Part shown: piece by piece, positions 1 through 32,736 of the stretch
Position numbering within the stretch: position 1 is the stretch's first letter
How the letters are laid out: every line of letters begins with the position of its first letter
Source of the DNA: a bacterium
GTDB lineage: Bacteria > Actinomycetota > Aquicultoria > Aquicultorales > Aquicultoraceae
Length of the DNA: 32,736 bases
Reading direction: 5' to 3'
Assembly: GCA_902810715.1 (NCBI GenBank)
Contig: CADDYS010000017.1
Coordinates: forward strand, 1-32,736
The notes under the pieces: model-generated
What the model was told of the DNA's origin: nothing
The model's database searches: none
Seen by the model: the letters and a program-made list of their open reading frames with translations, nothing else
Program-made: the position numbers and the translations under genes

Positions 1-41
1 TAACCCGTCCGAAGCGATTAACTCTATATAGGATGATATAG

Positions 42-1199
42 GTGTATATCCATACGATTGCATTGAAAAATATAATAAGAAGAAAGAGCAAGATGGCCCT
101 AGTGGTTATCGGTTTAGCGGTAGGCGTGGCCACCCTGGTTGCAATCATTACCGCAATGCTTTCCTTTCAGGCAAACATCGACAAAAAACTCGACACATTT
201 GGGTTTAATATAGTTATCTACCCGTCCTCATCCAACTTGTCGCTCTCTTACGGGGGTTTGACGGTATCCGGGGTGGATACCTACGGCGTGAGGCCGCTTA
301 CTGTGGACGACGTTAAAAAGATCGAGCGTATGCCGAGCGCGGGCAAAATCGCGGCGGTCTCGCCAAAGCTCCTGCAGGTTGCCGAGATAAAAGGCAACAG
401 GGCCCTTGTCGTGGGGACCGATTTTAGCCGCGAGCTTTTGATCAAAAAATGGTGGCATATAATCGGTAAGAGCCCGGCAAGGTCAAACGAGGTGGTTGCC
501 GGCACCGATGCTGCAAAAAATCTTGGGCTAAAAATAGGAGACAATATTAAATTTAGCGGGAGGCTCTTTAAAGTCGTCGCAATACTGAAGGGTACCGGAA
601 GCCAGGATGACGGCCTTATCTTTGCCGATTTAAAGCAGGTGCAGGATCTATCCGGGCAGAAGGGGAACTTAAGCCTAATCGAGATATCGGCCAAAAGTAG
701 CGGTGATATTGACTCGGTTGTAGCCGACCTTGAAAAAACGCTTCCCGAGACATCTGTGTCTTCAATAAAACAGGCGGTAAAGTATAAAGAAAGAGCGGTC
801 GGCTCTGTTGCAAGGTTTGGCCTTGCCGTAAGCGCGATAATAATTGTGATAAGCGGCCTGGTTGTCTTTACCACGATGACCTCTTCGGTGAGCGACCGCC
901 GGCGTGAGATCGGCATCTTCAGGGCGATCGGCTACCGTCAGTCAACGGTTGCCCGGGTTATATTTACAGAGGCATTAATCTTAAGTGCGGTCGGCGGCAT
1001 ACTTGGCTACATTATCGGGTTTGCCCTGATCTACGTGCTGCCGATTTTAATTAAAAAGGTCGAGCTGACGGTAAGTATCAATTTTTCCGTTTTGGCTCTA
1101 TCCATCGGCCTTGCGATTGTTATAGGGATAATTGCAAGCTTGATACCGGCAAGAAGGGCGGCCAATATGGACCCCGCCGATGCTTTGAAGGCTCTTTAA
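42..1199 (+). CDS. ABC transporter permease, MacB/FtsX family
   Basis: This is the membrane subunit of a MacB/LolE-like ABC exporter. A transmembrane helix lies at about residues 18-42, followed by a large extracytoplasmic MacB_PCD-like domain (about 43-260). Three C-terminal helices (about 262-286, 312-336 and 350-372) complete the FtsX fold. The stretch SDRRREIGIFRAIG at about residues 284-297 is the usual cytoplasmic coupling segment that contacts the ATPase. Length (385 aa) is normal for the family. The start is a GTG with AGGA about 8 nt upstream. The ATPase gene follows 32 bp downstream, so the two form an operon. The substrate cannot be read from sequence; the neighbouring copper genes are suggestive only. 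Confidence 0.9.
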   Translation: MYIHTIALKNIIRRKSKMALVVIGLAVGVATLVAIITAMLSFQANIDKKLDTFGFNIVIYPSSSNLSLSYGGLTVSGVDTYGVRPLTVDDVKKIERMPSAGKIAAVSPKLLQVAEIKGNRALVVGTDFSRELLIKKWWHIIGKSPARSNEVVAGTDAAKNLGLKIGDNIKFSGRLFKVVAILKGTGSQDDGLIFADLKQVQDLSGQKGNLSLIEISAKSSGDIDSVVADLEKTLPETSVSSIKQAVKYKERAVGSVARFGLAVSAIIIVISGLVVFTTMTSSVSDRRREIGIFRAIGYRQSTVARVIFTEALILSAVGGILGYIIGFALIYVLPILIKKVELTVSINFSVLALSIGLAIVIGIIASLIPARRAANMDPADALKAL

Positions 1200-1231
1200 T
1201 TACCGGTGAAATAGTGAAAGGGTGAAAGGGA

Positions 1232-1939
1232 TTGGCTTTAGTTATAGCTAAGGAATTATCTAAGTATTATGGCCATGATGAGGAAACACAGGTTCACGCG
1301 CTTGAGGGTGTGAGCTTTGAAATAGAGCAGGGTGAGTATATTGCGGTTATGGGACCATCGGGTAGCGGCAAGTCCACGCTTCTTGCCATCCTTGGCGCCA
1401 TGAGCCCGCCAAGCTTGGGCAGCCTTACGGTAGACGAGATCGATGTCTACGGCCTCTCCCAGGAGAAAAGGGCCGATTTTAGAAGGGAGTACCTGGGATT
1501 TGTTTTCCAGCAGCTCCAACTTATCCCGTATCTTACCGCGCTTGAAAACGTCATGCTGCCGCTGGTCATCACCGATCACAGGGATAAAAAAGAGCTTGCG
1601 GAGCAGACATTGGACCGGGTAGGTCTGGGAAATAAACTAAACCGGCTTCCGTCTGAAATGTCCGGCGGTGAGCAGAGCAGGGTGGCGATCGCCCGTGCGG
1701 TGGTCAACAATCCCCCGGTACTTCTTGCAGACGAGCCGGTCGGGAGTCTAGACAGCAAGACCGGCAGAGAGGTTCTTGAGCTGTTCAAGAAACTTCATTG
1801 CGAGGGGCAGACGATTATTATGGTGACGCACAACCCGGAGTCGATAAGAGATGCCGACCGCATCATCCAGCTAAGAGACGGCAAAATTGTGGATGATGTA
1901 AAGACGAAGGTCGGAGAAAGTGCCGCTCTTAGGCTTTAA
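1232..1939 (+). CDS. ABC transporter ATP-binding protein (MacB/LolD type)
   Basis: This is the ATPase partner of the preceding permease. All motifs are visible: Walker A GPSGSGKST (about residues 41-49), Q-loop FVFQQ (about 91-95), signature MSGGEQSR (about 142-149), Walker B VLLADEP followed by the D-loop GSLD, and H-loop MVTHN (about 198-202). Length (235 aa) is that of MacB/LolD ATPases. The start is a TTG at 1232 with GAAAGGG at 1216-1222, about 9 nt away; an in-frame GTG further up hits a stop at once. The 3' end overlaps the convergent csoR gene by 11 bp, so no terminator separates them. Confidence 0.93.
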   Translation: MALVIAKELSKYYGHDEETQVHALEGVSFEIEQGEYIAVMGPSGSGKSTLLAILGAMSPPSLGSLTVDEIDVYGLSQEKRADFRREYLGFVFQQLQLIPYLTALENVMLPLVITDHRDKKELAEQTLDRVGLGNKLNRLPSEMSGGEQSRVAIARAVVNNPPVLLADEPVGSLDSKTGREVLELFKKLHCEGQTIIMVTHNPESIRDADRIIQLRDGKIVDDVKTKVGESAALRL

Positions 1940-2204
1940 CAAAGCGCTCGATTACGTCTATTAACTCCTGGATGCTGGCATCCTCGCCCTCGTTTGAAAC
2001 GGCGTTTCTTATGCAGCCCTTAATGTGGTCGTCAAGGATGATAAAGCCCACCCTTTGTGTTGCGCCCAGGACGGAGGATACCTGTACCAGGATGTCTACG
2101 CAGTACTTATCCTCCTTAACCATACGCTGGATGCCCCGGAGCTGGCCTTCAATGCGCTTTAACCTTGATAAAATTTTCTCTTTGTCTGCTGAGTACGGCA
2201 TCAT
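1929..2204 (-). CDS. csoR: copper-sensing transcriptional repressor CsoR
   Basis: A DUF156/CsoR-family four-helix repressor of 91 aa. It has the Cu(I) ligand triad at family spacing: Cys35, His60 and Cys64 (C-x24-H-x3-C). The N-terminal motif KILSRLKRIEGQLRGI is the classic family signature. Apo-CsoR binds GC-rich operators, and Cu(I) binding releases DNA. Two adjacent Met codons start the frame, with GAGGTGAG upstream. It is divergent from copA and shares a roughly 400-bp control region containing two G-tract operator-like sites, so it very likely represses both itself and copA. The ligand pattern fits copper rather than the nickel or formaldehyde (RcnR/FrmR) members. Confidence 0.93.
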   Translation of the reverse strand: MMPYSADKEKILSRLKRIEGQLRGIQRMVKEDKYCVDILVQVSSVLGATQRVGFIILDDHIKGCIRNAVSNEGEDASIQELIDVIERFVKA

Positions 2205-2222
2205 ATACTCACCTCAGTATAC

Positions 2223-2261
2223 GTATACCCCTATTATTATGGAAATAGGAGGTTGTGTCAA
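2223..2261 (-). promoter_or_regulatory. csoR promoter with operator-like site
   Basis: On the minus strand, TTGACA (2261-2256) and AATAAT (2238-2233) are separated by 17 bp. Just downstream lies AGGGGTATACGTATAC, which resembles one half of the GC-flanked CsoR operator (TACCCC...GGGGTA). This placement over the start point fits autorepression. It is an inference from pattern only. Confidence 0.6.
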
Positions 2262-2317
2262 TGTTCACAGAAAGTTGTAAACTATTAGGTGGGGTGATTT
2301 CAAAATCTGGATGATGG

Positions 2318-2348
2318 TATAATAATGCCTATAGGGGGGAGGGGTACA
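2318..2348 (+). promoter_or_regulatory. copA promoter -10 and CsoR operator-like G-tract
   Basis: TATAAT at 2318-2323 has only a weak -35 (TGATTT at 2295-2300). It is followed at 2328-2348 by CCTATAGGGGGGAGGGGTA, close to the CsoR operator consensus core (CCTATAGGGG plus GGGGTA). Transcription from here would give a copA leader of roughly 280 nt. Confidence 0.55.
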
Positions 2349-2431
2349 GCGTCAGACGTGAAATGACGTTCCACTTTTACAGGCTACTCAGTAGTAGATG
2401 CTTATCGATTAAGGGGAGGATGACGCTGTAC
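2344..2431 (+). other. structured leader element upstream of copA
   Basis: A perfect 11-bp inverted repeat, GTACAGCGTCA (2344-2354) and TGACGCTGTAC (2421-2431), would form a closing helix. Inside are a CTACT/AGTAG hairpin with a 4-nt loop (2384-2397) and a possible helix GUGAA/UUC-bulge-CAC (2358-2374). The outline resembles a three-way junction RNA. It lies between the copA promoter and start codon. I do not recognise it as a named riboswitch. Confidence 0.4.
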
Positions 2432-2432
2432 A

Positions 2433-2557
2433 GAGCAATGGAACAATAGAACAATCGAGCAATAGACATAGAAGATGGAAAATGGAAAATAAATTAGTCA
2501 TATATTATGGAAGCCTGTTCCATTGCGGTCTATTGTTCAATTGCTCTATTATCGATC
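2433..2557. repeat. stuttered-word inverted repeat
   Basis: The left arm (2433-2467) is built from the repeated words GCAATGGAACAATAGAACAA and GAGCAATAG. Then comes GATGGAAAATGGAAAAT. The right arm (2517-2557) carries the complement of the left (GGTCTATTGTTCAATTGCTC). The arms can pair over most of their length with a few mismatches. The element fills the remaining leader between the structured segment and the copA start. Confidence 0.7.
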
Positions 2558-2608
2558 TAGTGCCTAATATATAGGTCAAATAATGTACGATGGAGTGCTA
2601 GTATTACG

Positions 2609-5062
2609 ATGACCAAGAAATATATTTTACCGGTCACAGGCATGACTTGAGCCTCGTGTGTGCGCCGCGTGGAAACGGCGCTCGGAGCAGCTCAGGATAT
2701 AAAAAACGTAAATGTGAGTCTGGCAAGCCAGAAAGCAGTCATCGAGGTTGAGGAAGGCAGCAACATAAGTGTTTCCGACCTGGTAAAGGCTGTTGAGGAC
2801 TCGGGTTACCACGTGCCGGTTGAGGAGATCACAATCTCAATCGGCGGGATGACATGCGCTTCCTGTGTGAGAAGAGTAGAGCAGGCACTTCTTAAAGTAA
2901 ACGGCGTCGTCTCGGCTAACGTAAATTTGGCGACCGAGAAGGGAGCTGTAAAATATATATCCGAGATGGCAAGCCCGAGGGACTTAAAGCAGGCGGTAAT
3001 AAAGGCGGGCTACGAAGTAAGGGAGCCTGAAGGTGAAAGCGCAGGCGCCCAGGTTAAAAGCGACAGGTCGCGAGACGAAGTCGGCCAACTAAAGAGACGT
3101 CTTATCATAGCCGCAGCGTTGACGGTTATCGTAATGGTCGGAAGCATGCACGAGCTTATCCCCGCGCTTATGCTCATCCCGGATAAGATCCGCTATATTA
3201 TACTGCTTGCGCTGACCACCCCGGTTCAGTTCTGGGCGGGCTGGCGGTTCTACCGTGGGGCTTATCTCACCGCAAAACACGGGAGCACCGACATGAACAC
3301 ACTGGTTGCCGTGGGCACATCGGTTGCGTATCTATATAGTATCGCGGTCACTTTCTTCCCCGGTTTTTTTAAGGCGCAGGGGATTACGCCGGCCGTCTAC
3401 TACGATACGGCGGCAGTCATCATCACCTTGATTCTTTTTGGGAGATATCTTGAAGCCAAGGCCAAAGGGCGTGCCTCAGATGCGATAAAGAAACTCCTGG
3501 GTCTTCAGCCCAGGATGGGTCGCGTGATAAGAGACGGCGAAGAGCTGGATATCCCAATTGAGGATATCCGGGCAGGGGATGTAGTCCTGGTTCGCCCCGG
3601 TGAGAAGATACCGGTTGACGGTGTCGTGGTCGAGGGATATTCATCAGTTGACGAGTCGATGATTACCGGCGAGAGTATGCCGGTCGAGAAGCACGGCGGC
3701 GATGAGATAATCGGTGCGACTATTAATAAAACCGGTTCGTTTAAGTTTAGGGCGACCAAAGTGGGCAGCGAGACCGCGCTTGCGCAGATCATAAAACTTG
3801 TTGAGGAAGCGCAGGGCTCAAAAGCCCCGATCCAGAGACTTGCCGATGTTGTGGCGAGCTACTTCGTCCCAACGGTTATATCAATCGCCGTTTTAACTTT
3901 CATCATCTGGATGATATTTGGGCCGAAGCCGGCCTTTACAGTTGCGCTTCTGAATTTTATCGCGGTACTTATTATTGCGTGTCCGTGCTCGCTGGGCCTG
4001 GCGACGCCGACTGCAATTATGGTTGGCACGGGCCAAGGTGCGCAAAACGGAATCTTAATAAGAGACGCGCAGGCTTTGGAGAACGCGCATAAGATAAACA
4101 CAATTGTCTTGGATAAGACGGGCACGCTCACGCAGGGCAAGCCGGCGGTGACCGACATCGTCGAAAGCAACGGCTTTACCGAGGCTGATGTGTTGCGGTT
4201 TGCCGCATCAGCCGAGCGCGGGTCTGAACATCCTCTGGGCGAGGCTATTATAGCAAGGGCCAAGGAGATGAACCTTGTGCTGGTTGAGCCGAAGAATTTT
4301 GAGTCCTTCACCGGGCGCGGCATCGGAGCGGATATCGATGGGCATGTTGTTATAATGGGTAACTCACGTTTGATGGAAGAGCGCGGCATTGTGCTCGACG
4401 GCACGCTTGAGAGGGCGGTTGCCCTATCCGAAGAAGGAAAGACCCCTATGCTTGTTGCGGTTGACTCAAAAATCGCCGGGGTTGTTGCGGTCGCCGATAC
4501 CCTAAAGCCGAACTCGGCGATGGCGGTCAAAAGGCTTCAAGAGATGGGTCTCGAGGTCGTCATGTTGACCGGAGACAACGAGCGAACCGCTGCGGCGATT
4601 GCGAGGGAGGCCGGTGTAGACCGTGTGCTTGCCGAGGTGCTCCCGGCGGACAAGGCGGTTGAGGTAAAGCGGTTGCAGCAGGAGGGTAAGGTAGTTGCGA
4701 TGGTCGGAGACGGCGTGAACGATGCGCCTGCCTTGGCGCAGGCCGATATCGGCATCTCAATCGGTACCGGTACCGATGTCGCAATCGAGGCCTCAGATAT
4801 TACGCTGGTGGGCGGCGACCTGCAGGGCCTGGTAACATCAATTGCCTTGAGTCGCAAGACGTTAAAGACAATTTACCAGAACCTTTTCTGGGCGTTTATC
4901 TACAACACGATTTTGATACCGGTGGCCGCGGGCGCGCTTTACCCGATCTGGCATATCCAACTAAACCCGATGCTGGCCGCACTGGCGATGGCGTTTAGCT
5001 CGGTCTCGGTTGTATCAAACTCACTTAGGCTGAAGCGGTTTAAGGCACCGCAAGTAAGCTAG
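2609..5062 (+). CDS. copA: copper-exporting P1B-type ATPase CopA, candidate selenoprotein (in-frame TGA at codon 14)
   Basis: This Cu(I) efflux ATPase has two N-terminal HMA domains (about residues 5-70 and 75-140) and eight membrane helices. Key motifs are TGES (about 352), the metal-site CPC (about 457), the phosphorylation site DKTGT (about 501), SEHPLGEA, and hinge GDGVNDAP (about 700). The second HMA has an intact GMTCASC. The first reads GMT-TGA-ASC: the TGA at 2648-2650 replaces the first cysteine codon, and the rest of that domain is intact. I place the start at ATG 2609 because it restores the normal HMA beginning [17 protein letters not shown] lies at 2592-2595, a rather long 13 nt away. 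The alternative GTG at 2660 would remove the metal site and has no ribosome-binding site. Either the TGA is read as selenocysteine (817 aa) or it is a recent nonsense mutation or base error. The stop overlaps convergent abiEii by 4 bp. Confidence 0.9.
2648..2694 (+). promoter_or_regulatory. SECIS-like stem-loop beginning at the copA TGA
   Basis: The TGA itself pairs in UGAGC/GCUCA (2648-2652 with 2690-2694). Then CUC/GAG (2653-2655 with 2685-2687) and, above an internal loop, a perfect GCGCCG/CGGCGC helix (2662-2667 with 2676-2681) follow. The 8-nt apical loop is CGUGGAAA, with G second. The loop starts 17 nt after the TGA, inside the range described for bacterial SECIS elements. The two arginines in this stem are coded CGC CGC, while the same residues in the second HMA domain are AGA AGA and give no such hairpin. 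Confidence 0.55.
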
Positions 5063-5703
5063 CCTTTGGCCTCCTCTAAATCTAAAACAAACGGTTTAAC
5101 ATGGCCCTTAAAAAATGCCTTTACTTCCGCCCAGTCGACTTTATGGTTTGGAAGGTATTCGGGGTCAGGGTCAGGCTCCGCGTCGAAGAAATATACTAAA
5201 GATTTACCTATATGAACAGGGTTTATTCGGTGTTTGCCATATCGATTGACTAACGCTTCTGCAATTTTGTGGAAAGGAATTTCCTGCAGGATAAAATACA
5301 AATCAACAAAGTCTCGTTTGGCACCTCTTTGAGAAATAGCTAATAGTTTCATGGCAGCAATATCTTTAATCCCTGCTAAAGGGATATCCTGGTAATATTT
5401 TTCAACAGAGAGGGGGTATGGGTCATAGAAAAAGGATACTTTCGTCCAGTTTATCGTCAGAATTAAGGTTTCTTCCTCTGATACCAGCACCTCAAAACTT
5501 AACCCCTTTTCTTCAAACTCACGGAGAGATGAACCGGCTGAAAAAGGTTTATTAGTAAAGAAGTCCAGATCGAATGATCGGCGATGACCCAGCGTAAGTG
5601 CTAAAGCAGTGCCTCCAGCCATAATAAACCCGTGGGCTAGAATAAAAGCCTTAAGTTTTTCCAAGAGCCTTTGCTCTTTTTCTCGAAGAATATCAGGATG
5701 CAT
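5059..5703 (-). CDS. AbiEii/AbiGii-type nucleotidyltransferase toxin
   Basis: This 214-aa protein belongs to the DNA polymerase beta-like nucleotidyltransferases of the AbiEii toxin family, which modify nucleic-acid targets such as tRNA in studied members. Visible motifs are the GGT loop (MAGGTALAL, about residues 29-37), the catalytic pair in RRSFDLDFF (about 41-49), the third region [11 protein letters not shown], and the C-terminal KRDFVDLYF signature (about 129-137) typical of this family. The start ATG overlaps the end of the upstream gene by 11 bp, so the two are translationally coupled. It is probably a type IV-like toxin-antitoxin system and may act as abortive phage defence; that role is inferred from family only. 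Confidence 0.85.
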
Positions 5704-6079
5704 CTTCTATACCAAACCATATCTTCCAAAAATCACGTGATTTTCCCCTTATCTTCCTGGATATTAGTAGAGTTTCGATTATTTTTGCGCCCGGATAAAC
5801 TCTCTCAACCCATGCAAGAGCTTTTAGGTCACCTAGTTCCAAAACCCTCTCGATTACATATGAGGCGTTCTCTTTTAGACTAATCCTTTCGGCTGAAACA
5901 TCCCAGAACAGATAATAGAATCTTTCAGGAATCCGTTTTTGTTCTTCAAAAACCTCAACTATTTTGGCTACCTTTGAATCCTTTATGGGGCCAAGATATT
6001 TATGAATAACCCTTGATCCTTTTCGAGAGCCGAGGTAAACGTATTCGTTTTTACCAGCCCGCTTTTTTACTATCGCCAT
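5693..6079 (-). CDS. DUF6922-like antitoxin partner of AbiEii
   Basis: This 128-aa protein lies immediately upstream of, and overlaps, the AbiEii toxin gene. Its C-terminal two thirds (from about residue 50: RFYYLFWDVSAERISL through the ERVLELGDLKALAWV region to SRDFWKIWFG) resembles DUF6922 proteins that commonly precede AbiEii toxins. The N-terminal about 35 residues (KNEYVYLGSRKGSRVIHKYL) form a beta-hairpin-like segment that looks like the start of some transposase-related proteins. An open frame continues upstream to 6211, but I chose ATG 6079. It sits 6 nt from a perfect -10 inside the palindromic operator, and the upstream extension crosses that operator. The antitoxin role is inferred from position. 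Confidence 0.7.
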   Translation of the reverse strand: MAIVKKRAGKNEYVYLGSRKGSRVIHKYLGPIKDSKVAKIVEVFEEQKRIPERFYYLFWDVSAERISLKENASYVIERVLELGDLKALAWVERVYPGAKIIETLLISRKIRGKSRDFWKIWFGIEDAS

Positions 6080-6084
6080 GATTA

Positions 6085-6112
6085 AATTATACCAAACATG
6101 TTTGGTATAATT
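6085..6112 (-). promoter_or_regulatory. 28-bp perfect palindrome: promoter/operator of the AbiEii pair
   Basis: Arms AATTATACCAAA and TTTGGTATAATT flank CATG with no mismatch over 28 bp. On the minus strand TATAAT (6091-6086) has TTGAAT (6115-6110) 18 bp upstream. The expected start of transcription is at or next to the antitoxin ATG at 6079, so the mRNA should be leaderless. The arms also place a TATAAT facing the plus strand. A dimeric repressor, probably the antitoxin, is the natural ligand. Confidence 0.75.
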
Positions 6113-6307
6113 CAAGATAATTCTTGGCACTTGTGTCTGATGACACGTAGCTCTAGAAATCCGGATCAAGGTAAGTGCAGAAACGTAGATATAACTACCG
6201 CTGGATTGCATAAAGTTATCGAGAATAGGAAAATATTATATAAGAATACAAGTAAAGCTCATCTTTTTATGGGCTTTAGCTAAATGCTAACTCATAGGGT
6301 TGATTGC

Positions 6308-7090
6308 ATGGCTTTAGAATCATACAAAATCGCACATCTCTCTGACATCCATTGCGGGGACCCCCGCTTCAGCGACGAGCTTTTTGCCAACGCGGTACAT
6401 GAGATAAACGCGGAGGAGCCCCACGTTACGGTAATCTGCGGCGATTTAACCGTAGCCGGGTATGAAGACCAATTTGCGCAGGCCAAAGAATATATAGATA
6501 TGATCGAGTGCCCCATCAAGATTGTGGTGCCGGGTAACCACGATAGCCGCAACCTCGGCTACCTGTATTTTGAGAGCATTTTCGGCTCCCGGTACAGAAT
6601 GCTCGATCTGCAGTTTGGGATGCAATCTAAAGAGAACTTCGAGGAGCGGATAAAATTTGTGGCGGTGGATTCTACCAAGCCGGACCTAAACGATGGCGAG
6701 GTTGGTCGTGAGCACTACGATTGGCTAAAGGAAGAGTTTACCGAGCCGCACACTTTCAAAGTATTTGTTTTACACCATCACCTGGTGAGCGTCCCGGGAA
6801 CCGGCCGCGAGCGAAATATTGTACTGGATGCCGGCGACGTGCTCGCGCTTCTTCGTGGGTCGGGTGTCAACCTTGTCCTTTGCGGGCACAAACACGTCCC
6901 GTATGTTTGGATGCTCTCCAACACGCTTATTATCAACAGCGGTACGGTTTCCACCCTGCGCACGCGTGGCTATACCCCACCGTCTTACAACTTCATCAAT
7001 ATCATGCCGGAAGAAGTGGTCGTACTCACCAAGACTCCCGGCGAAAACTTTATCGAGGAGTTTTTTTTCCCGAGATACCCCGTGTATTAA
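6308..7090 (+). CDS. calcineurin-like metallophosphoesterase (CpdA-like)
   Basis: A class III cyclic-nucleotide phosphodiesterase/metallophosphatase fold of 260 aa with every metal-binding block: SDIHCGD (DxH), ICGDLTVAG (GD), PGNHDSR (GNHD), LHHHLV (H), and CGHKHVP (GHxH). It is probably cytoplasmic, because no signal peptide is visible. The substrate is unknown; cAMP and other phosphodiesters are possible. The ATG at 6308 is preferred over ATG 6284 because AGGG lies 8 nt before it, while 6284 has no ribosome-binding site. The 228 bp upstream hold the toxin-antitoxin operator and a 9-bp hairpin near 6255-6280, but no gene. Confidence 0.88.
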   Translation: MALESYKIAHLSDIHCGDPRFSDELFANAVHEINAEEPHVTVICGDLTVAGYEDQFAQAKEYIDMIECPIKIVVPGNHDSRNLGYLYFESIFGSRYRMLDLQFGMQSKENFEERIKFVAVDSTKPDLNDGEVGREHYDWLKEEFTEPHTFKVFVLHHHLVSVPGTGRERNIVLDAGDVLALLRGSGVNLVLCGHKHVPYVWMLSNTLIINSGTVSTLRTRGYTPPSYNFINIMPEEVVVLTKTPGENFIEEFFFPRYPVY

Positions 7091-7098
7091 AGGATGCA

Positions 7099-7202
7099 GG
7101 GGTCCGGCATTATAAAATTAAAAATGCAAAATTAAAAATTTCAACGTAAAATTCAAAATTAAGTAATCGTATTCTTAGTGATAGAAATAATACCCGGACC
7201 CT
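7099..7202. repeat. A/T stutter repeat flanked by inverted repeats
   Basis: Short arms GGGGTCCGGCATTAT (7099-7113) and ATAATACCCGGACCCT (7187-7202) are near-complementary with one substitution and one extra base. They enclose a core (7112-7164) made of the word AAAATTAAAAATGC / AAAATTAAAAATTTC / AAAATTCAAAATTAAG. It is MITE-like in outline, with no ORF. It occupies nearly the whole gap before the ROK gene. Confidence 0.6.
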
Positions 7203-7218
7203 ACTTAGGGGATGAGAC

Positions 7219-8187
7219 ATGGAAACACATAAAACTGCAATCGGTGTCGACATCGGCGGTACAAAAATTGCGGCCGGTATCGTGGATACCGAAGGACATA
7301 TCCTGTCATCATTAAGGGCCGTCACGCCGGCCGGGACGTCCGATGATGTTGTATCGGCGATAAACTATCTCATAGACAAACTTATCGAGTCGGCGGCCAA
7401 TATCAGCGAGGTAGCCGGCGTCGGCTTGGCCACCGCGGGGACGGTTGATTTTAAAGAGGGAGTAATCGTTCAATCCCCAAACCTGCCTTTTAGCAAGCTT
7501 CGACTCAGGAGCATAATCGAATCCAAATTTGGGCTTCCGACCTTTTTAGATAACGATGGCAACTTAGCGGCCCTGGGCGAGAGCTACTACGGGGCGGCGC
7601 AAGGCATCAAAAACGTCGTTGGCTTAACCATCGGGACGGGTATCGGCGCAGGCATTATTATGAACGGATGTCTTTACCGTGGAGCGACCGGCGCCGCCGC
7701 TGAGATAGGTCATATGGTTATAGAGGCGACGGGCCCCAGGTGTACCTGCGGATCTTACGGCTGTTTTGAGGAAATGGCCTCAGGTAGAGCGCTGGTGCGA
7801 CTCGCCAAGGAGAAGATCGGGCAGGGTAGGCAAAGCCTCATCTTAGAGCTTGCGGAGGGCAGGTTTGAAAATATAACCGGCCAGGGAATTACCGAAACAG
7901 CAGGGAAGAGAGATAAGTTAGCGATCGAGGTATTTAATGAAGTAGGCTTTTGGCTTGGCATCGGCATAAATAATATCATTAACATATTCAATCCCGAGAT
8001 GGTAGTAATCGGCGGCGGAGTTGCCGATGCCGGAGAACTTATCCTTGCTCCGGCAAGGCAGGTAGTTGCAGAACGCACGCTGCATCCCAACCAGGATGTT
8101 GCCGAGATCGTGCTTGCCGGTCTTGGAAACCAGTCGGGCATATTGGGAGCGGCCGCCCTTGTTTTTGATGAACTATCCTTAGATTAA
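7219..8187 (+). CDS. ROK-family sugar kinase (glucokinase-like)
   Basis: A 322-aa ATP-dependent hexose kinase of the ROK family. The N-terminal phosphate loop GVDIGGTKIAAG (about residues 9-20), the substrate loop NDGNLAALGE (about 114-123) with its catalytic Asp, GTGIGAGII, and the structural zinc site CTCGSYGCFE (CxCGxxGCxE, about 175-184) are all present. It probably phosphorylates glucose for glycolysis, although ROK members also use other hexoses or N-acetylhexosamines. AGGGGATGAG provides a strong ribosome-binding site before ATG 7219. The gene is followed 94 bp later by the Lon-like protease gene in the same direction. Confidence 0.9.
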   Translation: METHKTAIGVDIGGTKIAAGIVDTEGHILSSLRAVTPAGTSDDVVSAINYLIDKLIESAANISEVAGVGLATAGTVDFKEGVIVQSPNLPFSKLRLRSIIESKFGLPTFLDNDGNLAALGESYYGAAQGIKNVVGLTIGTGIGAGIIMNGCLYRGATGAAAEIGHMVIEATGPRCTCGSYGCFEEMASGRALVRLAKEKIGQGRQSLILELAEGRFENITGQGITETAGKRDKLAIEVFNEVGFWLGIGINNIINIFNPEMVVIGGGVADAGELILAPARQVVAERTLHPNQDVAEIVLAGLGNQSGILGAAALVFDELSLD

Positions 8188-8281
8188 CCATCCGATTTAT
8201 CTGCCTACCGGTTATATCGGTTTTCAATTTTTAGAAAGGGGTAAATCTCAAACTAACGAGTTTTGATTAAGGGGGACTTTG

Positions 8282-10756
8282 ATGGGCGAGTTAGTAAACA
8301 TAAGAAAAAGTGAAAACAACTTTGCAGAAGTCGCCGTAGAAGATTTGCGGCGCGAGTGCGATCCGTCGATATTCAGCTTCTCTTCGACGCAGGAGGTTGA
8401 ACCGCTTAAGGGTACTATCGGGCAAGCTAGAGCCATTGAATCGATTGAGTTTGGACTTGGCATCAAAACCAAAGGCTTTAATATGTATATCGCCGGGCCC
8501 CCTGGGGTTGGCAAGACCTCTACCGTTAAGAAATACATCCAGATGAAAGCAAAAGCCGAGCCCGTTCCCAACGATTGGTGCTATGTGAATAACTTTAGCG
8601 ACCCTGATAGGCCACTTGCGATATCCCTTCCGCCGGGATTGGGTCGTAATTTCGCAAAGGATATGGATGAGGTTCTTGAGCACGCGCGCAGTGAGATACC
8701 AAAGGCATTTGAGAGCAAGGAATACGAGGAGAGAAAGACCCGCATTGCAAACGAGCTTGAGTCCGAACGTGAAAAAGCTTTCTCTGAAATTGAGAAAAAG
8801 GCCGATGAACAAGGATTCGCTGTTGATATAACAACCTCAGGCATAATCACAATACCTTTGGTTAAGGGAAGACCTCTAAGAAGAGAGGAGTTTAACCTGC
8901 TGCCGGAAGACCAGAGAAAGGAAATACAAGGCAAAGGCGAAGAGCTGCAGTCGGAGATAAACGAAGTTCTCACGCGCATAAGAAAGCTCGAGAAGGATAC
9001 CAAAGACAAGATTCAGGGACTGGATAAAGAGGTCGCCCTTTTTGCGATCGGTCACCTATTGCAAGATATGCGCGACAAATACAACGAGTTCCCCAAGGTG
9101 CTGGATTATCTCGACCAGGTCGAGAAGGACATTGTTGACAGCCTTGATGATTTCCGCCCGGGCGAGCGACCGGCGATTGCGATCCCCGGCTTGGAGGCGC
9201 TCCAAAGGCCGTTGAGCTTTGACCGGTATAAGGTAAACGTTATTGTAAACAACAGCGACGTGGAAGGCGCACCGGTTGTAATAGAGCTCAATCCATCTTA
9301 TTACAATCTTGTCGGCAAGACGGAATACAGGGCCCAGTTTGGTGCGATGAGCACCGACTTTACCATGATAAAGTCCGGTGCGCTTCATAGAGCAAATGGC
9401 GGGTATCTCATAATCCACGCGCTCGATATTCTTATCAGCCCCCTGGCCTGGGATGTACTGAAAAGGGCGATAAGAAGCGAAGAGATAAGAATGGAACTAA
9501 TGGGTGAGCAGTACCGGGCAATACCCGCGACTACCATCAAGCCGGAGCCGATACCGCTTAACATCAAGATTGTGCTTATTGGAAATCCGTATATCTACAT
9601 GCTCCTATACAACATGGATGAGGATTTTAGAGAGCTCTTCAAAGTTAAGGCGGACTTCAACGTCGAGATGGACAGAACCGACGAGCATGTCGAGAAGTAT
9701 GCATCCTTCATCAGTGAGTTGATCGATGCGGCCAAGCTTAAGCACTTTGACCCATCGGGTGTGGCGAGGATAGTCGAGTACGGCTCCTGGCTGGCGGGGG
9801 ATCAGAAAAAGCTCTCCACGAGGTTCATGGATATCGGAGATATGGTAAGCGAGGCGAGCTACTGGGCGAGTACGGATAGCGCCGAGTTCGTATCGGCAAA
9901 GCACGTCGATCAGGCGGAGGGTCACAAGAAATTCCGCTCGAATATGATCGAGGCGAAGATACAGGAGATGATCGAGCGCGGCATGATTTTAATTCAGACC
10001 GAAGGCAAGATCGTCGGCCAGATAAACGCGCTCTCCATCATAAGTCTCGGTGATTACTACTTTGGGCAGCCATCAAGGATAACGGCCAAGATCCACCTGG
10101 GCAGAAAAGGTGTAATCAACATCGAGCGGGAGATTCGCCAAAGCGGACCGTCGCACAGTAAGGGCGTGCTAATCCTATCTAACTACCTTGCAGGGATGTA
10201 TGCGGAAGATAAGCCGCTCTCTGTTTCAGCCAGCCTGACTTTTGAGCAAAATTATACGGGAGTTGACGGCGATAGTGCTTCGAGCACCGAGCTTTACGCA
10301 CTTCTCTCCGCGCTGTCCGGAATCCCGATTAAGCAGAACTTCGCGGTAACCGGCTCGGTCAACCAGCGCGGTGAAATTCAGCCAATCGGCGGAGTCAACC
10401 GCAAGATAGAGGGGTTTTTCGATATCTGTAAGGCAAGAGGCCTAACGGGGGACCAGGGGGTCTTGATTCCACACCAAAATGTCGTAAATCTCATGCTGAA
10501 GCAAGAGGTGGTCGATGCCGTGAAAGAAGGCAAGTTCCGTATCTATCCGGTTAAAACCATCGATGAGGGCATTGAGATACTTACCGGAGTTGTTCCTGGC
10601 GAGCGCCGTGAGGACGGCACATTCCCAGAAGGCACAGTACACTACCTGGTCAACGAGAAATTAAAGAAGATGGCCGACCTTCTCAAAGAGTATGAGGCGC
10701 CCGAGATTGAAGAAGAGGAAGAGGAGGAGAGCGGAGAAGCGGCACAACCATTATAA
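8282..10756 (+). CDS. Lon-like ATP-dependent protease (AAA_32 family)
   Basis: This 824-aa protein combines an AAA+ module with a C-terminal Lon peptidase domain, as in the AAA_32/LonB-like family found in anaerobes. Walker A GPPGVGKTS lies at about residues 72-80. An inserted, strongly charged coiled-coil region (about 130-270) separates the AAA halves. The catalytic dyad is Ser665 (GDSASS) and Lys708 (NRKIEGF); the 43-residue spacing matches canonical Lon. The tail is acidic (EEEEEEESGE). There is no membrane segment, so it should be cytosolic. A TTG directly precedes the ATG. I chose ATG 8282, 6 nt after AAGGGGG. An intrinsic terminator follows. Confidence 0.92.
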   Translation: MGELVNIRKSENNFAEVAVEDLRRECDPSIFSFSSTQEVEPLKGTIGQARAIESIEFGLGIKTKGFNMYIAGPPGVGKTSTVKKYIQMKAKAEPVPNDWCYVNNFSDPDRPLAISLPPGLGRNFAKDMDEVLEHARSEIPKAFESKEYEERKTRIANELESEREKAFSEIEKKADEQGFAVDITTSGIITIPLVKGRPLRREEFNLLPEDQRKEIQGKGEELQSEINEVLTRIRKLEKDTKDKIQGLDKEVALFAIGHLLQDMRDKYNEFPKVLDYLDQVEKDIVDSLDDFRPGERPAIAIPGLEALQRPLSFDRYKVNVIVNNSDVEGAPVVIELNPSYYNLVGKTEYRAQFGAMSTDFTMIKSGALHRANGGYLIIHALDILISPLAWDVLKRAIRSEEIRMELMGEQYRAIPATTIKPEPIPLNIKIVLIGNPYIYMLLYNMDEDFRELFKVKADFNVEMDRTDEHVEKYASFISELIDAAKLKHFDPSGVARIVEYGSWLAGDQKKLSTRFMDIGDMVSEASYWASTDSAEFVSAKHVDQAEGHKKFRSNMIEAKIQEMIERGMILIQTEGKIVGQINALSIISLGDYYFGQPSRITAKIHLGRKGVINIEREIRQSGPSHSKGVLILSNYLAGMYAEDKPLSVSASLTFEQNYTGVDGDSASSTELYALLSALSGIPIKQNFAVTGSVNQRGEIQPIGGVNRKIEGFFDICKARGLTGDQGVLIPHQNVVNLMLKQEVVDAVKEGKFRIYPVKTIDEGIEILTGVVPGERREDGTFPEGTVHYLVNEKLKKMADLLKEYEAPEIEEEEEEESGEAAQPL

Positions 10757-10761
10757 AAGAC

Positions 10762-10783
10762 GGGCCCGTTAGGGCCCTTTTTT
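10762..10783 (+). terminator. intrinsic terminator after the Lon-like gene
   Basis: GGGCCC (10762-10767), loop GTTA, GGGCCC (10772-10777), then six T. The final T residues overlap the stop codon of the convergent BON gene. Confidence 0.9.
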
Positions 10784-11441
10784 ATGCGGCCGCTTTTACT
10801 GTTAACTCGTTTATTACATCTCTAACTCCGGGTGTCCACCAGGCGATATCAGAGGCGATCCACTTTTGTGTGTAGTCGCTTACCGTTCCTCTCAAGTAGA
10901 CGATCGCATCGGTAACGTCAACGTCGATGTTTCCCATGTCAATTCTGGTATCCCTTGCAAGACTTGCAACCACATCCTCCCGGATATCCTGATCCATCCT
11001 TTCAACCGCCGGCGTAACGACGATGTTGTTTATCACATCGGTTACTCCGGGAGTCAACCAGGCATCACTCTCCGCGGCGTTTTTCTCCGCCATGGTGGGA
11101 ATCGAGCCGCTCAAGACTACTATCCCGTTAGCGACCCGTGCCACAATATTTGCCTCATCAACAAGTACGTCGCGACGTAGCGCGCCGTAGATGTCGTCCT
11201 GTATCTCTTGGTCAGATCTAATGATAGCCGGCCTTACGACAAGGTTGTTTATTACATCGACCACTCCCTTTATACGGCTTGCTATTTGGGAGGCATCGAG
11301 CTTTTGCGTGTAAGTATCAACCGTACCGCTTAGAGTCACCACTCCGCCTACAACATCAACGTCTATATTTGCGGCGTTAACTCTTACATCCCATGTAAGA
11401 GCATCCTGCACATCAGACAATATCTCTTGATCGCTTGGCAT
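10782..11441 (-). CDS. triple BON-domain protein
   Basis: The 219 aa form three tandem BON repeats of about 70 residues (about 3-70, 75-143, 148-216). Each runs from a D-Q-E-I-x-D-D-V-like helix through GxVxLSGxV to the helix ending GVxDVINxLxV. BON domains bind phospholipid or act as stress-related adaptors (OsmY, Kbp/YgaU). No signal peptide or lipobox is visible, so the protein is predicted cytoplasmic, unlike OsmY. The start has GGAG in front. The repeat units are close in sequence, which suggests internal duplication. The exact function is unknown. Confidence 0.85.
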   Translation of the reverse strand: MPSDQEILSDVQDALTWDVRVNAANIDVDVVGGVVTLSGTVDTYTQKLDASQIASRIKGVVDVINNLVVRPAIIRSDQEIQDDIYGALRRDVLVDEANIVARVANGIVVLSGSIPTMAEKNAAESDAWLTPGVTDVINNIVVTPAVERMDQDIREDVVASLARDTRIDMGNIDVDVTDAIVYLRGTVSDYTQKWIASDIAWWTPGVRDVINELTVKAAA

Positions 11442-11767
11442 CTTAGGCTCCTTTCACTACAGATAAAGTTAGATATAACTTTTTACTACCCGCCAGGACT
11501 AAAAAATCACCAAATCGGTGAATCGGAATAAATTAGGGGACCAGGGATAGAAGTAATTAAAAATTGTAAACCTATTACTATCGCGTGGTTGACAATTAAC
11601 ATACCATGTAGTTGCCCCATTTATGGGGCGGTGTAGCATTTATTTATCCCTGGCCCTGTCCTCTGAATCCTAACACCGGCTCCTGTATTTTGCTATAATT
11701 TAGGTTTGAACTGCAAATAGCTCATGACTATGAGCGTTCAATCCATTTAATAATTCTGAGGTGTGTT
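11442..11767. repeat. intergenic region with REP-like inverted repeat
   Basis: No gene is seen in these 326 bp. Arms GGGACCAGGGATA (11537-11549) and TATCCCTGGCCC (11645-11656) are near-complementary. They enclose a perfect hairpin GCCCCAT-TT-ATGGGGC (11614-11629). Another small inverted repeat, AAAGTTA-gata-TAACTTT (11465-11482), lies in the BON leader. The arms resemble the GGGACAGGG-type ends of palindromic elements mobilised by Y1 transposases, but no transposase is present. Confidence 0.5.
11691..11699 (+). promoter_or_regulatory. extended -10 promoter of the DUF362 gene
   Basis: TGC-TATAAT forms an extended -10 (TGnTATAAT). There is no good -35 at 17 bp. It lies about 70 bp before the gene, and GAGGTG precedes the ATG. 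Confidence 0.55.
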
Positions 11768-12865
11768 ATGTCCAAAGTGTTTTTTAGTGATCTTCACGGG
11801 AAAAAGAGTTGGCTTGATAAGACCGGCAAACTGTTCGACAGAGCCAATCTTAAGTCGATTATCGAGCCGGGTGATATAGTAGCGATCAAGGTTCATTTCG
11901 GGGAGCCGGGGAATACGGCTTTTCTCTCGCCGCTTTTTGTACGCCGGGTTGTGGATAAAGTTAAGGCGGCAGGCGGTAAGCCGTTTTTAACCGATGCCAA
12001 CACGCTCTATGTAGGGGCGCGCTCTAACGCGGTGGACCACCTGGTCGCTGCAATTGAAAACGGCTTTAGCTATGCGACGGTCGGCGCGCCGCTTGTTATA
12101 GCCGACGGCGTAAACGGCAAGGACTATGTGGCCGTAAACATAGAAGGCAAGCACGTAAAAGAAGCAAAGATCGGAAGCGCGGTCTACCATGCCGACGCCA
12201 TGATCGCGCTTACCCACTTTAAGGGACATGAACTCACCAGTTTTGGCGGCGCACTTAAGAACGTAGGCATGGGATTGGGTTGCCGCAGCGCAAAACAAGT
12301 AATGCACTCAGACGTACTGCCGCAGATAGATCAGGGCATCTGCACGAACTGCGCAAAATGCGTCAAGTGGTGCCCGGAAGGCGCGATCACGGTGACCAAG
12401 ACAAGTTCAACAATCGACCACTCGAAATGTATCGGCTGCGGCGAGTGCACGGTAACATGTACATTCCAGGCGATAGCGGTTAACTGGAAAACCGAGCCCG
12501 GGGTCACGCAGGAGAAGATAGTCGAGCATGCCTGGGCGGTTATCAAGGACAAGCCGGGCAAAGTCGGCTTCTTTAACTTTGTCTTAAACGTAAGCCCCGA
12601 TTGTGACTGCTGGGGATGGAACGAAGCCCCTATAGTTCCCGATGTCGGTATTCTTGCCTCAACCGACCCGATTGCAATTGACCAGGCGAGTGTTGACCTG
12701 GTCAATAAAACACAAGGTCTGCTTGGGGGAAGACTTGTTAACTTTGACGGCGGCGACGGGGATAAGTTTAAAGCCATCTCAGGCGTAGATTGGAGGCCGC
12801 AGCTTGCCTACGGCGAAGAGATCGGCCTCGGCACAAGAGGCTATGAGTTGGTAGAAGTAAAATAA
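11768..12865 (+). CDS. DUF362 domain protein with two 4Fe-4S clusters
   Basis: This 365-aa protein has an N-terminal DUF362 domain (about 1-185, with IKVHFGEPGN and LTHFKGHELTSFGGALKNVGMG). A two-cluster ferredoxin domain follows: CTNCAKCVKWCPEGAI (about 194-209) and CIGCGECTVTCTFQAI (about 221-236). The C-terminal DUF362 half contains the cysteine-bearing SPDCDCWGW. The family is common in anaerobes and its reaction is unknown. An electron-transfer or iron-sulfur role is inferred. It is preceded by its own promoter and followed 83 bp later by a membrane-protein gene. Confidence 0.88.
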   Translation: MSKVFFSDLHGKKSWLDKTGKLFDRANLKSIIEPGDIVAIKVHFGEPGNTAFLSPLFVRRVVDKVKAAGGKPFLTDANTLYVGARSNAVDHLVAAIENGFSYATVGAPLVIADGVNGKDYVAVNIEGKHVKEAKIGSAVYHADAMIALTHFKGHELTSFGGALKNVGMGLGCRSAKQVMHSDVLPQIDQGICTNCAKCVKWCPEGAITVTKTSSTIDHSKCIGCGECTVTCTFQAIAVNWKTEPGVTQEKIVEHAWAVIKDKPGKVGFFNFVLNVSPDCDCWGWNEAPIVPDVGILASTDPIAIDQASVDLVNKTQGLLGGRLVNFDGGDGDKFKAISGVDWRPQLAYGEEIGLGTRGYELVEVK

Positions 12866-12948
12866 TAATTAACTTTCTCAAAAAGCTCCCGATACTTGTC
12901 TTAAAAGGGCTTAGTTCTAAAGTATCTAAACCCAAATTCTCAAAAGGG

Positions 12949-13992
12949 ATGATTTCCTTGAGGTACGAGGAGCTCCTTTCCAAGTCTTTTAAGGCGGTAT
13001 GGAAATATAAGGTAGTTTGGCTTTTTGGGATTCTTCTTGCCATTTTTAGCGGACCGCTAAAAGTCATGCTTAATATTGCCTACGGTTTTAGCGGGCCGGG
13101 GCGTGACATGATTGCATTGACCGAACGGATTTTAAGCTGGGTCTGGGTGGATGGGCAGCGGTTGAAATCGTACATGATTGCCGCCGCCATACTGGTCTCC
13201 CTGCATTCGCTAATCAGCATCTTTTTATATCCCTTGCTCTCGGGCTCACTGATCGGCCTTGTTACATCCACCGGCGAAGACACGAAGCCCAAGGCGCAAG
13301 CCGGCCTTTCCGTCGGTCTACGCAAGTCGCTCCCGATTCTTGGGGAATCACTGCTGCTTGCAGTCCCTTACCTTATCGCGGTTTTTCTTATAGCTGCAAC
13401 CGGTGCCGCTATGCTGGCCCTGGCTATTTTATCCAAATCGGCGATGCCGCCCCATACGTTGGCATTAGCTATTGCTTTCGGCGTCTTGGCAGTTACGGCC
13501 CTTGCGGTTGCCTGGATAAGGATTAGCATTATAGACAGTCTTGCCCGACGGTTTATCGTCATCGAGGGCGAAGGGGCCGTTGCTTCTATCAAGCGCGCGG
13601 CTGCCTTGTTTAAGAAACATGTTGGGCAAACTCTGCTGGCATGGCTTATGCTAATTGCTATAGGAACCGGCGTATCGGCGGCATATTTTATGTTTATCGT
13701 TGTCTCGGGTATTCTCGTGGTGCGCGCTGCCGCCACGAGCTTGACAGAAGGGTTACTGGTTGCGGCGGCGGCTTTTACTTTGCTTATTATTTTTTCCGGG
13801 TTTACAAAAGCGTTCTCAAGCGCGTTTTGGACATATTTCTTTATGGCGTTGCAAAAGCGCGATGCGGGTCGGGAATTATCCATAGAAGAAACCCACGAAG
13901 GTGATTACCATATAGATGAGGAGTTAACATGTCCAAAGATTCAGGTAAACTCTACATCTGCGCAACGCCGATCGGAAACCTCGAGGATATAA
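12949..13992 (+). CDS. polytopic membrane protein of unknown function
   Basis: A 347-aa hydrophobic protein with about six or seven predicted helices (clear ones at about 25-40, 80-105, 130-155, 168-190, 230-255, 270-295). It resembles in layout the DUF975 or glycerophosphodiesterase membrane-domain type proteins, but I see no diagnostic motif. AAAAGGG lies directly before ATG 12949. That is too close, so a TTG at 12958 (spacing 10) may be the real start. The 3' end runs 64 bp into rsmI, past its start at 13929, which is an unusually long overlap. The last 20 or so residues are hydrophilic. Confidence 0.75.
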   Translation: MISLRYEELLSKSFKAVWKYKVVWLFGILLAIFSGPLKVMLNIAYGFSGPGRDMIALTERILSWVWVDGQRLKSYMIAAAILVSLHSLISIFLYPLLSGSLIGLVTSTGEDTKPKAQAGLSVGLRKSLPILGESLLLAVPYLIAVFLIAATGAAMLALAILSKSAMPPHTLALAIAFGVLAVTALAVAWIRISIIDSLARRFIVIEGEGAVASIKRAAALFKKHVGQTLLAWLMLIAIGTGVSAAYFMFIVVSGILVVRAAATSLTEGLLVAAAAFTLLIIFSGFTKAFSSAFWTYFFMALQKRDAGRELSIEETHEGDYHIDEELTCPKIQVNSTSAQRRSETSRI

Positions 13993-14795
13993 CACTGCGG
14001 GCGATTCGCGTTTTCAAAGAAGCCGATCTTATTGCGGCAGAAGATACCCGTGTTACCATAAAGCTTCTTTCGCGCTACGGCATATCGACCCCAATGACGA
14101 GCTATCACGAGCATAACGAGGCTACCAAGAGCAAAGAGTTAATTAAGGATATGAAATTCGGCAAAACGGTGGCACTGGTCTCCGATGCCGGCACGCCGGG
14201 AATCTCCGATCCCGGGCACAGGCTTATTAAAGCATGTATCGATGAGGGGATTCCCATTGAGCCGGTCCCCGGGCCATCGGCCCTTATCACCGCACTTGTT
14301 GTATCCGGGCTTCCCACGGATAGCTTTGTCTTCCAAGGATTCCTTCCAAGAAAAAAAGGCGAGAGGATGTCTCTTTTAGAGGAGCTTTTAGGTATAGGAC
14401 GGACGGTTGTGTTGTTTGAGTCACCCAAAAGAGTTAAGAAGACGCTTGGGGAGGTTGCAGGGATAGACCCGGAGAGGGAGACGGTTTTAGCCCGCGAGCT
14501 TACTAAAAAGTTTGAAGAGGTGATGAGGGGCACGGCCTCCGGGCTACTTGATCGGTTGGATGAAGCCGGGATCAAAGGCGAGGTCGTTATTCTTTTTGGC
14601 CCAACTAAAAAGACTTTTGGAGCCGTAAGCATAACTGCGGGTGAGCTTAGAGAGGCGGTTGTTAAATTAATTAAAAAAGGCGTACATAAAAAAGAGGCGA
14701 TCACGGAGGTCGCCGGAAAATACGGCGTCAATAAACACATGGTCTACGAAATCGTCATTGATATCCACGAGAAAAATATCAAAGGCCAAATATAA
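13929..14795 (+). CDS. rsmI: 16S rRNA (cytidine1402-2'-O)-methyltransferase RsmI
   Basis: This enzyme methylates the ribose of C1402 in the ribosomal P site using SAM. The tetrapyrrole-methylase fold is evident from LYICATPIGNLEDITLRA (about residues 7-24), AAEDTR, SDAGTPGISDPG (about 84-95), PVPGPSALITAL and VLFESPKRV. Length (288 aa) is typical. The strong GAGGAG before the ATG lies inside the preceding membrane-protein gene. It corresponds to yabC of B. subtilis and begins the conserved block. The convergent abrB gene follows; the gap holds palindrome AGCTTATATAAGCT (14856-14869) and AAACC-act-GGTTT, which may help termination. Confidence 0.95.
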   Translation: MSKDSGKLYICATPIGNLEDITLRAIRVFKEADLIAAEDTRVTIKLLSRYGISTPMTSYHEHNEATKSKELIKDMKFGKTVALVSDAGTPGISDPGHRLIKACIDEGIPIEPVPGPSALITALVVSGLPTDSFVFQGFLPRKKGERMSLLEELLGIGRTVVLFESPKRVKKTLGEVAGIDPERETVLARELTKKFEEVMRGTASGLLDRLDEAGIKGEVVILFGPTKKTFGAVSITAGELREAVVKLIKKGVHKKEAITEVAGKYGVNKHMVYEIVIDIHEKNIKGQI

Positions 14796-14887
14796 ACAAA
14801 TATATAAAAATGTAAATCAACTTTGCACAGCCAAATAAACCACTGGTTTAACAGCAGCTTATATAAGCTCTTTGAAACGTGCTTTTG

Positions 14888-15139
14888 CTATACCCTCTTA
14901 TCCGCCATTAACTCTTTTTTGCAATCCTGGCAGACGTTTTTACCCTTGAAGTTCTCAATTTGTGTGCCGCTTCCGCAGAACACGCAGACCGACTGGTACT
15001 TCGAAAGGACGATGGAATCTCCATCTACAAAGATTTCCAGAGGGTCTTTAATTTCAATGCCAAAAGTACGTCTAAGCTCCATGGGTATTACAATTCTTCC
15101 TAATTCATCTACTCGTCTCACGATACCAGTGGACTTCAT
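14888..15139 (-). CDS. abrB: AbrB-family transition-state regulator with zinc-ribbon tail
   Basis: The 83 aa start with a SpoVT/AbrB swapped-hairpin DNA-binding domain (STGIVRRVDELGRIVIPMEL, residues 3-22). This is followed by EIFVDGDSIVLSKY and a C-terminal Cys4 zinc-finger-like part (CVFC at about 52-55, CQDC at about 74-77). The cysteine tail is seen in many clostridial AbrB proteins. It acts as a global repressor of stationary-phase genes in Bacillus. It lies between rsmI and metG as in B. subtilis and on the minus strand. AGGAGGT precedes the ATG, and a near-consensus promoter is present. Confidence 0.93.
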   Translation of the reverse strand: MKSTGIVRRVDELGRIVIPMELRRTFGIEIKDPLEIFVDGDSIVLSKYQSVCVFCGSGTQIENFKGKNVCQDCKKELMADKRV

Positions 15140-15180
15140 GGGGTACCTCCTGCTGCTTTCCTTGACAAGTGGTTGTTTAA

Positions 15181-15209
15181 ATTATAGGGTTGTGGAAAAA
15201 TTGTGTCAA
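15181..15209 (-). promoter_or_regulatory. abrB promoter, perfect consensus
   Basis: TTGACA (15209-15204), 17-bp spacer, TATAAT (15186-15181) on the minus strand. Both hexamers match the sigma-70/sigma-A consensus exactly, which predicts high transcription unless repressed. Confidence 0.9.
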
Positions 15210-15270
15210 CGAGGTCTATACTTTTTATGTAATAAAATTACTAAAAATTCTAACCGAAGGTGGTTCAGAC

Positions 15271-16815
15271 TTGTCAAAAAATAGTTATTACGTAACGACC
15301 CCTATTTACTACGTAAATGACGTTCCGCACATCGGACATGCCTATTCAACTATAATAGCAGACATGCTCGCTAGATATAAAAGGCTTTCAGGATACGACG
15401 TTCTTTTTTTAACGGGGACCGACGAACACGGTCAAAAAGTTGAAAAAGCTGCGAGGGAGCGGGGACGCACTCCCCAGCAGCACTGCGACCTCATGGTGGG
15501 CCCCTTCAAAGACCTCTGGGAAAAGCTGGATATTTCCTACGATGACTTTATCCGCACCACGCAGGAACGCCATATTATGGTCGTGCAGGCCATCTTTCAA
15601 AAGCTTTTCGACCGGGGAGATATCTACAAAGGATTTTACGAAGGGTGGTACTGCATCCACGAGGAGACTTTTTACCCCGAATCCCAGCTTGCCGAGGGCT
15701 GCTGCCCGGAATGCGGGCGCCCTGTCGAGTGGTTAAGAGAAGAGAGCTACTACTTTAGAAGCTCGAAATACCAGGACCAGCTTCTACAATATATAAAAGA
15801 TAACCCAGGTTTTATTAAGCCTGATTTTAGGCGAAACGAAGTTGTAAGCTTTATCGAGGGCGGAGTTCAGGACATCTCGGTATCGCGAACTACATTTAAG
15901 TGGGGAATCCCCGTACCGTTTGATCCCGACCACGTGATCTACGTATGGTTTGACGCGCTTATCAACTACCTTACCGGAGTCGGGTTTTTACAGGACGAAG
16001 AGAAGACAGCCAAGTTCTGGCCTGCTGATATCCATATTATAGGAAAAGACATCGTTCGCTTTCACTGCGTCATATGGCCGATGATGCTTCTTTCACTTGG
16101 CTTGCCGCTACCCAAGCAGGTTTTGGCGCACGGCTTCTGGATGCTGGGCGGCGCAAAGATGTCGAAGTCGACCGGCGTGGTCGTCGACCCAAATCGGCTT
16201 ATCGAGGAATTTGGCGCAGACAGTGTTAGATACTTTCTACTAAGGGAAATAGCCGTCGGCTTGGATGGCGAGTTTACACAGGATGCCTTAATCAGGCGGC
16301 TAAACGGCGACCTGGCAAACGATCTCGGCAACCTCATTCACAGAACTGTCGCAATGATGATGAAGTACTTTGACGGGGATATCCCGGAGGCCGGCGGGCT
16401 GGGTCCGCTGGAGGTCTCATTAAAAGAGGAGGCGCTCGGCCTGCAGCAGGTTGTCGATGAATCCATAAATAAAACCGATATCCGTGAGGCGCTCGTGCAA
16501 GTCTGGCGGGTTATCGGTCGGGCCAACAAGTATATAGATGAGGCGGCGCCCTGGGCCCTTGCAAGGGAGGGTCAATCTGAAAAACTAAAGACAGTTATGC
16601 GTACCCTTCTTGAAACGATAAGGGTTATCGCGGTACTCATCAGCCCTGTTATGCCGGAGACCGCCGAAAAGATTTGGGACCAGCTCGGGCAGGCCAACTT
16701 TACATCGGTTACAATAGAGGATAGTAAGCGGTGGGATATGCTTGCCCCGGGGACATCGGTTAAAAAGGCAGCACCCCTGTTTCCAAGGATCGAATTAAAA
16801 ATCGGTGAATCATAA
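15271..16815 (+). CDS. metG: methionyl-tRNA synthetase
   Basis: A class I aminoacyl-tRNA synthetase charging tRNA-Met. HIGH is at about residues 20-23 (DVPHIGHAYS) and KMSKS at about 296-300. A zinc knuckle region (CIHEE...CCPECGRP, about 128-155) is present. At 514 aa it lacks the C-terminal tRNA-binding (Trbp111-like) domain that extends the B. subtilis enzyme to about 660 aa. I start it at TTG 15271, with GAAGGTGG 7 nt upstream. The longer open frame from 15190 has no ribosome-binding site and adds 27 residues unlike the family. No T-box leader is visible. Confidence 0.95.
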   Translation: MSKNSYYVTTPIYYVNDVPHIGHAYSTIIADMLARYKRLSGYDVLFLTGTDEHGQKVEKAARERGRTPQQHCDLMVGPFKDLWEKLDISYDDFIRTTQERHIMVVQAIFQKLFDRGDIYKGFYEGWYCIHEETFYPESQLAEGCCPECGRPVEWLREESYYFRSSKYQDQLLQYIKDNPGFIKPDFRRNEVVSFIEGGVQDISVSRTTFKWGIPVPFDPDHVIYVWFDALINYLTGVGFLQDEEKTAKFWPADIHIIGKDIVRFHCVIWPMMLLSLGLPLPKQVLAHGFWMLGGAKMSKSTGVVVDPNRLIEEFGADSVRYFLLREIAVGLDGEFTQDALIRRLNGDLANDLGNLIHRTVAMMMKYFDGDIPEAGGLGPLEVSLKEEALGLQQVVDESINKTDIREALVQVWRVIGRANKYIDEAAPWALAREGQSEKLKTVMRTLLETIRVIAVLISPVMPETAEKIWDQLGQANFTSVTIEDSKRWDMLAPGTSVKKAAPLFPRIELKIGES

Positions 16816-16821
16816 AATGTA

Positions 16822-16870
16822 GCCCGATTTATCGGGCGATTCCATGGACAATGAACCATGAACCAATTTA
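16822..16870. repeat. hairpin plus stutter repeat
   Basis: GCCCGAT-TT-ATCGGGC (16822-16837) is a perfect 7-bp hairpin without a T-run. It is followed by a stuttered word, CCATGgacaatgaaCCATGaaCC (16842-16864). A related piece (AATGTAGCcgCCCGATTTA) recurs near 28073-28091. Confidence 0.6.
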
Positions 16871-16915
16871 GGGTAGATAAAATGCCAAAGATTTAGGATA
16901 GGATTGGAGAGAGGT

Positions 16916-17692
16916 ATGGCAAAAAAGAGCAGTTTTACAGATACCCATGCCCACCTAGATTTTTTCGGAAGCGACAAGGCGGTTGAGGGTGTGGTGGAAA
17001 GAGCAAAGGAGAATGGTATCACTAGGATCATAACCGTCGCGGATAAACTTGAATCAAGCTACCGTGCGGTTGAACTTGCCGAGAAATTCGACGGCGTTTA
17101 TGCCGCAGTAGGTGTTCATCCTCATGAAGCGAAAATGGTTAACTCGGGCACGATAAAGGAGCTAAAGAAACTCGCCGAGCACCCGAAGGTTGTTGCAATC
17201 GGCGAGATCGGGCTTGATTACCATAAGAACCACTCGCCGAAGGCGACCCAGCAGAAGGTCTTCGGCCAGCAGCTTGACCTTGCCGCCGCCCTTGGTCTTC
17301 CCGTAATAATACACGACCGGGATGCGAACGAGGACGTGCTAAAAATAGTTACTCAACACCGCCCCAAGAAAGGGGTATTTCACTGCTTCAGCGGCGACGT
17401 GTCTTTTGCCCAAACGGTCCTTGCAATGAACTTCTATATATCCATTGCGGGACCGGTTACTTTTAAGAACGCCGGAAATCTGGTCGATGTAGCTAAATTT
17501 GTGCCTTTAACCAAGCTTTTGGTTGAGACTGATTCCCCGTACCTGACACCCCAACCCTACAGGGGTCGTAAGAACGAGCCGGCAAATGTGCGCCTGGTTG
17601 CAGAGAAAATAGCCGAAATTAAGGGGGTTGGTATAACCGCTGTCTCGGCCTCCACACAGGAAAATGTATCCCTACTTTTTTCCCTTCAATAG
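16916..17692 (+). CDS. tatD: TatD-family metal-dependent hydrolase
   Basis: A TIM-barrel amidohydrolase-like nuclease of 258 aa. Motifs are TDTHAHLDF (metal-binding HxH, about residues 8-16), VGVHPHEA, IGEIGLDY with its Glu ligand, PVIIHDRDA, FHCFSGD and LLVETDSPYL (final Asp). It has 3'-5' exonuclease or D-aminoacyl-related activity in studied members. It sits directly after metG, as yabD does in B. subtilis. ATG 16916 is chosen, with GGAGAGAGG just before it. A TTG at 16904 is the alternative. Confidence 0.93.
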   Translation: MAKKSSFTDTHAHLDFFGSDKAVEGVVERAKENGITRIITVADKLESSYRAVELAEKFDGVYAAVGVHPHEAKMVNSGTIKELKKLAEHPKVVAIGEIGLDYHKNHSPKATQQKVFGQQLDLAAALGLPVIIHDRDANEDVLKIVTQHRPKKGVFHCFSGDVSFAQTVLAMNFYISIAGPVTFKNAGNLVDVAKFVPLTKLLVETDSPYLTPQPYRGRKNEPANVRLVAEKIAEIKGVGITAVSASTQENVSLLFSLQ

Positions 17693-17893
17693 CTAAAGAA
17701 TATACACTAAAGACTAGTAACCATAACGCTAATAAAATCAATGGTCAGGTAGCCTATTTTCGGTTAGCGTTCCCATCACCATGAACAAGCTTCTTCTAAT
17801 CTACATGTGCTATAACCATGTATTTTATACATAATATTAGGTATATAGTTGTTTATTGCTCCTGCTAGGTGGGTACCTCCTAGGCTAAAGTTT

Positions 17894-17922
17894 TTGAGGA
17901 AGTCATCCGATTGTGGTATAAT
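17894..17922 (+). promoter_or_regulatory. promoter of the 3D/G5 gene
   Basis: TTGAGG (17894-17899), 17-bp spacer, TATAAT (17917-17922). The gap from 17693 holds no gene. It includes a hairpin-prone segment around 17867-17885 (GCTAGGTGGGTACCTCCTAGGC). I looked for a c-di-AMP (ydaO) riboswitch and did not see its conserved core. Confidence 0.75.
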
Positions 17923-17985
17923 GACGGGCAGCTATTGCGTTTGTGCCTTAACAACTGAATAAAGAATCTTGAAGGGACTGATTTG

Positions 17986-19011
17986 ATGGAGGCACGTTTT
18001 CATCAGATAGCCCGCGGCTTCAGAGAAAGAAAGTACGAAGTAATCCTGCTAACTCTGATTATGGTCTTTGTCTTGATGGACTTGGTTTATGGCGGGACTA
18101 CCATAAACCTGGCCATCGATGGGAAGGCGAAAACCGTAAATACGCGGGCGAGAACAGTAGCCACTGTTCTGAGGGAAAACGGCGTAACAGTTAAGGCATT
18201 TGACGAAGTAACACCTAAGCTCTCTGCAATACTAAAAGAGGGCATGATAGTAAGAGTAAGACATGCAGTACCAGTAACCGTGAAACTTAACAACCAGGAA
18301 ATTGCGATGATGTCCGTGGCCGATACAGTAGGCGGTGTCTTAAAGGACATGGGGTTGCAGGTAAAGCCTGTAGACAAAGTTCGACCAAACAAGAACGATA
18401 AAGTCAAAGCAGGCATGAAGGTAGAAGTTACGCTGATAACAAGCAAGTGTGAGGTCACCAAAGAGCCGGTTGCATACCAGACGGTAACCCAAGAGGACCC
18501 GAATCTGGATTACGGCAAAAAGGTAACGGTGACACAGGGTAAGCCCGGCTTACTCCTTAGGGTTACAGAGGTTGTTTTAAACGGGGATCAGCCTGTCAGT
18601 AGGCAAGTCAAGCTAGAGAGCACTTTATCGTTGCCGGTTAATGAAGTGGTAACGGTAGGCACAAAGCGCAAGATCGCCCGGGCAATGAGTACAACAATTA
18701 ATGTATCCCGAGGAGAAAGAAGGGGCCCAGCAGGCAGAGTGCTGGTAATGAGCGCGACTGCATACGCGCCTAACTACGGGTGCGGCAGCAAATGCGCAAA
18801 CGGTATGCGGGCGCAAAGAGGCGTAGTTGCAGTCGACCCCAGGGTTATCCCGTTGGGGACGAGGGTCTACGTCGAAGGCTACGGCGAAGCGATTGCTGCC
18901 GATACGGGTGGTGCGATAAAAGGGAATCGCATCGACCTATGTTACAATACGCCCGGCGAATGTTTTCAGTTCGGCAGGCGTACGGTCAAGGTTACCATCC
19001 TTGACCAGTAG
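17986..19011 (+). CDS. YabE-like cell-wall protein: DUF348, G5 and 3D domains
   Basis: This 341-aa exported protein has an N-terminal membrane anchor or uncleaved signal (about residues 19-37). Two DUF348 repeats (about 40-85 and 95-140), a G5 domain (about 150-225) and a C-terminal 3D domain (about 245-338) follow. The 3D domain has the three conserved aspartates in VDPRVIP, AADTGG and NRIDLC. 3D domains are the catalytic fold of MltA-like and Rpf/Sps-type peptidoglycan hydrolases. This corresponds to yabE in B. subtilis. ATG 17986, 8 nt after AAGGGA, is preferred to TTG 17983. Two extra cysteine pairs in the 3D domain (GCGSKC, CYNTPGEC) suggest disulfides. Confidence 0.92.
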   Translation: MEARFHQIARGFRERKYEVILLTLIMVFVLMDLVYGGTTINLAIDGKAKTVNTRARTVATVLRENGVTVKAFDEVTPKLSAILKEGMIVRVRHAVPVTVKLNNQEIAMMSVADTVGGVLKDMGLQVKPVDKVRPNKNDKVKAGMKVEVTLITSKCEVTKEPVAYQTVTQEDPNLDYGKKVTVTQGKPGLLLRVTEVVLNGDQPVSRQVKLESTLSLPVNEVVTVGTKRKIARAMSTTINVSRGERRGPAGRVLVMSATAYAPNYGCGSKCANGMRAQRGVVAVDPRVIPLGTRVYVEGYGEAIAADTGGAIKGNRIDLCYNTPGECFQFGRRTVKVTILDQ

Positions 19012-19049
19012 CCAGAGGCGTCCGGCGTTTAAAAAAGGATGCATAAAAC

Positions 19050-19898
19050 GTGACGCTAGCAACGCCACAGGCGACGCTTGAAGTAGTAAAAAAATTTGGC
19101 CTCAGGCTCGAAAAGAGCCTGGGGCAACATTTTTTGATCGACCAAAATATCTTAAATAAGGTGGTCGATGCCGCTGCGCTATCCAAAGAAGACGCCGTGG
19201 TTGAGGTCGGCCCGGGCATAGGCACACTCACCCAGGCCCTTTCAAAAAGAGCCGGGGTGGTTATCGCCGTTGAACTTGACCGTAAGCTAAAACCGGTTTT
19301 GGACTATACTCTTCAGGGATGCGAAAACGTTAATGTTGTCTTTGCCGACGCGCTCTCCGTCAACCTAAAAGAACCGCCCTATAATCTCCCTGTACCAAAC
19401 AAGCTTGTCTCAAACCTGCCCTATCAAGTCGCCACGCCGCTTTTGGCCGATTACCTGGATAAGTTTTCTAACCTCTCACTTTTTGTCGTGATGGTGCAAA
19501 AAGAGGTTGCCGACCGCATTGTAGCAAAGCCGGGGACCGCCGAGTATGGCGTATTTTCAGTTAAAGCCCAATTTTATTGTGACGTCGACAGGGTGGCGGT
19601 TGTTTCAAAAAACGTGTTTTTGCCACCCCCCGAGGTAAGTTCCGCCATTGTCAGGATGAGGCGATTGCCCAAGCCGAGAGTTTTCGCTAAAGATAAGGAA
19701 CTCTTCTTTAAGGTGGTAAAAGCCGCCTTTGGGCAAAGAAGAAAGACGGTTAAAAACGCGCTTTCAAAAAGCCCGGAGCTTGAGTTCTCCACGGGCGCGG
19801 TGGATGGGGCGCTAAAGGGGGCGGGTATCGATCCTCGTCGGCGCGGCGAAACGCTTTCCATAGAGGAGTTTGCCATGTTGGCGAACTCTTTATATTAA
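19050..19898 (+). CDS. rsmA: 16S rRNA dimethyladenosine transferase RsmA/KsgA
   Basis: This SAM-dependent enzyme dimethylates A1518 and A1519 of 16S rRNA. It has LGQHFLIDQNIL (about residues 28-39), motif I VEVGPGIGTLT (about 54-64), acidic VELDRKL, motif IV NLPYQVATPLL (about 126-136), and the C-terminal domain ending in RRGETLSIEEF. Length (282 aa) is typical. It starts at GTG 19050 with AAGGA 10 nt upstream. The rnmV (ribonuclease M5) gene that usually sits between yabE and ksgA in Bacillus is absent here. Confidence 0.95.
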   Translation: MTLATPQATLEVVKKFGLRLEKSLGQHFLIDQNILNKVVDAAALSKEDAVVEVGPGIGTLTQALSKRAGVVIAVELDRKLKPVLDYTLQGCENVNVVFADALSVNLKEPPYNLPVPNKLVSNLPYQVATPLLADYLDKFSNLSLFVVMVQKEVADRIVAKPGTAEYGVFSVKAQFYCDVDRVAVVSKNVFLPPPEVSSAIVRMRRLPKPRVFAKDKELFFKVVKAAFGQRRKTVKNALSKSPELEFSTGAVDGALKGAGIDPRRRGETLSIEEFAMLANSLY

Positions 19899-20055
19899 AT
19901 TTAATGGATATGTAAAGGTGCATGAATCAATCGCCTGTTTAAAAAGTTCGGGAATTGCAAAAAATCTCTACTGAAAAGCAGGATTTTGCCGAACTAAATT
20001 GTATATAAATAATATTATCCACAATACTTGCATTTAGTTGCTCTAGAAGGTAAAC

Positions 20056-20084
20056 TTGAAGTTTCCGCAATTTAGATGTATAAT
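20056..20084 (+). promoter_or_regulatory. veg promoter
   Basis: TTGAAG (20056-20061), 17-bp spacer, TATAAT (20079-20084), and AGGAGAGG before the ATG. The veg promoter is also known as very strong in B. subtilis. The gap 19899-20055 shows no gene. Confidence 0.8.
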
Positions 20085-20118
20085 ATCGCAGGACACCTGA
20101 AGGAGAGGAATAAATATT

Positions 20119-20406
20119 ATGGCAGTTGGTCAGTTGCCGCAAGTGGAGATAGTTGGTCGAATTCGGAAGCAGTTGGATGGTTTTGTAGGTGAAAAAATGC
20201 GTCTTAAAGCTAATATGGGGCGCTGTAAAATCATTGAAAGAGAGGGTGTACTTGAAGAAACGCACCCTAATTTGTTTGTCGTAAGGGTTGAGGAAAAGCG
20301 AAACCGTTGCCGCAGGGTGTCGTATAGCTATGCGGATGTACTAACTAAAACGGTCGAGCTTTCGAACCCGGATAACGGCGAAAGTCTGATTCCCTGGCTA
20401 ATGTAG
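20119..20406 (+). CDS. veg: Veg protein
   Basis: This 95-aa small protein belongs to the Veg family, whose B. subtilis member stimulates biofilm formation. It is recognised by the RIRKQLDGFVGEKMRLKANMGRCKIIEREGVL-type core (here about residues 14-45) and PNLFVVRVEE. It lies between ksgA and ispE as expected. Its own strong promoter is present, and ispE follows 62 bp downstream. The central basic region suggests nucleic-acid or protein binding. The molecular role is unsettled. Confidence 0.92.
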   Translation: MAVGQLPQVEIVGRIRKQLDGFVGEKMRLKANMGRCKIIEREGVLEETHPNLFVVRVEEKRNRCRRVSYSYADVLTKTVELSNPDNGESLIPWLM

Positions 20407-20468
20407 CTCAAGGGAATTAAAAATAGAATAGGGAGCTTTTAATTTGGGTACCTAAAACCAACAATAAG

Positions 20469-21338
20469 ATGCTGTCAATTAAAGCCTATGCAAAAATCAA
20501 CCTTTACCTCGATGTCGTCTCGCGATATCCCGATGGTTATCACCAGATTAAAAGCGTCATGCAAAGTATATCGCTTCATGACCTCGTCGAGATATCGCCG
20601 GCTAAGGATTTAAGTCTTTCCTCTACAAGCAGGGAATTATCGAATAAGGATAATCTTGCTTTTAAAGCCGCTGAAATGCTTCGCTCTATTACCAGCTCTA
20701 AAGCAGGCGCCCACATCAATATTACCAAGCGAATTCCTATTGCGGCAGGCTTGGCTGGCGGGAGTGCAGATGCCGCCGCCACGCTTGCGGGCCTAAATAT
20801 ACTGTGGGGCCTTAATCTATCGGTGGAAGAGCTGCAGAAGATCGGTGCGGGGCTTGGCGCCGACATTCCTTTCTGTCTGATGGGAGGCACCGCGCTTGCC
20901 GAGGGCAGGGGGGAGAAGCTGGCCAGGCTAAACCCGATGCCCAAACTCTGGATGGTTTTGGCAACACCGCCTATGTATATATCTACGGCCGGTGTCTATC
21001 GCCTGGTGGATAAAAGAGAAATAGCCCCTCTCTATACAGGAACAGAGTTTCTCAATGCGCTATCTAGCGGCGATATAATCCAGATATCGGCAATGCTTAA
21101 AAACCTTCTTGAGGAGGTTGTATTACCACTTCACCCGGATATCGAGAGCATAAAGAAGCTTGCGGTAACGTCCGGCGGCAGCGGGGCTTTAATGTCGGGA
21201 AGCGGCCCCAGTGTTTTTATCATATGTAGGGACGAGGAAACGGCAGATCGCGTTGCGGATGATTTAAGGTCTCGGGATGAGACACTTTTTGTTGATACTG
21301 TAAGGCCGGTTGATTATGGGCTTGAAATAACTTATTAA
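20469..21338 (+). CDS. ispE: 4-diphosphocytidyl-2-C-methyl-D-erythritol kinase IspE
   Basis: This GHMP kinase is the fourth enzyme of the MEP isoprenoid pathway. It has AYAKINLYLDV (residues 5-15), RYPDGYHQI, the ATP loop PIAAGLAGGSADAAATL (about 91-107) and GGSGALMSGSGPSVF (about 239-253). Length 289 aa is normal. The ATG has only a weak AATAAG before it. A good GGGAG sits about 33 nt upstream, in front of a TTG (20444) that would encode only three codons, so translation initiation may be re-initiation or use an ATT at 20442. Protein homology favours ATG 20469. Confidence 0.95.
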   Translation: MLSIKAYAKINLYLDVVSRYPDGYHQIKSVMQSISLHDLVEISPAKDLSLSSTSRELSNKDNLAFKAAEMLRSITSSKAGAHINITKRIPIAAGLAGGSADAAATLAGLNILWGLNLSVEELQKIGAGLGADIPFCLMGGTALAEGRGEKLARLNPMPKLWMVLATPPMYISTAGVYRLVDKREIAPLYTGTEFLNALSSGDIIQISAMLKNLLEEVVLPLHPDIESIKKLAVTSGGSGALMSGSGPSVFIICRDEETADRVADDLRSRDETLFVDTVRPVDYGLEITY

Positions 21339-21421
21339 AACTAAAGGGAAACACAAGGACGATCAAGAATATTTAACTATTTGCTATTGTTGTAAGTAGC
21401 AAGCAATAAGGAGTTTTAAGA

Positions 21422-22171
21422 TTGGTAGATGCAATCGTGCTGGCTGGCGGAAATGCAAAAGGATTGGCTCAGGTGCCGGCAAAGGGGTTGGTCCCGGTTA
21501 ACGGGCGACCTATGGTTGAATATGTAGTTGATACCTTGAGCCGGTGTGAAGATATTGGTCGTATCTGCGTGGTTATCCCGGTTGAGCATTCCTTTAACGG
21601 CGCACTTAAAAAGATCGATGTAAATGTGGCAAGCGGCAGCCTGCCCGCCGTTGCAAAGGCCGGGCTTGATTTTTTAGAGGCAAAAGAGCCGGTTCTTATG
21701 CTCTCAACCGACATACCGCTTATAACACCGGAGGCGGTAAGCGATTTTTTGAAGAGGTGTTCAACTAAGAAGGCAGAGTTTTATTACCCGATTATAAGGT
21801 ATGGCGAGTCCGAGAAGCGCTTCCCTAATGTGAAGCGAACTTATGCCCGTGTAAAAGAGGGCCGCTTCACAGGCGGCAATATAATGCTTATCGATCCTGA
21901 ATTTATAAACAGGAATTTTGACCTTATCGAGCGTATATATGAGTTAAGGAAGCAACCGGTTAAAATAGCAAAGATTCTTGGGTTCTCGTTTCTTTTAAGG
22001 TTCATATTAGGAATGTTAACGATAGGCCAGCTTGAGGGGCGGATAGGCCAGATGACGAATGCGGTTTGCGTGGCCGTTGAAACACCTTATGTTGAGATAG
22101 GGGTAGATGTAGATAAAGAGTCGGATTTGCAGTTGGTTACAGTTGCTTTAGCCGGAGGACAAAATGAGTAG
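21422..22171 (+). CDS. MobA-like NTP transferase
   Basis: A 249-aa nucleotidyltransferase of the MobA/GlmU-N fold. It shows the signature VLAGGNAKGLAQVPAKGLVPVNGRPM (short parts: LAGG at about residues 6-9, KGLVPVNGRPM at about 21-31), LMLSTDIPLI for metal binding (about 95-104), and GGNIMLIDP. The acceptor is unknown; molybdopterin, a sugar-1-phosphate or a cofactor is possible. It occupies the position of purR in the B. subtilis operon. It starts at TTG with GGAG 8 nt upstream and overlaps ridA by 8 bp. Confidence 0.85.
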   Translation: MVDAIVLAGGNAKGLAQVPAKGLVPVNGRPMVEYVVDTLSRCEDIGRICVVIPVEHSFNGALKKIDVNVASGSLPAVAKAGLDFLEAKEPVLMLSTDIPLITPEAVSDFLKRCSTKKAEFYYPIIRYGESEKRFPNVKRTYARVKEGRFTGGNIMLIDPEFINRNFDLIERIYELRKQPVKIAKILGFSFLLRFILGMLTIGQLEGRIGQMTNAVCVAVETPYVEIGVDVDKESDLQLVTVALAGGQNE

Positions 22172-22550
22172 AATCACCATCATAACCGAAGGTGCCCCAA
22201 AGCCCGTTGGGCCTTATTCGCAGGGGATAAAGGCCGAGAACCTTGTTTTTGTTTCGGGGCAGATTCCAATCGACCCCGAGACAGGCGAGTTTGTCGAAGG
22301 CGGCATAAGAGCACAAACTGAGATGGCACTTAAGAATGTGGAATCGGTGCTGATTGCCGGCAACAGCTCTCTTGACATGGCGGTCAAAATGACTGTTTAT
22401 TTAAGTGACATAACTGATTTTTCAACAGTAAACGATGTATTTAGTGAGTTTTTTTCAAAACAACCGCCGGCTAGGGAGGCCATCCAAGCGGCAGGCCTAC
22501 CAAAGGGCGCGAAAATAGAGATCTCGGCCATAGGATTGGCAAGAACATAG
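22164..22550 (+). CDS. ridA: RidA family enamine/imine deaminase
   Basis: A 128-aa YjgF/YER057c/UK114 protein that hydrolyses reactive 2-aminoacrylate and other enamines. [22 protein letters not shown] (parts at about residues 16-37), the catalytic Arg in PPAREAIQA (about 103-111), and the closing [13 protein letters not shown] are all conserved. It corresponds to yabJ, which precedes spoVG in Bacillus. It overlaps the MobA-like gene by 8 bp and spoVG follows 14 bp later, so they are one operon. Confidence 0.95.
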
Positions 22551-22564
22551 TAAAGGAGCGCAAA

Positions 22565-22840
22565 ATGGAAATCACAAAGGTGAGCATCAGGCCTGTAGAG
22601 ATGAACAAAGTTAAGGCAATTGCCAGCATCACCATCGACGACCAGTTTGTTGTTCATGATTTGCGCGTAGTCGAAGGAGAAAAAGGGCTCTTCGTTGCGA
22701 TGCCCAGCCGTAAGCTTCCAAGCGGCGATTTTAGAGACATAGCGCATCCGATCAACAGCGAGACTCGGGAGCGTATCCAGGCGGCCGTTATCGCCGAGTA
22801 TAAGCAGCAGCTTGGTAGCAAAACAGAAACTAGCAGCTAG
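22565..22840 (+). CDS. spoVG: SpoVG regulator
   Basis: A 91-aa SpoVG protein, a nucleic-acid-binding regulator linked to septation and sporulation in Bacillus and to virulence in staphylococci. The family core is clear: [29 protein letters not shown], and the conserved [19 protein letters not shown] (about residues 46-64). It has a strong AAAGGAG ribosome-binding site. Its presence does not prove sporulation. A 12-bp palindrome GACCTTAAGGTC follows the gene (about 22855-22866). Confidence 0.95.
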
Positions 22841-22910
22841 AAGTTTGAAAGCGGACCTTAAGGTCTAGATTGCAGGTAGCTTGATAATAAATTAGGTCTT
22901 TGAAATTTTA

Positions 22911-22961
22911 TCTAGTTTCTGGAGGGCCTTTGGCCCGTTCTAGTTTCTAGTCTCTAGTTTA
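22911..22961. repeat. stuttered TCTAGTTTC repeat with GGGCC hairpin
   Basis: The word TCTAGTTTCT recurs (TCTAGTTTCTGG, TTCTAGTTTCTAGTCTCTAG). It is interrupted by GGGCC-ttt-GGCCC (22924-22936), which could act as a weak two-way terminator between spoVG and the convergent dehydrogenase. The repeat runs into the dehydrogenase stop codon. Confidence 0.65.
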
Positions 22962-23978
22962 GGCTGCCCTTAGGCCGACAATGTTTTGCGGTTGCCCTTC
23001 CAGGTACGAGGTTATATTCGCAATAGTGGTATCTAAAATCCTCTGCACGGATTCAAGGCTGTTAAAAGCGTTGTGCGGCGTTATGATCACATCATCCCTG
23101 AAAAGAAGTAAATGCGTCTCAAGTGCTATCCTTAGCTTTTCATGCGAGTATTCATGCGACAGTAACTGCCGCTCTTCTTTTATTAGCCCCTCTTCTTCTA
23201 AAACATCCAGGCCGGCCCCGCTTAAAATACCGCTTTGCAGTCCCTCGACAATGGCAGCGGTCTCGACCAGGCCACCGCGTGAGGTGTTGATAAGAATTGC
23301 GCCCCTTTTTACCTTATGGATATTTCTGCGGTTGATCATGTGGTGGGTGTGCGGATTGTAGGGGGCATGGAGGCTTATGACATCGGATAACCCAAGAAGC
23401 TCGTCGAGACCGGCGTATTTAAAACCGAGGTTTTTTGCCAACAGCTCATCGCGTCTTACGTCAAAGACGGCGACGTCCATCTCAAAACCGTGGGCGATTC
23501 TTATTACATGTTGGCCGATGTGACCGACCCCGACGACGCCGATGGTTTTTCCCTTAAGATCAAAGCCGCGCAGCCCCTCAAGGTCAAAGTTGCCGCGCCT
23601 GGTTCGCTCAACCGAGGGTAGCACTTTTCTTGAGAGCGATAAAATCAGAGCAAAGGTATGCTCGGCAACGGTGTTTTCGCCGTATGACGGCACATTTGAA
23701 ACCGCAATTTCTCTTTCCTGGCAGATGCGTACGTCGATGTGGTCAAAGCCGGTTGAGCGTGTTGCGATCAACCCCAGATTAGGTAATCGTTCTAGAACAC
23801 CCCGGCCGATATCCGAGTAAATAAACGGTGATATGATCTCGTATCCCTCAGCGAGTTCGACGTTATCTATCGTTAGCGGGTCGGGATAAAACGCAAACTC
23901 CAGATCCTTATCCAAGTGTTCCTCAATATAAGCCTCTTCCCAGGGCTCTACCTCAAAAAAGGCGGCTTTTGCAGGCAT
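22959..23978 (-). CDS. D-isomer-specific 2-hydroxyacid dehydrogenase
   Basis: A 339-aa NAD-dependent D-2-hydroxyacid dehydrogenase, close in layout to D-lactate dehydrogenases. It has the nucleotide site VGVGHIGQHV (about residues 148-157) and the substrate Arg in NTSRGGLVE (about 232-240). The catalytic Glu lies in GAGLDVLEEEG, and the His in ITPHNAFNS (about 296-304). The start has GGAGATG upstream. It is inserted on the minus strand between spoVG and glmU, which are adjacent in B. subtilis, and is flanked on both sides by intergenic repeats, so it may be an insertion into the block. Confidence 0.9.
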   Translation of the reverse strand: MPAKAAFFEVEPWEEAYIEEHLDKDLEFAFYPDPLTIDNVELAEGYEIISPFIYSDIGRGVLERLPNLGLIATRSTGFDHIDVRICQEREIAVSNVPSYGENTVAEHTFALILSLSRKVLPSVERTRRGNFDLEGLRGFDLKGKTIGVVGVGHIGQHVIRIAHGFEMDVAVFDVRRDELLAKNLGFKYAGLDELLGLSDVISLHAPYNPHTHHMINRRNIHKVKRGAILINTSRGGLVETAAIVEGLQSGILSGAGLDVLEEEGLIKEERQLLSHEYSHEKLRIALETHLLLFRDDVIITPHNAFNSLESVQRILDTTIANITSYLEGQPQNIVGLRAA

Positions 23979-24005
23979 ACGATCATCTCCATAAATACAG
24001 AAGTC

Positions 24006-24110
24006 AGGAGCCAGAAGAATAAAGACTTATTAGGATCTAGTGCTCGGCGTCCTTCTCGTTTTTTATATTGTTTCCAAATCTGGGTCGTTTTTCACATTCT
24101 CCTGGCTCCT
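24006..24110. repeat. inverted repeat AGGAGCCAG...CTGGCTCCT
   Basis: Arms AGGAGCCAGAAGAAT (24006-24020) and ATTCTCCTGGCTCCT (24096-24110) match at 14 of 15 positions and enclose 75 bp of non-coding sequence. It lies between the divergent dehydrogenase and glmU. Confidence 0.65.
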
Positions 24111-24144
24111 AAAAGATTATTATTTCAAATCGACTGCCGAATAA

Positions 24145-24153
24145 TGTTATAAT
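24145..24153 (+). promoter_or_regulatory. glmU extended -10 promoter
   Basis: TG-T-TATAAT is an extended -10. The -35 region is poor (TTCAAA with 18 bp). It would serve glmU-prs and perhaps the downstream genes. Confidence 0.55.
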
Positions 24154-24203
24154 CTTAATGTTTCACGACACGCTGGATATACTAGGTTAGGAGTTATCGC
24201 TTT

Positions 24204-25598
24204 ATGCGTCTTGCCGTCATAGTTTTAGCGGCGGGAGGAGGCACCCGCATGAAGTCATCCCGCCCAAAGGTTCTCCACATGGTCTGCGGGGAGCCGATGA
24301 TTAACTTTGTTTTAGAATCCGCTGAAAAACTTAGTCCCGAGAGAATCGTTGTAATCATTGGGCACAAGTCCGAGATGGTAAGAGAAGCTCTCTCTTGTTT
24401 TGAGGATAGGATCGAGTTTGTGCACCAGGATAGGCAGCTTGGGACGGGGCATGCCGTATCGATATGCGAAGATAGCTTGAAGGGCTTTGACGGTGTGGTT
24501 ATTGTTTTAAGCGGAGACACGCCGCTTCTTAGTACGGGGACCCTGAACCGATTGCTTGATGTCCACAATAGAGGCGGTGCCGCCGCGAGCATTCTTACAG
24601 CACAAATGGATAACCCGACAGGCTACGGCAGGATTATTCGCTCATCCGATGAGGCGGTCTTGTCGATCGTAGAAGAGAAGGACGCAACCGCTGAGGAGAG
24701 GGCGATCACCGAGGTAAATACCGGAACTTACTGTTTTAATAAAAACAAACTCTTCGAGGCGCTAAAAAAGATTGATTCCAACAACAAGCAGGGGGAATTT
24801 TACCTAACCGATGTTATAGGTATTTTAAGGGACCAGGGGGAAAAGGTCATGGCAAGTGTGACGGACGATCCAAATGAGGTGATGGGGGTAAATTCGCGGG
24901 TTCAGCTTGCTGAGGCCGAGAAGACCTTAAGGCGGCAGATAAACGAAAAGTTAATGCTTGAGGGCGTTACAATTATTGACCCTGAGACGACCTATATCTC
25001 GGCCGGCGTGGAGATAGGCAAAGACACGGTAATCCATCCCATGACGTTTATCAGCGGAAAGACTAAAATAGGCGAGGGCTGTGATATCGGGCCTATGACC
25101 CGTTTAATAGATACTACAGTTGGGAATTCGGTTCTCATTGAGAACTCGGTTGTGCGCGAGAGCACCGTTGAAGACGGTGCCGAACTCGGCCCTTTCTGCC
25201 ATGTCAGGCCCGGAACTCTGGTTAAGTCGGGGGCTAAAGTAGGGGCGTTTGCCGAAGTTAAGAAAAGTGTGGTCGGCGTGGGGAGCAAAGTGCCCCATCT
25301 AAGCTATATAGGCGATACAAAAATTGGCGATTATGTTAATATAGGTGCGGGTACCATTACGTGCAATTATGATGGTGCCGATAAATACGAGACCGTTATT
25401 GAGGACGGAGCTTTTATAGGAAGCGACACCATGCTGGTCGCGCCGGTGCGCATAGGCAAAGGCGCGTTTACCGGTGCGGGGTCGGTTATATCCAAAGACG
25501 TTCCCGCCGATAGTCTGGCTGTAGAGCGCTCCGAGCAGGTCGTAATCGATAACTGGGTTGATAAAAGGCAAAAAAAGAAAGGCATAAAAAAGGGTTAA
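24204..25598 (+). CDS. glmU: bifunctional GlmU: GlcN-1-P acetyltransferase / GlcNAc-1-P uridyltransferase
   Basis: This 464-aa enzyme makes UDP-GlcNAc for peptidoglycan. The N-terminal pyrophosphorylase has LAAGGGTRMKSSRPKVLH (about residues 8-25), GTGHAVS and SGDTPLL. The C-terminal left-handed beta-helix (from about 250) shows hexapeptide repeats and the catalytic motifs RPGT, KVGAFAEVKKS and GDTKIGDYVNIGAGTITCNYDG (parts). The start follows TTAGGAG. It corresponds to gcaD, and prs follows 12 bp later. Confidence 0.96.
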   Translation: MRLAVIVLAAGGGTRMKSSRPKVLHMVCGEPMINFVLESAEKLSPERIVVIIGHKSEMVREALSCFEDRIEFVHQDRQLGTGHAVSICEDSLKGFDGVVIVLSGDTPLLSTGTLNRLLDVHNRGGAAASILTAQMDNPTGYGRIIRSSDEAVLSIVEEKDATAEERAITEVNTGTYCFNKNKLFEALKKIDSNNKQGEFYLTDVIGILRDQGEKVMASVTDDPNEVMGVNSRVQLAEAEKTLRRQINEKLMLEGVTIIDPETTYISAGVEIGKDTVIHPMTFISGKTKIGEGCDIGPMTRLIDTTVGNSVLIENSVVRESTVEDGAELGPFCHVRPGTLVKSGAKVGAFAEVKKSVVGVGSKVPHLSYIGDTKIGDYVNIGAGTITCNYDGADKYETVIEDGAFIGSDTMLVAPVRIGKGAFTGAGSVISKDVPADSLAVERSEQVVIDNWVDKRQKKKGIKKG

Positions 25599-25610
25599 TG
25601 TGAGGAGAGA

Positions 25611-26576
25611 ATGGCAAGCGAAGTAAGCAAACGGTTGATGGTATTTAGCGGCCGATCTAATCCGGCCCTGGGGAAGGAAATCGCCAAGCATTTGGGTGTT
25701 GAGCTTGGCAGGGTAGAAATAGCAACATTCAGCAATGGCGAGATATATATTCGCTATCTGGAAAGCGTTAGGGGGGCCGACGCATTTGTAGTCCAGACAC
25801 TGGCCGATTCTGTTAACGACCACCTAATGGAGCTTCTTATCATGATTGATGCGCTAAAGCGCGCCTCGGCACATAAGATATTTGCCGTAATCCCCCATTA
25901 TGGTTATGCAAGGCAGGACAAAAAGGCGGCCGCAAGGGAACCGATTACCGCAAAGCTTGTTGCGGACCTTTTGATGACGGCGGGAATAAACCGAATGGTT
26001 ACTGTTGATCTTCATGCCGGCCAGATTCAGGGGTTCTTTAACGTGCCGGTTGACCACCTTATGGGTCTGCCGCTCTTAGCCGGCTATTTCAAAAAGAAGA
26101 AAATTAAAGATCTCGTGGTTGTCTCGCCCGATGTGGGTAGGGTAAAGATGGCCAAGAGATATGCGGATACGCTGGGGGCTTCTCTGGCGATCCTTCATAA
26201 GACAAGACCGGTGCGTAATGTTGCCGAGATAACGCATATCATCGGCGACATTAAGGGCAGGCCTTGTCTTGTGATTGACGACATGGTAGATACCGCGGGT
26301 ACGCTGGTAAGCGGTGCCCAGGCTCTTGTAGAGCATGGGGCGACTGAGATATATGCCGGCGCGACCCATCCGGTTCTGTCCGGACCGGCGGTTGAGAGGA
26401 TTGAAAAATCCGTAATAAAGGAGCTGGTTACCACAAACACGATACCGATCTCGGAGGAAAAGATGATATCCAAATTTAAGGTTCTCTCAATCGCAAAGCT
26501 ATTATCGCAGGCGATTCAAAATGTCTATGAGGATAGGTCGGTTAGTGAGTTGTTTGGAGGACAAAACCAGTTATAG
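25611..26576 (+). CDS. prs: ribose-phosphate pyrophosphokinase
   Basis: This enzyme makes PRPP from ribose 5-phosphate and ATP for nucleotide, His and Trp synthesis. Visible are FSGRSNPALGKEIAKHLG, FSNGEIYIR (about residues 40-48), the ATP loop YARQDKK (about 102-108), VDLHAGQIQGFF (about 135-146), and the PRPP-binding VIDDMVDTAGTL (about 221-232). The flexible-loop region reads VSPDVGRVKMAKR. Length 321 aa is typical. A GAGGAG ribosome-binding site is present. It is co-transcribed with glmU. Confidence 0.95.
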   Translation: MASEVSKRLMVFSGRSNPALGKEIAKHLGVELGRVEIATFSNGEIYIRYLESVRGADAFVVQTLADSVNDHLMELLIMIDALKRASAHKIFAVIPHYGYARQDKKAAAREPITAKLVADLLMTAGINRMVTVDLHAGQIQGFFNVPVDHLMGLPLLAGYFKKKKIKDLVVVSPDVGRVKMAKRYADTLGASLAILHKTRPVRNVAEITHIIGDIKGRPCLVIDDMVDTAGTLVSGAQALVEHGATEIYAGATHPVLSGPAVERIEKSVIKELVTTNTIPISEEKMISKFKVLSIAKLLSQAIQNVYEDRSVSELFGGQNQL

Positions 26577-26583
26577 TAGCTCG

Positions 26584-26659
26584 TAGCTGACAGCTCTCAG
26601 TTCACAGGGTGAGGGTATTAATTCTTTCCTGTCAGCTGTGAGCTGCCAGCTGTCAGCTA
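26584..26659. repeat. stuttered AGCTGACAGC inverted repeat
   Basis: The left arm AGCTGACAGCTCTCAGTTCA (from 26585, to 26608) and the right arm CCTGTCAGCTGTGAGCTGCC (from 26628, to 26658) are complementary apart from short mismatches and one extra word. It fills the prs-rplY gap up to the rplY ribosome-binding site. It could pair as a hairpin in the mRNA. Confidence 0.7.
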
Positions 26660-26679
26660 ATATGAGGAGTGATAATAAA

Positions 26680-27342
26680 ATGGAAGTAGCCGAACTTAAA
26701 GCTGAAAAGCGTGAAGTGTCAGGAAAAGAAATAAGCAAGAAACTTAGGCGACAGGGAAAAATTCCGGCGGTTATGTACAGTGATGGCGATGCGACGCCGC
26801 TCTCTGTAGACGCGCGCGAATTTGCATCACTCATCCACTCCGGTGCGGGGACGCACATTATTGTTAAGCTAAAATTTCCGGGGGCCAAAAAGCATCCGAA
26901 TGCCGTCATTAAGGCGGTTCAGAGAAACCCGGTACGCGACGAGTTCTTCAACGTCGATTTTCAAAGGATAGCACTTGACGAGAAGATTGCCGCGATGGTG
27001 CCGATACATATGGTTGGCGAATCGCCCGGCACCAAAGAAGGAGGCGTTCTTGAACGCCACCTTGGTGAAATTGAGGTTGAGGGGATGCCTACCGAGATGC
27101 CGGATCACATTGAGGTGGATGTAAGCGGACTTGGTATCGGCGAGAGCATCCATGCAAGCGATCTCAAGATTCCCGATGAGATTGTTATGCTGACCGACCC
27201 CGAGGCGGTTATTCTTGCAATCACGGTGCCGCGTGCTGCTGCGGCGGCCGCAGAAGAAGCCGTCGAGGGAATTGCGCCTGAGTCGGTTGAAGGCGGCGGC
27301 GAGGCCGCAGCCAAAGAGGCTGCTGAAGAGGCGGGAGAATAA
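26680..27342 (+). CDS. rplY: 50S ribosomal protein L25 / general stress protein Ctc
   Basis: A 220-aa L25 of the long TL5/CTC type, which binds 5S rRNA. The N-terminal L25 domain (about residues 1-95) shows LKAEKREVSGKEISKKLRR and IPAVMYSDGD. The C-terminal beta domain (about 100-185) includes VDVSGLGIGESIHASDL. A low-complexity Ala/Glu tail (about 190-220) follows. I chose ATG 26680, 10 nt after GAGGAG; an upstream in-frame ATG at 26638 lies inside the repeat. A 42-bp internal piece (26832-26873) is duplicated at 30838. A strong terminator follows. Confidence 0.94.
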   Translation: MEVAELKAEKREVSGKEISKKLRRQGKIPAVMYSDGDATPLSVDAREFASLIHSGAGTHIIVKLKFPGAKKHPNAVIKAVQRNPVRDEFFNVDFQRIALDEKIAAMVPIHMVGESPGTKEGGVLERHLGEIEVEGMPTEMPDHIEVDVSGLGIGESIHASDLKIPDEIVMLTDPEAVILAITVPRAAAAAAEEAVEGIAPESVEGGGEAAAKEAAEEAGE

Positions 27343-27354
27343 AGTTGATAACCT

Positions 27355-27384
27355 GGGCGCAAGGTCTGCTTGCGCCCTTTTTTT
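27355..27384 (+). terminator. intrinsic terminator after rplY
   Basis: GGGCGCAAG (27355-27363), loop GTCTG, CTTGCGCCC (27369-27377), then seven T. The pth ATG lies 25 bp further on. Confidence 0.95.
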
Positions 27385-27409
27385 ATAACTTTTTAGGCGG
27401 ACCAATAGG

Positions 27410-27994
27410 ATGTATCTAGTCGTTGGATTGGGGAACCCGGGAGTTGAATACGAGCGTACACGCCACAATGTGGGCTTTATGGTAATCGACAAACTTTCGC
27501 AGGTGCACGGTATAAAACTTAGTATGAAAAGCCACTCCGCCCGCTGGGGGCAGGGAAAGGTCGATAGCGAGACCGTTCTACTGGCTGAGCCGATGACTTA
27601 TATGAACGAGAGTGGTGTTGCGGTAAAGGCTCTCTTAAAAGACAAGAACGTTGCCCCGGAACATCTCATTGTAATTTATGACGACCTAGATCTTGAACCG
27701 GGTCGGATAAGGGTGCGCGTAGACGGCGGAAGCGGTGGACACAAAGGCATCAAGTCCATCATCTCCCAAATCGGCACCGAAGGATTTATAAGGATTCGCG
27801 TTGGGATTGGTAGACCCCCGGGCCGCCAAGACCCGGCAGATTATGTCTTAATGCCGTTTTCAAAGGACCAGCGCGAGGAAATCAACTTTGCTATTGTAAA
27901 GGCCGCCGATGCGGTAGACTATATTATCGCAAACGGCGCAGAGCGCGCAATGAACGAGTTTAATCGTAAGAACGGTGAGATTGAGCAGCCCTAG
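27410..27994 (+). CDS. pth: peptidyl-tRNA hydrolase
   Basis: This enzyme releases peptides from peptidyl-tRNA that has dropped off ribosomes. The 194-aa protein has VVGLGNPGVEYERTRHNVGF (N9, catalytic His19), EPMTYMNESG, IVIYDDLDLEPG with the catalytic Asp at about 93, and GGSGGHKGIKSI. It corresponds to spoVC, the last gene of the conserved block. The ribosome-binding site is weak (AGG). Because a terminator lies just upstream, either readthrough or an unrecognised promoter drives it. Confidence 0.95.
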   Translation: MYLVVGLGNPGVEYERTRHNVGFMVIDKLSQVHGIKLSMKSHSARWGQGKVDSETVLLAEPMTYMNESGVAVKALLKDKNVAPEHLIVIYDDLDLEPGRIRVRVDGGSGGHKGIKSIISQIGTEGFIRIRVGIGRPPGRQDPADYVLMPFSKDQREEINFAIVKAADAVDYIIANGAERAMNEFNRKNGEIEQP

Positions 27995-28149
27995 CACCTA
28001 CTATATGTACGACCTCAAAGATCGGGTTGTGAAAGCAAAGTCAAGTGTTGGTCTAATTATTTGAATAAATGTAGCCGCCCGATTTAACAGGCTAAAGGAT
28101 ATTTTAGGGACTTCACGAGAGATTCGAATCCTTCCACCCAACAGCATTT
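27995..28149. other. intergenic junction with tRNA-3'-end-like segment
   Basis: No gene seen. At about 28105-28133, GAGATTCGAATCCTTCCACC resembles a tRNA T-arm plus acceptor end, but the T-stem pairs poorly (A.C mismatches) and no matching 5' half is found. It lies at the border between the conserved block and the accessory zone, so a degenerate attachment site is possible. Confidence 0.25.
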
Positions 28150-28185
28150 GCCCTTGTGAAAATGGCTTTCGCAAGGGCTTTTTTT
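28150..28185 (+). terminator. strong intrinsic terminator
   Basis: A 12-bp stem GCCCTTGTGAAA (28150-28161) / TTTCGCAAGGGC (28167-28178), with one G.U pair and loop ATGGC, is followed by seven T. It probably ends the pth transcript or a small RNA from the preceding gap. Confidence 0.9.
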
Positions 28186-28280
28186 GTGGAAAAGTTGAGA
28201 GGTGAGAGGACTCTAACTTTTTCTGCGGACCCTTCTGGTATAGATATACGATGCATATTTTTCAACTATTTAGCACTAAA

Positions 28281-28310
28281 CCACCTGGTATAGGCTATAC
28301 TACCCGGTGG
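28281..28310. promoter_or_regulatory. imperfect 30-bp palindrome
   Basis: CCACCTGGTATAG (28281-28293) and CTATACTACCCGGTGG (28295-28310) form a near-palindrome. A partial copy, CTGGTATAGATATAC, lies about 50 bp upstream (28230-28246). The region 28186-28379 has no gene. These may be operator sites. Confidence 0.4.
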
Positions 28311-28379
28311 CCAATCAGTATTCTACTTAACAATCTGTTGATTCCTGACAATTGGTATCAAAACTAATCTTTAAAGCAG

Positions 28380-28419
28380 CGGTTTACAATCCGATATAAT
28401 TATTATAATATGTAAACCG
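28380..28419 (+). promoter_or_regulatory. promoter/operator of the XRE-ImmA gene
   Basis: A perfect 9-bp inverted repeat, CGGTTTACA (28380-28388) and TGTAAACCG (28411-28419), brackets the AT-rich -10 region. TTTACA in the left arm can serve as -35 with TAATAT (28406-28411, 17 bp) or TATAAT (28404-28409, 15 bp). The placement fits autorepression by the XRE protein. Confidence 0.7.
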
Positions 28420-28432
28420 AGGGGGTTTATTT

Positions 28433-29497
28433 ATGGCACTTAGCGATCGTATAAAACAGGCGCGATTAGCTTCTGGCGTTAGTTTACGCGCTTTATCATC
28501 AAAAGTCGGCGTTAGCGCACAAGCAATTTCGAAATATGAGCGAGGTCTTGATGTACCTAGCTCGGGTGTGCTTATTCGGCTTGCTCAAGCTTTAGGTGTG
28601 AAGGTTGAATTCTTCTTTAGGCCTACTCATGCCGTGGTGACCGGCCTTGCCTATCGCAAGCATCCCTTTTTAGGCGCAAAGGATCAAAAAGTAATACAAG
28701 CTCGAGTACAAGAGTGGTTAGATAGGTACCTTGAAATTGAGAGCATATTTCCAAGTGATTTAAATGGTTTTGCCTTACCAACTAATATAAATCGATATCC
28801 AGAATCTCTAGATGATGTTGAACGAATAGCAATAAGCTTGCGTAAAGAATGGGGTATGGGTCTTGGTCCAATAGAGAATATGATTGATCTATTTGAGGCT
28901 CGGGGAATAAAAGTTGGTCTGATAGAAGCAGTTAGCGGATTTGATGCCTGTACTTTTTTAATTGATGAAGGCGCTCCTGTTATAGGGATAAGGAGGGACT
29001 TACCCGGTGACCGCCAGCGATTTAGTCTTGCCCATGAACTGGGGCATATAATATTAGAGCCTGGAGACAATCACAACATTGAGGCAGTGGTTGATCGCTT
29101 TGCAGGCGCCTTTATTGCGCCTGCGTCAACTGTTCGATATGAGTTAGGCAATAAAAGGAAGGAACTCACTTTATACGAACTCCATGTTCTTAAGCATAGG
29201 TATGGATTAAGCATGCAAGGCTGGATTCACCGTGCTCAGGATCTCGATATTATATCTGGATTAACCGCGAAGCGGTTGTTCCAGCAGTTTGAGGATTGCG
29301 GCTGGACAAAAGACGAACCGGGCGATCACCTAGCATCAGAGATTTCATGGCATATGGAGAGTTTGATTCTTCGTGCCGTAACTGAGAATGTTATCTCAGC
29401 GACGCGTGCGTCCGAATTGCTAGGGAAACCTTTAGAAGAATTTTGGCGTGAAGTCAAAGAAAAGCACAAGGGACTGCCGGTAGTTGCTAGTATTTGA
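28433..29497 (+). CDS. XRE-family regulator fused to ImmA/IrrE metallopeptidase
   Basis: A 354-aa protein with an N-terminal helix-turn-helix (about residues 3-60: IKQARLASGVSLRALSSKVG, SAQAISKYERG). A DUF955/ImmA-IrrE peptidase domain follows (about 150-260) with zinc motif LAHELGHII (HExxH, about 202-210) and a downstream EAVVDRFAGAF helix. In ImmA-type systems the peptidase cleaves a repressor to induce mobile-element or stress genes. Here both parts are in one chain, as in the COG2856 family. It overlaps the PIN-domain gene by 14 bp. The start follows GAGGGGG. Confidence 0.88.
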   Translation: MALSDRIKQARLASGVSLRALSSKVGVSAQAISKYERGLDVPSSGVLIRLAQALGVKVEFFFRPTHAVVTGLAYRKHPFLGAKDQKVIQARVQEWLDRYLEIESIFPSDLNGFALPTNINRYPESLDDVERIAISLRKEWGMGLGPIENMIDLFEARGIKVGLIEAVSGFDACTFLIDEGAPVIGIRRDLPGDRQRFSLAHELGHIILEPGDNHNIEAVVDRFAGAFIAPASTVRYELGNKRKELTLYELHVLKHRYGLSMQGWIHRAQDLDIISGLTAKRLFQQFEDCGWTKDEPGDHLASEISWHMESLILRAVTENVISATRASELLGKPLEEFWREVKEKHKGLPVVASI

Positions 29498-29981
29498 TAC
29501 CAATGTATTAATGGATCTTCATAAGGGTTATCTATTATCCAAAGCCGACAGCTTACCTTACCAACTGATTGTACCTGATGTGATCGCGGTCGAAATTGAA
29601 GATCTCACCGGTGGTGAGCTAAATGGAGCTGAGTTACCCAAACTCGGGTTTGTCATAAATGAGCTACCTGGCAAATACATGCAGGAGGTCGAAACGTTAA
29701 GACAGCTATACGTGTACCCTGGTACCAATGATCTTTTTGCATTAGTATTGGCAAGAGTTATGGGCGTCATTCTGATGACCAAAGATCGGGATTTGGTAAA
29801 TGCTGCAAATAATGAAGGGATTCCATGTTATGGTATTCTATGGCTTTTGAAAGAGATGGAACGGCATGGGATCGTGCATCCCGTAGTGCTAGCACAAGGT
29901 TTAGTGCATATGCGAGCAGCCGTCAGGAAACTACCCAAGGAGGAATGCGAGGAATTAATTAAGCGATGGGAGCGATTCTAG
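29484..29981 (+). CDS. PIN-domain protein, partner of the XRE-ImmA gene
   Basis: A 165-aa PIN-like nuclease candidate. Acidic residues sit in FDTNVLMD (residues 4-11), VEIEDL (about 35-40) and MTKDRDLVNA (about 93-102), the usual places for the Mg-binding site. The gene starts at TTG inside the end of the XRE-ImmA gene with AAGGGA about 10 nt upstream, so translation is coupled. The pair fits a toxin-antitoxin-like or mobile-element regulatory module (inference). Confidence 0.75.
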   Translation: MLVFDTNVLMDLHKGYLLSKADSLPYQLIVPDVIAVEIEDLTGGELNGAELPKLGFVINELPGKYMQEVETLRQLYVYPGTNDLFALVLARVMGVILMTKDRDLVNAANNEGIPCYGILWLLKEMERHGIVHPVVLAQGLVHMRAAVRKLPKEECEELIKRWERF

Positions 29982-30063
29982 GGTTACGCTACTACTTTCA
30001 AATATTAACAAGAAAGGGTGCCAGGCTTGCAAGATTGCACGTTAGGCATATTGAGGTAAAGAC

Positions 30064-30360
30064 ATGAGTTGGATCACGGCACTAGAATCATCAGGGCACA
30101 TTACCGAGGCCGTAAGCCATTTTAATCAGGCCATTGGTGGCTTGGAAACCGGAGGGTCAAGGGTTGAAGTTTCTCGCTATCTCTTCGATGCCCTAAATAA
30201 GATTCAGACGGAGTGGCGGATGCTTCACAATCAGCATGCGTTGGGCGAGGTTAAAGCCTTTCAGACAATGATCCTGGAGGGATTGGATACAGAAGACCGT
30301 ATTAAGTTCTTAGAGAGTGATGAGATTAGAAATCTTGTTTTTTCGAGCCTCAGATCATGA
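30064..30360 (+). CDS. hypothetical protein, partner of HEPN-like gene
   Basis: A 98-aa mostly helical protein that I do not recognise. GAGGT precedes the ATG. Its stop overlaps the next gene's start (ATGA), so the two are translationally coupled. A canonical integron-type simple site sequence, GTTAGGC, lies at 30041-30047, 17 nt before the ATG, although no matching attC arm is visible upstream. Role unknown; it could be an antitoxin-like partner. Confidence 0.6.
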   Translation: MSWITALESSGHITEAVSHFNQAIGGLETGGSRVEVSRYLFDALNKIQTEWRMLHNQHALGEVKAFQTMILEGLDTEDRIKFLESDEIRNLVFSSLRS

Positions 30361-30800
30361 ATCACGACACCTTACTGCGGGATCAATACAGACCAGATCA
30401 GGAGATAGAACCACGGTTAGTCAAGAAAGCATCCGAAGAACATCATAAATCTGTTAACGCCTATAACACGTATCTTTCTCAGAAAAATGATGAAGCTAAA
30501 GAATGTGTAATGAAACGAGTGGCGGAACTGCTATACATTGTCCGTTCAAACATTGCCCATGGGGGAAAAACTCCATACGGACCAGACCTTAAGAAAAAAG
30601 AACGTGACGAGGAAGTTTGCAAAGTAGTTATGCCGCTCCAGCGGCTGTTATTGAATATATTGTTTGATTATCCAGATCATAAATTGGTTGTATATGGAAC
30701 CTTGGCTCCTGGTAATGTGAATCATGACATACTCTCCGATCTTCAAGGCGTTTGGGAGGACTGTATAGTAAAATTATCTCCTCCTTATCTCCGAGAATGA
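30357..30800 (+). CDS. HEPN-like protein with truncated gamma-glutamylcyclotransferase-like tail
   Basis: A 147-aa protein. The middle part holds VRSNIAHGGKTPYGPD (about residues 62-77), containing R-x4-H, the catalytic motif of HEPN ribonucleases. From about residue 106 the sequence KLVVYGTLAPGNVNHDIL matches the start of the AIG2/GGCT cyclotransferase fold (VYGTLxPG). It then ends after 40 residues, where that domain would need roughly 80 more. The tail is probably truncated. The following 38 bp lead into a stray rplY fragment, so a rearrangement may have cut the gene. Confidence 0.6.
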   Translation: MNHDTLLRDQYRPDQEIEPRLVKKASEEHHKSVNAYNTYLSQKNDEAKECVMKRVAELLYIVRSNIAHGGKTPYGPDLKKKERDEEVCKVVMPLQRLLLNILFDYPDHKLVVYGTLAPGNVNHDILSDLQGVWEDCIVKLSPPYLRE

Positions 30801-30837
30801 TCGGCTAGCATTGGTGTTAGTTGATCAAAATATCTTC

Positions 30838-30879
30838 CATCCACTCCGGTGCGAGGACGCACATTATTGTTAAGCTAAA
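30838..30879 (+). pseudogene. 42-bp stray copy of internal rplY sequence
   Basis: 41 of 42 bases match 26832-26873 inside rplY (one G-to-A at 30854). The similarity ends abruptly on both sides. Just after it, CCAATAGGAcGT (from about 30887) resembles the pth ribosome-binding region CCAATAGGAtGT (from about 27401). Confidence 0.85.
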
Positions 30880-30904
30880 TAGTGTGCCAATAGGACGTTT
30901 GGAT

Positions 30905-30921
30905 CCGGTGACAGTCACCGG
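30905..30921. repeat. CCGGTGAC-a-GTCACCGG palindrome
   Basis: A perfect 17-nt palindrome with no T-run. The gap 30801-31036 otherwise has the rplY fragment, a repeat of TTGTTAAGCTA (30867-30877 and 30950-30960), and no gene. Confidence 0.6.
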
Positions 30922-31036
30922 CCAAAAGCTGCCGCGCCCCTTAGCTTGGTTGTTAAGCTATCACTATAGTTCACCATAATACGAACTCGAAAGTATCCGC
31001 AATAAGCCAGATATTATCCAAAATTTGAAACCACAT

Positions 31037-31065
31037 TTGACAGTAATAACGCATAACGTTATTAT
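31037..31065 (+). promoter_or_regulatory. higBA promoter with palindromic operator, leaderless
   Basis: TTGACA (31037-31042), 17 bp, TATTAT (31060-31065). A perfect 8-bp inverted repeat, TAATAACG (31044-31051) and CGTTATTA (31057-31064), overlaps the -10. The higB ATG is at 31072, where transcription should begin, so there is no 5' leader. Confidence 0.75.
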
Positions 31066-31071
31066 CTGGTT

Positions 31072-31353
31072 ATGATAAAAAGCTTCCGCTGTAAAGAGAC
31101 CGAGAAGATATTTGAGCGCCAATTCGTAAAGAAATTCTCTGTAGATATACAGCGCTTAGTTTACCGAAAGCTTGTATTACTAGATTCTGCCGAGAGATTG
31201 GATGACCTTAAAGTACCGCCCGGCAACCGTCTCGAGAGGCTTTCAGGCAACAGGCAAGGACAACACAGCATTCGGGTCAACGAACAATGGCGCATTTGCT
31301 TCAAATGGAGTGCAGGTGACGTTTATGAAGTCGAGATTACGGATTATCATTAG
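31072..31353 (+). CDS. higB: HigB/RelE-family mRNA interferase toxin
   Basis: A 93-aa type II toxin of the HigB (plasmid maintenance killer, RelE superfamily) family. The family pattern is visible: MIKSFRCKETEKIF, LVYRKLVLLDSAERLDDLKVPPGNRLE (short parts at about residues 30-56), the SIRVNEQWRICFKW strand (about 66-79) and the terminal EVEITDYH. HigB toxins cut mRNA at the ribosome. The gene precedes its antitoxin by 9 bp, the reversed order typical of hig loci. It starts at the predicted transcription start without a ribosome-binding site. Confidence 0.92.
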   Translation: MIKSFRCKETEKIFERQFVKKFSVDIQRLVYRKLVLLDSAERLDDLKVPPGNRLERLSGNRQGQHSIRVNEQWRICFKWSAGDVYEVEITDYH

Positions 31354-31362
31354 GAGGAGATT

Positions 31363-31677
31363 ATGAGCAACAAAAAAATAGAACCTATTCACCCAGGCGA
31401 AATATTGCTTGAAGAATTTCTCAAACCAATGGGAATCAGTCAATATCGTTTGGCCAAGGATATTAATGTACCGGCACGCCGTATAAATGAGATTATTCAC
31501 GGTAAGCGATCAGTTAGCGTAGATACAGCCCTGAGATTGTCTCGATATTTTAGTCTATCTGAGCGTTTCTGGCTTAATCTCCAGACACGCTACGATATCG
31601 AGCTACAGAAGGATAAGCTAGACAAACGTATCAAGGAAGAGGTTAAAGTCCTCGCGACAGAAAAGCATAGCGCCTAA
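31363..31677 (+). CDS. higA: HigA-family antitoxin
   Basis: A 104-aa XRE-type antitoxin and autorepressor. It has the HigA signature PIHPGEILLEEFLKPMG (about residues 8-24). The helix-turn-helix ISQYRLAKDINVPARRINEIIHGKR (parts, 25-49) follows, then TALRLSRYFSLSERFWLNLQ. AGGAGG precedes the ATG. The stop codon lies within the left core site of an attC-like element, as is common for integron cassettes. Confidence 0.93.
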   Translation: MSNKKIEPIHPGEILLEEFLKPMGISQYRLAKDINVPARRINEIIHGKRSVSVDTALRLSRYFSLSERFWLNLQTRYDIELQKDKLDKRIKEEVKVLATEKHSA

Positions 31678-31800
31678 CAAATCACTGCAGTGGACGGCGG
31701 ATTTCGGGGCGCTCTTGTAAGTCTTATTTGCTTGCTTAATTATTTCTGTTGCCATGTCGCTAACGGCTTACTCCGCCCCCACTGAGCCGGAACGTTATGC
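31672..31800 (+). mobile_element. integron attC-like recombination site
   Basis: GCCTAAC (31672-31678, RYYYAAC) and GTTATGC (31794-31800, complementary but for one base) form the outer core sites. Inside, CAGTGG pairs with CCACTG and GGCGGA with TCCGCC, with an unpaired A and a C.C mismatch between the helices. GTAAGTC pairs with GGCTTAC further in. The 129-bp length is that of VCR-type attC sites. No integrase gene lies in the window. Confidence 0.6.
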
Positions 31801-31899
31801 GTCTGAAAAATTATAATAGAAAATCTTGATTTTTCGCAAACAAGACCAAATTATTAAATAGCAAAGGATAATTGATAAATTATTTGAGGTGAAAATATA

Positions 31900-32090
31900 A
31901 TGAAAACAATAAAATATTGTTTATTGGGAAGACGAGGGAATGTGGCTTGGTTATCTAGCCGAATATCCTGATTATATGACCCAGGGGGAAACTTGATGAA
32001 TTAAAAGAAAACTTAAAAGATATATATAAGGAATTAACCAGTGGTTCGATTCCGCCAGTTCGTAAAGTTGCTGAGCTGAAAGTCTCGTGA
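31900..32090 (+). pseudogene. decayed HicB-type antitoxin
   Basis: The frames join to a HicB-like sequence: MKTIKY, then WEDEGMWLGYLAEYPDYMTQ, then LDELKENLKDIYKELTSG and VRKVAELKVS. One frameshift lies near 31919-31922 and a second near 32008-32012. GAGGTG precedes the ATG, and the 3' end overlaps hicA by 4 bp as in intact loci. Relics only; no functional antitoxin is expected. Confidence 0.75.
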
Positions 32091-32131
32091 AACGAAAAGA
32101 CTTAATTAAGAAAATCAAGGAAATGGGATAA
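32087..32131 (+). pseudogene. truncated HicA toxin relic
   Basis: GTG overlaps the hicB stop. It encodes MKRKDLIKKIKEMG and then stops. This is the N-terminal helix of HicA; the catalytic His-containing part (GxxHxxY) is missing. Confidence 0.6.
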
Positions 32132-32736
32132 CTACAGGCTGACGTAATGATTTGTTGCGTGGGGGGCGGGACGTCAGACCGTGTGAAAACATTTCCACAA
32201 AACCAATACAAAGTCGGATAGAACAGGCTTTTCTGCTATTTTATCCGTCCTTATGTCATAATTATTTACTGCGTAATGAATGATTATGCAGAATGATGGC
32301 TACTATTTGCAAATAATATTGCAAATAGTAGCACTATTTGCTAAGCCACGGTGCCAGGCACCATGCAAAGGCACCATGCAAGCGATCTACCGGCACGTTT
32401 AGTGGTTTAAAGTTTTAAAAGTGTGCGTTTGTGAACCTTGTGAAAGGCCTCCCCGTTGCTGCTCTTGGCATCCAGCATCTTAACCTGATATATTGAATAG
32501 GCTGGTCGATAAATCTGGCTAGTACTCTGTCAAGCGTACATTGACTGGAATCTGTCATCGCGGTAAGGCAAGGCCCGAAGGGCCGCAGTCCCGAGTAAAG
32601 CGAGGGAACTCGAAATGACGTGGCAATCTCTGCTTGTGCACAGAGTGAGATTGCTTCGCTATGCTCCTAAGAAAACACTTCTTCTGCCAAAGTGTTTTCT
32701 TTCTTAAATTACCCACTTTTAGTGGGTCGGGTGCTC
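32132..32736. repeat. gene-free tail with many hairpins and repeats
   Basis: I see no gene in these 605 bp. Contents: a 14-bp perfect hairpin GCTACTATTTGCAA/TTGCAAATAGTAGC (32299-32332) with a third ACTATTTGC copy at 32333. GGTGCC-a-GGCACC (32350-32362) follows, with the direct repeat GGCACCATGCAA (32357-32368, 32370-32381). GCAATCTC/GAGATTGC arms (32623-32630, 32647-32654) lie in a TGACGTGGCAATCTC-type dispersed repeat. ACCCACT-ttt-AGTGGGT lies at 32711-32727. Confidence 0.65.
32671..32705. terminator. possible intrinsic terminator
   Basis: GAAAACACTT (32671-32680) and AAGTGTTTTC (32690-32699) form a perfect 10-bp stem followed by TTTCTT. It is AT-rich and may serve a minus-strand gene outside the window as well. 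Confidence 0.45.

Follow-up and report, generated by a model that had tools for sequence, protein, structure and literature searches.

The copA leader in the window (the whole stretch of DNA analysed, 32,736 nucleotides of contig CADDYS010000017.1) raises the question of whether a perfectly closed, folded 88-nt segment within it is a metal-responsive RNA or a folded mobile repeat, the 2 readings offered in a preliminary description made from the sequence alone. The genes and sites of the region are collected in Table 1. As that description had it, the segment follows a CsoR-operator-like promoter: next to the promoter-like hexamer pair, from a consensus scan that found 5 sites against 1.7 expected, there is a ATAGGGGG-type box common to relatives. 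We infer that CsoR binds this box, the last bases of which overlap the left end of the element described below. Our analysis indicates that the 88-nt segment is almost certainly the left part of a miniature inverted-repeat transposable element (MITE) derived from an insertion sequence of the IS630 family (Tc1/mariner superfamily).

Table 1. Features of the csoR-copA region, in window positions.
Feature	Position	Strand	Basis or remark
csoR, metal-sensitive repressor, divergent from copA	1929..2204	-	PF02583, 101 bits
Promoter-like hexamers TTCAAA-16-AATAAT of copA	2299..2326	+	consensus scan 9/12; weak alone
CsoR-operator-like box CCTATAGGGGGGAGGGGTA	2327..2346	+	ATAGGGGG..GGTA core recurs upstream of relatives' copA
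Complete MITE, Tc1/mariner/IS630 type, 255 nt (almost certain assignment)	2344..2598	+	copies and ends, sister-copy empty sites, parent-type right end
Left terminal inverted repeat GTACAGCGTCA	2344..2354	+	usual preceding TA lost in window copy
Internal inverted copy of left end, closing the 88-nt hairpin	2421..2431	-	inverted-repeat match, aligned copies
Second AT-rich inverted repeat, B	2432..2547	+	repeat family, also found without the 88-nt part
Right terminal inverted repeat TGTACGATGGAGTGC	2584..2598	-	TA next at 2599-2600; similar end after the L274 DDE_3 transposase
copA, read through in-frame TGA	2609..5062	+	PF00122, PF00702, two HMA stretches (TGA as residue)
TGA codon and bacterial SECIS-like hairpin	2648..2681	+	stem 2662-2667 / 2676-2681

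The geometry first reported for the segment proved correct. GTACAGCGTCA and its perfect inverted repeat TGACGCTGTAC, spaced by 66 nt, form the 11-bp closing helix, further hairpins are enclosed by it in the predicted fold, and the inverted repeat that follows the segment is real (arms at 2432-2450 and 2529-2547, 95% complementary). As RNA the 88 nt have a minimum free energy of -27.2 kcal/mol (z -2.75, with 2 of 200 shuffles as good), and folding was also found for the DNA (z -4.23) and for the opposite strand (z -3.10). The 11-bp helix alone proves little because roughly 0.8 inverted repeats of this length with a loop under ~100 nt are expected by chance per 32.7 kb (an arithmetic estimate); the segment is real because it recurs elsewhere in the genome. 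A search of the genome from which the window comes (the own genome, 2.43 Mb in 153 contigs) with positions 2300-2640 returned 7 places including the query, and the 88 nt alone gave 12 rows at E values up to 10. We built a covariance model, R1, from 13 copies (alignment A1), which match it by construction, and 13 distinct places in the own genome score at least 52 bits with it, besides one 31-nt place at 26 bits and opposite-strand self-matches. The copies at these 13 places are dispersed and lack a transposase gene, the arrangement by which MITEs are recognised, and the genes that adjoin the 88-nt copies are of unrelated kinds. The preliminary description had held that many copies at unrelated loci would speak for a repeat and against a metal-sensing RNA, and the copies indeed lie at about a dozen unrelated loci. 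When 36 genomes (own and relatives) were searched with R1 at E ≤ 0.1, 6 matched (own, G001, G002, G003, G005, and G017); the weak match in G017 (E 0.065) looks like chance.

Alignment of the copies with their flanks placed the 88-nt segment in the left part of a 255-nt element. Its ends are imperfect terminal inverted repeats (GTACAGCGTCACA on the left, TGTGATGGAGTAC on the right) that agree with each other only in part (GTACAGCGTCACA versus GTACTCCATCACA). In the general layout, (C)TA is followed by GTACAGCGTCACA, an inverted copy of the left end comes after 88-94 nt, and then come B and a distal part that runs to TGTGATGGAGTAN and a TA. The 88-nt hairpin owes its existence to this internal inverted copy of the left end. 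Of 13 left ends listed, 11 have a TA before them; that of the window copy does not. In several G001 copies (L214, L216, and L219) a bare 27-nt palindrome, GTACAGCGTCACAAAGTGACGCTGTAC, replaces the long hairpin. L219 is orthologous to L029 of the own genome, with the same upstream flank but the bare palindrome, and L211 of G001 is likewise orthologous to own L025. Because L219 and L029 occupy the same site, the hairpin interior can go while the element stays. A minimal copy of approximately 45 bp was seen in G003 (L253), in which TA dinucleotides enclose a left palindrome and, with nothing in between, the right end.

The B repeat, an AT-rich inverted repeat, was also found without the 88-nt part at 19 further loci of the own genome (L033-L051). 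By ARAGORN, 11 of the 19 hold tRNA genes, which B adjoins or separates, as against 0 of the 11 composite loci (L022-L032). The B arms, compared over window positions 2432-2547, L022-L032, and L199-L219, read GAATAG/CTATTC in the own genome, GATTAG/CTAATC in G001, and CAATAG/CTATTG in the window; the differences look matched on both sides, as if the hairpin itself had been kept.

The flanks of 6 own-genome copies were searched in the sister genomes G001 and G002, and the junctions were read except those of C25 in G001 and C43 in G002. At C12, the own genome reads GGCTA, element, TAGATGTC, and G001 has the empty site GGCTAGATGTC. C33 (TTCTA, element, TAAGGTGAACG) is empty in both G001 (TTCTAAGATGGTGAACG) and G002 (TTCTAGGATGTGAGCG), as is C35 (ATGTA, element, TAGTTT; ATGTAGGCAGAC in G001 and ATATAGATAAAA in G002). 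C13 is empty in G002 (GGCTTAAGGGAGG) and keeps a decayed right part in G001; a decayed right end stands at C12 in G002 and a decayed left part at C43 in G001, and no recognisable element was found at the C25 junction in G002. Empty sites thus hold one TA, whereas two surround the element in the sister copies, and this difference is the target duplication that IS630/Tc1/mariner elements make. At copA itself the duplication is not visible because the left TA of the window copy is lost. Movement would have been by cut-and-paste into TA. In 6 of 14 loci (L024, L026, L028, L029, L030, and L018), the upstream reading frame ends exactly at the left end of the element, and these 6 stop-codon insertions all have the same orientation. 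The first base of the element is G, which after the TA of a stop codon gives TAG again, and entry at such loci would thus have restored the codon. This single orientation, together with the hairpin-rich, intergenic character of the copies, would also suit a REP/BIME-like palindrome or an IS200/IS605-type single-strand element. IS200/IS605 elements are not known to make a TA target duplication, however, and the duplication seen against the empty sites, as well as the right end shared with a DDE_3 transposase gene, leaves a repeat of either kind very improbable.

That transposase came from a DDE_3 (PF13358) search of 12 genomes, which gave 3 matches over the cut-off, in G003, in G014, and in the own genome, the last being an 84-aa fragment only, with different surroundings. 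The G003 protein (locus L274, 102 bits) has its stop codon inside TTGATGAGTGATGGAGTAC and the TA after it (the frame ends in GTCAATTGATGAGTGATGGAGTAC and then TAG), one mismatch from the common right end of the element; its N-terminus is truncated and no left end was seen. Relatives of this transposase at E ≤ 1e-20 were found in 10 of 197 genomes; one of these relatives, the transposase L284 of G189, has TGTGATGGTGTAC followed by TA at its end, again with no left end seen. The best plasmid relatives of the G003 protein are ~60% identical to it and annotated as IS630 or ISPna1 transposases; the plasmid relatives L293 and L294 have TA-flanked ends GTGTCGCGTCATGA that lie 1179 bp apart, and the outline GT-N4-CGTCA is common to these ends and those of the element. 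The end pattern occurs at 40 sites in 12 genomes, and no complete autonomous element with both matching ends was found; none of the 30 sites inspected as loci had a transposase between facing ends, and a search of the own genome for an autonomous element found none. A 634-bp pair of facing ends in G003 (L241), considered as a cargo-carrying element, was reread as what are probably 2 decayed copies flanking a gene, which from its translation we take to be flavin-reductase-like. On the short copies, a transposase would have acted in trans. Altogether, the inverted-repeat ends, the TA sites, the empty sites with one TA, and the DDE_3 gene with the same terminal sequence identify the element with near certainty as a MITE. 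The earlier suggestion of a folded mobile repeat is thus borne out by the copies at unrelated loci, the TA duplication with its empty sites, and an IS630-type transposase that shares the right end.

The other suggestion, a metal-responsive leader RNA acting on copA as a riboswitch or attenuator alongside CsoR, draws on the position between the CsoR-like operator and copA and on a fold better than that of most shuffles, for the 88 nt and for the 255-nt element (z -3.57) alike. Against this stand the copies next to unrelated genes and the distribution of the element among csoR-copA loci of the family, which were readable in ten genomes (G000-G004 and G006-G010): 2 of the 10 carry it (the own locus and a diverged one in G002) and 8 are without it. 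The R1 match at the G002 copA leader is weak (21.7 bits), and the window element aligned locally with this leader scores 22, not above a shuffle maximum of 27. Two sister copies score 64 and 69, well above the 35 and 28 reached by the best of 300 shuffles each, and the right end of the element before copA aligns with the G002 leader. The G001 copA leader is without most of the element, and the copA insertion is either old, with loss in G001, or the result of 2 separate events. The preliminary description had also called for covariation among homologous leaders; covariation was read in A1, the rows of which are repeat copies and not copA orthologues. There, 0 of the 11 pairs of the closing helix changed on both sides, and among all 22 pairs 4 inner-helix pairs did so, each in one sequence; RNAalifold on the 13 copies gave 16 pairs with a covariation term of -0.06. 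Binding sites of a transposase would give just such near-invariant ends. In the window, Rfam returned 0 matches at the gathering score and only chance-level ones at E up to 10, and no terminator-like site was found. A metal-sensing RNA was therefore rejected on its copies at unrelated loci, its absence from 8 of the 10 family copA leaders, and the lack of covariation in the closing helix, and we hold it to be most improbable. A conserved metal sensor is not supported, and the element is not a copA-specific RNA.

By inserting between the CsoR-type operator and the start codon, the MITE would have come to make up most of the copA 5′ leader, and it is probably transcribed as such; its hairpins may incidentally affect copA mRNA. 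It may further be proposed that an ordinary MITE was taken over as a working leader, in which hairpins alter mRNA stability or translation and GGAG is the ribosome-binding site, a reading that adds to the MITE explanation and does not replace it. This would fit a leader that is mostly element: in both the own genome and G002, no SD-like stretch is closer to the ATG than the GGAG of the right end. In several copies the next gene begins shortly after the right end, and transcribed MITE hairpins are reviewed as regulatory in PMC2229807. However, the 13 nt between GGAG and the copA ATG (2609) is a long distance, and in G001, where most of the element is absent, copA is preceded by an AAGGA of its own, so we regard this takeover as unlikely. 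A broader version, which we consider quite doubtful, is that the MITE family settles between operon genes through the TA of stop codons, rebuilds TAG, and offers a GGAG ribosome-binding site, so that insertion is nearly harmless, and that the copA copy became a leader that sets CopA output.

In the coding sequence behind this leader, an in-frame TGA (2648-2650) stands where the first metal-binding domain of CopA would have its first Cys (GMT-U-ASC). All 10 family csoR-copA loci share the TGA, and it was seen in none of the named loci outside the family, by a motif screen that returned no match whatever for many loci. In the own sequence it is followed by a 6-bp stem with the loop CGTGGAAA; GTGGAAACGGC is invariant in the ten family loci, and the corresponding stretch of the second HMA domain varies. 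The own genome has a tRNA-Sec (76 bits, also called as tRNA-SeC by ARAGORN), and just upstream of it a frame that its sequence suggests is SelB-like. CopA is thus probably a selenoprotein, judging from these sequence features, and because of the conserved TGA its first metal-binding domain is missed in automatic gene calling. PMC13188914, PMC9312934, and PMC2398784 already count UxxC cation-transporting ATPases among the selenoproteins of bacteria, so this is a further occurrence and not a new kind. A literature search for Aquicultor together with selenocysteine found no paper in the library searched.

A perfect helix in the long leader of a metal gene can therefore mimic a riboswitch and yet be a transposon relic, which closes a tempting candidate: the mobile element is of an ordinary kind, and its place is unusual. 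In genome scans, a copy search and an empty-site check should precede claims of structured RNA.

Known elements offer close parallels. RUP, the repeat unit of pneumococcus, presumably mobilised by IS630-Spn1, is described in PMC2229807 as short and non-autonomous, with ends matching an IS630-family IS, a TA target, and many intergenic copies, as is the element studied here. Unlike RUP, the present element belongs to relatives of Candidatus Aquicultor (Actinomycetota), differs in end sequence, and in its 255 nt contains the left end once more internally, together with a second hairpin repeat; a complete partner IS was not found for it. With Correia/NEMIS and ERIC, likened here by their description in the same review, it shares boundaries formed by terminal inverted repeats, TA termini, and probably transcribed hairpins that may act on neighbouring mRNA, an effect reported for NEMIS and ERIC RNAs near other genes. 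ISY100 and the IS630 family (Tc1/mariner) resemble it in insertion at TA with duplication of the TA, as stated for ISY100 in PMC2170065, and in a DDE_3 relative with the same right end, whereas the window copy is a short derivative without a transposase.

Follow-up and report, generated by a model that had tools for sequence, protein, structure and literature searches.

The question raised by this locus is how 42 bp of a ribosomal protein gene come to lie in an accessory region some 4 kb downstream of that gene. The window, by which we mean the whole stretch of 32,736 nucleotides that was analysed, lies on contig C17 of a 2.43-Mb MAG in 153 contigs, and repeat finding in this window matched positions 30838–30879 to positions 26832–26873 at 41 of 42 positions, in direct orientation and 4006 bp apart. 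At the sole difference rplY has a G (26848) where the copy has an A (30854); translated in the frame of rplY, the A would give Arg in place of Gly, which is compatible with the drift of an unselected copy. The upstream segment lies on the forward strand within an intact rplY gene (bL25, 26680–27342), and because the residues that it encodes align in nine relatives, rplY is taken as the donor and the segment at 30838, also on the forward strand, as the copy. Both rplY and pth are intact and the piece has therefore been copied and not moved, just as the preliminary description of this DNA had claimed. A chance origin of the rplY match is excluded, given that 100 dinucleotide-shuffled versions of the window gave no 42-nt match with three or fewer mismatches.

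The segment is present at these two places only, with no third copy in its own assembly. The exact 42-bp pattern was absent from GTDB genome contigs and a shorter pattern was absent from viral contigs. A dispersed repeat or mobile element was rejected on these grounds, there being no extra copy beyond the one in the genome, in the GTDB contigs or in the viral contigs. In the relatives searched the piece resembles rplY alone (79% over 39 bp to the rplY of G001), and since the copy is near to its own rplY and only 79% identical to that of a congener, the copy is lineage-specific. In the 0.86 Mb of the own genome that were scanned with the same criteria there were six unique short repeats with two copies each, and the rplY copy was the only one of the six with a source recognised as a core gene, which points to a rare, one-off event. 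Two further candidates were also rejected: a CRISPR spacer, for which the flanking direct repeats are absent, and a pair of att sites around 26832–30879, an interval that holds the 3' part of rplY and pth and no integrase-like ORF and is thus not an inserted element.

Both ends of the copy are sharp, in agreement with the first reading of the sequence. On the left the flanks diverge at once, the donor ending in CACT and the copy in CTTC immediately before the match, and on the right the donor continues with ATTTCC and the copy with TAGTGT. Abutting the copy on its right is a 45-bp block (30879–30923, forward strand) that begins at the last base of the copy and that was matched in one other genome among those searched, Candidatus Aquicultor secundus (G007:C30:1239–1283, minus strand, 91% identity; PFFU01000121.1, reached through the GTDB contigs). 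In A. secundus the block comes after a hicA-like gene, behind its stop codon, with no rplY piece present, and therefore the right end of the copy is a real junction. The hicBA homology that A. secundus shares with G021 and G026 stops where the 45-bp block starts, so that the block starts at a junction in that genome too. Taking A. secundus as a proxy for the empty allele, the overlap (microhomology) at the right end is 0–1 bp. The junctions of the copy are taken from one MAG assembly.

A chimeric read or a misjoin could also have put the rplY piece into the accessory zone of a MAG contig, and it is true that this MAG is fragmented and that a multi-copy repeat lies at the end of contig C17. However, the product of a misjoin is not normally an insert of 42 bp that differs from its source by a substitution, and the block to the right of the copy is also bounded by a junction in an independent genome. 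We therefore consider an artefact of the assembly or of the library to be unlikely. The sequence at the contig end (32664–32736) recurs in the genome, on at least seven further contigs, and this multi-copy sequence is the likely cause of the assembly break.

The range 30838–30900, in which the feature was originally placed, spans two unrelated pieces: up to 30879 it is the rplY copy, and the remainder belongs to the block 30879–30923. The preliminary description had noted in this range a 12-bp near match to the start region of pth, and had proposed that a rearrangement or template switch using the rplY–pth region had left a scar here. The near match does exist (27402–27413, one mismatch), but it is at chance level, as the window holds three such places within two mismatches, itself included, when 2.0 are expected. 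It is also contained in the block that A. secundus has without pth. For these two reasons a use of pth is not supported and a link to it was rejected, while the part of the proposal that concerns copied rplY is supported.

To the left of the copy, a HEPN-like ORF with a GGCT (AIG2-like) domain (30357–30800, forward strand) breaks off near residue 139. Its GGCT homology stops there, at about nt 30774, and the copy begins at 30838. The homologue in a relative (L079) extends about 60 residues beyond this point and is recognised as PF06094; the ORF in the window gave no Pfam match. No plasmid homologues of the HEPN/GGCT protein were found, and the neighbouring 98-aa gene has no relative in 39 related genomes. 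It had been suggested that the truncation and the arrival of the rplY piece were linked, and a breakpoint common to both was considered. This was rejected given that the two lie about 60 bp apart and that the stretch between them is not GGCT, the missing domain being readable there in no frame; nor does this stretch have any other match in the own genome. The truncation and the copy are close, they have no breakpoint in common, and a single common event is not shown. The sequence of the immediate left neighbour (30778–30837) does not distinguish an insertion from a replacement.

The donor is intact, the patch is short and was copied once, its ends are sharp and there is almost no microhomology; together these make up the pattern of a templated insertion, and we consider that the 42-bp copy is a short templated insertion with a probability of about 0.68. 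Also in favour is that the recipient zone had already been broken and rearranged. In the decayed cassette DNA that lies downstream of pth, an end stalled or broken during replication or repair would have been briefly extended on rplY 4 kb away, or a short rplY single strand would have been annealed in. The outcome would be a 42-bp stretch of rplY that abuts the neighbouring sequence with an overlap of 0–1 bp at the right end, the donor being kept intact and one substitution having since come to separate donor and copy. Counting against a templated insertion is this same end microhomology, which is less than replication-based template switching often leaves. Ku (PF02735) was not detected in the own genome, which is 98% complete, and classical NHEJ is therefore unlikely; filler from Ku-dependent NHEJ was rejected as a candidate because of the Ku that it requires. 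Overall, the sequences show the copy, its ends, its uniqueness, the intact donor and the right neighbour, whereas how the copy was made, by which pathway, and that it lacks a function are inferred. The scar looks real, is probably neutral or functionless, and is of a kind already known.

To our knowledge, bacteria have seldom provided clean natural cases of a short templated insertion whose core-gene donor can be identified. Short-patch double illegitimate recombination (SPDIR) was reportedly found in Acinetobacter baylyi by Harms et al. in 2016. In SPDIR as in the present case a short segment of the own genome is found at an ectopic site and the source is intact. However, SPDIR usually replaces bases of the recipient and has microhomologies at the ends, whereas here the overlap is 0–1 bp on the right. 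Templated insertion and microhomology-mediated template switching (MMBIR, FoSTeS) are best studied in eukaryotes (for example PMC5120786). They share with our case a short insert copied from a nearby locus and the retention of the donor, but they involve eukaryotic enzymes, for example polymerase theta, that are not expected in the present bacterium. The copy described here lies within integron-like DNA, and the lineage that carries it is actinobacterial (Aquicultor-like) and uncultured, with no Ku detected.

Perhaps the copy has been retained for a function, as a terminator-like hairpin (GTGCG-AGGA-CGCAC), as a decoy of the rplY mRNA, or as part of a chimeric small ORF. Within the segment a weakly T-rich run comes after a hairpin of 5 bp, and the rplY frame (frame 2) stays open into the next block. 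However, the hairpin and terminator scores are near chance, the chimeric ORF has no Pfam match, the copy is absent from every relative searched, and the changes are too few to show selection. A function is thus very improbable. A single event with no visible function changes little, and its main use is to illustrate that even a sharp match of 42 bp does not have to be regulatory.

The zone that received the copy consists of degraded and repeatedly rearranged toxin-antitoxin and integron-cassette DNA, in which a scar under no selection could plausibly persist. It includes a HigBA cassette (31014–31794, forward strand; higB 31072–31353, higA 31363–31677) with the same left boundary as in G008 and G006, and in G008 this cassette directly follows an attC-like end. 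In the window the cassette is closed by an attC-like site (31672–31800, forward strand; GCCTAAC ... GTTATGC) that folds on itself. A relaxed attC scan also yields many core-gene matches (51 in 26.5 kb), and therefore the fold alone does not establish this site, which is assigned from its textbook R boxes and its location where the cassette ends. The own genome carries fragments of the integron integrase gene intI, none of them within the window, and G010 has an intI that is nearly full-length but frameshifted. The setting, although not the finding itself, resembles a degraded chromosomal integron or CALIN array in its HigBA cassette bounded by attC-like sites and in the intI remnants and attI-like elements of the genome and family. 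It differs from such an array in that the window has one clear attC-like site only and no intI, and in that the intI of the genome is decayed. Directly after HigBA, at 31896–32130, a seemingly broken hicBA cassette was read by eye, with a frameshifted hicB-like gene and a very short hicA-like start.

In this setting the integrase IntI might itself have captured the piece, by recombining at a secondary GTT site of rplY (GTTAAGC, near the segment end) and bringing the piece into the cassettes. Such a capture would be in keeping with the attC-like and attI-like sites and the intI fragments in the genome and family, and with the recurrence of an 11-mer, TTGTTAAGCTA, which is found in rplY (26861–26871), in the copy (30867–30877) and again at 30950–30960, 83 bp downstream of the copy and beside a small hairpin. 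This last recurrence may be a coincidence. Moreover, the copy runs about 10 bp beyond the expected G/TT cut, no attC or attC-like fold pairs with the piece, and recombination by cutting and joining would have disrupted the donor unless replication had resolved it. We regard capture by IntI as very improbable. A very speculative idea, which we also hold to be very improbable, is that template switching is promoted by cassette DNA when it folds as a single strand, through hairpins of attC and attI and palindromes near both sides of the copy, and that decayed arrays would in this way gain shards of nearby core genes. Hairpin-forming sequence is found near both sides of the copy, with no z-score passing −2. 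If the idea were true, new cassette junctions could arise through such cassette-promoted template switching.

Across the Aquicultoraceae, and also behind the intI fragments of the own genome, an attI-like element of about 170 bp was observed after the 3' end of intI fragments, with several per genome (G000:C19 (L069) 11323–11489, 8207–8373 and 10367–10467; L068 993–1166 and 4980–5153). Its position after the 3' end implies that intI reads toward the cassettes, as in a reversed-type integron. The attI appears to be duplicated inside the arrays.

The region after pth varies between relatives, with an mfd-like gene in G002 and G004 and other genes in G001 (names from reading translations). The copy could descend from a larger duplication, or from an older arrangement with rplY beside this locus, that deletions have since trimmed, and both this variability and the other broken genes in the zone would fit with such a history. 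However, no other part of rplY or pth can be detected next to the copy, and in no relative searched does rplY lie beside such genes. An ancestral rplY-adjacent arrangement, which the preliminary description had envisaged for related genomes, was not seen. A larger duplication or older arrangement is therefore unlikely.

Other features of the window were observed in the same region. The window contains no tRNA gene, and an Rfam search of it gave two matches only, with E up to 1, both to eukaryotic RNA families and far below the gathering scores. Positions 28118–28218, after pth, resemble a tRNA-Pro 3' end and its downstream terminator (78% to the neighbourhood of tRNA-Pro(TGG) in G000:C41), and this is perhaps an old attachment site. 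At 28433–29981, a gene for an XRE and ImmA/IrrE-peptidase (PF06114) protein overlaps a PIN-like gene, and the two resemble a toxin-antitoxin pair.
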